This document shows, piece by piece, positions 1-54,187 of a stretch of DNA of 54,187 bases. Position 1 is the first letter of the stretch. Every line of letters starts with the position of its first letter. Source of the DNA: Halorussus litoreus (GTDB lineage: Archaea > Halobacteriota > Halobacteria > Halobacteriales > Haladaptataceae); the NCBI RefSeq assembly GCF_003382685.1, contig NZ_QLVG01000049.1, positions 1 through 54,187 on the forward strand, given 5' to 3'. The position numbers and the translations under genes were made by a program. The notes beneath the pieces are model-generated. The model had not been told where the DNA came from and ran no database searches. It worked only from the letters and a program-made list of their open reading frames with translations.

Positions 1-64
1 GTGCGGGCGCGGCCTCGTGCCGCGCCCGCACGCGCCGGGTGGATTGTTAAGTCAGCGTACGCTG
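1..64. repeat. Hairpin, 13-bp direct repeat and palindrome near the window edge
   Basis: Bases 1-12 and 20-31 are perfect inverted repeats (GTGCGGGCGCGG and its complement) around a 7-nt spacer. GCACGCGCCGGGT at 28-40 recurs at 82-94. CAGCGTACGCTG at 53-64 is a 12-bp palindrome. The region lies just past the 3' end of the minus-strand permease gene, so the hairpin could end that operon or a gene left of the window. No gene is seen in 1-179. Confidence 0.6.
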
Positions 65-179
65 GAAGGCGAGATAATTCAGCACGCGCCGGGTCGAAGG
101 TCGAGACAGCGCGCGCCAGAGTGAATGATCAAATATCGAGTCCGAAGCCGAAAGTGACGCGCCGAACGTAAAACCCGGT

Positions 180-1397
180 TCAGTTCGGGAGCGCGTCGAT
201 CCCGACCGTCCGGACCGTGCGCCAGCCGGCGACTGCGGCCGCCGCGGTGCCGATGACCAGCGCGATGACGCCGCCGACCGCCAGCACCGACGCCGAGGAC
301 TGCACCAGCCCTTCGAAGCCGACGATCTCGGCCGCGGCGTAGTTCAGCGCGAGCGCGGCCGGCGGGGTGACCGCCAGCCCCAGAATCCCGCCAAGCGCGC
401 CGAGCAGGACGCCCTGCGCGGCGACCATGGCGACCACCGTCCGGGAGGAGACGCCGAGCGCGGTCAGCGCGGCGAGCTCCTCGCGCTGCTGGAACACCAC
501 GATGGAGAGGACGTTCACCGTGAGCGCGAAGCCCGCGATGACGGCGAGCACGACCAGCGCGCCGCCGACCGCCAGCACCACCGCGTTCTGTTGGAGCACC
601 GACTGCATCTGCTCCTGATTCGTCCGGACCTCGTAGTCGGGATACTCTTCCTGTAGCTGGGCCTCGACGGCCTGCCGGTCAGCGCCCGGTTCGAGGTCGA
701 CCGCGATGAACGTCGCCGCGTCGGTCCCGGTTGAGCCCGTGACCTGCTGGAGTTCGCTGAGGTGGACCGTGGCGGTCGGCGCGCCGAGGAACCCCGAGAA
801 CGTCGGCGAGATGCCGACCACCGTGAACTGGTGCTGGCGCGCGCTCTCGACCGATCCGCCGATCTGGAGCGTGTCGCCCACGCCCACGTCGAACAACGCC
901 GCGGTGCGGGAGTCGATGATGACCGAGTTGGTCATCGGGCCGTCGTAGCTCCCGTCGGCGTAGTGGGTGTCGGGCTCCTCGAAGCCCGAGCCCTCGGTCA
1001 CCTGGACGAAGGGACCGCCGCCGAGGACGCCCACCCCGACGAGGGTCTTCATCTCCCCGGAGCCGTTGCCGACGTACACCGACTTGAACGACATCGGGAT
1101 GGACGACCGCACGTCGTCGCGGGCGTCGAGATCTTCCGAAACCTCGTGAGCGTTCAGGATCGACGCGCCGAATCCGCCGCCCGAGCCACCCGAGAGCGTG
1201 CCGCCCGTGATCCAGAGGTCCCGACCCGAGGCGTCGAACTTCTGCTGGCCCGTCTCGACCACGCCGAAGCCGATGCTGGCCAGCAGCGTGGTCGACAGCA
1301 CCGCGACCGCCACGCCGACGACGGCCAGGACGGTCCGCGCCCGGTCGTGGCGGAGCTGGGCGAGCGCGACCCCGGCTGCGACGCGGAGCCGGCTCAT
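180..1397 (-). CDS. ABC transporter permease, FtsX/MacB type (permease 1)
   Basis: A 405-residue membrane protein with the MacB/FtsX layout. It has one N-terminal membrane helix (about residues 22-45), a long extracytoplasmic domain (about 46-270), then three C-terminal helices from about 272 with the usual FtsX-like region (QQREELAALTALGVSSRTV). It should form the membrane part of a transporter with the ATPase at 2725-3573. Members of this family export peptides, lipoproteins or drugs, or act mechanically; the substrate here cannot be read. It is the last gene of a minus-strand operon, 55 bp after permease 2. Its outer domain shares the local motif YADGxYDG with permease 2, so the two are paralogues that probably form a heterodimer. 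Confidence 0.88.
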   Translation of the reverse strand: MSRLRVAAGVALAQLRHDRARTVLAVVGVAVAVLSTTLLASIGFGVVETGQQKFDASGRDLWITGGTLSGGSGGGFGASILNAHEVSEDLDARDDVRSSIPMSFKSVYVGNGSGEMKTLVGVGVLGGGPFVQVTEGSGFEEPDTHYADGSYDGPMTNSVIIDSRTAALFDVGVGDTLQIGGSVESARQHQFTVVGISPTFSGFLGAPTATVHLSELQQVTGSTGTDAATFIAVDLEPGADRQAVEAQLQEEYPDYEVRTNQEQMQSVLQQNAVVLAVGGALVVLAVIAGFALTVNVLSIVVFQQREELAALTALGVSSRTVVAMVAAQGVLLGALGGILGLAVTPPAALALNYAAAEIVGFEGLVQSSASVLAVGGVIALVIGTAAAAVAGWRTVRTVGIDALPN

Positions 1398-1452
1398 CGG
1401 CCCACCTCTGCGCGAGCTTCGATTCTCGTACCCGGAGTACCGCGCGATTCCC

Positions 1453-2691
1453 TCACCGAATCACCTCCGTGATGGCGTCGGTCCGGCGCTCCATCACGAG
1501 CAGGTACGGCGCGACCAGCAGCCCGATGAGCGCGGCGACCGCCAGCCCGTACGCCACCAGCGCGGGGTGGAAGTTCGCGATGGGAACCGGCGCGAGCGCC
1601 CGGACGGCTGCCCAGTTCGTGACGAGCGTCGCCGCGTACGCGAGGACGACCCCGAGCGCGCCCCCGACGAGCGTGAGGGCGAGCGCCTGTACCGCGAGCA
1701 GGGTCGCTCGCGCGCGCCCCGAGATTCCGATGGCTGCGAGGGTCGCCAACTGCTCGCTGTCGGCCTCGACCTGCAACCCCTGCGTGGTGGCGACGAACAG
1801 CGCGCCGACGCTGATGGCGACCAGCAGGGCGGCCAGCCCCATCGCGAGCGGGAGCTCGGAGTCCACCGACTGCTGGGCGGTGAACCCCGAGCGGGTCACC
1901 GCGGTCGCGCCGGGGAACTCGTCTTCGAGCGCCGACTCCAGCCCGGCCGCGTTCGACTGGACGAGGATCTGGTCGGCGGAATCAGCCGACGACGCGCCGG
2001 TGATAGCCTGCAGTTCGCTCAGGTGGGCGATCATCACCGGCACGCCCGACAGCCCAGATTCGACGTCCGCCGACTCGACTGCGGTGACGCCAATCTCACG
2101 GCTCCCGTCGCCCGAGGTCGCGCCCGCGACCGTGAGGCTCCCGCCTTCGGAGACGCCCAGTACTTCGGCGGCCCGCTCGGACAGCACCGCCTCGCCGGTC
2201 CACTCGCCGTCGTAGTTCCCGTCGGCGTAGTAGGGGTCGCCGGGCGACAGCGCCCCGGTCGGAAGCCCCGCCACCTTACCGAGCGATTGGTCAGGAATCA
2301 CCCCGACGCCGAGGACGTACTGGCTCTGGCCGCCCGAACTCACTTCCAACACGGAGATCAACACCGGCGAGGCGTACTCGACCCGGTCGTCGTCGACGAG
2401 CGCCGCGCTCTTGTCGTGGACGTCGCCAAGCTGTGCCGAGGAGGCGGAGACGACCATCGTGGATGCGCCGCCGCCCTCGGGCACGACCCAGTAGTCCACC
2501 GCGTCGCCACGGACCGTGGTCCCTTGCACGAGGCCGAGCCCGGTCGCGGTGACGACCAGCATGAGCGCCACCGCGATGGCGACGCCGAGCACGCTGACCG
2601 CGGTCTGGCGCGGCGCGGTTCGGGTGGCCTTGGTCGCGGTCCGGCGCAGCGCCACCCCGACGAGTCCAGCCCAGCGAGTCAGCGACGACAT
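1453..2691 (-). CDS. ABC transporter permease, FtsX/MacB type (permease 2)
   Basis: A 412-residue paralogue of the downstream permease with the same order: N-terminal helix (about 30-55), large extracytoplasmic domain, and three C-terminal helices with an FtsX-like segment (SEQLATLAAIGISGRARATL, about 310-330). The outer domain carries YADGNYDG, matching YADGSYDG in permease 1, and both contain an LSEL motif (HLSELQAITG here). It starts 33 bp after the ATPase gene ends, consistent with co-transcription. The substrate is unknown. The role rests on family resemblance and operon context. Confidence 0.88.
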   Translation of the reverse strand: MSSLTRWAGLVGVALRRTATKATRTAPRQTAVSVLGVAIAVALMLVVTATGLGLVQGTTVRGDAVDYWVVPEGGGASTMVVSASSAQLGDVHDKSAALVDDDRVEYASPVLISVLEVSSGGQSQYVLGVGVIPDQSLGKVAGLPTGALSPGDPYYADGNYDGEWTGEAVLSERAAEVLGVSEGGSLTVAGATSGDGSREIGVTAVESADVESGLSGVPVMIAHLSELQAITGASSADSADQILVQSNAAGLESALEDEFPGATAVTRSGFTAQQSVDSELPLAMGLAALLVAISVGALFVATTQGLQVEADSEQLATLAAIGISGRARATLLAVQALALTLVGGALGVVLAYAATLVTNWAAVRALAPVPIANFHPALVAYGLAVAALIGLLVAPYLLVMERRTDAITEVIR

Positions 2692-2724
2692 CTACGTATC
2701 ACCTCGCTGTATCCGACCATCCTC

Positions 2725-3573
2725 TCACGCATCCTGCACCTGTCCATCGTCCTGCACCTGCCCGTCGAGCAGCCGAATCACGCGGTCGGTCCGGTCGAGC
2801 GCCCGCCCGTCGTGGGAGGCCAGCACCACCGCCCGGTCGTCGGCGAGGTCCCCGAGCAGATCGAGGACGGCCGCGCCCGTCTCGGTGTCGAGTTCGCCGG
2901 TCGGCTCGTCGGCGAGCACCACGAGCGGGTCGCCGGCCAGCGCGCGGGCGACCGCGACGCGCTGCTGTTCCCCACCGGAGAGTTCCCCCGGCCGGTGGCC
3001 GATCCGGTCGCCGAGCCCCACGCGTTCGAGCAGATTGCTCGCGCGCTCGCGGCGCTCGCGCTTGCCCACCCCGCGCTCGACCAGCGGGAGTGCGACGTTG
3101 GCCCGCGCCGACAGCGACGGCAGGAGGTGGAACCGCTGGAACACGATGCCGACCCGTTCGAGTCGCAGGCGGGTGAGCTGTCGCTTCGAGAGCGACGACA
3201 CGTTCTGACCCGCGAGCATGACGGTCCCCTCCGTGGGCTCGTCGAGGCCCGCGAGCAGGTGGACTAGCGTGGACTTGCCGCTCCCGCTCGGTCCCGACAG
3301 CCCGACGAACTCGCCGGGTTCGATGGTCAGCGACACGTCAGACAGCGCAGTGACTGTCGGCCGGTCGTCCTCGCCGCCGCTTCCGAACGAGAACCAGCCA
3401 CCGCCGCCGGACCGCTCGTAGCGCTTGGTGACGTTCGAACACTCCACGATGGCCTCGCTGTCTTCCGTGATGGCCTCGGTGCCCTCCGCAGTGTCGGCTC
3501 TCCCGTCCGATTCCTCCGTCGCTGTTCGCGTGCTTCCGTCCATCTCCCCCACCAGAACGTCCGAACGAACCAC
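2725..3573 (-). CDS. ABC transporter ATP-binding protein (MacB/LolD type)
   Basis: Cytoplasmic ATPase that would power the two permeases downstream. Visible motifs are Walker A GPSGSGKST (94-102), signature LSGGEQQR (198-205), Walker B VVLADEP (218-224) with the family's TGELD continuation, and an ASHD switch histidine. This is the LolD/MacB class. Two features are unusual: an acidic N-terminal extension of about 40 residues, and a Gly-rich insertion (SGGGGWFSFGSGGEDD, about 55-70) between the first strand and the aromatic-loop region. The start may instead be ATG 3543, ten codons in, which would remove part of the extension. It is the first gene of the operon. Confidence 0.92.
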   Translation of the reverse strand: MVRSDVLVGEMDGSTRTATEESDGRADTAEGTEAITEDSEAIVECSNVTKRYERSGGGGWFSFGSGGEDDRPTVTALSDVSLTIEPGEFVGLSGPSGSGKSTLVHLLAGLDEPTEGTVMLAGQNVSSLSKRQLTRLRLERVGIVFQRFHLLPSLSARANVALPLVERGVGKRERRERASNLLERVGLGDRIGHRPGELSGGEQQRVAVARALAGDPLVVLADEPTGELDTETGAAVLDLLGDLADDRAVVLASHDGRALDRTDRVIRLLDGQVQDDGQVQDA

Positions 3574-3911
3574 GCGAACGCACTTAGCGTTTCAGGCAGT
3601 TTGGCTCGGCGACGGGTTAAATCAACCATTGGCGTCCCTTCTGGGTGGTTTTCCGACCGGCCGGGACGGGAACCGGGAGGGGGAATCGGAATCCGGCCGG
3701 CCGCTCCCGAGGAACGCATTTGTAGATGTGATGTGCCTCCCCGGGGTACTGTCGATCGATAAGATTACTGATGCCAAAATCGATTCTCACTGATATGTCT
3801 GTGGTCTCGGCGCGTCGCCCTTGTCGAGACTACAACTGGCAGTAAAAATCCGATTTTGTACTGTGATTAGGGGGAACCGAAAACAAATATTGAGGAAATG
3901 AAATAGAGTTG
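3574..3911. other. Intergenic stretch, AT-rich on its right half
   Basis: About 340 bp between the start of the ABC operon and the 3' end of the ParB-like gene. No convincing gene is seen. The left part should hold the operon promoter. From about 3740 the composition turns AT-rich and this continues into the next gene, so the change in base use begins outside the coding region. Confidence 0.5.
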
Positions 3912-4772
3912 TCACGTAATTACATCCTGCATATCAGGATGAGTTATCTGCTCTCTTGCTTTCTGGCTTAGTTCGCCGATCGAGTCTGCCCGCGCAATCT
4001 CTGCGCGTAAATCTTGCCAATTCTTATGGCGGAGAACGACTCTTACAGGTATCCCCTTGAGTTGGAGAATCTTTGTTAGGTGCAAGCGATGGTTTCCACC
4101 CCACCAAACAAGGTCCCCGTTTCTCGTTACGGCAATTTCAATTTCGTGAACTTCTGGCGGAACAAACCATGGGATTTCTGCACTGGATCTTTCTGATAAC
4201 AATCCTTGGTAGTCCAGCTCTCGTTGAGTCTTGTATCCCACTTCGTCCAGTTCTTTGTACAGTTCATCCAATTTCGACAGCCTTTCTTCTAAGTTTCCAT
4301 TATCAGGATCGTACATCTCGTGGATGTCCGGCGTTTCTAACGCATACTGGTACAGTTCGGTGTCTTCCCACGGTGTTCCTTCCTCGAAATGTCTTTCAAA
4401 GGATTTTGCCATCTTCTTGAATCTGGGTTTCGTCCTTCCCTCTCTTACGAATTGCAGGTCCCAATCCCCATCTCTTATTACTGTCCCGTGCTCTAAGTAA
4501 TCTATCTCCTGTATTTTCGTGTAGTCGATCCACTTGTTTATTTCAACCGGATTAATATAAACTAAATCATGTGGGTGTGGTGCACTTGAGCCATATTCGT
4601 GCTTGTACTTACAATACTCTAAAATAGCCAAGGCATACTCGCGGGAATCATGAGTGGAAAGAAAGTTAGCTACCGATTTTATCAGTTGCGCGGCACCTTC
4701 CCTGTGGTAGACGTCCCACGAGGTCCTACCCAACTGTAAGCATCGTTTCGGAAGTTCGGAAAAGTCGGACAT
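3912..4772 (-). CDS. ParB-like nuclease-fold protein, AT-rich (copy 1)
   Basis: A 286-residue soluble protein. Its C-terminal part (about 208-256) reads like a ParB/sulfiredoxin-type fold: a strand pair, then NGDLVWWGGNHRLHLTKIL (GGNHR at 225-229), then IPVRVVLRHKNW. It resembles the protein at 4974-5813 along most of its length: a V-x-P-x-x-I motif near 72-78, GDWD near 102-105, and the NHR block. ParB-like folds bind nucleotide or act on DNA, but similar proteins also occur among glycan-locus genes, so the function is open. The gene is clearly richer in A and T than its neighbours and uses AT-ending codons, which suggests recent transfer. A TATA-like box 32 bp upstream supports this start. 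Confidence 0.72.
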   Translation of the reverse strand: MSDFSELPKRCLQLGRTSWDVYHREGAAQLIKSVANFLSTHDSREYALAILEYCKYKHEYGSSAPHPHDLVYINPVEINKWIDYTKIQEIDYLEHGTVIRDGDWDLQFVREGRTKPRFKKMAKSFERHFEEGTPWEDTELYQYALETPDIHEMYDPDNGNLEERLSKLDELYKELDEVGYKTQRELDYQGLLSERSSAEIPWFVPPEVHEIEIAVTRNGDLVWWGGNHRLHLTKILQLKGIPVRVVLRHKNWQDLRAEIARADSIGELSQKAREQITHPDMQDVIT

Positions 4773-4797
4773 TTCGCTACGGTCCTTACACGGCTTC

Positions 4798-4810
4798 CCA
4801 TATAAAGAGC
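4798..4810 (-). promoter_or_regulatory. TATA-box promoter of the ParB-like gene
   Basis: On the minus strand the sequence reads CTTTATATGGG, centred about 32 bp upstream of ATG 4772. Archaeal transcription would then start only a few bases before the ATG, giving a leaderless or nearly leaderless message. Confidence 0.5.
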
Positions 4811-4973
4811 ACTGTGGCTTTGAATGTTCACGAGACTAATTTATGCGCGCTTGTTCGGCTCGCCGAGGGATCAAATCAATCACAGGCGATTTGCTCAGGT
4901 CGTCTCTGGCTACTGGCTGACTCCGGAGATGCGTCGTCGATGCCGGTTCAATCGACGCGTAAATATGACAGTT

Positions 4974-5813
4974 CTACGGACTGGATTCCGGTGCGGTGAC
5001 GTTCCGACGTGAACTTTCGCTTGCGTGTCGTTCTATCCGGGGTCCGTGAAGGATCTCGGCAGTCCTTCTATCCAAAGCCGGGAGGTTCGTCCACGGAATC
5101 GGGACGTAGCCAGCGTAGTTCAACTCCGCGTGCGATTTTGGGTGACCGTGTTCTTCGTACCACTCCCTGTGAATGGCATCGATCCGAACCGGAATCGATA
5201 CGTCGAGTTCCTGCGCGATAGTAAAACGATGGCAGCCGTTCTCGTCGAAGAGTAACTCCCCGTCGCGGCCGATATTCACCGCGACGTAATCGTATCGGCT
5301 TCGACTTCGCTTTTCGGCCGTTAGCGTCTCTTGGAGAAGTACGCCGTTGTCATCCAAAGACCGAAAGAGGATGTCGAGGTACTTTCCGTATCCGTAATTG
5401 TCGTAGGGAACGGCTTCGACTGCTGGATACCCGTGATCGATCAAATCCTCGCTGGTGAGTTCCTGAGCGCTGATTTCGCCGGCGAAGTGTTGTCGGATAA
5501 GCGAATACTTGGCGAGGGACGTAAGCGGCTCGGCATCGCGGTCCCACGTTCCCGAGACGATTCTCCCCGCGTATGGAAACGTGCCGAACTGCGTCCACTC
5601 GACGTACCTGTCGATAGCGTTTGGATCGACGACGTAAATATCGAACGGTCGTGGAGCTGGCCCCTTCGTGAGGCGATAGGTGTAGTAACGGAGTTTCGCA
5701 GCAGTAAATGGGTAGTCGGAGGCGAAGTTATTCGCTCGCTGGTTTAGAAAAACACCCAACTTACTGTCGGCAAACGTTGCTCGGAGGTGAGCTCTCATCT
5801 TTCTCTTCTCCAT
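4974..5813 (-). CDS. ParB-like nuclease-fold protein (copy 2)
   Basis: A 279-residue soluble protein related to the one at 3912-4772. It shares IYVVDPNAIDRYVEWTQFG (about 59-77; compare VYINPVEINKWIDYTK), SGTWDRD, and the C-terminal VNIGRDGELLFDENGCHRF (179-197) with IPVRIDAIHREW. The pattern DG-L-x5-G-x-HR is the ParB-like signature. No membrane segment is seen. Base composition is between that of copy 1 and the GC-rich surroundings. The start could also be ATG 5798, five codons in. Both copies lie on the same strand, 201 bp apart with separate promoters. Function is not known; a regulatory or nucleotide-binding role is only a guess from the fold. Confidence 0.7.
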   Translation of the reverse strand: MEKRKMRAHLRATFADSKLGVFLNQRANNFASDYPFTAAKLRYYTYRLTKGPAPRPFDIYVVDPNAIDRYVEWTQFGTFPYAGRIVSGTWDRDAEPLTSLAKYSLIRQHFAGEISAQELTSEDLIDHGYPAVEAVPYDNYGYGKYLDILFRSLDDNGVLLQETLTAEKRSRSRYDYVAVNIGRDGELLFDENGCHRFTIAQELDVSIPVRIDAIHREWYEEHGHPKSHAELNYAGYVPIPWTNLPALDRRTAEILHGPRIERHASESSRRNVTAPESSP

Positions 5814-6023
5814 GCGTGGGAAACTGCGGTTTTCGTCGTGGACTGTCGGCCGTTTCCCGCCATTCCGTCACACAAAAGTCAATATCGGTGGTAAAAAAGA
5901 ATATCATTTATTTCCGATTTGAACTTCACTAATTGTCGCACGTGCTGTCGTTCGTCAGTAGCTACCCGGCGTCCCGCCGCCGCGGGCCCAAGGGCTAACA
6001 CCGCGGGCCGCGAACCGGACTCC

Positions 6024-6581
6024 ATGTGGCCGTGGGGGCATCTCGCCGCAGGGTATCTCGTCTACTCGGTCGTCGTCCATCTGGGATTCCGTCGACGACC
6101 CGATAGATGGGGCACCGTCGCGCTCGCGTTCGGAACCCAGTTTCCGGACATCGTGGACAAGCCGCTGGCGTGGTCGTTCGGTCTCATCCCGAACGGCCGG
6201 TCGCTGGCCCACTCGCTTCTGACCGCGGTTCTCGTCATCGTCACGCTCAACCTCCTGTTTCGCCGGTACGACGCCCGGTCGGTGGCCACGGCGTTCGGGA
6301 TCGGCTACCTCGTCCACCTGTTCACCGACGCCATCTACCCACTGATGGCCGGAGAGTACGACCGAATCGGATTCCTCGCGTGGCCGCTCGTCCCGCCGGT
6401 CGAGTACGCGACCGAGCCGAGCTTCTCGGCGCACCTCCAGGGGCTCTCGCTAACGTCTTTCGTCGCGGTGGAGTCCGGACTGGCGCTCCTCGTCTTCCTC
6501 CTCTGGATAGGCGATGGTCGCCCGGGGCTCGGCGTGCTCGTGGCGGTCCCGCGCTGGGTCCGGGGTCGGCTCGGTGCTTGA
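6024..6581 (+). CDS. Membrane-bound metal-dependent hydrolase-like protein (YdjM/DUF457 type)
   Basis: A 185-residue membrane protein. It opens with MWPWGHLAAGYLVYS, where the early GH is typical of YdjM/LexA-regulated membrane hydrolases, followed by FGTQFPDIVDKP, then RSLAHSLLTA and YLVHLFTDAIYP. These repeated His/Asp positions near membrane helices are the presumed metal ligands. About four helices are visible. The open frame extends upstream to 5919, but those residues are Arg/Ala-rich and unlike the family, so ATG 6024 is preferred. The substrate is unknown; bacterial relatives are poorly characterised. It stands alone between divergent and downstream promoters. Confidence 0.75.
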   Translation: MWPWGHLAAGYLVYSVVVHLGFRRRPDRWGTVALAFGTQFPDIVDKPLAWSFGLIPNGRSLAHSLLTAVLVIVTLNLLFRRYDARSVATAFGIGYLVHLFTDAIYPLMAGEYDRIGFLAWPLVPPVEYATEPSFSAHLQGLSLTSFVAVESGLALLVFLLWIGDGRPGLGVLVAVPRWVRGRLGA

Positions 6582-6738
6582 TGATTCGACCCGCGAGAGG
6601 CTCGACGCCTGAGGAGTAGATCCGCGGTCGGTCAGTGCGCGAGGACGCCGACAACCCGCGGTAACGGGGGAATACCGGACCATTTGGCCCTCGGATTTAT
6701 CCGATTCGTCGTGGACTGTCAGCCGGGGGAGAAACACA

Positions 6739-8913
6739 ATGAGCCGCAGACACGCCGTCTTAGCCGTACTGCTGACAGGATTACTCGTTTTCGGGGGGAC
6801 AGCCACGACGCTCGGAACGTCGCAGGGGAGTTTCGCCGCGTCGGAGCCCGGGGATTCGGCGGTCCAGCCGAGCGCCGCGGCGGCCGAAAACGTCCAGAAC
6901 GTGACCGAGACCTTGGTGACCTTCGAGAACCAGACCACCGACGGGACCACCGTCACCGTCGAGGAGGCGAACCTCACCGACGGCGGGTTCATCGTCGTCC
7001 ACACGGCGGAGCTGTTGAACGGGTCGGTCCTCGACAGCGTCGTCGGGGTGTCGGAGTATCTCGAACCCGGCGTCAACGAGAACGTCACCGTGGAACTCGA
7101 CGAGCCGGTGAACGAGTCCCAGACGCTGCTCGCCGTCGCGTATCAGGACACCAACGACAACGAGGAGTACGACTTCGTGGACTCGCGGGGGAGCGACGAC
7201 GGCGCGTACACCGTCGACAATCAGGTCGTCATCGACGCCGCCGACGTGACGGTCGAGGGCGAGCCCGGGACGCCGACGGAAACGACGACTACCGAGACAA
7301 CGACAGAGACGCCGACCGAGACGGTGACGCCGACGACCGTCGAGACGACGACCGCGGACACGACGACGGAAACTACCACGGAGACGCCGACCGAAACCAC
7401 CACCACGACGACCGAGACGCCGCCGACGACCGAGACTACTACCGATACACCCACCACGACTGAAACGACGACCACTGAGACGCCGACCGAAACCACCACC
7501 ACGACGACTACGACGACGACCGATACGCCGCCGACCACTGAGACGCCGACCGAAACCACCACGACGACCACCGAAGAGCCGGACGTCGAACCGCCCGAGG
7601 AGCGCGTGTTCGCCTTCCAGATCGACAGTGCGAACGTCGAGAACGTCTCGTTCGTCGTGGGCGAAGCCGACGAGCCCGACCGGACCGTCTTCGTCGAGGA
7701 CGTCGAGGTCACCGACGAGACGGTCGACATCGACCTGACGGAGATACTGAACGCGGACGAACTGGAGAACGTCTCGGACGGGGAGACCATCCAGTTCGTG
7801 ATCCGCGACGTGGAGGTCGAGAACGTCATGGTCCGCGTGACCGCGCCCGAGGACGTGACGATCCAACTCGCCCGTGGCCCGCCGGCGGAGGTGACGCCCA
7901 CGCCGGACGAGACGACCACCACGCCGGACGAGACGACGACCACGACAACGACGACTGAGGAGACCACGTCCACCACGCCGGACGAGACGACGACCCCGCC
8001 TGAAGAAACCACGACCACCACGCCCGAGGAGACCACTACCACAACGACGACCGAGGAGCCGGCGACGGTCGACTCGCTTAGCGTCGCCGACCTCACCGCT
8101 CCGAGTACCATCGTGCTCAACGAGGGCCAGTTGGTCGTCACCGCGGAGCTATCGAACACCGGCGAGGAGACGATCACCGACACCGCGCAGCTCCGCGTCG
8201 GCGGTAGCGTAATCGCGACCCAAGAGGTCGAGGTTGGGGCAGGCGAGAGCGAGCGCGTCCGATTCCAAGTCGACAGGCAGGAGCTCGACGTCGAAGTCGG
8301 CGACAGCTTCGTCGGTATCCTCACCAGCGACTTCGGGCAGGTCCAGCAGGTCACCGTGAGGGAGACGGGCCAGCCCGACGACGAGGAGGCCGAGGAGACC
8401 ACCACCACCGAAGAGACGACCACGACGACTACCACCGAAGCGGAGACGCCGGAGGAGACGACTACGACCGAGGAGCCGACGGAGACGACGACTGAGGAAC
8501 TGACGACGACCACGCCGGAAGAGACGACCACGACCACCGAAGAGACCGAGGCCGACGCTGACGACGAGACAGAAACGGACGCGAGCGACGCCGAGGAGCC
8601 GTCGCTCCGCGTGTCCGGACTCGACGCGCCGGACTCGCTCGTCCTCGACGAGGGGACGCTCGTCGTGACCGCGGAACTGGAGAACCCGAGCGACGCGGAC
8701 GTGACCGACACCGCGGAGCTCCGCGTCGACGGTAATCTCGTCGAGACCCAGGAGGTCGAAGTCGCGCCGGGCGAGAGCGAGGAGGTCCGATTCGAAGTCG
8801 ACAAGCAGGACCTCGGACTCGACCCCGGCCAGACGTTCCTCGAAGTGCTCACCCGCAACTTCGGCGAGACTATCAGCGTGACCGTCGAGGGCGACTCGGA
8901 CGAGTCCGCGTAG
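6739..8913 (+). CDS. Secreted surface protein with DUF7282-like and CARDB-like domains and Thr-rich linkers
   Basis: A 724-residue exported protein. A Sec signal (about 1-33, hydrophobic VLAVLLTGLLVFGG) is followed by a DUF7282-like beta domain (about 50-170). Then come a Thr/Glu/Pro linker (about 172-285), a second beta domain (about 288-385), another linker, and two homologous CARDB-like domains (about 437-540 and 615-720; compare ELRVDGNLVETQEVEV with QLRVGGSVIATQEVEV). No C-terminal helix or PGF sorting motif is seen, so it may be released or held non-covalently. Thr-rich linkers in haloarchaeal surface proteins are known O-glycosylation sites, which would fit the adjacent glycan locus. 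The encoding DNA contains direct repeats. Confidence 0.85.
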   Translation: MSRRHAVLAVLLTGLLVFGGTATTLGTSQGSFAASEPGDSAVQPSAAAAENVQNVTETLVTFENQTTDGTTVTVEEANLTDGGFIVVHTAELLNGSVLDSVVGVSEYLEPGVNENVTVELDEPVNESQTLLAVAYQDTNDNEEYDFVDSRGSDDGAYTVDNQVVIDAADVTVEGEPGTPTETTTTETTTETPTETVTPTTVETTTADTTTETTTETPTETTTTTTETPPTTETTTDTPTTTETTTTETPTETTTTTTTTTTDTPPTTETPTETTTTTTEEPDVEPPEERVFAFQIDSANVENVSFVVGEADEPDRTVFVEDVEVTDETVDIDLTEILNADELENVSDGETIQFVIRDVEVENVMVRVTAPEDVTIQLARGPPAEVTPTPDETTTTPDETTTTTTTTEETTSTTPDETTTPPEETTTTTPEETTTTTTTEEPATVDSLSVADLTAPSTIVLNEGQLVVTAELSNTGEETITDTAQLRVGGSVIATQEVEVGAGESERVRFQVDRQELDVEVGDSFVGILTSDFGQVQQVTVRETGQPDDEEAEETTTTEETTTTTTTEAETPEETTTTEEPTETTTEELTTTTPEETTTTTEETEADADDETETDASDAEEPSLRVSGLDAPDSLVLDEGTLVVTAELENPSDADVTDTAELRVDGNLVETQEVEVAPGESEEVRFEVDKQDLGLDPGQTFLEVLTRNFGETISVTVEGDSDESA
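7264..7578 (+). repeat. Thr-codon-rich degenerate repeats inside the surface-protein gene
   Basis: The block GAGACGCCGACCGAAACCAC occurs at 7381, 7477 and 7540, within a run of ACC/ACG/ACT, GAG and CCG codons. The encoded TETPTETTTT-type linker is tandemly expanded. Similar shorter runs lie near 7900-8065 and 8395-8545. Such repeats can change length by slippage or recombination. Confidence 0.8.
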
Positions 8914-9057
8914 TCCGCGGCGGTTCGGCGCGGAGGGTCGGACTGGCGCGACCGAACTCTCCCTTCCTTGACCCGGCCGCATCGTTTCAAAGGATTCTCT
9001 CTTTTTACGAGCAGACCAAAAAGTTCATACTGAGTGGTCGTCGCCTTCCGAGTGCGC

Positions 9058-9549
9058 ATGGCACGCGAACGACTGGCAGCGAACGACTCAGAGGCATCTC
9101 TACTCGACCGCCGCTCGTACCTGAAGCTGGCGGGCTCCGCGGTCGCGGCAGTCGGCGCGACGTCCGGAATGGGCTCGGCCCAGACCGACGCCGGCTACGG
9201 AGCGGGTGGCTACGGGCAGGTCCCCTACGGCGGCGGGGAGGCTGACGCCACCGATTCGACCCCCACTATCGACGAGTTCACGGTGTCGAGCAGCGAACGG
9301 TTGGGCGAGGACCGGATGTTCTCGGTCCGGTGGGCCGCCTCGGACCCCGCCGAGGATCTCGACACCGTCGAGGTCGTCGTCGCGAAGACCTCGTCCGACG
9401 TGAACTTCGAGGTGACCGACGTCACCGGTGGGTCGGCGTCGGGCTGGGAACTGTTCCAGTTCCCCGTCGGTAGCTCCATCGACGTGACGATTCGAGCCAA
9501 AGACGAAGCCGGGAGCGTCTCGAAGGAGTCCAAATCCATCTCTCTCTGA
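9058..9549 (+). CDS. Tat-exported small beta-sandwich protein
   Basis: A 163-residue protein with a twin-arginine signal: DRRSYLKLAGSAVAAVG (about 18-34), with RR followed by S-Y-L-K. After the signal comes a short Gly/Tyr segment (YGAGGYGQVPYGGG) that is common in haloarchaeal exported proteins, then about 100 residues that look like an Ig/fibronectin-type beta sandwich (FTVSSSERLGEDRMFSVRW). No catalytic motif or C-terminal anchor is seen. A GTG eight codons upstream (9034) is possible, but ATG 9058 places the Tat signal normally. The function is unknown; it is probably structural or adhesive at the cell surface. Confidence 0.78.
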   Translation: MARERLAANDSEASLLDRRSYLKLAGSAVAAVGATSGMGSAQTDAGYGAGGYGQVPYGGGEADATDSTPTIDEFTVSSSERLGEDRMFSVRWAASDPAEDLDTVEVVVAKTSSDVNFEVTDVTGGSASGWELFQFPVGSSIDVTIRAKDEAGSVSKESKSISL

Positions 9550-9701
9550 TCGACGGCGATTTGTCGCTCTGACGGGCCGACGCTCGTTCTGCCGGCCGGG
9601 CTGCGTCCCGACACACGGGCTTTCGCCTCGACGGGCCGCAAGCGCTCGTGAACGCAGCGGCGATTTCGGCGGCGTTACTCGGAGCTCGCGCCGTTAATCC
9701 C

Positions 9702-9715
9702 CGAAAACTTAACCA
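9702..9715 (+). promoter_or_regulatory. TATA-like box before the first GT4 gene
   Basis: GAAAACTTAACCA lies about 30 bp upstream of ATG 9741. This is the spacing expected for a leaderless archaeal transcript and marks the likely left edge of the glycan locus. Confidence 0.45.
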
Positions 9716-9740
9716 CGGATACGTCTAACTCGCCGGGGAG

Positions 9741-10811
9741 ATGAACGTCCTGCTGCTGGCGAACGAGGACGGGATGAACCCCTACGCGACGCAGTTAGCG
9801 GCAGGCCTGGAGGCCCACGGCCACGACGTCTCGTTCTCGTACCGGACCGTCCTCCCGTTGCTTTCGGGCTACTACGAGTCCGACCCCGACGTGATACACT
9901 TCCAGTGGATCCGGAAGTTCGTCCTCGACGATAGCCTCGTCCTCACGCTGGTGCGCATCGCGCAGTTCTTCCTCGAACTGGTGGTTCTCCGACTGGTCTC
10001 GGACGCGCCCATCGTCTGGACGGTCCACAACCGCCGCGAGCACAAGGGACGGTGGCCCACGGTAGAACGGCGCGTCAAGCACGCGTTCGCCACCACGTTC
10101 TGCGACCGAGTGATCGTTCACTGCTCGGCCGCCGAGGACGCCGTCATCGAGGAGTTGGGCTTGCCCGAGCGCGTCCGGCGGCGCGTCCACGTCGTCCCGC
10201 ACGGCAATTACGTCGACGTCTACGAGAACTCCGTCACCGAAGCCGAGGCGCGCGAGCGGTTGGACCTTCCGGCCGACGAGCGCGTGTTCCTCTTCATCGG
10301 CTCGATCAGGCCCTACAAGCAGGTGCCCTCGCTGGTGGCGGCGTTCGAACGAGCGGACGTCGGCGACGCACGACTGGTGGTCGCTGGCAAGCCGTGGAAC
10401 GACGAGGTCCGGGCTCGAATCGAGTCGGGTGCCGCGGGCAACGACCGCATCCAGACGATTCTCGACGTTATTCCGGGCGAGGAGTTCCAGATCTACCTGA
10501 ACGCCGCCGACGCGGTCGTCCTCCCGTTCGACGAGCGTGTCCTCACCTCGGGGTCGGTGGTGATCGCGATGTCGTTCGGCACCCCGGTCGTCGTTCCGCG
10601 GGTCGGCTGTCTCCCCGAGACCGTTCCGGAGGACGGCGGCATACTGTACGACCCCGCCGAACCGGAGGCGCTGCGACGGGCTATCGAGACGGCGGCCGAC
10701 GCCGACCTCGACGCACAGGGTCGGCGCTCCCTCGCCGCGGCTCGGGACGCCGACTGGCCGTCCGTCGCGCGCCGGACCGAACGCGTTTACGAGACCGCCC
10801 GGAGCAGCTGA
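9741..10811 (+). CDS. Glycosyltransferase family 4
   Basis: A 356-residue cytoplasmic GT-B enzyme that should transfer a sugar from a nucleotide donor to a growing glycan. The N-terminal Rossmann domain holds MNVLLLANEDGMNPYATQLA and an FQWIRKF segment. The C-terminal domain (from about 185) shows FLFIGSIRPYKQVPSLVAAF and the donor-site region DAVVLPFDERVLTSGSVVIA with FGTPVVVPRVG. The usual second Glu of the E-x7-E motif is not obvious, as in some GT4 members. It reads toward the minus-strand GT2 gene, which ends 17 bp away (convergent). Confidence 0.85.
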   Translation: MNVLLLANEDGMNPYATQLAAGLEAHGHDVSFSYRTVLPLLSGYYESDPDVIHFQWIRKFVLDDSLVLTLVRIAQFFLELVVLRLVSDAPIVWTVHNRREHKGRWPTVERRVKHAFATTFCDRVIVHCSAAEDAVIEELGLPERVRRRVHVVPHGNYVDVYENSVTEAEARERLDLPADERVFLFIGSIRPYKQVPSLVAAFERADVGDARLVVAGKPWNDEVRARIESGAAGNDRIQTILDVIPGEEFQIYLNAADAVVLPFDERVLTSGSVVIAMSFGTPVVVPRVGCLPETVPEDGGILYDPAEPEALRRAIETAADADLDAQGRRSLAAARDADWPSVARRTERVYETARSS

Positions 10812-10828
10812 CTCGGCGTCTGGAGCTC

Positions 10829-12151
10829 TCAGATACCGTTTCTCAGGTGGACGTTCAACGAGTGCAGGATGAGCGAGGTGAAACACGAGAACAGCCCGAC
10901 GATGCTGAAAAACAGCATCGCCATCGCGGTCCCGACCGGAAACGTCCCCGTCTGCACGAAGTTCGACACCAGCAGGTAGCCGAAGAAGATACCGACGCTC
11001 AACAGCCCGAATCCGGGGACGCCGAGCAGCAGGATGGGGTGTTCGCGCTCGACGGTCTGCAACAGGTTCGAGACCAGCAACAGCCCGTGGAAGACGGGGT
11101 TGTAGCTGTTCGCGTTGTCCACGTCGTACCTGATGGTGGTTTCGACCTCGCGAACGTCACAGTCGTTCCGGTAGGCGGTGTGGAGGATGTCCGTGCTGGC
11201 GTCCATGTCGTTGCCCACGTCGTCGCTCTCGGCGAGGATGCCGACCGTTCGCCCGTTGTACGCCCGGAACCCGCTCTGGGTGTCGTGAATCCACGAGTCG
11301 GGTGTCAGGTTCGCGAGCGAGAGGTTCGTCATCGCGTTGATCACCGCGAGGCCGACGCGGCGATAGACGGGGAGCTCGCTCCGGGAACTCCCGAGGAATC
11401 GGCTTCCGATGACGATGTCCACGCCGGTTCGTTCCTGCTCGTCGAGGAGCTGTCGGACGTCCTCGGGGTCGTGCTGGGCGTCGGCGTCGAGGACGACCAG
11501 ACGGTCGACGTTCCGGCGGTGGGCCTCCTCGAAGATGGTCTTCAGCGCCGCGCCGTAGCCGCTGTTGGTCTCGTGGCGCAGGACGTGGGCACCCGCCGCT
11601 TCGGCGCGTTCGACCGTGTCGTCGGTGCTCCCGTCGTCGACCACCAGCACGTGGTCGGCGTGGTCGTCGGCGCGGGCGACCACGTCGGCGATGGTTCCGG
11701 CCTCGTTGTACGCGGGGATGCCGACGAGTACCCCGACCGACGGCGGGAGCGACGTCTCGGCGTCGGTGACCGCGTCCACGACGAACGTCTCCTCGTCGAC
11801 GTTCGCCTCGCTCGACTCGAAGTCGATCCAGTCGTAGTCGTCGCCTTGGATGATGATACCGGCGAACGACCTCGCGCGCGCGGTCAGCGCGAGCAGGTCG
11901 CGTAGGTGCTGCTCGTCGGACTCTGGCTCCAGCGGTTCGAGAATCTCCACGTCGAACTGTTCGAGGAGTTCGATGGCGGCTGGGCGACGGCCGCCGGGGT
12001 ACGTCACGACGACGGGGTACCCCCGCTGGTTGGCTCGGAGTGCAGTTCTAACCACCGCGTCGGTCGCCCCGGCGCGGGCGACGATGCCCACGGCTACCTG
12101 TTCGGCTTCACCCCGCTGCTGACTGCGCGTCTCTAGTTCGTCCCGTGTCAT
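10829..12151 (-). CDS. Polyprenyl-phosphate-type GT2 glycosyltransferase with extra N-terminal domain
   Basis: A 440-residue protein in three parts. Residues 1-135 form an extra alpha/beta domain (VAVGIVARAGATDAVVRTAL) not usual in this family. Residues about 138-360 are a DPM/AglJ-like GT2 domain: VGIPAYNEAGTIADVV, VLVVDDGSTDDT, VVLDADAQHDPED with the DAD metal site, and GSRFLG. About 375-435 hold two membrane helices. The GT2 part resembles dolichyl-phosphate sugar synthases, which charge a lipid carrier at the membrane. The gene is divergent from the AsnB-like gene across a 504-bp gap. The N-terminal domain may add regulation or partner binding; this is inference. Confidence 0.85.
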   Translation of the reverse strand: MTRDELETRSQQRGEAEQVAVGIVARAGATDAVVRTALRANQRGYPVVVTYPGGRRPAAIELLEQFDVEILEPLEPESDEQHLRDLLALTARARSFAGIIIQGDDYDWIDFESSEANVDEETFVVDAVTDAETSLPPSVGVLVGIPAYNEAGTIADVVARADDHADHVLVVDDGSTDDTVERAEAAGAHVLRHETNSGYGAALKTIFEEAHRRNVDRLVVLDADAQHDPEDVRQLLDEQERTGVDIVIGSRFLGSSRSELPVYRRVGLAVINAMTNLSLANLTPDSWIHDTQSGFRAYNGRTVGILAESDDVGNDMDASTDILHTAYRNDCDVREVETTIRYDVDNANSYNPVFHGLLLVSNLLQTVEREHPILLLGVPGFGLLSVGIFFGYLLVSNFVQTGTFPVGTAMAMLFFSIVGLFSCFTSLILHSLNVHLRNGI

Positions 12152-12655
12152 TTTCGGTACGGGCCCGCAGCGCGTGCTGGAGTAGTCTCGACCGAATCAC
12201 CGAAGTCGGCGTCTCCCCACCGTTGGCTGGCGTAGCAGGGCCGTACGGCCCGTCTCGTGCGTACGTCTTCGAGGCCGCTAATAAAGCGCTCAGACGGTTC
12301 AGATGCCGTTTCGACTACAATCCGAGATTGTAGGGATTAGGGTTCAGTTACGAGCACGGCGAATCTGCTGGGGGACGACCGTAATCCGTGCTCCGGCGAG
12401 TATCGCGGAGAGCTATTCGTCATCCTATGAGATTGCCGACCGTTTCGACCGTTGAATCGACTGGCGAGGCCGAACGAAGCGGCAGCTCGACACTGATTGG
12501 TAGACCGACAGCATTCGCAGTCGGCCTGGGAACTCGTCGCGGCGACAGTCGGGAGGCACTGCTCACCAGCCCCTAGCTCGCACCCGACCTCTGAAGGCCC
12601 GAAGACGGGCCACAAAGGTTAACAAATCATCCATGGAATATTTCCCGAGACCTAC
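12152..12655. other. 504-bp divergent intergenic region
   Basis: It separates the minus-strand GT2 from the plus-strand AsnB-like gene. No credible gene is seen; the short open frames have no family features. It contains an inverted repeat at 12315-12333, a TATA-like GCTTTATTAG on the minus strand near 12280-12290 (too far from ATG 12151 to be leaderless), and GGTTAAC near 12618-12624 about 35 bp before ATG 12656. Confidence 0.5.
12315..12333. repeat. 8-bp perfect inverted repeat
   Basis: CTACAATC-CGA-GATTGTAG has two perfect 8-bp arms around 3 nt and lies in the divergent intergenic region. The arms are AT-richer than the surroundings, which fits a dimeric-regulator operator better than an RNA hairpin. 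Confidence 0.5.
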
Positions 12656-14458
12656 ATGAGCGGCGTTGCAGGTGGCCGACTGGACCGAGCGGCGACTCGG
12701 GCGATGATCGACGAGGTGGCGGGTCCCGGTGACGACGCGGCGGACGTGTTCGGCTCGGGCGAGTTCAGCCTCGGCGTCACGGGTCCCACGGCCGACAGTC
12801 ACGGCGTGACGACGTGGGACGACGGTAAGCGAGCGGGCGTGGTCTACGGCGCGATCACGAATCTCCCCGAACTCTCCGCGTCACACGCGGACGTGTTCGA
12901 GTCGCTGTTCGACGACCCGGCCGGGACGGCCGCCCGGCTCGAAGGCGGATTCCTCATCGCCGCGTACGACTCCGAGGAGGACCGACAGCTGCTCGTCACC
13001 GACAAGATCGGCGCTCGTCAGTGTTACGTGATCACCGAGGGCGACCTGCGGTACTCGACCTCGGTCGCCGCGCTGGTTCCCCGGATGGACGACGTTCGGG
13101 TCGACCGACAGTCGGTCAGCGACGTGCTTCTCCTCGGGAGCACGTGGGGGAATCGGACCCTCGTCGACGGCGTTCGTGCGATCCGCCCCGCGATGGTGCT
13201 GGAGGCCGTCGACGGCGAGCGGTCCGCCACCCGGTACTGGAAACCGAGCTACCGGGAGATGCGGCCGAACGAGGCGTATATTTCGGGGCTCGTCGACCGG
13301 TATCGACAGACGGTTCGCAGGGTGAGCCGGACGCTCCCGAGCGAAGCGGGCATCTGGCTGTCCGGTGGGCTGGACAGCCGGACGACCGCGGCCGCGCTGA
13401 TCGAGACGATAGCCGGGCGGGACTCGGATCCGGCCGCCGAGTTCCGAACGCTCGGGGCCTACACGTACGACGCCAATCCTCCGACGAACGACAATCCGAA
13501 GATCGCGGCCCAGATCGCCGAGAAGCTCGGGGTCGAACTCACCGACGTCCCGCTCTCGGCCGAGACGTTCGGTGGGAACTTCGAACGGGCCATCGACGCC
13601 GTGGACGGGATGGTGCGCTGGAACACCGTCGCGAACCTCTCGGCCACCTACGGCGTGGACCCCTTACCGCCGGTCATGATGGAGGGGATGCAGGGCGAAC
13701 TGGTTGGCGACCACCTGCTGCGGCCCCACCTGACGAACGTCACCTCGCCCGTCGAGTCCCAGTACCTGAGCGAGGCGACGACCAGCGTCGATCGGGTGTC
13801 CGAGCTTCTCGTCCCAGACGTGGACCCGCTCGCGACGCTGCGCGAGGAGGTCGAGGCCACTGGTGAGACGGACGTTCGCAAGCAGATACTCGACGTCCAC
13901 TTCCGGAACTACTACAGCCGGAAGACCCTCACGAGCAACCGCGTGATGCGGGACTTCGTCGGGACCCGAACCCCCCACGCCGACGGCGACTACCTCGAAT
14001 GGTGTTCTCGGCTCCCGTCCCGGTTTCGCAAAGGGGCAGTCCCGTTCACCCGCGGGTCGATCCCCTACGAGACGACGCGGGCCAAGCTCGCGCTATGCAG
14101 ACGGATCACCCCCGACCTCGCGGACGTCACGTACGAGCGGACGAAGCTCGACCCCTCGATGCCGTACCCGCTCCACGTCGCGGGCTTCTTCGCGAACGTG
14201 CTCGTCGGTCGGCTCCGGTCGAAGCCGACCTACGGCGGCCCACAGCTCGCGGACTTCTGGATACGGAACCGGGAGTCGCGCGTCCACGAACGCGTGGTCG
14301 ACCTGCTCGACGACGCGAGTCGTCGGGCGCTGTTCGACGCCGACGCCGTCCGCGAGGTGTTCGACGAGCACATGCACGGGGCGAACAACGGCGGCCTCAT
14401 CGCCCAGATCACGACGCTCGAACACTGGATACAGAACCACGTCGACGGACGCCGGTGA
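12656..14458 (+). CDS. Asparagine-synthase-like protein lacking the glutaminase cysteine
   Basis: A 600-residue protein with the AsnB two-domain layout. The N-terminal half resembles the Ntn glutamine amidotransferase domain, but it starts M-S-G-V, so Cys2, the glutaminase nucleophile, is replaced by Ser. The C-terminal synthetase domain keeps the PP-loop SGGLDSR (236-242), which binds ATP and pyrophosphate. AsnB relatives in polysaccharide loci (for example WbpS of Pseudomonas O-antigen) amidate hexuronic acids. With WecC in this window a sugar-acid substrate is plausible, but the nitrogen would have to be free ammonia or come from another subunit. The next gene, a GT4, begins 3 nt after the stop, so they are probably one operon. 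Confidence 0.85.
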   Translation: MSGVAGGRLDRAATRAMIDEVAGPGDDAADVFGSGEFSLGVTGPTADSHGVTTWDDGKRAGVVYGAITNLPELSASHADVFESLFDDPAGTAARLEGGFLIAAYDSEEDRQLLVTDKIGARQCYVITEGDLRYSTSVAALVPRMDDVRVDRQSVSDVLLLGSTWGNRTLVDGVRAIRPAMVLEAVDGERSATRYWKPSYREMRPNEAYISGLVDRYRQTVRRVSRTLPSEAGIWLSGGLDSRTTAAALIETIAGRDSDPAAEFRTLGAYTYDANPPTNDNPKIAAQIAEKLGVELTDVPLSAETFGGNFERAIDAVDGMVRWNTVANLSATYGVDPLPPVMMEGMQGELVGDHLLRPHLTNVTSPVESQYLSEATTSVDRVSELLVPDVDPLATLREEVEATGETDVRKQILDVHFRNYYSRKTLTSNRVMRDFVGTRTPHADGDYLEWCSRLPSRFRKGAVPFTRGSIPYETTRAKLALCRRITPDLADVTYERTKLDPSMPYPLHVAGFFANVLVGRLRSKPTYGGPQLADFWIRNRESRVHERVVDLLDDASRRALFDADAVREVFDEHMHGANNGGLIAQITTLEHWIQNHVDGRR

Positions 14459-14460
14459 CC

Positions 14461-15597
14461 ATGCGGATACTGGTCGTCGCGCCGAGCGTGGACATGGGGG
14501 AGGTCGGTGGCGACTCCATTCACCTCCGGAGCGTGGTGAACCACTGGGCGCGCGAACACGAGGTCGACGTGATCTCCGCAACCGAAGCGGCCGACTGCCC
14601 GGACGGGGTCGCGTCGACGGCGTCCTCGGCGAGCGTCGTCGACTTCCTCCCGGCGTACGCCCAACAACCCTTGCGGGCACTGGTCGCGACGCTCCGATTC
14701 CGGGTCGCCAACGACTACGACCTCGTTTACGACCGACACCACCTGTTCGGCTCGGGAATCGTCGGGGCCGCGGGCGAGTCCTGTTCGATGGCGCTCGAAG
14801 TCAACGGTTCGTTCATCACCGAACACGAGTTTCAGGGCAGCATCTCGCCGACCACGGCGCGGCTGCTCCGTGGGTACGAGCGCCTGCTGGTCGGGTGGAC
14901 CGACAACGTCGTCTGCGTCTCGCCCAAGCTGGCCGACGAGTTCCGCTCCCGTGGCGTCCCGGAGCGCAAACTGGCCGTCGTCGCGAACGGCTGTGACACC
15001 GACGCGTTCCGGCCGGTGGAGAGCGCCAAAAGCGAACTCGGCTGGGACGACGACGCCGACCACGTCGGGTTCGTCGGCGGACTGTTCGCGTGGCACGGCG
15101 TCGAGCGAGTGGTCGAGGCGCTTCCGGCCGTCCGCGAGCGCCGCCCGCGAACCCGGTTCGTGATCGTCGGCGACGGCCCGATGCGGGCGGAACTGGAGTC
15201 GCTGGCCCGCGAGCGCGGGGTCGGCGAGGCGGTCGAGTTCGTCGGTCAGGTTCCTCACGAGGAGGTTCCGCTGTACATGAGCGCGTTCGACGTCGGGACG
15301 ATACTCAAGCATCCGGCCATCCCGGGGTCGCCGCTGAAACTGTTCGAGTACCTCGCCTGCGGGACGCCGGTCTTGGCGACCGACGACGCCGACTTCGACC
15401 TGCTCGACGGTACGAGCGCGGGCGAAAAAGCGCGATACCACGACGCCGACGACGTGGCCCGCGCCGTCCTGACGCTCCTCGACGGCGACGCCGACGCGTC
15501 CGCGGCGGCGCGCTCGCTCGCACTCGACCACTCGTGGGAGAAGGTCGCCGAGCGGGCCCTCGATGCCGCGACGAGGGAGGCCGACGCGAGGAAGTAG
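14461..15597 (+). CDS. Glycosyltransferase family 4
   Basis: A 378-residue GT-B enzyme. The N-terminal domain begins MRILVVAPSVDMGEVGGDSI, with the Gly-rich acceptor loop. The C-terminal domain shows VVANGCDTDAFRP, FVGGLFAWHGVERVVEAL, VIVGDGPMRAEL and PGSPLKLFEYLACGTPVLAT; the last is the donor-binding E-x7-E region with the first Glu altered. The open frame runs far upstream inside the AsnB-like gene, but the protein clearly begins at this ATG. GTG 14455 overlapping the AsnB stop is a weaker choice. Tight spacing suggests translational coupling. A hairpin follows the stop codon. Confidence 0.9.
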   Translation: MRILVVAPSVDMGEVGGDSIHLRSVVNHWAREHEVDVISATEAADCPDGVASTASSASVVDFLPAYAQQPLRALVATLRFRVANDYDLVYDRHHLFGSGIVGAAGESCSMALEVNGSFITEHEFQGSISPTTARLLRGYERLLVGWTDNVVCVSPKLADEFRSRGVPERKLAVVANGCDTDAFRPVESAKSELGWDDDADHVGFVGGLFAWHGVERVVEALPAVRERRPRTRFVIVGDGPMRAELESLARERGVGEAVEFVGQVPHEEVPLYMSAFDVGTILKHPAIPGSPLKLFEYLACGTPVLATDDADFDLLDGTSAGEKARYHDADDVARAVLTLLDGDADASAAARSLALDHSWEKVAERALDAATREADARK

Positions 15598-15610
15598 GGC
15601 TACGCTACGA

Positions 15611-15649
15611 CGGCGGCCGGGGAGGCGCGCTCGCGCCTCCCGGCCGCCG
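15611..15649. terminator. GC-rich hairpin after the GT4 gene
   Basis: CGGCGGCCGGGGAGGCGCG pairs with CGCGCCTCCCGGCCGCCG, giving an 18-bp stem with one bulged G and a loop of about 2 nt. It lies 14 bp after the GT4 stop and before the next gene's start. It is placed like a terminator or mRNA-end structure, though archaeal termination relies mainly on T tracts and none follows. Confidence 0.5.
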
Positions 15650-15772
15650 GGAGTGGTGGCGGCGTCTAACGACACAATAACAAAACCGGTCTCTGCCGAT
15701 ACTGCGTTCGAGGCGTCCCCGCCGACGGGCCGCCGTTCGGACACTCGACGCGAATTCGGACACTCGACACGC

Positions 15773-17206
15773 ATGGCGAACAACATAGTTTACGTAACGA
15801 TAGACTCCATCAGGGCGGACCGAACCGGCGTCTCGGGGTACGACCGACCGACGACGCCGAATCTGGACGAACTCGCCCGAGACGGCACCGTCTGGACCAG
15901 AGCGGTCGCGAGCGGGATTCCGACGTACTACTCGTTCAAATCCCTCCTCGGTGGTGTTCCGGCGCTGAGTCACTCCCGGGACGTCGGGATACCGCCCGAG
16001 ACCACGACGCTCGCGGAGGCGTTCCGGCGACTCGGCTACGAGACCGCCGGGTTCAACGCGGGGAACCCGTGGCTGACGCCCGAGCACGGGTACGACCGGG
16101 GGGTCGAGACGTTCCGGGACTTCCTGACCGACGACGACGGCTCCACGCAGGGCGGACTCGACGAACTGATACGGCGGGCCCAGTCACTCCTCGACGGCAC
16201 AGCGGTGCTCGAGGACAAGCTCGGCTGGCTCGCCCGGACGACGTTCGCCGTGACCGACCGCACGCCGCTCGAACCCGCCGAGACGGTCACCGACCACGCG
16301 ATCCGCTGGCTCGCCGGGCGCGAATCGTCCGACCGGCCGTTCTTCCTCTGGATCCACTACATGGACCCCCACTACCCGTGGGTGCCCCGCGACGAGGACC
16401 TCCGTCGCGTCGGCGCATCGGCCGTCTCGGACTTCGAGAAGGGGCGGCTCTGGCACGCAGTAGCACATCACGATAGCTCGACCGAGAACGCAACAGACGG
16501 CGCGCCCTCGATTTCGTCGTCCGCGCTCTCGACCATCGAGGACCTGTACGACGCCGAGGTCCGCCGGACCGACGAGGCGGTCGGTCGACTGGTCGGGGCG
16601 CTCCGGTCGATGGACGCGTTCGACGACACGCTGCTGGCGGTCGTCGGCGACCACGGAACCGAACTCGGCGACCACGGGGGCTTCAGTCACGGACCGCGAA
16701 CGCTGTACGACGAAGTGACCCGGGTGCCGCTGGTGGTTTCAGGGCCGGGGGTCGCCACGGCCGAACGCGACGCCACCACCTCGCTGGTCGGGGTTCCCAG
16801 GACGCTACTCGATCGCAGCGGGGCGGAGCCGTCGCGGTCGCTCCTCGAATCCTTCTGCGGTACCGACGCGTTCGCTGCCGACGACGAACCGGTCGTCTCG
16901 GAGGTCGTCTACGACTTCGACCCCGCGACCGGCGCGAACCTCGACAACGACCTCCTCGTGGCGTGCTACGACTGGCCGTGGAAGCTCGTCCAGAACCGGG
17001 AGCTCGGCACTCACGAACTGTACGACCTCGACGCCGACCCGGACGAGCGCGTCGACCGGAGCGAGGCCGAGCCGCGAAAGGTCGACGACCTCCGGGAGGC
17101 CATCGCGGTCCACCGCGACCGCATCGAGCGACGCAATCGAACCATCGCCGAGCGGCGACGCGTCCGGCGTCGCCTCGCGGAACTCGAACGAGCGGGGGCG
17201 ATCTGA
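15773..17206 (+). CDS. Sulfatase/alkaline-phosphatase-superfamily protein with Thr nucleophile (copy 1)
   Basis: A 477-residue protein of the alkaline phosphatase/sulfatase fold. Metal-site segments are IDSIRADRTG near the N-terminus, WIHYMDPHYPW, and DHGTELGDHGGFSHG toward the C-terminus. Where sulfatases carry C/S-x-P-S-R, this protein has PTYYSFKSLLGG, with Thr51 at the nucleophile position and no Cys. A Thr nucleophile is known in phosphotransferases such as LtaS and EptA, so a phospho- or other transfer or hydrolysis reaction on glycan is as likely as sulfate removal. No signal peptide or helix is seen, so it looks cytoplasmic. The frame extends upstream to 15563, but ATG 15773 fits the family. 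It directly abuts the next gene. Confidence 0.87.
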   Translation: MANNIVYVTIDSIRADRTGVSGYDRPTTPNLDELARDGTVWTRAVASGIPTYYSFKSLLGGVPALSHSRDVGIPPETTTLAEAFRRLGYETAGFNAGNPWLTPEHGYDRGVETFRDFLTDDDGSTQGGLDELIRRAQSLLDGTAVLEDKLGWLARTTFAVTDRTPLEPAETVTDHAIRWLAGRESSDRPFFLWIHYMDPHYPWVPRDEDLRRVGASAVSDFEKGRLWHAVAHHDSSTENATDGAPSISSSALSTIEDLYDAEVRRTDEAVGRLVGALRSMDAFDDTLLAVVGDHGTELGDHGGFSHGPRTLYDEVTRVPLVVSGPGVATAERDATTSLVGVPRTLLDRSGAEPSRSLLESFCGTDAFAADDEPVVSEVVYDFDPATGANLDNDLLVACYDWPWKLVQNRELGTHELYDLDADPDERVDRSEAEPRKVDDLREAIAVHRDRIERRNRTIAERRRVRRRLAELERAGAI

Positions 17207-18403
17207 ATGCGATGGAGACCGCGCTTGCGACCGAACGACGCGAAGCCGACGGTGCTCATCGACGACATCGTTCGCGACTTCTGGGGCAAAACCACGACGC
17301 CGCGTTCGAACCGCGAGCACCTCGACGAGACGATGCGGTGGTTGTTCCGGAGCCAGGACGCCACGGAGACCGGCGGGTCGGCGGCCAGCTACAACCCCAT
17401 CCTCGGCTGGGACGCCGCGTACCCGGAGACGACGGGGTATCTGATACCGACGCTGTACGAGTACGGGGCGCGGTTCGACTCGCCCGAGGCAACTCGGCGC
17501 GCTCGCCGGATGGCCCGCTGGGTGCTCGCGACCCAGACGCCGTCGGGCGGCTTCCCGCGCGGGGTCGCGCCCGACAGCGGAACCCCTCCGAGCGTGTTCA
17601 ACACCGGCCAGATACTCCTCGGGTTGGTGCGCGCGTACGAGGAGACGGGAGACGACGAACTTCGAGACGCCATCGGGCGGGCCGGTCGCTGGCTGGCGTC
17701 GGTCCAGCACGACGAAGGCTACTGGGACGTCTACGACTACAAGGACGCGGTCCACAGCTACAGCTCCCGAATCGGCTGGGCGCTGCTCGCCGCGGGCGAC
17801 GCGGTTGGCGAGGACGCCTTCCGCGACGCCGGCGTCGCGAACCTCTCGTGGGTCGCGAGCCGCCAGCGCGAGAACGGCTGGTTCGACGACGCGGGCTTCG
17901 AACCGGGTGACGCGCCGTTCCTCCACACCATCGCGTACACCGTCCGGGGCCTCCTCGAAGGCGCGGTCAGGGCGAACGACGAGGAACTGTTCGCCGTCGC
18001 CCGCGAGTCGGCCGACCGACTGCTGGCGGTCCAGGAACGCGACGGAGCGCTCCGGGGGGCGTACGACGCGGCGTGGAACGGGTCGTCGTACTACTGTCTC
18101 ACGGGCAACGCGCAGGCCGCGGTCATCTGGCTTCGACTGGCGGAACTGACCGGCGACGCCCGGTATCGGTCTGCGGCCGAGCGCGAGGTCGAGTTCCTGA
18201 AGACCGTCCATCGGATCGCCGATTCGGACAGCCCGCCCGTCCGAGGTGGGCTTGCGGGTTCGCGGCCAATCTGGGGGCCGTATCAGCGGCTCCGCTACCC
18301 GAACTGGGCCGCGAAGTTCTTCGCCGACGCGCTGCTCGGTCTGGAAGCGGGTCTCGACCGGACGGCGTCGGCGCGGTCGAAACAGCGCGTCACCGAGCGG
18401 TGA
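17207..18403 (+). CDS. Alpha/alpha-toroid protein (prenyltransferase/squalene-oxidase or six-hairpin type)
   Basis: A 398-residue soluble protein built of repeated helical hairpins. Recurrent blocks such as RRARRMARWVLATQTPSGGF, RAGRWLASVQHDEGYWDVYD and LSWVASRQRENGWFDDAGF each end in a Q-x-x-G-W/F turn. This repeat is typical of alpha/alpha barrels seen in terpene cyclases, polysaccharide lyases and C5-epimerase-like proteins. Its ATG follows the sulfatase-like stop codon with no gap, so the two are surely co-transcribed and probably act on the same substrate. In a glycan locus a lyase or epimerase role is more plausible than isoprenoid chemistry, but no catalytic residue can be assigned by eye. 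Confidence 0.75.
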   Translation: MRWRPRLRPNDAKPTVLIDDIVRDFWGKTTTPRSNREHLDETMRWLFRSQDATETGGSAASYNPILGWDAAYPETTGYLIPTLYEYGARFDSPEATRRARRMARWVLATQTPSGGFPRGVAPDSGTPPSVFNTGQILLGLVRAYEETGDDELRDAIGRAGRWLASVQHDEGYWDVYDYKDAVHSYSSRIGWALLAAGDAVGEDAFRDAGVANLSWVASRQRENGWFDDAGFEPGDAPFLHTIAYTVRGLLEGAVRANDEELFAVARESADRLLAVQERDGALRGAYDAAWNGSSYYCLTGNAQAAVIWLRLAELTGDARYRSAAEREVEFLKTVHRIADSDSPPVRGGLAGSRPIWGPYQRLRYPNWAAKFFADALLGLEAGLDRTASARSKQRVTER

Positions 18404-18421
18404 CTGTAAATCGTCAGTCGT

Positions 18422-19324
18422 TCACACCTTGTAGCCGAGATCGCGGAGTCGGTCGTCGACCTCGTCGACTTCGAACTCGTCGCGCTCTGGCGTCTCGCTG
18501 GTCACCGACTTGCGTTCGTCCGTCGGGATCTGTAGCCAGGGCACCCTCACCAGCTCCTCGTGATAGATGCCGGGATGGTGGCCGTACCCCCGAACAGGTA
18601 TCGGCCAGTGGCGCTCGCCGAGCAGTTCCCCGTGGTCGGCGGTCACGACGGTCTTCCCCTCGACGTGTTCGACCAGTTCGGCCACGTGGGGGAGCGCCAC
18701 GTCGAGCGTCTCCTCGTACGCCCGGCGGATGCGCGCGGTGGTGATGTCGGGCTTCTTCGCCAGTTGCGACAGCGTCGCCTGCCCGTACTGCGTGAAGAAC
18801 TGCCGCGCGGTCGGCCCCATGAACGGCGTGTGCGGCTGGACGTAGTGGACGATGAGCCGCTTGTCGGGGTACTCGTCGTGGACGGCTTTCGCGTCCTCGG
18901 TCACCGGCTCGGGGTGGAACGTCTGGGTCCCGGGATCGCGGTACTTCTCGCCGTTCAACTCGACGAACTTGAACACGCTCGCGCCGATCTCGTCGCGGAG
19001 TCGCGCGTACCAGCTGTTCGCGGACGCGTAGACGGTGTCGTGTGCGCGCTTGCCCGCGAAGTTACCCCGCACGAACTCCGAGGTGGAACTGCCCCGCGAG
19101 ATTCGGCTGCTCAGCGTGCCCGAAAGCTGGCCCGCAGCCACGTCAGCGAAGGTGTCGTACCGACAGGCGTCGAGGATGACGAGGTTGTCCCAGTCCTCCG
19201 CGAAGATGTCCATCCCGTCGACGTTGAACGAGCCGTCCCCGTTCGAGCTCGTCAACCGCGCGGCCTCGCGTGCCATCGCCTTCGGGGTCTTGAGACCGTG
19301 TTTGATCTGGGCTACGGAGTACAT
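18422..19324 (-). CDS. Short sulfatase/alkaline-phosphatase-superfamily protein (copy 2)
   Basis: A 300-residue protein, shorter than usual sulfatases (about 450-500). It keeps LVILDACRYDTF (metal Asp), RGSSTSEFVRGNF with Thr81 where the formylglycine Cys would be, VHYVQPHTPF, and VTADHGELLGERHW with a later GHHPGIYHEELV. It ends in VDDRLRDLGYKV, a tail shared in form with the proteins at 21762 and 23092. No signal peptide is visible. It converges on the toroid gene (19-bp gap). It may be a phosphotransferase or phosphatase acting on a glycan or lipid head group. A C-rich intergenic region with a 15-nt C run lies upstream of its start. Confidence 0.8.
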   Translation of the reverse strand: MYSVAQIKHGLKTPKAMAREAARLTSSNGDGSFNVDGMDIFAEDWDNLVILDACRYDTFADVAAGQLSGTLSSRISRGSSTSEFVRGNFAGKRAHDTVYASANSWYARLRDEIGASVFKFVELNGEKYRDPGTQTFHPEPVTEDAKAVHDEYPDKRLIVHYVQPHTPFMGPTARQFFTQYGQATLSQLAKKPDITTARIRRAYEETLDVALPHVAELVEHVEGKTVVTADHGELLGERHWPIPVRGYGHHPGIYHEELVRVPWLQIPTDERKSVTSETPERDEFEVDEVDDRLRDLGYKV

Positions 19325-19658
19325 GGTTCCGTGGACTCCGGCGTCCGTCTACAAAGACAGTAGGGATAGCTAGGGACGACAAGTTCGTCCTAGCCGTGCC
19401 CAGGCAGAACGCTGCCCGGCGTATTCGGTCGTTGGGGCGCCCGCAGCACCCGGGCCGGGCGCCCACCCCCCCGCCCCGCCCACCCCCCCCCCCCCCCGCG
19501 CCCGGACGACCGCGCCCCGACGGCCGCGCCTCGACGGCGCGCAACCGCCGGGTCCGGCGCACCGCGGCGGTATCGACCCGTTACCGCCCGTGGACGCCGA
19601 ACAGGGCCCCGTTAAACCGGGCGTCTCGTGCTAGCTCCACCTCGGCAGTCCGGTCGGA
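19325..19658. other. 334-bp intergenic region with C-rich low-complexity tract
   Basis: It lies between the starts of the minus-strand sulfatase-like gene and the 3' end of the beta-helix gene. No gene is seen. The middle (about 19440-19500) is almost all C and G on the plus strand and includes a run of 15 C at 19483-19497. The promoter for the gene ending at 18422 should lie at 19330-19380. Confidence 0.6.
19483..19497 (+). repeat. 15-nt C homopolymer
   Basis: Fifteen consecutive C residues, preceded by CCCACCCCCCCGCCCCGCCCA-like sequence. Such runs are slippage-prone in replication and in sequencing, so length errors are also possible. Confidence 0.7.
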
Positions 19659-20954
19659 CTACAACTGGCTGATGGAGGCGTCCGTGAACTGCTGGCCGTC
19701 GTGATACTTGATCGACGCGTCCTGCCAGCTTTCGCCGTCGTAGTGGTGCACGGACGGTGAGGTTCCCCCGACGAGGTCCTCGACGTACGGGACCTCGCAC
19801 TGGGTGTTCTCGACCGTCTCGATCTGAACGCCCGACTCTTTGACGTTCGCCCCGTCGTTGTCGGTGGCGATCAGCGTCGAGACGGTGCCCGAACTGTCGC
19901 TCGTGGTGTCCTGCACTCCCGGATACCCGTTCTGTGTACCACACACCTGCATCTCGCTGACGTCCATCGTCGCGCCGTACGCGAACTCGACGCCGCCGTG
20001 GGTCTGGCCCGCACCGGTGGTGCAGTTGCCTATCGACCAGATACACGACGGGGTCGTGTAGTTGCTCGCGCGGAACGAGAACCCTTCCCCGCCGTTGCCC
20101 TTCGCGAGGACGTTGTCGAGCACTACGTCCGCCGAGTCGTTCCGCCCGGACGAGTAAAAGCCCATGTAGGTGTTGTTCAGCAGGGCGGTGTTGTGGATTT
20201 CCGTCTTGATGGTTCGATCCGTCGTCTTCATCCCGCGCTTGTTGTTGACCGAGATGCACCCGTCCACAACGACGCGGGTCCCGGAACAGTCGAATCCGAT
20301 TCCTGCGTTACTGTTCGACGAGGACCCGCAGCCCCACGCCACGCACTGGATTAGGCGCTGGGAACCCTGACCGTCGTTCCCCATCGTGAACCCGTGCCAG
20401 TTCGTCGTGTTCCACGACGAGCAGTTCCGGAAGGCCATGTTCTTCAACTGCGCGCGAACGTTCGCGCCGGTGGCGTTGTGAACCCACGCGTTCTCGACGG
20501 TGATGGGGCCGTCGTCGTGTCCGTTGTGCGCGGAGGTCAGTCCGTACTTGCACCCGTTCGCGTTGAGACGTAGATTCGCTATCTTCACGTTCTGGACGGG
20601 ACCGCCCGAGTCCTTGAGCGCGATACCGTACGACCCGAGCGCCTTGAACTCCGAGTCGGCTCCCTCGCCGACCAGCGTGACGCCGTTGGCCGACCGCCCG
20701 AGCTTGATTTCGCTCGATGCGGTCGTGCCCGCCGGGAAGTACACCGCTCCGCCGTCCGCCGCTGCGTCGGAGATCGCGCTGGTTATCGCACTCGAATCGT
20801 CCGACGAGCCGTCGACGGACGCGCCGTAGTCTCGAACGTCGTAGAGCGACCCGTCGTGGAACTCGTCGGGACTCCGGCCTTCCTGCGCACCGGCAGCCGT
20901 CCCCTTCGCGACCTCTGGAGTTGGGATGTTAGCCATGCAGACGTGGTTCCCCAT
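19659..20954 (-). CDS. Right-handed beta-helix (pectate-lyase-3-like) protein
   Basis: A 431-residue protein from ATG 20954. After a short N-terminus it shows SLYDVRDYGASVDGSSDDSS, the opening of Pectate_lyase_3 domains, with AADGGAVYFPAG. A long parallel beta-helix follows, rich in N and G turns (LRLNANGCKYGL, CISVNNKRGMKTTDRT, NVLAKGNGGEGFS). The C-terminus repeats a small motif (HHYDGESWQDASIKYHDG, then GQQFTDASI). Beta-helix proteins of this type bind or cleave acidic polysaccharides. No signal peptide is seen. ATG 20936 is an alternative start, but a TATA-like box fits leaderless expression from 20954. A related promoter lies before the small partner gene at 21159. Confidence 0.82.
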   Translation of the reverse strand: MGNHVCMANIPTPEVAKGTAAGAQEGRSPDEFHDGSLYDVRDYGASVDGSSDDSSAITSAISDAAADGGAVYFPAGTTASSEIKLGRSANGVTLVGEGADSEFKALGSYGIALKDSGGPVQNVKIANLRLNANGCKYGLTSAHNGHDDGPITVENAWVHNATGANVRAQLKNMAFRNCSSWNTTNWHGFTMGNDGQGSQRLIQCVAWGCGSSSNSNAGIGFDCSGTRVVVDGCISVNNKRGMKTTDRTIKTEIHNTALLNNTYMGFYSSGRNDSADVVLDNVLAKGNGGEGFSFRASNYTTPSCIWSIGNCTTGAGQTHGGVEFAYGATMDVSEMQVCGTQNGYPGVQDTTSDSSGTVSTLIATDNDGANVKESGVQIETVENTQCEVPYVEDLVGGTSPSVHHYDGESWQDASIKYHDGQQFTDASISQL

Positions 20955-20956
20955 GA

Positions 20957-20982
20957 CTTCAATGTAAGTCTTATCTTTTAAG
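20957..20982 (-). promoter_or_regulatory. Duplicated 26-bp promoter element, copy A
   Basis: On the minus strand it begins CTTAAAAGATAAG and ends TTACATTGAAG, 2 bp before ATG 20954. The CTTAAAA part is a TATA-like box. It matches copy B at 21 of 26 positions, including an identical 11-base end TTACATTGAAG. Confidence 0.7.
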
Positions 20983-21158
20983 CTTGAACTGTGAGTCTCG
21001 ATGGACGTCGCCGTCACTGTTCGCCGTCTCTGCTACCGCAGATTCTCGCGAGAAAATTCGGTAGCGGTGTTCACTCGACGCGACGGGGGACGTTGGCCCA
21101 TCGGTGAGTGTCGATCCGCCGGGGTGTCGGCGCGTCGGGGAGTACTGACGCGTCGGAA

Positions 21159-21464
21159 CTACTCAGGGATCTGGACCCAGAGGTCGCCCTCGGACGCGTT
21201 CTCCGGCTTCGACGACTGGACGTGGACGGTGCCGTCGAACCCGGCCCCGAGCGTGGCGAACTGCTGCCACTGGGAGCCGTCGCCGAGGTACACCGTCTTG
21301 GTGTCGGTCGCGACGAACTTCGCGCCTTTACGGGGTTCGTACTGCGATTTGTTTCCGTCCGCGTCGCGGATTTCGACGTCCTGATCTAGCTTCTCGAAGT
21401 TGGCGTTCAGCGGGGTGTGCCAGTTCTCCGTGCCCTTGGAGGGCGTTTGGTAGTCGTGGTTCAT
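21159..21464 (-). CDS. Small partner of the beta-helix protein
   Basis: A 101-residue soluble protein starting MNHDYQTPSKGTENWHTPLN, with an N-terminal NANFEKLDQDVEIRDAD stretch and a C-terminal beta part (TKTVYLGDGSQWQQFATLG, then VHVQSSKPENASEGDLWVQI). The fold resembles the N-terminal head segments seen on phage tail and polysaccharide-binding proteins. I do not recognise a named family. It lies 204 bp upstream of the beta-helix gene on the same strand, and each has its own copy of a 26-bp promoter element, so they are probably co-expressed. A chaperone, adaptor or co-factor role for the beta-helix protein is inference. Confidence 0.72.
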   Translation of the reverse strand: MNHDYQTPSKGTENWHTPLNANFEKLDQDVEIRDADGNKSQYEPRKGAKFVATDTKTVYLGDGSQWQQFATLGAGFDGTVHVQSSKPENASEGDLWVQIPE

Positions 21465-21520
21465 AGTGGGATATCGGTCGCGGCGTGCAGGCGTTGTCCT
21501 GCCTCTGCCCGATGCCAGAC

Positions 21521-21546
21521 CTTCAATGTAAATCTTTCTCTTTAAG
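21521..21546 (-). promoter_or_regulatory. Duplicated 26-bp promoter element, copy B
   Basis: On the minus strand it begins CTTAAAGAGAAAG and ends TTACATTGAAG. Unlike copy A it lies 57 bp before ATG 21464, which would leave a 5' leader of about 50 nt, or allow an in-frame CTG start 54 nt upstream of the ATG. Confidence 0.7.
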
Positions 21547-21723
21547 TGGTTTCTTCTAGATCGCTCACGTCTCAGGAGTCACACTGAAAATATATCGTCC
21601 CCGTCGGAGAGAGGTGCCGTAGAAGCCCTCTGTTCCGGAATGTGGAGTTCTCTATGCTTACGGCAGTTGACCCCATACGACGACTTCGAGGCATTTATGG
21701 TCGGCCCGGATGATTTTTAGCGC

Positions 21724-21733
21724 AGATTATAAG
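21724..21733 (+). promoter_or_regulatory. TATA-box promoter of the sulfatase-like gene at 21762
   Basis: GATTATAAGT lies about 33 bp before ATG 21762, the spacing for a leaderless archaeal transcript. The promoter is divergent from that of the small partner gene. Confidence 0.5.
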
Positions 21734-21761
21734 TCGACGACTGGCGTCTTTCTGCTCCGCC

Positions 21762-23030
21762 ATGGCCAGACCGGATGTCGTGCTACTGTCAGTAGATAGC
21801 CTCCGATACGACGCGGTGTTCACCGGGCGAAACAGCGTGCGGACGCGACTATCCGGATTTCAGAAGTTGACCCACGACGGGGTCTCGTACGACGACGCGT
21901 GGTCGACCGCCTCGTACACCGTGGGGTCGATGCGTTCCATCTTGAGCGGATGCTATCAGTGGAGTTACGAGGGAGACCCGTACGAACGGGATCGACCGCA
22001 CGTCGCCGAGCAGTTCGCGGAACTCGGCTACGACACCGCGGGATTCCACTCCAATCCGTTCTTGCTCGGTCGCAACGACTGGGATCGGGGGTTCGACTTC
22101 TACTTCGACGGGGGGTTCGAGGGGTCCGGGACCAGCGCGTGGGATTTCGCTCGCGACGTCGTTACGACGTTCGACGTCGCGAGCCGAGTGGCCCGGAAAG
22201 TGATGTCCCTCGTCGGCCAGCACATGGGGAGGGACGTTCGCGGAACGAGCGTCCCCTACATCCCGGCGGAAAAGCTCCACGAGCGGGCACTGGAGTGGGT
22301 CGACGGTCGGGAGAGGCCGGTGTTCCTCTGGCTACACTACATGGACGTCCACAATCCGTGGTACCCGCGGGATGGAACCGTTTCGGAGGACGTGGAGAAA
22401 AAGAGCCTGATGCGGAGTTTCTACAAGGCCCGCGAGAATCCGTCTTCGGTCACGGACGCCGACCGACGCAGGTTACGGACGGCGTACCGAGGGTCAGTCC
22501 AGCACTTCGACCGGAAACTCGATTCGTTCCTCGACGACGTGGAACGAGCGCTCACCGATCCGATAGTCTGTCTGACTTCCGATCACGGCGAGTTGCTCGG
22601 CGAAGGGGGCCAGTACTTCCACCCGCCGAGCGTCCATCCGAAACTCCTGAAGATCCCCCTCTTCTTCTCCGGGGCCGGTGACACACCCCGTGAACGACCT
22701 GCCGTATCCACTATCGACGTCCTCCCGACCTTGGTCTCGATGGCCGGTGGGGATGCAGTTTCAGACGTCGATGGGATCGACCTCTCTACCGACGACACCG
22801 CCGAACGACGGGAAATTTTCGCCGCGTCGAGTGACGAGGTCCGCGTGATCTCGGACGGCCGAAACTCCACTCACGACGTCTCCGAAGGGGAATTCCTCTC
22901 CGAACTGTCCCAGGCGGGCCGTGAGCACGTGGAAAACCTGAAAGCGTCTCGCGTCGACGGTCCCCGGATGGAGGTCGTCGAGGACGACGAACTCGACGAA
23001 CAGCTGGAGGCGCTCGGGTACAAACAGTGA
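21762..23030 (+). CDS. Sulfatase/alkaline-phosphatase-superfamily protein with Thr nucleophile (copy 3)
   Basis: A 422-residue protein with the superfamily metal-site segments VVLLSVDSLRYDAV, WLHYMDVHNPWYPRD, and TSDHGELLGEGGQYFHPPSV. The nucleophile region reads STASYTVGSMRSILSG, with Thr53 aligning with Thr51 of the protein at 15773 (shared pattern T-x-x-S-x-x-S-[IL]-L-x-G). No Cys is present at this place, so formylglycine maturation is not expected. The C-terminus ends LDEQLEALGYKQ. No signal peptide is seen. A small RHH-like protein follows after 61 bp and has a similar C-terminal tail. The substrate is unknown; phospho- or sulfo-groups on the locus glycan are candidates. Confidence 0.87.
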   Translation: MARPDVVLLSVDSLRYDAVFTGRNSVRTRLSGFQKLTHDGVSYDDAWSTASYTVGSMRSILSGCYQWSYEGDPYERDRPHVAEQFAELGYDTAGFHSNPFLLGRNDWDRGFDFYFDGGFEGSGTSAWDFARDVVTTFDVASRVARKVMSLVGQHMGRDVRGTSVPYIPAEKLHERALEWVDGRERPVFLWLHYMDVHNPWYPRDGTVSEDVEKKSLMRSFYKARENPSSVTDADRRRLRTAYRGSVQHFDRKLDSFLDDVERALTDPIVCLTSDHGELLGEGGQYFHPPSVHPKLLKIPLFFSGAGDTPRERPAVSTIDVLPTLVSMAGGDAVSDVDGIDLSTDDTAERREIFAASSDEVRVISDGRNSTHDVSEGEFLSELSQAGREHVENLKASRVDGPRMEVVEDDELDEQLEALGYKQ

Positions 23031-23091
23031 CCGGATCGTAGCCGTTCGGCTCCCCAAATCTTGATGGGTCGGTCCGTCGTATCACCGGCGA

Positions 23092-23328
23092 ATGACCACC
23101 GACGACGCCACCGTTCGGCTCCCGCCGGACCTCCGAGCCGAGTGTGAGCGCCGAATCGAGGGGACCAACTTCGACTCTGTCGAGGAGTACGTGCAGTTCG
23201 TCGTCGCCGAGGTGGTGAACGCCGACGTCGACCGCGATGGGGCGACGGTCGGGGAAGTCGAGTCGAAGGGTTCCAGGGACGAGTCGGACGCGGTGACCGA
23301 GCGGCTGGAGGGGCTCGGCTATCTGTGA
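23092..23328 (+). CDS. Small ribbon-helix-helix-like protein with sulfatase-type tail
   Basis: A 78-residue protein. The N-terminus (TVRLPPDLRAECERRIEG, then FDSVEEYVQFVVAEVVNA) looks like a CopG/RHH domain: one strand with alternating residues followed by two helices. Its last residues, VTERLEGLGYL, repeat the tail that ends the neighbouring phosphatase-superfamily proteins. It sits 61 bp downstream of one of them on the same strand. It may be a regulator, or an accessory protein that shares a docking tail with its neighbours. No stronger claim can be made from the sequence. Confidence 0.68.
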   Translation: MTTDDATVRLPPDLRAECERRIEGTNFDSVEEYVQFVVAEVVNADVDRDGATVGEVESKGSRDESDAVTERLEGLGYL

Positions 23329-23383
23329 ATCGTTTCGATGGGACGACAACTCCCGCCGAGGAGTGACTCGCTCAAGGTCGGAC

Positions 23384-24466
23384 TCACAACCGGTCTTCGA
23401 TTCGCCGCTTGACGGTGGACCCGAACGTCGCGGACGTCTCTTCTATCGTCGCTTGCGGGTGAAGTTCCATCGCTCGCGCTAGCGCGTTGCTCACCCGCAG
23501 GTGGTTCCCGACGTCCAGCGGGCTGGTCCCCTTGACCGACTCGTTGAAGAGGAGCGACACCGCGGTTTCCACGCCGGTTCGCTTCGCGGCGTCCAGCCCG
23601 GCTCCTCCCCGGTGGGTTTCGGCGAACTCCCCGAGCAGTTCGAGGTAGCGCTCGACGAGTTCCACGGTCCGCTCGCGCGGGTCGTACGGCGCGAACTCCT
23701 CGGAGCCGCCGACGAGGACGCGCAACCGGCTCACCTCCTCTTGGGTCGTCTCGAACTCCGGAACGTACTCGCGTATCGTCCGGAGCGCGATCTTGTCGTG
23801 TTCGCGGAGCAAATCGACGAGGTTCTGCTGGTAGCGACTGTCCTCGTGGACGCGGTGGGCCAACAGCGGCTCCGGGATGTTCGCGCCCTGCGTGTGTTTC
23901 AGGACTCGTGGCCATAGCTCGTAGTCCTCGATCTCGGAGTAGTGCGGGCTGTACCGGAGGTCCTTGTCCTCCAGCACCCGCCTCCGCAGCAGAACCGTGG
24001 GGTGTCCGAACGGACAGTGGAGGAGGACGTTCCAGCGGATCTCCGCGTCGGTCTCCGGAACCGTGACCAACTGCGTACTCTCGGTCTCGTCGGCGAAGTT
24101 CTCCCAGTAGGAGCCGACTATCCCGACCTCGGGATGAGATTCGAGGAACCGCACCTGCTTCTCGATGCGGTCGCGCCGAGCCACGTCGTCGGCGTCCATC
24201 CGCGCGACGTACTTGCCGCTGCACATGTCGAGACCCTGATTGAGGGTTCTGACGAACCCGACGTTCCGGTCGTTCTCCACGTACTTCATCCGCGGGTCGT
24301 CGACGTTCCTGAGTCGCGCTCTCGTCCCGTCGGTCGACCCGTCGTCGATGACGACGAGTTCGAAGTCGTCGTACGTCTGGGTGAGGATGCTCTCTATCGC
24401 CTCCTCGACGTACGGTTCCTCGTTGTAGACCGAGATGAGAACGGATACGTCCGGAGAGCCAGTCAT
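23384..24466 (-). CDS. Glycosyltransferase family 2
   Basis: A 360-residue GT-A enzyme. Visible blocks are VSVLISVYNEEPYVEEAIES, FELVVIDDGSTDGT, and YVARMDADDVARRDRIEKQV with the DAD metal-binding motif. Then comes a region with GIVGSYWENF and PFGHPTVLLRR, followed by a C-terminal helical part of about 140 residues. No membrane helix is seen. The open frame extends upstream to 24568, but ATG 24466 (MTGSPDVSVL) begins just before the domain. It is divergent from the GT4 gene at 24600 and converges with the RHH-like gene (55-bp gap). Likely role: adds one sugar to the lipid-linked glycan. Confidence 0.9.
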   Translation of the reverse strand: MTGSPDVSVLISVYNEEPYVEEAIESILTQTYDDFELVVIDDGSTDGTRARLRNVDDPRMKYVENDRNVGFVRTLNQGLDMCSGKYVARMDADDVARRDRIEKQVRFLESHPEVGIVGSYWENFADETESTQLVTVPETDAEIRWNVLLHCPFGHPTVLLRRRVLEDKDLRYSPHYSEIEDYELWPRVLKHTQGANIPEPLLAHRVHEDSRYQQNLVDLLREHDKIALRTIREYVPEFETTQEEVSRLRVLVGGSEEFAPYDPRERTVELVERYLELLGEFAETHRGGAGLDAAKRTGVETAVSLLFNESVKGTSPLDVGNHLRVSNALARAMELHPQATIEETSATFGSTVKRRIEDRL

Positions 24467-24599
24467 GAACCGTATAACCACAGCGAAACCGTTAACGATT
24501 TGCATAGACTTTCTGACAATTTCGACTCGTAGTCCTGTCTCGGTTCGCAGGCATCGAAAGTGACACAATAACTTTAGTCATGACTGCTGTCGATACGGT

Positions 24600-25859
24600 A
24601 TGCGTCTCTGCGTGCTGACCGATCAGTATCCGCCGAATCATCGAGGGGGGGCCGCGGTCATCGCTGCTAATCTCGCGGAACGGTACGCCTCGCGCGGACA
24701 CGACGTGACCGTCGTCACGGGGGTCGACGACGAAGCCGACGCGGGGCGGCGACGACGGAACGGGGTCACGGTCGAGTCGTTCGTCGTGCCGACGATTCCG
24801 CCGCTCAGAGCCTACTACAGCGTCTACCACCCGCTGGCCGTCCGGAAGGTCGACCGGATTCTCGACCGCTACGACTTCGACGCGGTCCACTCGCACGTGC
24901 TGAACAGATACCTCTCGCTCCACTCGCTGAAGCTGGCGAAGCAACACTCGCTGCCCGTCGTCCTCACGCACCACGACGCGATGAGCGTCGAGTACGGCAA
25001 ACTGGTGCCGAACGAGCCTCCGAACGACGGCGACGCGGACCTGACGGCCTATCGCGTCAGCCCGTGGGAACAGCTAAAGCGCAAGCGGGTGTCGTACTTC
25101 CCGCTCCGGAACTGGCTCAACAAGCGGTATCTCAACGCGTACGTGAACGTCGGCGTCTCGGTCAGCCGGGCGCTCCACGACGCGCTGTCGGTCAACGGCG
25201 TCCGGAGCTCGAAGGTCATCCACAACGGAATCGACGTCGCGCCGTACGACGAGGCGGACCCGGCGACGTTCGAGGAGGAGTACGACCTCGCGGACTCGGC
25301 TGTCGTCCTCTACAGCGGACGCGCCAGCTACCACAAAGGGGGCGAGCACCTCGCGCGAGCCTTCGCGAGGGTCGCGGAGTCGTGCGAGAAAGACGTCCGG
25401 CTGGTCGTGACCGGGTCGAGAACCGACTTCGTGGAACGGATGCAACGGATCGCCGGACGCTACGGCGACCGCATCACGGCGACCGGCTGGATCGACGAGC
25501 CGTTGCTCCGGTCGGCGTACAAGGCCGCGGCGGTGGTAGCCACGCCCTCCATCTACCTCGACCCGTTCCCGACGGTCAATCTCGAAGCGATGGCCGCGGG
25601 GACGCCGGTCGTGTCGACCTGCTACGGCGGGTCGAAGGAACTGGTCGTGGACGGCGAGACGGGGTTCGTCGTGAACCCTCACGACATGGCGACGTTCGCG
25701 GCGAAACTGCGCGAACTCGTCTCGAACCCGGAGCGCCGCCGAGAGTACGGGGCCAACGCCAGACGACGCGTCGAGAACGAGTTCTCCCTCGAAGCGCAGA
25801 CCGAGGCGTATCTGGACCTGCTCGAATCGCTGGCGTCGAATCGAGCTGCCAGTCAGTGA
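24600..25859 (+). CDS. Glycosyltransferase family 4
   Basis: A 419-residue GT-B enzyme. The N-terminal domain shows YPPNHRGGAAVIAANLAERY and HDVTVVTG. The C-terminal domain shows VIHNGIDVAPYD, LYSGRASYHKGGEHLARAF, LVVTGSRTDF, and the donor site PSIYLDPFPTVNLEAMAAGT with the Glu and Gly-Thr of the E-x7-E region, then STCYGGSKELVVDGETGFVV. The ATG sits close to a likely promoter (TCAATAACTTTAG-like AT-rich stretch about 25 bp upstream). It converges on the GT2 gene that ends at 25871, with an 11-bp gap. Confidence 0.92.
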   Translation: MRLCVLTDQYPPNHRGGAAVIAANLAERYASRGHDVTVVTGVDDEADAGRRRRNGVTVESFVVPTIPPLRAYYSVYHPLAVRKVDRILDRYDFDAVHSHVLNRYLSLHSLKLAKQHSLPVVLTHHDAMSVEYGKLVPNEPPNDGDADLTAYRVSPWEQLKRKRVSYFPLRNWLNKRYLNAYVNVGVSVSRALHDALSVNGVRSSKVIHNGIDVAPYDEADPATFEEEYDLADSAVVLYSGRASYHKGGEHLARAFARVAESCEKDVRLVVTGSRTDFVERMQRIAGRYGDRITATGWIDEPLLRSAYKAAAVVATPSIYLDPFPTVNLEAMAAGTPVVSTCYGGSKELVVDGETGFVVNPHDMATFAAKLRELVSNPERRREYGANARRRVENEFSLEAQTEAYLDLLESLASNRAASQ

Positions 25860-25870
25860 GATAGTTCCCG

Positions 25871-26842
25871 CTACGTCAGGTGCTTTCGGGAGACGCGGCG
25901 GAGTTGGTCCGCCACTTCCAGCCCCGTACTCCCGAAGACCGACAGCGCGAACTCCGCGGTCTTCAGCGGTCTGTCGGAAGGCGCGTAGTAGGCCGACAGG
26001 CCGTAGGACTTGATGGCCTCGACCGACCAGTCGTTCTCCGCCATCAGCTGCTCGGCTTTGGCCCGGTGTATCCCCGAGAGCGCCCGTTTTCTGACGTACT
26101 CGGGGTACCTGTCGTACAGGTCCGAGTACTCTGAGACCAGCTGGAGACGCGACTCGAAGTACTCGGGGGACGCGCTGAGGGAGTCTTCGAGGTCGTTCCG
26201 CGAGTAGATGAGCGGTTCGTCGACGTACTCGAACTCGGTGCGTCTGGCCATCTCGATCTGCAGCCCCACGTCGTCGGCGGCGTGCTCGTGGTCTACCGGC
26301 ATCACCTCGTCGAGGAGACTCCGCTTCATCAGCATCGTGCAGTTCGAACAGGGCCAGAGCGCGTGCTGTAGCGCGTACTCCAGCACGTCGCCACGAACCT
26401 CGGGCTTCGGCGGGATGACCTCTTCCGTTTCGAGGATTCCTAACGCGGAGTAGACGACCCCGACCGAATCGGTGAACCGAGCGACCTGCGTGGTGAACTT
26501 GTCGGGTCGAAGCCGATCGTCGTCGTCCAGAAACTGGACGTACGCGCCGGTCGTGCGCTCGAAGCCGACGTTCCGCGCCGCCTGCGCGCCCCCGTTCTCC
26601 GCCAGCGGGACGTACGTCACCTCGTCGTACTTTTCGACGACCGGCTCGGCGTGTGCCTCTCCGGAGTCGTCGACGACGATCAGTTCTATCGGCCGGTACT
26701 CCTGTCGGTAGACGCTCTCTATCGCTTCCGCCAACGTGTCGTTCCGATAGTACGTCGGTACGATGACGGTCACCGCGTCCCGGTCCCCCGCAGTCAACGA
26801 CGGCTGCTGGCCCCCCTCTGCTGTCATGATCTGATCGTCCAC
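25871..26842 (-). CDS. Glycosyltransferase family 2
   Basis: A 323-residue GT-A enzyme. Visible blocks are VTVIVPTYYRNDTLAEAIES, IELIVVDDSGEAHAEPVVEK, NGGAQAARNVGFERTTGAYV, and QFLDDDDRLRPDKFTTQV, where the Asp run is the metal and donor site. The middle part has CSNCTMLMKRSLLDEV, an acceptor-site region. The C-terminus is helical (about 250-323). A second ATG at 26827 could be the start. No membrane segment is seen. It is divergent from the oxidoreductase gene at 26947, with a 104-bp promoter gap. Confidence 0.9.
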   Translation of the reverse strand: MDDQIMTAEGGQQPSLTAGDRDAVTVIVPTYYRNDTLAEAIESVYRQEYRPIELIVVDDSGEAHAEPVVEKYDEVTYVPLAENGGAQAARNVGFERTTGAYVQFLDDDDRLRPDKFTTQVARFTDSVGVVYSALGILETEEVIPPKPEVRGDVLEYALQHALWPCSNCTMLMKRSLLDEVMPVDHEHAADDVGLQIEMARRTEFEYVDEPLIYSRNDLEDSLSASPEYFESRLQLVSEYSDLYDRYPEYVRKRALSGIHRAKAEQLMAENDWSVEAIKSYGLSAYYAPSDRPLKTAEFALSVFGSTGLEVADQLRRVSRKHLT

Positions 26843-26907
26843 CTACTGTATCATCGGTACGGAATTAGTTCTTGTGCCACCCGTCCCGGGTCGATTCGTC
26901 GCTCGGG

Positions 26908-26922
26908 CAATAAAGAATATAC
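26908..26922 (+). promoter_or_regulatory. TATA-box promoter of the oxidoreductase-epimerase pair
   Basis: CAATAAAGAATATAC lies about 32 bp upstream of ATG 26947, at leaderless spacing. It would drive the oxidoreductase and the epimerase 1 bp downstream of it. Confidence 0.5.
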
Positions 26923-26946
26923 GTTCTGTTATCTACCTTCGTGTAG

Positions 26947-27969
26947 ATGCTACAGTTCGCGATTATCGGTGCCGGGACCGTCGCCCAGATCCGATACATT
27001 CCTGCGGTCGACGAACTATCGAACGCGAATCTCCGGTGGGTGGTCGACGTGGACGAGCGACGCGCGAAGTCGGTCGCCGAGGAGTCCGGCGCTGGGGGGT
27101 ACGCGACCGACTACGAGGACGTGCTCGGGGAGGTCGACGCCGCGATCATAACCACGCCGCCGCGATTCCACGAGGAGATCGCCGAGGCGTGCATCCGCGC
27201 GGGGGTGGACGTACTGACGGAGAAACCGGTGGCGATGTCGAGCGAGGACGCGGAGGCGCTGGTCTCGCTGGCGGACGAGCGCGGCGTCCACTACGCCATC
27301 TCCCGCCAGTACAGGGAGTCGCCCGCCTGCCGCCTGCTCAAACTGTTCTCGGACAACGGGGCGGTCGGCGAGCGCGAGCGGTTCGAGATCCGGTTCGGCG
27401 ACGAGACCAACTGGGAGTTCGCGTCGAACTACCGACTCGACGAGCGGCTGTCCGGTGGCGGGGTGCTCACGGACAAGGGCCCCCACGCGCTGGACGTGGT
27501 CCTCTGGATACTCGACGAACCGATCACCGTCGAATCGTATCGCGACGACAGCTTCGGAGGGCTGGAGGCGAACGCGGAGATCGAACTGGCCTCGACCGCG
27601 TCCGAGACCGTCGTCGACGTGGAGCTGAGTGCGTCGCGGAATCTGACCAACAGCGTCCGGATGGTCGGTACGCGGGGCGAGATCACGGGCGAACTCGGCG
27701 GCGTGACCGCGCAACTGCACGACTTCGAGACCGGCGACCGGACCGTCGTCTCGCCCGGCGAGTCGAACCCGCCGACGAAGCCGTACGAGCGGATGGCCGC
27801 GCAGGTTCGCCGGTTCGCCGAGTCCGTCAGCACGGGCACCGTCTCGTACGTCCCGGCCGAGACGGGCGTGACCGTCAGCCGACTGGTCGAGGAGTGTTAC
27901 GGGAGCCGCGAGCAGCTGACGAACTCGTGGGAAGCGACGGGGATGGAGCCGGTCTCGTCGGTGTTCTAA
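26947..27969 (+). CDS. Gfo/Idh/MocA-family sugar oxidoreductase
   Basis: A 340-residue NAD(P)-dependent enzyme. Its N-terminal Rossmann fold begins LQFAIIGAGTVAQIRYIPAV. The motif DVLTEKPVAMS, with the conserved EKP Lys, lies near 90-100, and GGVLTDKGPHALDVVLWIL carries the conserved catalytic His and Asp region. This family oxidises or reduces sugar hydroxyls, often on nucleotide sugars such as UDP-GlcNAcA. Its stop is 1 bp before the epimerase start, so the two are one transcript and probably consecutive steps in making one sugar. Which sugar cannot be told. Confidence 0.9.
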   Translation: MLQFAIIGAGTVAQIRYIPAVDELSNANLRWVVDVDERRAKSVAEESGAGGYATDYEDVLGEVDAAIITTPPRFHEEIAEACIRAGVDVLTEKPVAMSSEDAEALVSLADERGVHYAISRQYRESPACRLLKLFSDNGAVGERERFEIRFGDETNWEFASNYRLDERLSGGGVLTDKGPHALDVVLWILDEPITVESYRDDSFGGLEANAEIELASTASETVVDVELSASRNLTNSVRMVGTRGEITGELGGVTAQLHDFETGDRTVVSPGESNPPTKPYERMAAQVRRFAESVSTGTVSYVPAETGVTVSRLVEECYGSREQLTNSWEATGMEPVSSVF

Positions 27970-27970
27970 C

Positions 27971-29143
27971 ATGGCCGGAACGACGGTGTTCGTCACGGGT
28001 GCTGGCGGGTTCGTCGGGAGTCGGCTCGCCCACCGACTCGCGCTGGGAGAGGAGATGGACGTTCGCGCGCTGGTCCACAACATCTCCGGGGCCAACTCGA
28101 TGCGGCTGGGTCGGCTGCCGATAGAGATCGAGGAGGGGTCGGTGCTCGACCGCGAGCGAGTCGCCGACCTCGTGTCCGACTGTGACGCCGTGGTCCACTG
28201 CGCACACGGGGACGCCGAGACCACCATCGACGGGACCCGAACCGTGCTGGAGGCGGCCGAGCAGGCCGGCGTGGAGTCGTTCGTCCACGTGAGCAGCGCC
28301 GCGGTCCACGGCCACGAGGTCGACGGCGAGGTGGTCGAGTCCTCGCCGCTCGACCCCGACACGGACTACGCGAGGCGGAAGGCCAGGGCCGAGAAGGTTG
28401 TCCAGCGCGCCGACGAGCGCATGGCGCTGTCTCCGACCGTGTTCCGGCCCATGATCGTCTACGGACCCCACAGCCGGTGGGTGACGACCCCGGTCGAACA
28501 GCTCCGGCAGGGGACCGTGCTCGCCGATGGCGGCGTCGGGGCTCTCAACCAGATCCACGTGGACAATCTGGTCGACGCCGTCGTCCTCGCGCTGAACGAC
28601 CCCGCGGCCGACGGCGAGGTGTTCCTCGCAGTCGACGACGATACGGTGACGTGGAACCAGTACTACGCCGCGCTCGGCGAGGTCCTCGGCGAGCACCCGC
28701 CCGTGAAATCGCTGTCGTGGCGCGAGATACGCCTCAAGGAGAAGACGTGGTACCTGCGGGACAGCGTGGTGCCGCCCGCCCGGTTGTTCGCGTACCTCTT
28801 CACGTCGACCGACCTCCGGGAGCGGGCGTTCTCGGAGATCAAGGAGACGCCGTGGGCGAAGGCCATCTACCGCTCGCTGCCCGAACGGCTACAGGACGCC
28901 GCCGTCGACCTCGTCTCGCCGGACGGCGGCGGAGGCTCGCTGCCCGCGTCCGGCTCTAACGGCGATTCCGCTACCGACCCAAACTACGAGATGCCGACCC
29001 GCAACGTCCTCCGGATGCAGTCCGCGACCGGAACGCTATCGAACGAGAAGCTGAAGGAGACGCTCGGCTGGGAGCCCCGCGTCTCGTTCCCGGAGGCGAT
29101 GGACCTGCTCGCCGAGTGGATGGAGTACGAGGAGTTGGTCTGA
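27971..29143 (+). CDS. NAD-dependent epimerase/dehydratase (extended SDR)
   Basis: A 390-residue SDR. The N-terminus is VFVTGAGGFVGSRLAHRL (Gly-rich NAD site). The catalytic Tyr and Lys are in DTDYARRKARAEKVV, after SSAAVHGHEVDGE. RPMIVYGPHSRW is the substrate-side motif typical of nucleotide-sugar epimerases. The C-terminal part (about 250-390) is longer than usual and contains an SGSNGDSATDPN linker. It starts 1 bp after the oxidoreductase stop codon, so they are coupled. It converges on the ABC exporter gene; a strong hairpin lies between them. Confidence 0.9.
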   Translation: MAGTTVFVTGAGGFVGSRLAHRLALGEEMDVRALVHNISGANSMRLGRLPIEIEEGSVLDRERVADLVSDCDAVVHCAHGDAETTIDGTRTVLEAAEQAGVESFVHVSSAAVHGHEVDGEVVESSPLDPDTDYARRKARAEKVVQRADERMALSPTVFRPMIVYGPHSRWVTTPVEQLRQGTVLADGGVGALNQIHVDNLVDAVVLALNDPAADGEVFLAVDDDTVTWNQYYAALGEVLGEHPPVKSLSWREIRLKEKTWYLRDSVVPPARLFAYLFTSTDLRERAFSEIKETPWAKAIYRSLPERLQDAAVDLVSPDGGGGSLPASGSNGDSATDPNYEMPTRNVLRMQSATGTLSNEKLKETLGWEPRVSFPEAMDLLAEWMEYEELV

Positions 29144-29213
29144 CTGGGCTCCCGTGAATCGGGGACGCTCGCAGTCCAGAGTCGGTAGAAAGCTCCTGTC
29201 CGGTCACAGTCGT

Positions 29214-29263
29214 TCAGCGGGATATCTGGCGCGCGAAGTCTGCGCGCGCCAATATCCCGCTGA
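29214..29263. terminator. Large hairpin between convergent genes
   Basis: TCAGCGGGATATCTGGCGCG pairs with the complementary TATCCCGCTGA side, giving about 20 paired bases with one bulged C and a short AAGTC loop. It lies 71 bp past the epimerase stop and 160 bp before the ABC exporter's 3' end. It is placed to end transcription from both sides. Confidence 0.6.
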
Positions 29264-29314
29264 CTCTTGCCCACTTCGCGCTTTGGCTCGCCACGAGGGC
29301 TCGCCAGCGCGCCC

Positions 29315-29368
29315 CTGTCGGAGGTGGCACCGAGTGCGTCCCTGCCGGTTGTGACATCGAGCGCATCC
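29315..29368. repeat. Two degenerate 27-bp tandem units
   Basis: CTGTCGGAGGTGGCACCGAG begins one unit at 29315, and CTGCCGGTTGTGACATCGAG begins the next at 29342. About 20 of 27 bases match. A partial third unit follows. The unit is downstream of the hairpin in an otherwise gene-free gap. Confidence 0.4.
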
Positions 29369-29422
29369 CGGTGGTCTGTGACACTTTTCGAGGGGCAGTC
29401 GAACGTCTCGGACTACCGAGGG

Positions 29423-31219
<1,797 letters not shown>

Positions 31220-31546
31220 ATGTCCCCCAACGGCCCTGTCCCGATAGTCGACCGCCACGTACAAATGTATGGTTGCTGTTCGCGGCCTGCGCCCGGGCGA
31301 AACGGCTGCTTACCCGGTCTCGGAAGGAGTATCCCGACTCGGAACGGTCGAGTCGACCCCCGGCGGGCTGTGGAACGGCGATGATCGCGTTTCGAGACCT
31401 AACCGGGCAAGAAGCGTCGCGAGCGTCCGTTGGAAAACCCCCGCGAACCCCCGAGTTAACCGCCCTCTCACCCGAACCGAAACGGACCATTACGCTGTAC
31501 ACGAACTCGAAGGTATTTGTGGCGAAATAGCGAATCCGGGTGGGAA
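31220..31546. other. 327-bp divergent promoter region
   Basis: It lies between the ABC exporter and the PIG-L deacetylase gene. No gene is seen. It should hold two outward promoters; AAGGTATTTGTGG near 31509 is a candidate TATA-like region about 35 bp before ATG 31547. A clear operator was not found. Confidence 0.45.
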
Positions 31547-32227
31547 ATGAGAGTTCTCTGCGTCGCGACCCACCCCGACGACGAGATAATCGGCGTCGGC
31601 GGAACCCTCGCGCGACACGCCGCCCAGGGCGACGACGTGCACGTCTCTATCCTGTCCGAGGCAGAACCGGCACGCTACGACGAGATCACGCCAGAAGTCG
31701 AGGCCAAGATGGCCGAGCGGCGAGACTGCACGCGAAACGCCTGCGCGGCGCTCGGCGTCGACTCGGTGACGTTCCACGGGTTCCCGGACAACGCGTTCGA
31801 CGACATTCCACTGCTGGACATCGTGAAGGCCGTCGAGGACGAGATCCGGGCCCACGACCCGGACGTCATCTACACGCACCACTACGGTGATCTGAACCTG
31901 AGCCACGAGTTGACCTGCCGTGCCGTGGTCACCGCTGCCCGACCGCTCCCGGAGTCGAACGTGAGTTCCGTCCTCGCGTACGAGACGCTGTCGACCTCCG
32001 AGTGGTCGGTCCCGCACGTCGTCAACGCGTTCCAGCCCTCCACCTTCATGGACGTCTCAGAGTACCTCGACCGCAAGCTGGACGCGCTCACGGAACACAG
32101 CACGGAACTCCGCGAGCATCCCCACCCGCGGAACGTCGAGAACGTCCGCCGGAACGCGAAGCTCTGGGGCGCGAAGGCCGGCGTCGACGCGGCCGAGCCA
32201 TTCGAACTCCTTCGGGAAGTCCGGTAG
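31547..32227 (+). CDS. PIG-L/LmbE-family deacetylase
   Basis: A 226-residue Zn-dependent N-acetyl hydrolase. The signature ATHPDDEIIGVGGTLARHAA (HPDD as Zn ligands) is at the N-terminus. HHYGDLNLSHELTCRA carries the later Zn His. The family removes acetyl from N-acetylglucosamine-type sugars, often GlcNAc on lipid or nucleotide. The frame begins upstream at 31517, but ATG 31547 (MRVLCVATHPDD) is the natural start. It converges on the HAD gene with a large palindrome between. A second, unrelated deacetylase (NodB type) is at 50510-52360. Confidence 0.9.
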   Translation: MRVLCVATHPDDEIIGVGGTLARHAAQGDDVHVSILSEAEPARYDEITPEVEAKMAERRDCTRNACAALGVDSVTFHGFPDNAFDDIPLLDIVKAVEDEIRAHDPDVIYTHHYGDLNLSHELTCRAVVTAARPLPESNVSSVLAYETLSTSEWSVPHVVNAFQPSTFMDVSEYLDRKLDALTEHSTELREHPHPRNVENVRRNAKLWGAKAGVDAAEPFELLREVR

Positions 32228-32260
32228 CGGTTCCTTCTCTCGGGGGTCGTCCGAATTCGC

Positions 32261-32322
32261 GGCGGCCCTACCCGGCCTACTCCGGCGACGCGCGTCGCCG
32301 GAGTAGGCCGGGCAGGGCCGCC
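32261..32322. repeat. 62-bp near-perfect palindrome over the HAD stop codon
   Basis: The left arm begins GGCGGCCCTACCCGGCCTAC at 32261 and the right arm ends GGCAGGGCCGCC at 32322. The arms are 31 bp each, with only one mismatched pair and almost no spacer. The right arm and part of the left encode the last 15 residues of the HAD protein (ALPGLLRRRASPE), so the stop codon is inside the structure. Confidence 0.8.
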
Positions 32323-32939
32323 AGACTGTCTATCGTCGCGTCAGGCTCCTCGGGGTCGGACTCCGGAGCCACGTCCGCGTACTGGCCCTTCATCACTCGG
32401 ACCGTGTACATACCGAGGTCGTTCGGGCGCGCGAAGTCCAACTCCGGTCTGTCGCCGACGTACGCCATCTCCGACGGCTCCACGTCGAGCGCGTCGCAGA
32501 GCTCCCGGAACGGCTCGGGATCGCGCTTGGTCGCGTCCCCGTCGGCCGTGACGACCACCGCGTCGAAGTACGAGGCGATGGCGAGCCGCTCCAGTTTCTC
32601 GCCGCCGTTCGTCCCGCCGGTGAGGAGTCCGAGCCGGTAGTCGTCGAGGCTCTCCAGCACGGGCACCGTCTCCGGGTACGCGACGAGGTCGTCGTCGTGG
32701 TCGTGGTACGCGGCGACGAGTTCGGGAACGAGGTCCGGGGAGAGGTCGCGAGCGTCGAGGACGTGATCGAACGTCCCCTCCCGGATGTCGCGCCGGAAGT
32801 ACGCCTTTAGAAGGTCTTCCCGAGCGTCCACGCCCGTTCTGGATTCGAGGGCGCGGGCCGCCGCCTTGAGCCCGGCCCGCACGTACTGGCGGTCGTCGAA
32901 CAGCGTCCCGTCGAGGTCGAACCCCACCGCCGTGACCAT
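32277..32939 (-). CDS. HAD-superfamily hydrolase
   Basis: A 220-residue phosphatase-like protein. Motif I is FDLDGTLFDD (nucleophile and acid Asp), motif II LLTGGTNG, motif III the Lys in TKRDPEPF, and motif IV YVGDRPELDFARPNDLGM with the metal Asp. A cap of about 100 residues lies between I and II. It would hydrolyse a small phosphorylated metabolite, perhaps a sugar phosphate of the locus. The upstream frame to 33128 is Arg-rich and unlike the family; ATG 32939 is the chosen start (ATG 32963 is an alternative). Its 3' end sits inside a 62-bp palindrome. Confidence 0.87.
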   Translation of the reverse strand: MVTAVGFDLDGTLFDDRQYVRAGLKAAARALESRTGVDAREDLLKAYFRRDIREGTFDHVLDARDLSPDLVPELVAAYHDHDDDLVAYPETVPVLESLDDYRLGLLTGGTNGGEKLERLAIASYFDAVVVTADGDATKRDPEPFRELCDALDVEPSEMAYVGDRPELDFARPNDLGMYTVRVMKGQYADVAPESDPEEPDATIDSLAALPGLLRRRASPE

Positions 32940-33127
32940 ACTGTCCTTCCGACCGAGAACCATACAACTGTTTTCCCCGCACGTGCGCTGTTCTCTGTTT
33001 CGGCTTTTTCTCCTCGTTTCAGACACCTCACTCATACTTTCGCGCCTCTCGGGAGTTAATCGATTTTGCCAGCGGTCCAATCTCGTGCGAAGGTATACGG
33101 GCGCGTCCGGCGTACCAACCCAGGCCA

Positions 33128-34168
33128 ATGGCGACGGTGCTAGTCACGGGAGTGGGGAGTACTGGGGGAACCGGCACGATTGGGGCGTTGCAGGACCACT
33201 CGGACCACGAGGTGGTCGGGGTGGACATGGACCCGACGGCAACGGGGTTCCATCTGGTCGACCGCGGGCGGGTCGTGCCGCCGGCCAGCGACGACTCGTG
33301 GCCGGTCGAGATGGCCGCGGTCGTCGACGAGTTCGACGCGGACGCGGTCGTCCCGCTGGTCGACGAGGAACTGGCGAGGCTCTCGGAACTCGACGAGCGC
33401 CTCCCCGACGAAGTCGGTCTGGTCGCGCCGCGCCAGTCGGTCGTCGACGACACGCTCGACAAGTACCGGATGGCGCGCCGGCTGGCCGACGCGGGCCTAT
33501 CGGTCCCGACGACGAGGCTGGCGAGCGAGGTCGTGGAAGGCGGTTCCGAGGACTTCGATTCGGACGACCTCGCTCCCGACGACTTCCCGGTCGTCGTCAA
33601 ACCCCGGCGCGGCCGGGGCAGTCGCGGGGTCGCGAAACTCGACTCGCTCGCGGCCCTCGAAGCCCACCTCGCCGAGACCGACCGAGTGGCAGAGGACCTC
33701 GTGGTTCAGGAGTACGTCTCCGGGACCGAGTACACGACGAGCGTGGTGGCGACCCGGGACGACCGACTGCTCTCCATCGTTCCGAAGGAGGCCATCGCCA
33801 AGGAGGGGTGTACCGTCCGGGGCGCGACCCGGCTGGAGCCGTCGGTCATCGCGTCCTGCAAGCGCATCTTCTCCGCGCTGTCGCCCGGCGGGCCGATCAA
33901 CGTCCAGCAGCTGCGCGACGACGAGACGGGCGAGGTGTACACCATCGAGATCAACCCCCGGTTCTCCTCGACGGCGTGTCTCACGGTCGAGGCGGGCGTG
34001 AACGAACTCGACCTGCTCGTCCGGGACGCGCTGGGCGAGCGCGTCGAGGCTCCCGAGGGGTTCGAGGCCGACCTCCACCTCGTGCGCTACACGGACGAGC
34101 TGTACGCGTCCGAGTCGGAGCTCAGGACGCCAGCGCCGAAACAGCCCAATAATCCGGATTGGGCCTGA
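33128..34168 (+). CDS. ATP-grasp ligase (carbamoyl-phosphate-synthase-like)
   Basis: A 346-residue ATP-grasp enzyme. The N-terminal pre-ATP-grasp fold begins MATVLVTGVGSTGGTGTIGA. The ATP site is FPVVVKPRRGRGSRGVAKLD, followed by VVQEYVSGTEYTTSVV and the metal-binding YTIEINPRFS. ATP-grasp ligases activate carboxylates for bond formation with amines or other nucleophiles. In a glycan locus the substrate could be a carboxylated sugar or amino acid decoration. It is divergent from the HAD gene. Its last codons overlap a short hairpin, and the WecB gene follows after 99 bp. Confidence 0.88.
   Translation: MATVLVTGVGSTGGTGTIGALQDHSDHEVVGVDMDPTATGFHLVDRGRVVPPASDDSWPVEMAAVVDEFDADAVVPLVDEELARLSELDERLPDEVGLVAPRQSVVDDTLDKYRMARRLADAGLSVPTTRLASEVVEGGSEDFDSDDLAPDDFPVVVKPRRGRGSRGVAKLDSLAALEAHLAETDRVAEDLVVQEYVSGTEYTTSVVATRDDRLLSIVPKEAIAKEGCTVRGATRLEPSVIASCKRIFSALSPGGPINVQQLRDDETGEVYTIEINPRFSSTACLTVEAGVNELDLLVRDALGERVEAPEGFEADLHLVRYTDELYASESELRTPAPKQPNNPDWA
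34144..34164. terminator. Short hairpin over the ATP-grasp stop region
   Basis: GCCCAAT, then 7 nt, then ATTGGGC gives a 7-bp stem ending 2 bp before the TGA (34166-34168). It includes the smaller palindrome AATCCGGATT. The position is that of a terminator-like or stability element. Confidence 0.4.
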
Positions 34169-34238
34169 CCTTCCGCCGTCGTAATACCGCAGTACCTCAC
34201 GGGACGAAACTGAACGATAGTGACGCTTTATCCGGGTC

Positions 34239-34259
34239 GTTCGGGTAGGTATCCCGAAC
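34239..34259. repeat. 7-bp inverted repeat near the WecB start
   Basis: GTTCGGG-7nt-CCCGAAC lies between a TATA-like GCTTTAT (34224-34230) and ATG 34268, about where transcription should start. It could be an operator or a 5' leader hairpin. Confidence 0.35.
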
Positions 34260-34267
34260 TTTCGAGA

Positions 34268-35374
34268 ATGACGAGTACACCATCTATCGCAGTCGTACTT
34301 GGGACGCGCCCGGAGATAATCAAGTGCGCCCCCATCGTCCACGAGTGCGAGCGACGGGACTACCCCTACGCGGTCGTCCACACCGGCCAGCACTACTCGG
34401 ACGAACTGGACTCGGTGTTCTTCGAGGAACTCGACCTCCCCGAGCCCGACTACGACCTCGGCGTCGGCTCGCGCCCGCACGGCCGACAGACCGGCACGCT
34501 CATCGCCCAGATCGAGCCGATTCTGGAGGACGAGCGGCCCGACGCGGTGCTGGTGCAGGGCGACACCAACTCCGCGCTCGCCGGCAGCATCGCGGCCTGC
34601 AAACTCGACACGCAGCTCGGCCACGTCGAGGCGGGCCTGCGGAGCTTCGACAGGGACATGCCAGAGGAGCTCAACCGGATTCTGGCCGACCACGCCTCGG
34701 ACTACCTGTTCGCTCCGACGACCGAGTCCGAGCGACTGCTCCAAAACGAGGGCATCCCGGACGAGCGCATCCACGTGACCGGCAACACCGTCGTCGACGC
34801 GGTCCAGCGCCACGCCGACATCGCGGCCGAGGAGAGCGACGTGCTCGACGAGTTGGGTATCTCGGGCTTTCGATACGCCGTCCTGACCGCCCATCGCGCC
34901 GAGAACGTCGACGATCCGGACCGCTTTCAGTCGATCCTCGACGGCGTGGGCCGGTTCGCCGCCGACCGGGGCGTCCGCTGCATCTACCCCGTCCACCCGC
35001 GGGCCGAGAAGCGCATCGCGGAGTTCGACCTCTCGGTCCCCGAGGGAATCGAACTCGTCGACGCGCTGTCGTACCTCGACTTCCTCCGTCTCGAAGACGA
35101 GGCGCTCGTCGTCTTCACCGACTCCGGCGGGGTCCAGGAGGAGACCTGCATCCTCGGCACGCGCTGCGTGACGGTCCGGGACAGCACCGAGCGCCCGGAG
35201 ACGCTCTCTGTCGGTGCGAACATCCTCGTCGGAACGGACGCCGAGGACATCGCATCTGGAGCCGCCGAGATGCTCGACCGCCCGGTCGACTGGGCGTGTC
35301 CGTTCGGCAACGGGACGGCCGCGGCCAACATTCTCGACGCCGTCTCGGCGGACGTGCTGGCGGAGGTAGCATGA
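34268..35374 (+). CDS. wecB: UDP-N-acetylglucosamine 2-epimerase (non-hydrolysing)
   Basis: A 368-residue enzyme that interconverts UDP-GlcNAc and UDP-ManNAc in the cytoplasm. Family blocks are AVVLGTRPEIIKCAPIVHEC, VQGDTNSALAGSIAACK, HVEAGLRSFDRDMPEELNR (catalytic Asp/Glu region), YPVHPRAE and FTDSGGVQEETCILG. It overlaps the next gene by 4 nt (ATGA), so both are made together. The frame extends to 34220 upstream, but ATG 34268 is the natural start. The pair supplies UDP-ManNAcA for the glycan. Confidence 0.93.
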   Translation: MTSTPSIAVVLGTRPEIIKCAPIVHECERRDYPYAVVHTGQHYSDELDSVFFEELDLPEPDYDLGVGSRPHGRQTGTLIAQIEPILEDERPDAVLVQGDTNSALAGSIAACKLDTQLGHVEAGLRSFDRDMPEELNRILADHASDYLFAPTTESERLLQNEGIPDERIHVTGNTVVDAVQRHADIAAEESDVLDELGISGFRYAVLTAHRAENVDDPDRFQSILDGVGRFAADRGVRCIYPVHPRAEKRIAEFDLSVPEGIELVDALSYLDFLRLEDEALVVFTDSGGVQEETCILGTRCVTVRDSTERPETLSVGANILVGTDAEDIASGAAEMLDRPVDWACPFGNGTAAANILDAVSADVLAEVA

Positions 35375-36669
35375 GCAGAGTCTGCGTCCACGGACTGGGG
35401 TACATCGGCCTGCCGACCGCGGCGATGCTGACCAGCAACGGCCACGAGGTCGTCGGGTTCGACACCTCCGAGCGCGTCCTGGACCGCATCGAGCGGCTGG
35501 ACCTCCAGTTCGACGAACCGGAGCTCCGCTCGCTGGTGTCCGACGCGCTGGATTCGGGCGACCTCGTCCTCGCGACCGAGCCCGAGACGGCCGACTACCA
35601 CCTCGTCTGCGTGCCGACGCCGCTCGACGCGAGCGGCGTCGGCACGCAGACGGACAATCGAACCGAACTACGAAAGCGGGCCGACCTCTCGGCCGTCGAG
35701 GCCGCCTCGGACACCATCGCCGACGAGTTGCGGCCCGGCGACACCGTGATCGTCGAGTCGACCGTTCCGCCGGGCACCACCGCCGAGACGGTTCGGCCCA
35801 TCCTCGAAGCGAGCGGACTCACCGCGGGCGAGGACTTCAGACTCGCGTACTCGCCCGAGACGGTGCTACCTGGGGACGTGGCCCGCGAGCTCCGCGAGAA
35901 CGACCGCATCGTCGGCGGCGTCGACGACGGGTCGACGCGCTCGGCGGTCGAGTTGTACGACTCGTTCGTCGACGCGACCGTCTACACCACTACCGCGACG
36001 ACCGCCGAGTTCGCCAAGCTCGCCCAGAACACGTTCCGGGACGTGAACATCGCGCTCGCCAACGAGTTCGCCAAGCTCGCCCGGGACTACGGCATCGAGT
36101 CGCGGGAGGCTATCCGACTCGGGAACACTCATCCACGGGTCGACATCCACCGGCCCGGCCCCGGCGTCGGCGGTCACTGCGTGCCCGTCGACCCGTGGTT
36201 CCTCGCCGAGCACTCGGACCGGACCGAACTCCTCGAGTGCGCGCGGCGGGTCAACGACGGGATGGTCGGCTACGTCGTCGAACTCGTCCGGTCGCACCTC
36301 GGCGACCTCGACGGCCGCCGGATCGCCGTCCTCGGCGTCGCGTACAAGGGTAACGTCGCCGACGTGCGCCAGAGCCCGACGCTCCGGCTCGCCCACGAAC
36401 TGGTCGAGACGGGCGCGGACGCCAGTTTTCACGACCCGCACGTCGAGGCCGATTCAGTCGCACAGTCCGAGCGCGTGGCACTGTCGTCGCTGTCGGAGGC
36501 GACCGCGAACGCCGACGCGGTCGTGATCATGACCGACCACGACGAGTACCGAAACCTCGACCCCCAGCGGATGGCCGAGCGAATGCGGACGCCCGTGATG
36601 GTCGACACCAAGGCGATGATCGACCGCGACGCGTGGACCGACAGCGGGTTCGACGTTTCGCAGGTGTAG
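35371..36669 (+). CDS. wecC: UDP-N-acetyl-D-mannosaminuronate dehydrogenase
   Basis: A 432-residue NAD-dependent UDP-sugar 6-dehydrogenase. The N-terminal site is VCVHGLGYIGLPTAAML. The central part has VESTVPPGTTAETVRPILE. The catalytic Cys is in GPGVGGHCVPVDPW (about residue 268), and the C-terminal domain has VAYKGNVADVRQSPTLRL. With WecB next to it the product should be UDP-ManNAcA, though a dehydrogenase of this family can also act on other N-acetylated hexoses. It is cytoplasmic. Its ATG overlaps the WecB stop. Confidence 0.92.
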   Translation: MSRVCVHGLGYIGLPTAAMLTSNGHEVVGFDTSERVLDRIERLDLQFDEPELRSLVSDALDSGDLVLATEPETADYHLVCVPTPLDASGVGTQTDNRTELRKRADLSAVEAASDTIADELRPGDTVIVESTVPPGTTAETVRPILEASGLTAGEDFRLAYSPETVLPGDVARELRENDRIVGGVDDGSTRSAVELYDSFVDATVYTTTATTAEFAKLAQNTFRDVNIALANEFAKLARDYGIESREAIRLGNTHPRVDIHRPGPGVGGHCVPVDPWFLAEHSDRTELLECARRVNDGMVGYVVELVRSHLGDLDGRRIAVLGVAYKGNVADVRQSPTLRLAHELVETGADASFHDPHVEADSVAQSERVALSSLSEATANADAVVIMTDHDEYRNLDPQRMAERMRTPVMVDTKAMIDRDAWTDSGFDVSQV

Positions 36670-36696
36670 CATGAACGGTACTCGTGGGGAGCGACC

Positions 36697-38055
36697 GTGA
36701 CCGGGCGATTGCTCGTCGTGACACAGACCTACCCGCCGGAGATGGGCGGCAACGCGTCGCGCATCGGCGACACGACCCGACACCTCGCGGACGAGGGCTG
36801 GGACGTCACGGTCCTCGCGCCGTTCCCGAGCTATCCGCCGGGCCAGTTCGAGCGCGAGTGGTCGCTCCGGCGCGCCGAGGAGCGCGAGGGCGTCGAAGTC
36901 CACCGCCTGTGGTCGTACCAGCCCACCGAGGAAGACCCCGAATTCGCGCAGCGGCTGGCGTACTATCTGACGTTCGCCCTCCACGCGATGCTGTGGGTCC
37001 TCTGGAACGGCGGCCGGTTCGACGCCGTCCTCGCGTCCACGCCGCCGATGTTCACGGCGCTGGTAGGCCTCGTCGGGAAACTCGCCCAAGGGCTCTATTG
37101 GGTCACCGACGTTCGCGACTTCTGGGTCGACCCCGCGGCGCACCTCGACTTCGTCCCGGCCGAGCGCGTGCTGATCCGGGCGTCCCGGCTGTTCGAGCGC
37201 GCGGCCCTCTCGACCAGCGACCTGATCCTGACCACGACGCCGGAGATGCGCTCGCAGCTCCTGTCGCGGTACTCGTCCATCGACCCCGACGCGGTCACGG
37301 TGATTCCGAACGGGGTCGACGCCTCACGGTTCGCGCCGACCGACGCCTCTCAGTTCGCACCCACCGACGAGTCTGCGGCCGCGCCCGCAGATGTCGTCGA
37401 GACCGGAAGGTTCGAGCATCCCCGCGAATCTGGCGAGTCCGAGTGCTTCCGCGAATCCGCCGAGTCCCGCGTCGTTTACACCGGCAACCTCGGCCACGCG
37501 CAGGACCTCGAATGCTGCGTCCGCGCGATGCAGTACGTCGAGACCGACCTCATGCTGACCATCGTCGGCGACGGGGACCGCCGGTCGGCCCTCGAACGTC
37601 TCGTGGCGGAACTGGACCTCGGGGACGCGGTCGATATCACCGGCCCAGTCGACCGGAGTCGGGTCCCAAAAATCCTCGACTCGTCGCTGCTCGGGGTCGC
37701 TCCCACCGACGCCAGCGAGGCGCTCTCGTACGCCGTTCCGACGAAGGCCTACGAGTACATGGCGAGCGAACTCCCCGTGGTGGTGACCGGAACCGGCGCT
37801 GTCGAGCGCCTCGTGGCCGAATCGGCGGGCGGCGTCGCGGCCGACGACGACCCGGTCGCGCTCGCGGCGACGTTCGACGAACTCGCGACCGACGACGAGC
37901 GGCGGTGGCGACTCGGACGGAACGGACGTCAGTTCGTCGAGCGCCACCGGGACCGCCGCCAGATCGCTCGGAAACTCGCCGACCAGCTGGAAGTCCGGCT
38001 CGGCCTCGCCCAGCCAGAGCGCCGGGTTTCGGAGCCCGAGCCGCCGGGAGCGTAA
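36697..38055 (+). CDS. Glycosyltransferase family 4, WbuB-like, with repetitive linker
   Basis: A 452-residue GT-B enzyme. The N-terminal domain has QTYPPEMGGNASRIGDTTRH and the Cys-free FPSYPPG loop typical of WbuB-like GT4. The C-terminal domain has RVVYTGNLGHAQDLECCVRA, LTIVGDGDRRSALERL, and SYAVPTKAYEYMASELPVVV. Between them is an expanded repeat linker (RFAPTDASQFAPTDES, then ESGESECFRESAES). It starts with GTG 36697. A nine-codon reading frame (36671-36700) ends over this GTG, which would allow coupling. A heparinase-like gene follows after 2 bp. Confidence 0.88.
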   Translation: MTGRLLVVTQTYPPEMGGNASRIGDTTRHLADEGWDVTVLAPFPSYPPGQFEREWSLRRAEEREGVEVHRLWSYQPTEEDPEFAQRLAYYLTFALHAMLWVLWNGGRFDAVLASTPPMFTALVGLVGKLAQGLYWVTDVRDFWVDPAAHLDFVPAERVLIRASRLFERAALSTSDLILTTTPEMRSQLLSRYSSIDPDAVTVIPNGVDASRFAPTDASQFAPTDESAAAPADVVETGRFEHPRESGESECFRESAESRVVYTGNLGHAQDLECCVRAMQYVETDLMLTIVGDGDRRSALERLVAELDLGDAVDITGPVDRSRVPKILDSSLLGVAPTDASEALSYAVPTKAYEYMASELPVVVTGTGAVERLVAESAGGVAADDDPVALAATFDELATDDERRWRLGRNGRQFVERHRDRRQIARKLADQLEVRLGLAQPERRVSEPEPPGA

Positions 38056-38057
38056 TC

Positions 38058-40025
38058 ATGGCAGGCGCAGAATCGCGGTCGGACCGCTGGCGACTGCTGC
38101 TCTCGACCGCGAGCCACATGCGGCCCGAGCAGTTGCTCGGCATCACCGAGCGGAAGCTCCGCCACGCCGTCATCCCGTCGCTCCCCGTCGACTTCGACGG
38201 CCGGTACGAGCGCCGGATACCGTCGGACCTGTCGATCGATGCCGGACCGCTCCGGGCGAACACGGCGAAACTCCGGGCGAGCCTCACCGAGGTCGAGCGG
38301 GCGCGGTGCCGCGAGGGAGCCGAACTCGCGCTCGACGGAACGCTGCGCTTCCTGAATCGGTCGATACGCTTCCAGGACCCCGCGGACATCGACTGGGACC
38401 ACGACGCGCTCGCCGAGTACCCCCGGCTCTGGCGCATCAAGCTCCACGGGTTCGTCCCGCTGTCGTGGGCGGTCCTCGGCTACGACGATCCGGGGTCAGA
38501 ACCCGACGACCCGGTCCCCGAAACCGACCATCCGACGCGGGAACTCGACGACCTGTTCCGGAGCTGGATTCGCGACTGGACGGCGACCCACCCGCTCGGG
38601 AGCGAGGGCTACCTCCGGCGCGCGTGGACGCCGTTCGCCGTCTCGCTGCGGCTCCAACACTGGGCGCGGTATCTCGCGTGGCGGTCGACGCGCGACGACA
38701 ACTCGGACGGCCCGAGCGCCCCGAACTTTCCCGAGCTTCGGCGCGCAATCTACAAGAACGCCATCTTCCTCCGGAACAACCTCGAAACCGACGTGGGCGG
38801 GAACCACCTCGCGGAGAACGGTGCGGCGCTCGTCGTCGCGGGCTCGCTGTTTCCGGACCACGGCGGCTCGTGGCTCGACGCGGGCGTCGAGGTGCTCCGC
38901 GAGGTCGCCGAGACGCAGTTGCTCGCCGACGGCGGTCACTTCGAGCGCAGCTCGATGTACCACCTGCTCGTTCTGGAGGACTTCCTGACGGCCGTCGACG
39001 TGCTCGACGCCGTCGGTTACCCGGTCCCGACCGTCGTTCGGCGGACCGCCGCGGACGCGGTTCGGTTCGTCAGGGAGCTCTGTTCGCCGGACGGCGAATT
39101 GCCGCTGCTCAACGACTCTGTGTTCGGGGAGGCGCTCTCGACGCAAGCAGTCCTCGCGTACGCCGATGCACTCGGTGTGGCCCCGAGCCCAGAGCATCCG
39201 ACTGGTGAGCGCACGTCGCTTCCAGATTCGGGCTACTACTGGCTGGGGTTCGGACCGGATCGGCTCCTCGTGGACGGCGGGCCGCCGGGGCCGCCACATC
39301 TCCCGGGGCACGCGCACAACGACCACCTGCAGGTGCTCCTCTGGCTCGACGGCCGGCGGCTCGTCACTGACACCGGGGTGTTCCACTACGCGCCCGACGC
39401 CTACCGGACCGATGCGCGGAGCGTCCGCAGCCACAACACGGTTCAGGTAGGCGACGCCGAACCGATAGAGATCGGGGACCGCTACCTGATGGGTCGCCGC
39501 ATCCGCCCGACAGCGACCTACCGGGCCAGCGGCGACGGGGCCGCTTTTTCGGGGCGCTACGAGACTCGCTCCGGGGTTCGCCGGGAGTACGCCCACCGCC
39601 GCAAGGTCTACCATCGACCGTCGTGGTGGCTCGTCTGGGACGAAGTCGAGGGGGCTGACTCGCGAACGGCTCACAGCCGCCTCCACCTCGCCCCGGGGGC
39701 CACCGTCGAGCGGGAGACGGAAGACCGGTTCGCGCTCTCGCTGGACGACGCGACGTGCTGGCTGTACGCGCTGGACGCCGACGAGGTCGCTCTCGGCGAG
39801 AGCAACTACTATCCCGAGTTCGGTCTAGAGGAGCGACGCCCGATGCTCGACCTCCGCGCGCGCGGCGGAACCGACACCGAGTTCGGATTCCTCCTCAGCA
39901 CGACGAGGCGCGAGACGGTGGCCGTGGAGCGCGACGGCCGGAATTTCGACGGTCGGACACCCGTCGGACTCCGGCTCGACGGCGAGTACGAACGATTTCC
40001 GGAGGTGCGTCGGGCGGATGAGTGA
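38058..40025 (+). CDS. Heparinase II/III-like polysaccharide lyase or binding protein
   Basis: A 655-residue protein of the alginate-lyase/heparinase II-III type. The first half is an alpha/alpha toroid (from about 90, LRFLNRSIRFQDPADIDWDH to FLRNNLETDVGGNHLAENGA, where the N-H pair is the family's active-site region). The second half is a beta part with GHAHNDHLQVLLWLDGRRLV. The His and Tyr pattern is conserved, so catalysis by beta-elimination of uronic-acid polymers is plausible. No signal peptide is seen; in this family such proteins are often co-operonic with biosynthetic glycosyltransferases. The next gene overlaps by 8 nt. Confidence 0.87.
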   Translation: MAGAESRSDRWRLLLSTASHMRPEQLLGITERKLRHAVIPSLPVDFDGRYERRIPSDLSIDAGPLRANTAKLRASLTEVERARCREGAELALDGTLRFLNRSIRFQDPADIDWDHDALAEYPRLWRIKLHGFVPLSWAVLGYDDPGSEPDDPVPETDHPTRELDDLFRSWIRDWTATHPLGSEGYLRRAWTPFAVSLRLQHWARYLAWRSTRDDNSDGPSAPNFPELRRAIYKNAIFLRNNLETDVGGNHLAENGAALVVAGSLFPDHGGSWLDAGVEVLREVAETQLLADGGHFERSSMYHLLVLEDFLTAVDVLDAVGYPVPTVVRRTAADAVRFVRELCSPDGELPLLNDSVFGEALSTQAVLAYADALGVAPSPEHPTGERTSLPDSGYYWLGFGPDRLLVDGGPPGPPHLPGHAHNDHLQVLLWLDGRRLVTDTGVFHYAPDAYRTDARSVRSHNTVQVGDAEPIEIGDRYLMGRRIRPTATYRASGDGAAFSGRYETRSGVRREYAHRRKVYHRPSWWLVWDEVEGADSRTAHSRLHLAPGATVERETEDRFALSLDDATCWLYALDADEVALGESNYYPEFGLEERRPMLDLRARGGTDTEFGFLLSTTRRETVAVERDGRNFDGRTPVGLRLDGEYERFPEVRRADE

Positions 40026-41250
40026 CGAACCGATGCGTGACGAGCCGATGAACGACGAGAACTACCGCCTCCTCGCCAGCGCGGTGAACCACCCAGACCC
40101 GGTGAGCCCGTACCGCGGCCTGTTCAACCAGCGGCTGCTGGAGGCGGTGTCGCAGACGAACGTCGACCTCGACGTGGTGTCGCCCCGGCCGTACGCGCCC
40201 CCGGTCGGTCCGTACTCTGAGTATCGCAGGATTCCCACAGTGGAGCGCCAGAACGCCTACGTCGTCCACCACCCGCGATTCCTCTACGCCCTGCCCAAGG
40301 CCCAGTTCTACCACGTCTCGGGCGACTCCTACGCCAAGCGAGTGCTGCCGTACGTCGAGAAGAACCTGCCCCGCCCGGACGTGGTCCAGGCGGGCCACAT
40401 CTACCTCGACGGGTATGGCGTGCTCCCGTACTGTCGGACCCACGACGTGCCGCTGTTCGTCGTCGCGCACGGCACGGTGCTGAACCGGTTCGACGAGCGC
40501 TCGGAGGCGGTCCGCTCGAGGATTCGGGAGACGCTCGCCGTGAGCGAACGGGTCCTCTGCGTGAGCGAGGCGCTCGCCGAGAAGGCCGAGCGGTTCGTAC
40601 CCGGCGGGAAGGTAACCGTCCTCCCGCTCGGCGCGGACCCCGATCGGTTCCCCGTCGACAGGGAGGCGGCGCTCCGGCGCGAACTGGGCGTCGACCCCGA
40701 GGTTCCGGTCGTCGTCTTCTGCGGCCACTTCAGCGAAGCGAAAGGCGTGAATGAGCTGATCGCGGCGATCGAACGACTCGACGTGCCCGAGGCCCACGTC
40801 GTCTGCATCGGCCACGGCGGCGACCTGCGGTGGGAGCTGTACGACGCGCTTCAGGCCAGCCCCTACTGCTCGGAGGTCCACTGGAAGCTCTCGCCCGTCG
40901 CGGTCCGGCGGTGGTTCGCCGTCGCCGACCTGCTCGTGCTGCCGAGCCACGCCGAGGGCCGACCGATGGTGATCTACGAGGCGATGGCGAGCGAGACGGC
41001 GGTGCTGGCCTCGTCGGCCGGTGGTATCCCCGAGCAGGTCGCGGACGGCGAGACGGGTGTCCTCGTCCCGCCGCGGGATCCGGCCGCGCTCACGGCCGCG
41101 CTCGAATCGCTGCTGACGGACCTCGACCGACTCCAGCGCATGGGCGCACGGGGGCTCGAACGTCTGCTCGACCGCGGCTGGACGTGGGAGGCCCACGCCG
41201 AGCGACTGACCGACCTCCACGCCGAGGCACTCCACCGACGCGACGTCTGA
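40018..41250 (+). CDS. Glycosyltransferase family 4
   Basis: A 410-residue GT-B enzyme. Visible blocks are VLCVSEALAEKAERFVPGGK, LPLGADPDRFPVD, FCGHFSEAKGVNELIAAIER, and VLPSHAEGRPMVIYEAMASE with the catalytic-site Glu pair, then SSAGGIPEQVADGETGVLVP. The N-terminus (MSDEPMRDEPMNDENYRLL) has three in-frame ATG codons; the first is used here because it lies in the 8-nt overlap with the heparinase-like gene. It ends the plus-strand operon that starts at WecB or the ATP-grasp gene, and converges with the membrane protein at 41304. Confidence 0.9.
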   Translation: MSDEPMRDEPMNDENYRLLASAVNHPDPVSPYRGLFNQRLLEAVSQTNVDLDVVSPRPYAPPVGPYSEYRRIPTVERQNAYVVHHPRFLYALPKAQFYHVSGDSYAKRVLPYVEKNLPRPDVVQAGHIYLDGYGVLPYCRTHDVPLFVVAHGTVLNRFDERSEAVRSRIRETLAVSERVLCVSEALAEKAERFVPGGKVTVLPLGADPDRFPVDREAALRRELGVDPEVPVVVFCGHFSEAKGVNELIAAIERLDVPEAHVVCIGHGGDLRWELYDALQASPYCSEVHWKLSPVAVRRWFAVADLLVLPSHAEGRPMVIYEAMASETAVLASSAGGIPEQVADGETGVLVPPRDPAALTAALESLLTDLDRLQRMGARGLERLLDRGWTWEAHAERLTDLHAEALHRRDV

Positions 41251-41303
41251 CGCGAGCCGTCGCTCGGACCGAGGAAGGTAACATTCGGCGCGATCGTGTC
41301 GTT

Positions 41304-43310
41304 CTATGCGGCCGTGCCGTTCTGCGCGGCCGGAGTAGCGTTCCCCGACGCGGTCTCGCTGCGACCGAACACGCCGACGAACTCGCTGTCCGACCAGAAC
41401 AGCGACGTGCCGCCGCTCTCGTACACCTTGTTCCGTCGGGCTTCGGCGACGGCGAATCTGTCGTCGGAGATCGTAACCTGACTGCCGTCGACCAGCAGCA
41501 GTTTGTGGTCGGTCCACTCCTCGCGGACGATCATCAGCCCGGCGGCTGCCGACATGCCGTCCTCCTCGGGCGACAGCCCGATGCTGCTCCCGCGATAGCC
41601 CTCGCTGAGGAACGTGTTCCGGATCAGCTGCGTGCCCGTGTTCGTCGTTGCCGCGTGGTCGTCGAGGAACGACGAGAGCGACTGAACGGTCCGGTACTCG
41701 CGCTCGCCGTACTCGATCTGGACGCGCTGCTTGTCCGTGTGTAGCGAGTCGAGGTCGCGAGCGACCGGCGCGGCGAACGACGCGCTCGCTCCCGCAGCGA
41801 TCAGTACGAGCGCGCCGACCGCGTAGCGCGGATATCGCGGGTTCGTCCGGGCGAGTCGCGACAGCGCCACGCCGAGCGGAAACACTGCGACGATGGCGAC
41901 GAGCAGCCGGATGCGGTCCAGCCACGGAACCGGCAGCGGGAGCGGCAACAGCAGCCCGCTCAGGATGAGCCCCGTCGCGAGGAGCGGCATCCGATCCAGA
42001 TGGCGTCGCCAGTGCTGGACTGTCTCGTAGAACGCGACCAGAAGGAGCCCGCTCAAGAGCGCATAGTAGATCCCGTCCGGCGAGTAGAGCCACCGGATCG
42101 CGGTTCGAACGTCGTCGGTGACGAGCCCGACGCCGTACAGGAAGATCCCACCTCCCTCTCCGCCGCCGGTCGTCAGCACGAAGAACGTGACGAGGCCGCC
42201 GACCATACGGGTCAGGAAGATGCTCGGCGTGTACAGCCAGTAGGCGAACAGCACGACCGCCGCGATGAGCAGCGGGAACGCGTACACCACCTGGACGTTC
42301 GACGCTCTCGACAGGGCGCTCCGGAAGTCGCTCGCCGCGACGCCCCGCTGGACGACAAGCAGCCCGAGCAGCAGACCGAGCGGGACCAGCGCGATGACGA
42401 ACGTCAGGTGGTGGGTCGTCGCCATAGCGACCGCGAGCAGCGGAACGACCGCGGCGTACCGACGAGCCGCCCTCGCTGTCTCCGCGGTGAATAGGCTCGC
42501 GTTGAGGTAGACGCCGACGAACAGCATCGCGACGGCCAGCGCCTGCGGGTAGAACGCCAGCACGTACGGTTTCAGAACTAGCAGTAGCGTAAAGGCGATC
42601 ACCGTCCCGAACGCGACAGCCTCGTCGCCCCAGAGCGCTCGCACGGTCAGGTAGACCAGCGGGACGAGCGCCGAGTAGGCCACCAGCCCCGTCAGGACCA
42701 TCGCGTCGTACGTCGTCAGCCCCAGCAGCTCCGCGAACGAGCCGACGAGCAGGTGGAACCCCGGGTACATCCAGTAGGCCGACGGTTGAATCGCGAGGAC
42801 GCTTCCGGCGTCGAGCATTCGATTGACGAACGTGACGTGCCGGAGGACGTCCCCGCCGCCGAAGTACAGCCCGGTCGTGAGGAACTTCGCGAACAGTGGC
42901 ACCGCGAACAGGAGTACGAGTTCGTACAGTAGAGCGGTCGGCGCGGCGTCTCGGCGAAGCTGGTACGCGACGGCAAGGTAGCCGAGCCCGAGGAACGCGG
43001 CCACCCACGGCGCTCGCGAGCCGAGCCAGACGGTAGCACAGATCGCGAGGCCAGCCGCGATGGTGAGTATTTTGGCGTAGGTCCAGTCCGAGCCGCGGAT
43101 CTCTCGTTCTGGCGCGTCTGTCCCGTCACCCCCGTCCGCACGATTAGTGGCGTAGAACACCGCCACGCTCGTCAGGAACGCGACGACGAGGAACACGGCC
43201 CGAATGGCCGTCGACAGCGGAAGGTAGCGCCACGCGGCCGCGATGACGGGCGCGAGGACGACGAGGACGAGCACCGCGGGATGCCGACGGAGGAACTCGA
43301 CGGGGTTCAT
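41304..43310 (-). CDS. Large polytopic membrane protein, putative GT-C-like glycosyltransferase
   Basis: A 668-residue membrane protein with about 12-14 helices in the first 500 residues and a C-terminal soluble part (about 515-668). An early loop has GGGDVLRHVTFVNRML, the kind of Asp-x3-His loop seen in GT-C and DUF2206-like proteins; the next is SAYWMYPGFHLLVGSFAEL. I cannot name the family with certainty. It would transfer sugars from lipid-linked donors outside the membrane if the GT-C idea holds. Its ATG 43310 overlaps the DUF1616 stop by 4 nt (an alternative ATG is 43328), so the two are coupled. Confidence 0.72.
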   Translation of the reverse strand: MNPVEFLRRHPAVLVLVVLAPVIAAAWRYLPLSTAIRAVFLVVAFLTSVAVFYATNRADGGDGTDAPEREIRGSDWTYAKILTIAAGLAICATVWLGSRAPWVAAFLGLGYLAVAYQLRRDAAPTALLYELVLLFAVPLFAKFLTTGLYFGGGDVLRHVTFVNRMLDAGSVLAIQPSAYWMYPGFHLLVGSFAELLGLTTYDAMVLTGLVAYSALVPLVYLTVRALWGDEAVAFGTVIAFTLLLVLKPYVLAFYPQALAVAMLFVGVYLNASLFTAETARAARRYAAVVPLLAVAMATTHHLTFVIALVPLGLLLGLLVVQRGVAASDFRSALSRASNVQVVYAFPLLIAAVVLFAYWLYTPSIFLTRMVGGLVTFFVLTTGGGEGGGIFLYGVGLVTDDVRTAIRWLYSPDGIYYALLSGLLLVAFYETVQHWRRHLDRMPLLATGLILSGLLLPLPLPVPWLDRIRLLVAIVAVFPLGVALSRLARTNPRYPRYAVGALVLIAAGASASFAAPVARDLDSLHTDKQRVQIEYGEREYRTVQSLSSFLDDHAATTNTGTQLIRNTFLSEGYRGSSIGLSPEEDGMSAAAGLMIVREEWTDHKLLLVDGSQVTISDDRFAVAEARRNKVYESGGTSLFWSDSEFVGVFGRSETASGNATPAAQNGTAA

Positions 43311-44557
43311 GAACACACCATCTGGCACGCCCGCGAACTCGGTCCGGACAGCTGACTTGCCTGGGACAGCGTATTCGTTCCGGACAGTCGACTCGCACCA
43401 ATCAACTGGCTCGCTCCGGATTCGTTCCCACTGACGCCGACCCAGAGGTGAACCTCGCTGTCGGCGTTCGCCGCCGACGGCTCGGCTGGCGGTTCCCCCC
43501 GGTAGACGAGGTAAGTCAGTCTGAGCCGGTCGCCGGTCAGCTCCGGCGTGACGGCGTGGTCGACGAGCGCGCGCTCGCCGGGAGCGAGCCTGCGGTCGAA
43601 CTCCCCGACGGACTGGGTCTCGACCACCTCGGTCGCGTTCTCGGACGCCCTGGTCGCGTTACTGGACGCTCCGGTCGCGTTCCCGGACGACTCCACGCGC
43701 TGGAGTTGGGCGACTATCGTGTACTCGCTGGCTCGTGAGTGGTGGTTCTGTACGCCGACGATCAACGGCGTCGACTCCCCCGCGGTCAGGTTCGTGGGGT
43801 AGCCCGCCGCGACGAGCCCTTCCGACTCGTTCTCGGTCAGCAGGTACGTCTCGGTGTAGCCCGGCCCGTTGTCGAGCACGACGGCCTGCGCGACGCTCCC
43901 GACGGCCGCCACGACGACCACGACGAGGACGACGTTCAGGGCCGTCGCGGCCGTCGATTCGCCGGCCATTGCACGCGAAATCGTCCCGACCGGATTCCGT
44001 CCACTCCGTCCGGCAGCCTCCAGATCGTCGACCGCCCAGCCGAACTGCCGGTCCGGCGGGACGCCGAACCGTCGGACGGTCGCGCCAGCAGTCCCGACGA
44101 GGGTCACGAGGCTCACGGCGAACAGTATCGTCGCCGGGCCGATCCCCCACGGGGTGAAGTTGGTCGCGAGCGCCGCGAGGGGAACGACCAGCAGCGACGT
44201 GAACACCGACAGGACCGCGCGTTCGAGCGGGGAGATGCCCGGCGAACTGCCGGCAGTTCGCCGGGCATCTCCCCGCGAACCGTCGCTGGCAGGGTCGGAG
44301 GACTCGGGAAAGAGGGCCGCGACGGCGACGTAGCCCGGAAAGACGAGCAGGATCGGAAGCGCGAGAACGGCGGTCACGAGCTGAATCGCGTTCCCGACAG
44401 TAACGGCCCACGCGGCGCTCAGCACGGTCCACGCCGCGATGACGCCGAGATCGACGGGCGTCCGCTCGCCCACCATCCCCACGGCCGTCCGCGTCCACGA
44501 CATCACACCGACCAATGCCGCCAACGGATAAAAACCACGTGGTAATTTGAAGCTCAT
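43307..44557 (-). CDS. DUF1616 membrane protein
   Basis: A 416-residue membrane protein of the DUF1616 type. There are about four N-terminal helices (LPILLVFPGYVAVAALFPES), a core with ISPLERAVLSVFTSLLVVPL, and a long extracellular part (about 205-390) with TNLTAGESTPLIVGVQNHHS and LAPGERALVDHAV. Family members are common next to glycan and surface loci in haloarchaea, but their function is unknown. A 50-bp perfect palindrome lies inside its coding sequence in a loop (GDARRTAGSSPGISP, about 96-110). It overlaps the large membrane protein gene. Confidence 0.82.
   Translation of the reverse strand: MSFKLPRGFYPLAALVGVMSWTRTAVGMVGERTPVDLGVIAAWTVLSAAWAVTVGNAIQLVTAVLALPILLVFPGYVAVAALFPESSDPASDGSRGDARRTAGSSPGISPLERAVLSVFTSLLVVPLAALATNFTPWGIGPATILFAVSLVTLVGTAGATVRRFGVPPDRQFGWAVDDLEAAGRSGRNPVGTISRAMAGESTAATALNVVLVVVVVAAVGSVAQAVVLDNGPGYTETYLLTENESEGLVAAGYPTNLTAGESTPLIVGVQNHHSRASEYTIVAQLQRVESSGNATGASSNATRASENATEVVETQSVGEFDRRLAPGERALVDHAVTPELTGDRLRLTYLVYRGEPPAEPSAANADSEVHLWVGVSGNESGASQLIGASRLSGTNTLSQASQLSGPSSRACQMVCS
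44227..44276. repeat. 50-bp perfect palindrome inside the DUF1616 gene
   Basis: The left arm begins GCGGGGAGATGCCCGGCGAA and continues CTGCC; the right arm is its exact complement with no spacer. Both strands encode the same peptide, GDARRTAGSSPGISP, which confirms the symmetry. It lies in the loop between LFPE and ISPLERAV. Confidence 0.85.
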
Positions 44558-44625
44558 TCGGGCGTCGTCGGGCGACCGCTAGCGAGTCGGACTTCGGTCC
44601 AGCGCGTTCGCCGGCCCGGCGACGG

Positions 44626-44907
44626 TCAGAACGGCAGCAGTCCAGACGGCAGGATGCTGAGCACGCGTCTGGCGACGAGGACCCCGAAGACGAGCAGTCC
44701 CGCGAGGAGGAGCCACCACAGGCGGCTCCGCCACGCGGGCGTCACGTTCAGCGGGACGACGAACACCGTCAGCAGGAGGAAGCCGACGAGCGACCCGACG
44801 AAGAACACCTCCAGCGTCAGCGACTCCACGAGCGCGAGCGCCAGCACGGTTCCGACCATCCACGCCACTTGCCAGCGCACGAACCGCTGTCGGCGGTGAG
44901 TCGCCAT
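44626..44907 (-). CDS. Small membrane protein
   Basis: A 93-residue protein with three likely helices (VAWMVGTVLALALVES, VFFVGSLVGFLLLTVFVV, and LWWLLLAGLLVFGVLVA) and a basic N-terminus (MATHRRQRFVRWQ). No family is recognised. A TATA-like GCTTTTATTGAG lies about 27 bp upstream of ATG 44907, supporting a leaderless transcript. It is on the same strand as the DUF1616 gene, which starts 69 bp downstream. Function unknown. Confidence 0.7.
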   Translation of the reverse strand: MATHRRQRFVRWQVAWMVGTVLALALVESLTLEVFFVGSLVGFLLLTVFVVPLNVTPAWRSRLWWLLLAGLLVFGVLVARRVLSILPSGLLPF

Positions 44908-44927
44908 CGACGGTGGTTCGACGGCGA

Positions 44928-44940
44928 CTCAATAAAAGCC
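44928..44940 (-). promoter_or_regulatory. TATA-box promoter of the small membrane protein
   Basis: On the minus strand GGCTTTTATTGAG is about 27 bp before ATG 44907, which gives leaderless spacing. The DUF1616 and large membrane genes may be read from the same promoter. Confidence 0.5.
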
Positions 44941-45097
44941 ACCGCCCGGAACTTACGGAATCGCTTTCGTACGCACCGAGCACGACCGGAATCGGCCGAA
45001 CGATTCTATGCGACGGCGAGCGTACCCTCGGGCACATGGGAACGGGGGTGGTCGGGAGTCGTCGCGTCGCGGGTCGGAAACTGGAGCTCCACCAGCA

Positions 45098-45150
45098 GGC
45101 GGGCTGGCCAGCGGCGGTCCGGTTTCCGGACCGCCGCGGGCCAGCTCGCC
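45098..45150. repeat. 53-bp inverted repeat upstream of the DUF4350 gene
   Basis: The left arm GGCGGGCTGGCCAGCGGCGG..., 25 bp, pairs with the right arm at 45126-45150 around a TTT loop, with 2 mismatches in 25. It lies 26-78 bp before the likely GTG start. Both strands encode related WPAAVR-x-PDRR-x-PAR peptides, which supports the symmetry. Confidence 0.75.
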
Positions 45151-45175
45151 ACCGAAACCCCGATTCGGAGGTGGC

Positions 45176-46270
45176 GTGACCGTGGCACGCGACGACTGGC
45201 GCGAGTGGGCGTCGATTCCGAACTTCGTCCTCGCGGCTCTCGTCGTTGCCGTGCTGGGAACGTCGATGGTTCCGCTCGCAACGTCCGCGGCGTCCTACAG
45301 CCCGTACAACGACGACTGGGACGGCACGACGGACGTTCGGTCGATCGCTCACGAAACTGGCTTGCGAATCCAATTCGCCCACGAGACCGCGACCTACTCG
45401 GAAGTCCGGGCGACCGACGCGGTAGCGTTTGTCCTCTCTCCCGACGAGGCGTACTCGTCGGGCGACGCGGCCCGGGTCACGGACTTCGTGCGACGCGGCG
45501 GCACGCTGGTCGTCGCCGACGACTACGGCCCGCACGCCAACGAACTGCTCCGGCGACTCGGCGCGTCCGCCCGGATCGACGGCCGACCCGTGCGCGACCC
45601 CCGGTCGAACTACCGGTCGCCGGCGATGCCGGTGGCGACGCCGGTCGCCGACCATCCGTTCGTCGCGGGCGTCGACAACGTGACGCTCAACTACGGGACC
45701 ACGGTCGACCCCGGGGACGCCACCCCGCTGCTCAACACCTCCGAGAACGCGTATCTGGACGGGAACCGCGACGGCGTTCTGGGGCCGAACGAGACGCTCG
45801 AAAGCCGGCCGGTGGCGACCGTCGAGCGCGTCGGCGAGGGGCAGGTGGTCGTCGTCGGGGACGCCAGCGCGTTCATCAACGCGATGGTCGAGCGGCCCGG
45901 CAACCGGGCGTTCGTCGGGGCGCTCCAGTCGGGCCACGGGACGGTCGTCCTCGACCACTCGCACGCCGACGGCCTCCCGCCGGCCATCCTCGCGCTGCTT
46001 TTCGTCCGCAGTTCGGCCGTCGTCCAGTTCGGCCTCGGCGCGCTCGCAGTCGGCGCGCTGGCGGTCTGGGCCGGGCGTCCGGCCGCCGTCTCGAACCGGC
46101 TCGCTGGACTTCGCTGGTGGAGGGACGGCGACGCGCGCCGAATCTCGGGGGACGACCCGCGGGCGTCGGCGTCCGAACTGGCCGCGTACCTCGAACGCAA
46201 GCGTCCCGAGTGGGACCGCGAGCGAGTCGAGCGGGTCGCGGCCGCGATGCAGCGCCGTCGCGAGCGATAA
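45176..46270 (+). CDS. DUF4350-domain membrane protein
   Basis: A protein of about 364 residues. There is an N-terminal helix (IPNFVLAALVVAVLGTSMVP), then a DUF4350 domain with DEAYSSGDAARVTDFVRRGG, TLVVADDYGPHANELLRRLG and PDVDGNRDG-like Asp/Gly regions. A second helix (about 270-300, VVQFGLGALAVGALAVWAG) and an acidic tail follow. The domain resembles GATase-like folds and is found next to MoxR ATPases in haloarchaea. GTG 45176 or GTG 45182 is the likely start; the longer frame to 45008 is low-complexity and contains a palindrome. The MoxR gene follows on the same strand. Confidence 0.82.
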   Translation: MTVARDDWREWASIPNFVLAALVVAVLGTSMVPLATSAASYSPYNDDWDGTTDVRSIAHETGLRIQFAHETATYSEVRATDAVAFVLSPDEAYSSGDAARVTDFVRRGGTLVVADDYGPHANELLRRLGASARIDGRPVRDPRSNYRSPAMPVATPVADHPFVAGVDNVTLNYGTTVDPGDATPLLNTSENAYLDGNRDGVLGPNETLESRPVATVERVGEGQVVVVGDASAFINAMVERPGNRAFVGALQSGHGTVVLDHSHADGLPPAILALLFVRSSAVVQFGLGALAVGALAVWAGRPAAVSNRLAGLRWWRDGDARRISGDDPRASASELAAYLERKRPEWDRERVERVAAAMQRRRER

Positions 46271-46377
46271 ATTATCGGTTAGTTCCGCGAAGAACCTGTC
46301 GCCCGAGGAGTTAATTCCGACCAAATCGTCGAAACCGACCAGTCGAGTTATCCGGCTCGCCGTGGTTACGGACCACG

Positions 46378-47367
46378 ATGACCGAACCTGCGAGCCTCTA
46401 CGAGGACCTTCGGTCGGAGATCGGGACCGTGCTGGTCGGCAACGAGGCCGTCCTCGAGGTCCTGACCATCTCGCTGCTGACCCGGAGTCACGTGCTCGTG
46501 GAGGGCGTCCCCGGCGTGGCGAAGACCACTATCGCGCGCCTGTTCGCGCAGGCGACGGGGCTGGAGTCCAACCGCATCCAGATGACGCCAGACGTGCTTC
46601 CCGCGGACGTCACGGGGACGCACGTCTACCGGGAGGGGACCGGCGAGTTCGAACTCCAGCGCGGGCCGGTGTTCGCCAACCTCGTCGTGGTCGACGAGAT
46701 CAACCGCGCGACGCCCAAGACCCAGTCGGCGCTGCTCGAAGCCATGCAGGAGGACACCGTCACCATCGACGGCGAGACGCTCGCGCTCCCGACGCCGTTC
46801 TTCGTCGTGGCGACCCAGAACCCCATCGAGATGGAGGGGACCTACGAACTGCCGGTCGCCCAGCGCGACCGCTTCCAGTTCAAGATCACCGTCGGCACGC
46901 CCGGCGAGGACGAGGAGCTCGCACTGCTCGACCGCTTCGACGAGCGACCCGACCTCGGCCCGGACGACGTGTCACAGGTCGTCACCACCGAGGACATCCT
47001 CGCCGCGCGCGACGTGGTCACGCAGGTCCACGTCGCCGACGGCGTGAAGCGATACCTCCGGACGATTGTCGCCACGACCCGCGAGAGCGCCGACGTGGAG
47101 TACGGCGCGTCGCCCCGCGCGGCCCTCTCGCTGCTCGCCGCGACCAAGGCCCGCGCGGCGATCCACGGCCGCGAGTACGTCATCCCGGACGACGTGAAGG
47201 CGCTGGCTCGTCCCGCGCTGGCCCACCGGCTCGTCCCGAGCGCGGAGGCCGAGCTGAGCGACGTGACCGCCGAGGACGTGATCGCGGACGTGCTCGAAAG
47301 CGTTGAACCGCCGGACGGCATCTCCCCGCCGAGCGAAGCCGCGGCTCCGACCGCCGAGGACGGGTAA
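46378..47367 (+). CDS. MoxR-family AAA+ ATPase
   Basis: A 329-residue cytoplasmic ATPase. Walker A is EGVPGVAKTT (about 42-51). The MoxR box VVVDEINRATPKTQSALLEA is about 103-122, and VATQNPIEMEGTYELPVAQR carries sensor 1. The C-terminal part holds the sensor 2 helix and SPRAALSLLAATKARA. MoxR proteins act as chaperones for assembling membrane or metal-containing complexes, often with DUF58 and DUF4350 partners. The neighbouring DUF4350 gene supports that pairing; no DUF58 gene is in the window. It lies on the same strand 107 bp downstream of it. Confidence 0.93.
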   Translation: MTEPASLYEDLRSEIGTVLVGNEAVLEVLTISLLTRSHVLVEGVPGVAKTTIARLFAQATGLESNRIQMTPDVLPADVTGTHVYREGTGEFELQRGPVFANLVVVDEINRATPKTQSALLEAMQEDTVTIDGETLALPTPFFVVATQNPIEMEGTYELPVAQRDRFQFKITVGTPGEDEELALLDRFDERPDLGPDDVSQVVTTEDILAARDVVTQVHVADGVKRYLRTIVATTRESADVEYGASPRAALSLLAATKARAAIHGREYVIPDDVKALARPALAHRLVPSAEAELSDVTAEDVIADVLESVEPPDGISPPSEAAAPTAEDG

Positions 47368-47435
47368 CCCAACCGTTCGGACTTAGAAGCGACGCGTGAC
47401 GCCGGGTACGTAAGCGTTAGTCGATAAACGGGCAG

Positions 47436-47447
47436 TACTGTTAATAG
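47436..47447 (+). promoter_or_regulatory. TATA-box promoter of the FkbM/GT2 cassette
   Basis: ACTGTTAATAGA lies about 30 bp upstream of ATG 47471, at leaderless spacing. It marks the start of the second glycan cassette. Confidence 0.5.
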
Positions 47448-47470
47448 AACGACCGCCGTGGCGTCACGGA

Positions 47471-48493
47471 ATGGTAGTGGGGGACCGACTCCGTCGGTCG
47501 CTGGCCGGAACGGTCTGGCGCGTGCGCACCGCGCTCGCCGACGTGCTGGCGTCCGACCGAGCCCGAGCGGCGCTCGGCGGAACCGGCGTCTACGACGCGC
47601 TGCGAACGCTCGACGGCCTCGCCGTCGACCGGACGCCCGTCGGGAAACCGCCGAACGCGGAGGTGTCTGCAGGAGGTGTCACCTGTACGTTCCACGTCGG
47701 GTCGATCCGCGAGTCAGAACTGTTCTGGACGCGGGACGGGCCGCGGCGATACCCCGAGAGCGAGGACGACATGCCGGTGCTGGTCGACCTGTTAGAGCGA
47801 ATCGAGTCCGACGACGCGTTCTGGGACGTCGGCGCGAACGTCGGCATCTACGGCGCGTTCGCCGGTCAGGTCGTCGAATCGGGTAGCGTCGTCGCGGTCG
47901 AACCCCGGCCTGAGAACGTCGCCCGCATCGAGCGGAACATGGCGCTCAACGGCGTCTCGGCTCGCGTCGCGCAGTGCGCGCTCTCGAACCGGACGGGGGC
48001 CATGGCGTTCCGGACCACGGGTTCGGACGGGGTCGGCGGGTCGGGGGTCGTGGTCGACGACGAGATGAAACCGCAAACAGACCACGGGGCTTCAGAGACG
48101 ACGGTCGGGGTCGTCCGCGGCGACGAACTGGCCGAGAGCGAGTCGATTCCGTCGCCGAGCGTCCTAAAGATCGACGTCGAGGGCGCGGAGTACGACGCGC
48201 TCCGGGGGCTGGACGGCGTTCTCGCTGACGAGGACTGTCGACTGGTGTACTGCGACGTCTGCTCCGAGATGACCGACGTTCCGGACGAGGCCGTCCACGG
48301 GCTGTTGCGCGACCACGGGTTCGAGGTCGAGCGCATCTGGGACTGGCCGTACGGAGATGGCCACTACGTCCGGGCCGAGAAGCGGCGTCAGGGCGACGGC
48401 TGGCCGGGGCAGAGCAGTGGCGGGCAGGATTCCAGCGACCGCGGACCGGTCACGAACGAGACGGGAGGAGCTACGGGACGAGGCCAGTCATGA
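47471..48493 (+). CDS. FkbM-family SAM-dependent methyltransferase
   Basis: A 340-residue Rossmann methyltransferase. Motif I is AFWDVGANVGIYGAFAGQVV, with the SAM-binding Gly run. SVVAVEPRPENVARIERN is motif II, and LKIDVEGAEYDALRGLDGVL is the FkbM hallmark. It methylates a hydroxyl of a sugar or other acceptor, a common change to surface glycans. It starts the second cassette after a TATA-like box and overlaps the next GT2 by 4 nt (ATGA), so they are translationally coupled. It ends with an acidic Gly/Ser tail. Confidence 0.92.
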   Translation: MVVGDRLRRSLAGTVWRVRTALADVLASDRARAALGGTGVYDALRTLDGLAVDRTPVGKPPNAEVSAGGVTCTFHVGSIRESELFWTRDGPRRYPESEDDMPVLVDLLERIESDDAFWDVGANVGIYGAFAGQVVESGSVVAVEPRPENVARIERNMALNGVSARVAQCALSNRTGAMAFRTTGSDGVGGSGVVVDDEMKPQTDHGASETTVGVVRGDELAESESIPSPSVLKIDVEGAEYDALRGLDGVLADEDCRLVYCDVCSEMTDVPDEAVHGLLRDHGFEVERIWDWPYGDGHYVRAEKRRQGDGWPGQSSGGQDSSDRGPVTNETGGATGRGQS

Positions 48494-49449
48494 GGACGGT
48501 GAGCGTCGTCGTGCCGACCTACGAGCGTGGGGACGTCCTGCCGCGCGCGCTCGACAGCGCGCTCGCCCAGACACACCCCGACCTCGAAATTCTCGTGGTC
48601 GACGACGGCTCGACCGACGCGACGGCCGAGACCGTCGCGAAGTACCGCGCCCGCGACGACCGGGTCAGATATCTCGTCCACGAGGACAACCGCGGCCCCT
48701 CGGCCGCGCGCAACACCGGCATCGAGGCGGCCGAGGGCGAGGTGGTCGCGTTCCTCGACTCCGACGACGAACTCCGGCCACGATTCGTCGAGCGGTCGGT
48801 GGCGGTGCTCGACGAGACCCCGGAGAACTGCGTCGGAACGTACGTGGCGAAGAACGTGCGCCGCGACGGCGACCTCGTCCGGGTTCTCGACGCGGCCCCG
48901 ACAATCACCGCGGAGGCGCTCGCGTCGACCGACGGCGTCGACTGGGACTTCGTCAGAGCGGGCGGGATGGCCGTCGAGGCCGACGTGCTCGACGAGATCG
49001 GCGGGTTCGACGAGGAGATCCGGTACCACGAGGACTACGACCTCTGGCTCCGGCTCGCCGAGCGGTCGTACGTCGTCGAGGGCATCGATGAGCCGCTGTA
49101 CGACTACCACCTCCACGGCGACCAGCTCACCGACTCGCCCGGGGACGCGCTGTTCGAGGGAACGGAGCTGCTGCTCGAAAAGCAGGCCCACAACCTCTCG
49201 GGCACCTTGGAGGCTCGGTACCGCTACGTGGTCGCCCACGACTACGCGCGCCGGGGAGACTTCGAGGCGGCCGCTCGGGAGTTCCAGAAGGCCATCGCGG
49301 CGAACCCGCGGCGGCTGATGAACTACTACTACTACGCGACCTCGAAGCTGAGTCCACGGGCGTTCGAGATTCCCCTGTATGCCGTCTCCATCGCTGGCCG
49401 ACTGAACGACCGGCTCTTCCGGGGGCGAAGCGGTCCGCTCTCCCGGTGA
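48490..49449 (+). CDS. Glycosyltransferase family 2 (tandem copy 1)
   Basis: A 319-residue GT-A enzyme. Visible blocks are VSVVVPTYERGDVLPRALDS, LEILVVDDGSTDATAET, RGPSAARNTGIEAAEGEVVA and FLDSDDELRPRFVERSV, with the DSDD metal site. The C-terminus has an AREFQKAIAANPRRLMNYYY helix-turn block that is shared with the two GT2s after it. It starts inside the FkbM stop region and ends 4 nt into the next gene's likely start. It adds a sugar to the lipid-linked glycan. High similarity to its neighbours shows recent tandem duplication. Confidence 0.92.
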   Translation: MRTVSVVVPTYERGDVLPRALDSALAQTHPDLEILVVDDGSTDATAETVAKYRARDDRVRYLVHEDNRGPSAARNTGIEAAEGEVVAFLDSDDELRPRFVERSVAVLDETPENCVGTYVAKNVRRDGDLVRVLDAAPTITAEALASTDGVDWDFVRAGGMAVEADVLDEIGGFDEEIRYHEDYDLWLRLAERSYVVEGIDEPLYDYHLHGDQLTDSPGDALFEGTELLLEKQAHNLSGTLEARYRYVVAHDYARRGDFEAAAREFQKAIAANPRRLMNYYYYATSKLSPRAFEIPLYAVSIAGRLNDRLFRGRSGPLSR

Positions 49450-49466
49450 GATGCCCCTCCGAAACG

Positions 49467-50432
49467 ATGACCGATGATTCCGATTCCGACCCGGACCCCG
49501 ATTTCGACCCTAACCTCGCCTCCGACCCTGACGTTTCCGTGATCGTGCCAACCTACGAGCGCGCCGACGTCCTGCCGCGCGCACTCGACAGCGCGTTAGG
49601 CCAGAGCTTCTCCGACCTCGAAGTCGTCGTGGTCGACGACGGGTCGACCGACGGGACGGCCGAGATCGTCGCGAAGTACCGCAACCGCGACGACCGCGTG
49701 CGCTCGCTCGCTCACGAGGAGAACCGGGGACTCGCCGCGGCGCGCAACACCGGCATTGAGGCAGCCACCGGCGAGTACGTCACCTTCCTGGATTCGGACG
49801 ACGAGCTCCACCCCGACCTCGTCGCGGAGACGATGGCGGTGCTGGCCGACCGGCCGACCGACTGTGCCGGCGCGTTCGTCGCCTACGAGGTGATGCGCGA
49901 GGGGTCACGCGCGGCGGTTCACGACGCCGAAGGGTTGGTTCGCAGCGTCGAGTCGTTCGACGGCCGGCAGGTGCGGATGGGCGGAACGACGCTCAGAGCG
50001 CGCGCGCTCGACGACCTCGGCGGCTTCGACGAGACGTTCCCCTACGGCGAGGAGTACGACCTGTGGATTCGACTCGTCGCGGACCACTATCTGGTCGGGA
50101 TCGACGAACCGCTGTACCGCTACTACAAGCACGGCGAGCAGCTCACCGCGAACGACGGGAAGATAATCGAGGGCGTCGCGCGCCTCCTCGCCAAGCACCC
50201 GGACCTGCCGCCGGCGTACGCGGCCCGACACCGCTACGCCCGGGGACACGCCTTCGCACGACAGGGGCGGATGAACTGCGCCGCCCGGGAGTTTCACCGA
50301 GCCATCGCGGCGGACCCCCGGCGGCCGATGAACTACTACTACTACGTCGCGGCGTCGACCTGTCCGCCGCTCGTTCGAGTGCCGCCGAAGCTCGTCGAGT
50401 GGGCGCGCGCCGCGAGTCGGGCACTCGGGTAA
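49467..50432 (+). CDS. Glycosyltransferase family 2 (tandem copy 2)
   Basis: A 321-residue GT-A enzyme closely related to copies 1 and 3. It has VSVIVPTYERADVLPRALDS, LEVVVVDDGSTDGTAEIVAK, GLAAARNTGIEAATGEYVTF and LDSDDELHPDLVAETMAVL. The C-terminal block is AREFHRAIAADPRRPMNYYY. The start could be GTG 49446 (328 residues), which overlaps copy 1's stop as GTGA. ATG 49467 is chosen as the more usual codon; the N-terminal residues between are acidic and unconserved. The gap to copy 3 is 77 bp. Confidence 0.9.
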   Translation: MTDDSDSDPDPDFDPNLASDPDVSVIVPTYERADVLPRALDSALGQSFSDLEVVVVDDGSTDGTAEIVAKYRNRDDRVRSLAHEENRGLAAARNTGIEAATGEYVTFLDSDDELHPDLVAETMAVLADRPTDCAGAFVAYEVMREGSRAAVHDAEGLVRSVESFDGRQVRMGGTTLRARALDDLGGFDETFPYGEEYDLWIRLVADHYLVGIDEPLYRYYKHGEQLTANDGKIIEGVARLLAKHPDLPPAYAARHRYARGHAFARQGRMNCAAREFHRAIAADPRRPMNYYYYVAASTCPPLVRVPPKLVEWARAASRALG

Positions 50433-50470
50433 CGACGGATTTCTCCCGCTCGCGCCTGAATCGACTGCGG

Positions 50471-50481
50471 GTTTTAATCGG
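50471..50481 (+). promoter_or_regulatory. TATA-like box before the GT2-deacetylase gene
   Basis: GTTTTAATCGG lies about 33 bp before ATG 50510. It could give copy 3 its own leaderless transcript, in addition to read-through from the cassette promoter. Confidence 0.45.
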
Positions 50482-50509
50482 TCGGTCGTCGATTGTTGCG
50501 ACCGTCGAC

Positions 50510-52360
50510 ATGCCCACGGTGAGCATCGTCGTCCCGACCTACGAGCGGGCAGGCGTCCTGCCGCGCGCGCTCGACAGCGTCCTCGCCCAGACGTATCCGG
50601 AGTTCGAGCTTCTCGTGGTCGACGACGGCTCGACCGACGAGACCGCCGAGGTCGTGGCGGACTACCGCGCTCGCGACGACCGCATCCGGTACCTCGCTCA
50701 CGATGAGAATCAGGGGCTCGCGGCGGCGCGCAACACCGGCATCGAGGCAGCCACCGGCGAGTACGTCACGTTTCTGGATTCGGACGACGAGTTCCACCCC
50801 GACCTGCTGAAGGCGTCGGTGCGAACGCTGTCCGATCTCCCGTCGGAGTACGGAGGCACGTACGTCGCGTACGAGGTGCTCGGTCCTGGCGAGCGAGAGC
50901 GGCTACTGGACGTTCGCCCCGACGTTCGCTCGGTCGACGCGCTCGACGGGTATCAGGTGCGGATGGGCGGGACGACGCTCCGCTCGTCGGTGTTCGACGA
51001 CGTGGGCCGCTTCGACCCCGCGATCACGTTCGTCGACGACTACGAGTTCTGGCTCCGGCTGCTCGACGAGTACGCGCTTCGGGGCGTCGACGAGCCGCTG
51101 TACCGCTACTACAAGCACGGCGACCAGATCACCGAGAGCGACGCCGACCTGCTCCGGGGACTCGGGCAGTTACTGGACCGAAAGGCGAATCTCGTGCCGA
51201 CCGACGACCGGGCGAAGTTCCGGTACAAGCGCGGCCACGCGTTCGCTCGGCAGGGCCGGATGGCTGAGGCGGCCGCTGAGTTCGACCGAGCGCGTCGGCT
51301 CGCACCCGACCGGGTGATGAACCACTACTATTACGCCGCGGCGAACGTCGGGCCGGTCGCGTTCGAACTGCCGTTGCGCGCAGCTTCGCTGACGGAGAGG
51401 GTCGTCTCACTGACGGAGCAAATCGAGGAGGCGTTCGCAGGGCCGAGGACGTTCGCGGGTTCGACGGTGGCGTCGGGGTCGGACGACGAGCCGGATGGAC
51501 GCAACGACGAGCAGGGAGGAAGCGAATTCCTCGCTCGCGGTGGAGATCTGGCCGCCGCGAACTGGGAGCGGTTCGCCAGAGCGGACTCGCAGATGGGATT
51601 CACGCGGTTCTGGCCAGACACCGACAATCGGGTCCTGCTGTACCACTCCGTTGGCGGCGGGTTCTACGGCGAGGTCTCGCCCGCTCGGCTTCGCCACGAC
51701 CTGCGGTACCTCGACGAGGAGTATCGGATCGTCGGGCTTCCGGAAGCTATCGACTCCCGGGCCGGCGAGAAGACGGTCGCGCTCACGTTCGACGACGGGT
51801 TCCGGGACTTCTACGACCACGTGGTCCCCGTTCTGCGGGAGCTCGGCGTCCCGGCGACCGTGTTCGTCGTGACCGAGTCCATCACCGACCGGGAGTTCGT
51901 CCACGACGAGGGGGCGAACTACGAGTACATGACCGCCGGCCAGTTGCGCGAACTCGCCGACGACGAGCTGGTCACGCTCGGGAGCCACACCAGAACGCAT
52001 CCGGACTTGGGCCGGATCGACGACCGCGAGCGCCTCGTCGAGGAGATCCGCGGCGCGAAAGCCGACATGGAGGCCGAGATCGGGGTGACGCCGACCCAGT
52101 TCAGCTACCCGTACTCGGGGAAGAGCGCCGAATCCGTCGCTCTCGTCCGGGACGCGTACCGATACGCGGTCGACGGCGTCCACCGGGAACTCCCCCGGCG
52201 GCGCTGGACCGACCCGCACGTGTTCCCGCGGGTGGACGGCGCGAAGTCGTGGCCCCGCGTGCGGTGGGAACTGCGGGACCTCTCGACCGACGTGCTCGGC
52301 TTCGAACAGTGGCTCCGACGGCGAGTCACGCGCGGTTCGACCAGGGAAATCTCACGATAA
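50510..52360 (+). CDS. Bifunctional GT2 glycosyltransferase-polysaccharide deacetylase (NodB) fusion
   Basis: A 616-residue protein. Residues 1-300 are a GT2 domain (VSIVVPTYERAGVLPRALDS, FELLVVDDGSTDETAEVVAD, FLDSDDEFHPDLLKASVRTL) with the shared RMAEAAAEFDRARRLAPDRV block. A linker (about 305-370) includes DDEPDGRNDEQGGSEF. Residues about 375-616 are a NodB-type deacetylase: LLYHSVGGGFYGEVSP, VALTFDDGFRDFYDHVVPVL (about 420), and SHTRTHPDLGRIDDRER (about 491), with the Zn H-x3-H. The fusion would transfer a sugar and remove its N-acetyl group in one protein. ATG 50510 fits the domain and the TATA-like box. Confidence 0.9.
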   Translation: MPTVSIVVPTYERAGVLPRALDSVLAQTYPEFELLVVDDGSTDETAEVVADYRARDDRIRYLAHDENQGLAAARNTGIEAATGEYVTFLDSDDEFHPDLLKASVRTLSDLPSEYGGTYVAYEVLGPGERERLLDVRPDVRSVDALDGYQVRMGGTTLRSSVFDDVGRFDPAITFVDDYEFWLRLLDEYALRGVDEPLYRYYKHGDQITESDADLLRGLGQLLDRKANLVPTDDRAKFRYKRGHAFARQGRMAEAAAEFDRARRLAPDRVMNHYYYAAANVGPVAFELPLRAASLTERVVSLTEQIEEAFAGPRTFAGSTVASGSDDEPDGRNDEQGGSEFLARGGDLAAANWERFARADSQMGFTRFWPDTDNRVLLYHSVGGGFYGEVSPARLRHDLRYLDEEYRIVGLPEAIDSRAGEKTVALTFDDGFRDFYDHVVPVLRELGVPATVFVVTESITDREFVHDEGANYEYMTAGQLRELADDELVTLGSHTRTHPDLGRIDDRERLVEEIRGAKADMEAEIGVTPTQFSYPYSGKSAESVALVRDAYRYAVDGVHRELPRRRWTDPHVFPRVDGAKSWPRVRWELRDLSTDVLGFEQWLRRRVTRGSTREISR

Positions 52361-52430
52361 CGGTGCCGGGAGTACGCGTACTGCAAAAACCCTTATGCGT
52401 CGACTGCAAGTATGAGTGTGCGTCCGGAGC

Positions 52431-53303
52431 ATGTCCGAGTACCCACCGGTCGTCACCGTCGTCATCCCCTTCTCGCCGGACCACACGCCGAAGGGGATGC
52501 TGTTCGACGCCGTCGAGAGCGTCCTCGAACAGCGCGGGCCGGTCGACGTTCGCGTCGTCGTCGTGTTCGACCGCGACCACCGTGGGCCCGCGTGGGCTCG
52601 GAATCGGGGACTCCGGCGGGCCGACACGCGGTACGTCGCGTTTCTCGACGGAGACGACCTCTGGCATCCGGAGAAGCTGTCGCGCCAACTGGCGCGGCTG
52701 TCCGAAACCGGCGCGGGGATGTGCGTCGAGGGGTCGCCGCGCTCGACGCAGGCGTTCGTCCGCGGGGTGTTCGTCGGCTCCATCGAGTCGCTGACCTCCT
52801 CTATCCTAATCGACACCGAGCGGGTCGACGTCGAGTTCGAGGAGTCACTGGCGCGTCTGGAGGATTACCTGTTCATGATGGAGGCCGCGTCACAGGCGGG
52901 CGTCTGCTTCTGCGAGGACCTCATCACGGTCCGCCACCACGAATTCGGCCTCTCCTCGCGGACCGACCCCGACCTCATCGACCGGACCCACCGCCAGTTC
53001 GCTCGCGAGGCCGAGGATCGGGTCCCCAGAGCGCGGCCGTACGTTCCGGAGTTCTACCGGCAGTTCCACGTCAGGATGATCTGGAACCGCTGGACCGAGA
53101 ACGAGTACGGCAAGATGGTCCACCACCTGCGCACCCTGCTGCGGCGGGCCCCGCTGCATCGATCGCTCCTGACGTGGCTGTCCCTGACGGTCCGGAACTG
53201 GGACGTGGTCGCGCGACACTACCTCTCCGAGGATGCCGCCGAGTCAGTCGACGGCTCCGCGGACTCGACGGCATCCGGCTCCCACTCGCAGGTGACGAAG
53301 TAG
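52431..53303 (+). CDS. Compact glycosyltransferase family 2
   Basis: A 290-residue GT-A protein from ATG 52431. It begins PPVVTVVIPFSPDHTPKGML and reaches VRVVVVFDRDHRGPAWARNR very soon, so the first part is shorter than in usual GT2 enzymes. The DxD-like site is YVAFLDGDDLWHPEKLSRQL. After that comes IDTERVDVEFEESLARLEDY and a helical C-terminus. The normal Asp of the first strand is not obvious, so activity is not certain. A start five codons upstream (52416) is possible. Its 3' end overlaps the next, convergent gene by 85 bp. Confidence 0.82.
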   Translation: MSEYPPVVTVVIPFSPDHTPKGMLFDAVESVLEQRGPVDVRVVVVFDRDHRGPAWARNRGLRRADTRYVAFLDGDDLWHPEKLSRQLARLSETGAGMCVEGSPRSTQAFVRGVFVGSIESLTSSILIDTERVDVEFEESLARLEDYLFMMEAASQAGVCFCEDLITVRHHEFGLSSRTDPDLIDRTHRQFAREAEDRVPRARPYVPEFYRQFHVRMIWNRWTENEYGKMVHHLRTLLRRAPLHRSLLTWLSLTVRNWDVVARHYLSEDAAESVDGSADSTASGSHSQVTK

Positions 53304-54187
53304 TCGGCAGGGCCGTCCTCGGCGGGCGTCACCGTCGCGGACACCGGCGCGCCGAGGGTCGCCGCCAGTCCGACCGCGAAGAGCGAGGCGACCGGGTGGT
53401 CGAAGCGGTCGACCGCCCCGTAGACGCTCCCCGAGATTTCGACCGTCACGCGGCCGCCCGCCGGGTCGGCGTCCGCGGACGCGCTCTCGGCGAGTTCGAA
53501 GCCCTCCACGAGCGCGTCGGCCAACTGGGCCGCGAGCGCGGCCGGTCGGGACTCGACGGTCTCGACCATCGCGGACTCGAACTCCCGGTAGAGGCCGCCG
53601 CCGGTCGGCGACAGCGAGACGCCGCGCTCACGCTCGTCGCCGGTGACGACGAACAGCGAGTCGAGGTCGTCGCCGTCCGGGACGGCGAACTCCGAGCGGT
53701 TGGGGACGAACAGCCGGACTTCTCCATGCCTCGCACGTCCGCTGACTTGCTCACCGTTCGCGTCACTCCCGTCGGCGGATTCGCCTCCCCGAACCGGCGC
53801 GTAGACGCGGTCGTCCTGCAGTCCGAGTTCGGCGACCAGTTCCGCACCGGTGGTCGCCAGCGCGGCGTACACCCGTTCGCCGGTGTCGGCGGCCACGAAC
53901 TGCTCGGGCGTGAGGTAGTAGGTCAGCAGTCCGCCGAACAGCCCGGTGCCTCCGAGCGCGAACAGCACCTCCCGCGACCCGGGAAGCGCGAGCCCGCCCA
54001 GCACCGCCAGCGCGCCGATGGCGAACAGCCCCAGCGCGGTGCGCCGGTCGGTGGTCCGCCGAGCGCGAACGTACTCCTCGCGGAGGCGTCGGTTCTCCGC
54101 GGCCAGCAGTTCGACCTGCGCCGCGAGGTCCGCGGCCGACTCCTCGGCTGCCGCGTCCGCGACCGACTCGCCGGCAGCCGCGTCGGC
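53219..54187 (-). CDS. Membrane-anchored coiled-coil protein, truncated at the window edge
   Basis: An open frame that runs off the right edge and ends at 53219. The 5' part is not in the window. Visible from the edge: an acidic Ala/Glu stretch, a coiled-coil-like helix (about VELLAAENRRLREEYVRARR), two membrane helices (ALGLFAIGALAVLGGLALPG and LFALGGTGLFGGLLTYYL), then a soluble region with an ATTGAELVAELGLQ helix. No known catalytic motif. It is on the opposite strand and its end overlaps the GT2 gene's end by 85 bp. I do not recognise the family. Confidence 0.6.
   Translation of the reverse strand, partial: ADAAAGESVADAAAEESAADLAAQVELLAAENRRLREEYVRARRTTDRRTALGLFAIGALAVLGGLALPGSREVLFALGGTGLFGGLLTYYLTPEQFVAADTGERVYAALATTGAELVAELGLQDDRVYAPVRGGESADGSDANGEQVSGRARHGEVRLFVPNRSEFAVPDGDDLDSLFVVTGDERERGVSLSPTGGGLYREFESAMVETVESRPAALAAQLADALVEGFELAESASADADPAGGRVTVEISGSVYGAVDRFDHPVASLFAVGLAATLGAPVSATVTPAEDGPADYFVTCEWEPDAVESAEPSTDSAASSER

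Follow-up and report, generated by a model that had tools for sequence, protein, structure and literature searches.

A 50-bp perfect palindrome, here called site A, lies within the DUF1616 gene of Halorussus litoreus. We regard it as probably the product of a replication error, by strand switching or fold-back copying, and not as an inserted element or a binding site. The window in which it lies (the whole stretch of 54,187 nucleotides that was analysed) contains four palindromes, designated sites A to D, and similar palindromes of unrelated sequence occur throughout this genome and in some other Halorussus genomes. At several of these other sites, comparison with orthologues distinguishes a native arm from a new one.

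The palindrome in the DUF1616 gene

Site A consists of two arms of 25 bp each, which are 100% complementary and have 0 nt between them (Table 1). The earlier note had described a spacer-free exact 50-bp palindrome in the DUF1616 gene, and its coordinates, symmetry and host ORF all proved right; the palindrome is real. Its origin by chance is excluded: spacer-free palindromes with arms of at least 25 bp are expected 7e-10 times in the window and 5e-8 times in the genome, and the longest arm in 40 Markov (dinucleotide-frequency) shuffles of the window was 12. When folded as a DNA hairpin, site A reached z=-7.8. It was also correctly noted that one peptide, GDARRTAGSSPGISP, reads on each strand; since a perfect palindrome in such a register forces this, it does not constitute independent evidence. 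Beyond the 50 bp, GTTCG and CGAAC pair across a 2-nt bulge (p ~0.05), which is suggestive only of a weak extension of the palindrome.

Table 1 Features of the window (native and copied halves as suggested by homologue alignment and codon usage)
Feature	Position	Strand	Description
DUF1616 membrane protein gene	43307–44557	−	ORF of 416 aa holding site A; Pfam PF07760, E=3.8e-79
Site A	44227–44276		50-bp perfect spacer-free palindrome; codons GDARRTA/GSSPGISP
Site A, apparently native half	44227–44251	−	coding-strand 3' half, GSSPGISP, running into LERAVLS; aligns with conserved GIDGIERVALS motif; GC3 8/9, normal codon usage
Site A, putative inverted copy	44252–44276	−	coding-strand 5' half, GDARRTA; without counterpart in homologues; GC3 4/8, codon usage in bottom 3.5% of windows
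Site B	35604–35652	+	arms 23, spacer 3; in UDP-glucose/GDP-mannose dehydrogenase gene (35371–36669, +)
Site C	32261–32322		62-bp spacer-free palindrome, arms 31, one mismatch; over 3' end of HAD-hydrolase gene (32277–32939, −)
Site D	45098–45150		53-bp imperfect palindrome, arms 25, 2 mismatches, spacer 3; upstream of DUF4350 gene

The palindrome encodes residues 96-110 of the DUF1616 protein, between hydropathy peaks at residues 64-82 and 114-132. The loop in question, counted from LFP to the conserved ER..LS, is 36 aa long here and in the syntenic copy (L021) of another genome (G015), and varies from 28 to 72 aa across 58 homologues. A tolerant loop between membrane segments, as had been proposed, is borne out by these values. 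As the loop is hypervariable, no discrete insertion is definable in it, and the comparison suggested in the note, in which homologues would reveal an insertion of exactly the palindrome's length, gave no support.

Homologues of the DUF1616 protein were present in 42 of 59 related genomes, and in most of them a G-I-x-x-x-ER run matches the 3' half of site A. From the homologue alignment and codon usage (Table 1), the 3' half looks native, with the 5' half apparently copied from it in inverse, so the new part of site A is likely to be one half only. This evidence for a native and a new arm is indirect: because identity to the homologues is at most ~45%, site A is not polarisable at the DNA level. 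That template switching acted at this site, where the homologues are too distant for a DNA-level test, is our inference.

Similar palindromes in the window and in other Halorussus genomes

Site B is part of a clean 36-nt (12-codon) in-frame insertion placed right after the conserved VCVPTPLD. Read as its reverse complement, the new arm reproduces exactly the codons of the conserved VCVPTPLD region, so that one arm alone is conserved, and the insertion is missing from five orthologues, one of which is 79% identical over 2.3 kb. The insert also holds ~21 nt of filler (35653-35673), which is not an inverted copy; no exact source for it was found elsewhere in the genome, the best other match having 3 mismatches in 20. 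At site C, the called stop codon of the HAD-hydrolase gene falls inside the palindrome, and an inverted copy may have set the end of this gene.

In a scan that covered the window plus 400 kb of its genome, a second population of palindromes stood well apart from the tail expected by chance; their arms measured 13-28 bp and their spacers 0-4 nt, a spacer range that the design of the search had set. They are near-perfect, and nearly all have unrelated sequences. With arms of at least 14, 56 palindromes were collected in 701 kb of five genomes (two of the 56 being G/C-run cases), 13 of them spacer-free, whereas 2.17 Mb of shuffled sequence contained none; mirror-repeat controls gave near zero or few. 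The arms showed no relationship to each other, the exceptions being an orthologous pair, a 13-nt match within G012 and an artefactual pair of G/C runs. Palindromes of the class were depleted in genes, 31 of the 56 lying in or overlapping CDS versus 44.5 expected inside CDS (p=4e-5), where the CDS fractions are approximate because genes were called by a simple codon-model script and the two G/C-run cases are counted. Such depletion is expected for mutations under purifying selection.

The density of palindromes (score of at least 14) differed strongly between species. It was about 3-3.5 per 100 kb in the genome of the window, from which 489 kb were sampled, and per 100 kb reached 37 in G005, 18 in G012, 15 in G010 and 10 in G002, samples being 20-65 kb for every species other than that of the window. 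Other Halorussus species (40-65 kb each) showed zero or near zero, and samples of 20 kb from each of 19 genomes belonging to other families contained no palindromes of the class. In Haladaptatus-group genomes, from which small samples were taken, arms of 14-15 occurred occasionally. The high-density species do not group as one clade: a one-locus tree of weak resolution requires at least three changes, and on it a single origin of the trait was rejected.

Orthologues of sufficient similarity allowed the arms to be compared at several palindromes outside the window. In the genome of the window, a spacer-free palindrome with arms of 25+25 in an oligopeptide ABC transporter gene (L095:16205-16254) lies within a 96-nt in-frame insertion relative to the 85-88% identical copy of G001. 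The same 96-nt insertion (L095:16205-16300) combines the inverted duplication with 24-nt tandem repeats (EGREVA/EGREAA), which suggests one complex replication event. Another palindrome (L095:10775) lies in a loop or linker of variable length, as seen in ten relatives, and the sequence is palindromic only in the genome of the window. In G005, the right arm of L113:4136-4168 is conserved in 11 relatives, while its left arm is an inverted copy within a variable linker, common to G005 and G010 only. At L113:16974-17006 of the same genome, the native right side was overwritten to match the left arm with length unchanged, in one species only; partial pairing was already present there beforehand.

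A native arm accompanied by a new reverse-complement arm was found in this way at site B, L113:4136, L113:16974, L095:16205 and L095:10775. Judged from these alignments, local DNA is either duplicated in inverse or converted from one arm to the other in these events, a pattern characteristic of template switching during replication. An M20 peptidase gene (L209, G000:C41) carries a 51-nt in-frame insertion that is absent from relatives and contains two short hairpins, GTTGCGTC-GGA-GACGCAAC and GGCGG-TGAAG-CCGCC; this insertion possibly derives from a related process.

Origin of the palindromes

According to the proposed mechanism, a polymerase would switch strands or fold back during DNA synthesis and make an inverted copy of ~25 nt of the neighbouring coding sequence, leaving a spacer-free palindrome. 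Where this happened in a variable linker with a net change that stays in frame, the protein would tolerate the new palindrome. Throughout this genome, and in some others of the genus Halorussus, the same process would generate palindromes of this kind with many unrelated sequences, by either of two routes: addition of an inverted copy, or overwriting of an imperfect palindrome. As expected of template switching, the arms of the class are adjacent or nearly so, and their sequences are unrelated between events.

Rickettsia palindromic elements (also discussed in PMC6649704) are palindromic insertions kept in frame within genes, and a small mobile element of this kind, or one similar to PATEs or MITEs, would likewise account for a palindrome that sits in frame in a tolerant loop; site B and L095:16205 are indeed true insertions relative to orthologues. 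However, such elements are present in multiple homologous copies per genome, and the half-site of site A has only chance-level matches, at 3 mismatches, elsewhere in its genome. Its 28-nt core, with up to 3 mismatches allowed, is absent from 391 haloarchaeal genomes, the core has no match in viral contigs, and no copies of site A were found in 98 relatives. On these results, a mobile element was rejected as the source of site A. Moreover, palindromes of the class are unrelated to one another, and one arm corresponds to local native coding sequence. We therefore consider this explanation very unlikely and already largely refuted. Of the 'inserted palindromic element' of the earlier note, the insertion survives to the extent that one half looks added, while the mobile sense fails.

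The note had also raised a target for a DNA-binding protein, which is unsupported: an operator would show a recurrent motif or a conserved position in orthologues, but site A is single-copy, its loop is unconserved and site A is unrelated in sequence to the rest of its class. More broadly, a DNA or RNA structure might be kept for its function, be it a protein-binding palindrome, a translational hairpin or a recombination signal. The very stable hairpin (RNA -67 kcal/mol, z=-8.2) is in line with such selection, as is the persistence of dozens of similar palindromes in related genomes, one of them common to two species. The latter also weakens the concern that a palindrome this unstable could hardly be kept in a gene. 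Nevertheless, the sequences are unrelated and their positions unconserved between species, palindromes are depleted in genes, and samples of several sister species lack them, which makes a selected structure improbable.

Ordinary point mutations might instead have completed an imperfect palindrome left by drift or codon bias, given that GC-rich haloarchaeal codons yield some self-complementarity and that L113:16974 was partly paired beforehand. Yet no shuffle produced an arm longer than 12, none are seen in sister species and other families of equal GC richness, and site B and L095:16205 are insertions; this route is highly improbable. The least credible explanation is an assembly or library artefact in the form of a fold-back chimera, even though the window belongs to a draft assembly, as one of its 75 contigs. 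Against it, unique sequence runs on at both sides with the reading frame conserved, and site A is far from the contig ends. The class is also found in other, independent assemblies, some of only 4-5 contigs (G005, G012, G002), one palindrome is common to two independently assembled species, and the insertions are multiples of three (36, 96 and 15 nt).

Template switching itself leaves some observations unexplained. The arms are GC-rich (84% vs 68%), which bare template switching alone does not predict, and the mechanism gives no account of the more than 10-fold difference in rate between species. The additional nucleotides of the site B insert also count against it, as does codon usage over 27 coding palindromes, which did not generally separate native from copied arms (p=0.16). 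With this result, codon usage was rejected as a general test of arm origin.

Relation to known systems and differences in rate

Template-switch homogenisation in coding sequence is known from yeast (PMC8604942). The quasipalindrome or template-switch mutations of E. coli and yeast (Abraham and Hazkani-Covo 2021, PMC8604942) resemble the Halorussus events in that one inverted-repeat arm is copied from the other, coding sequence included. The yeast cases are homogenisations and spacer inversions that alter up to five neighbouring residues, whereas in Halorussus the change adds or overwrites an entire arm of 14-28 nt, spacers measure 0-4 nt, and one species carries as many as ~37 events per 100 kb.

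Nematomorph mitochondria (PMC6649704) contain long coding palindromes whose origin is unclear. There too, many perfect inverted repeats of unrelated sequence lie in functional genes and are gained or lost between species, and template switching has been suggested. However, the nematomorph repeats are up to 284 bp long, and conserved regions are encoded by both of their arms. Those of Halorussus measure 28-62 bp, occur in archaeal genomes and combine a conserved arm with one that lies in a variable linker; of the two arms at site A, and likewise at site B, only one encodes a conserved protein region. PATEs, MITEs and SMRs of Haloquadratum are likewise haloarchaeal and associated with palindromes, but are repeated mobile elements (PMC3119063), in contrast to the Halorussus palindromes, which lack repeated copies. 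Surveys have noted a weak excess of palindromes in archaea overall (PMC4060949; PMC13155455), and no paper on such palindromes in Halorussus was found in the open-access literature. Rickettsia palindromic elements form families of related copies, whereas the palindromes of Halorussus are each unique.

Mre11-Rad50, a hairpin nuclease, is the usual suspect for palindrome control. In the genome of the window, the Mre11 and Rad50 genes adjoin (L241 4161-8284), as judged from ORF length and a weak Rad50 match. In haloarchaea the Pfam zinc-hook model has low sensitivity, and a divergent Rad50 query mostly matched a variant, canonical matches being only weak. This variant, a second Rad50-like protein, occurs in some Halorussus genomes only (G009:C1:3122193-3124898; G013:C1:3051332-3054037, 57% identity; G005:C3:958-3705, 42%). 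The Mre11 encoded at L241 ends in a long Ala/Asp/Thr-rich repeat tail. Since the genome of the window has the two adjoining genes, loss of Rad50 or Mre11 was rejected as the cause, and something else therefore probably differs. We tentatively propose, as a possibility that we would not yet favour, that some Halorussus lineages repeatedly gained a hyperactive process that writes inverted copies of 14-28 nt beside their source DNA (extrapolated to ~130 per genome here and more than 1000 in G005). This process would continually create in-frame protein loops and would stem from an altered replication or repair factor, but not from the loss of canonical Mre11-Rad50.

Palindromes produced by template switching are known as rare mutations. 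As a mutation product, site A itself is ordinary and its kind already known; what is unusual is the density of such palindromes and the difference between species. Halorussus species with tens of palindromes per 100 kb, set beside sisters of similar GC content whose samples contain none, offer a natural comparison for finding what determines the rate. The class also provides clear examples of protein loops built by backward copying of a gene's own DNA.
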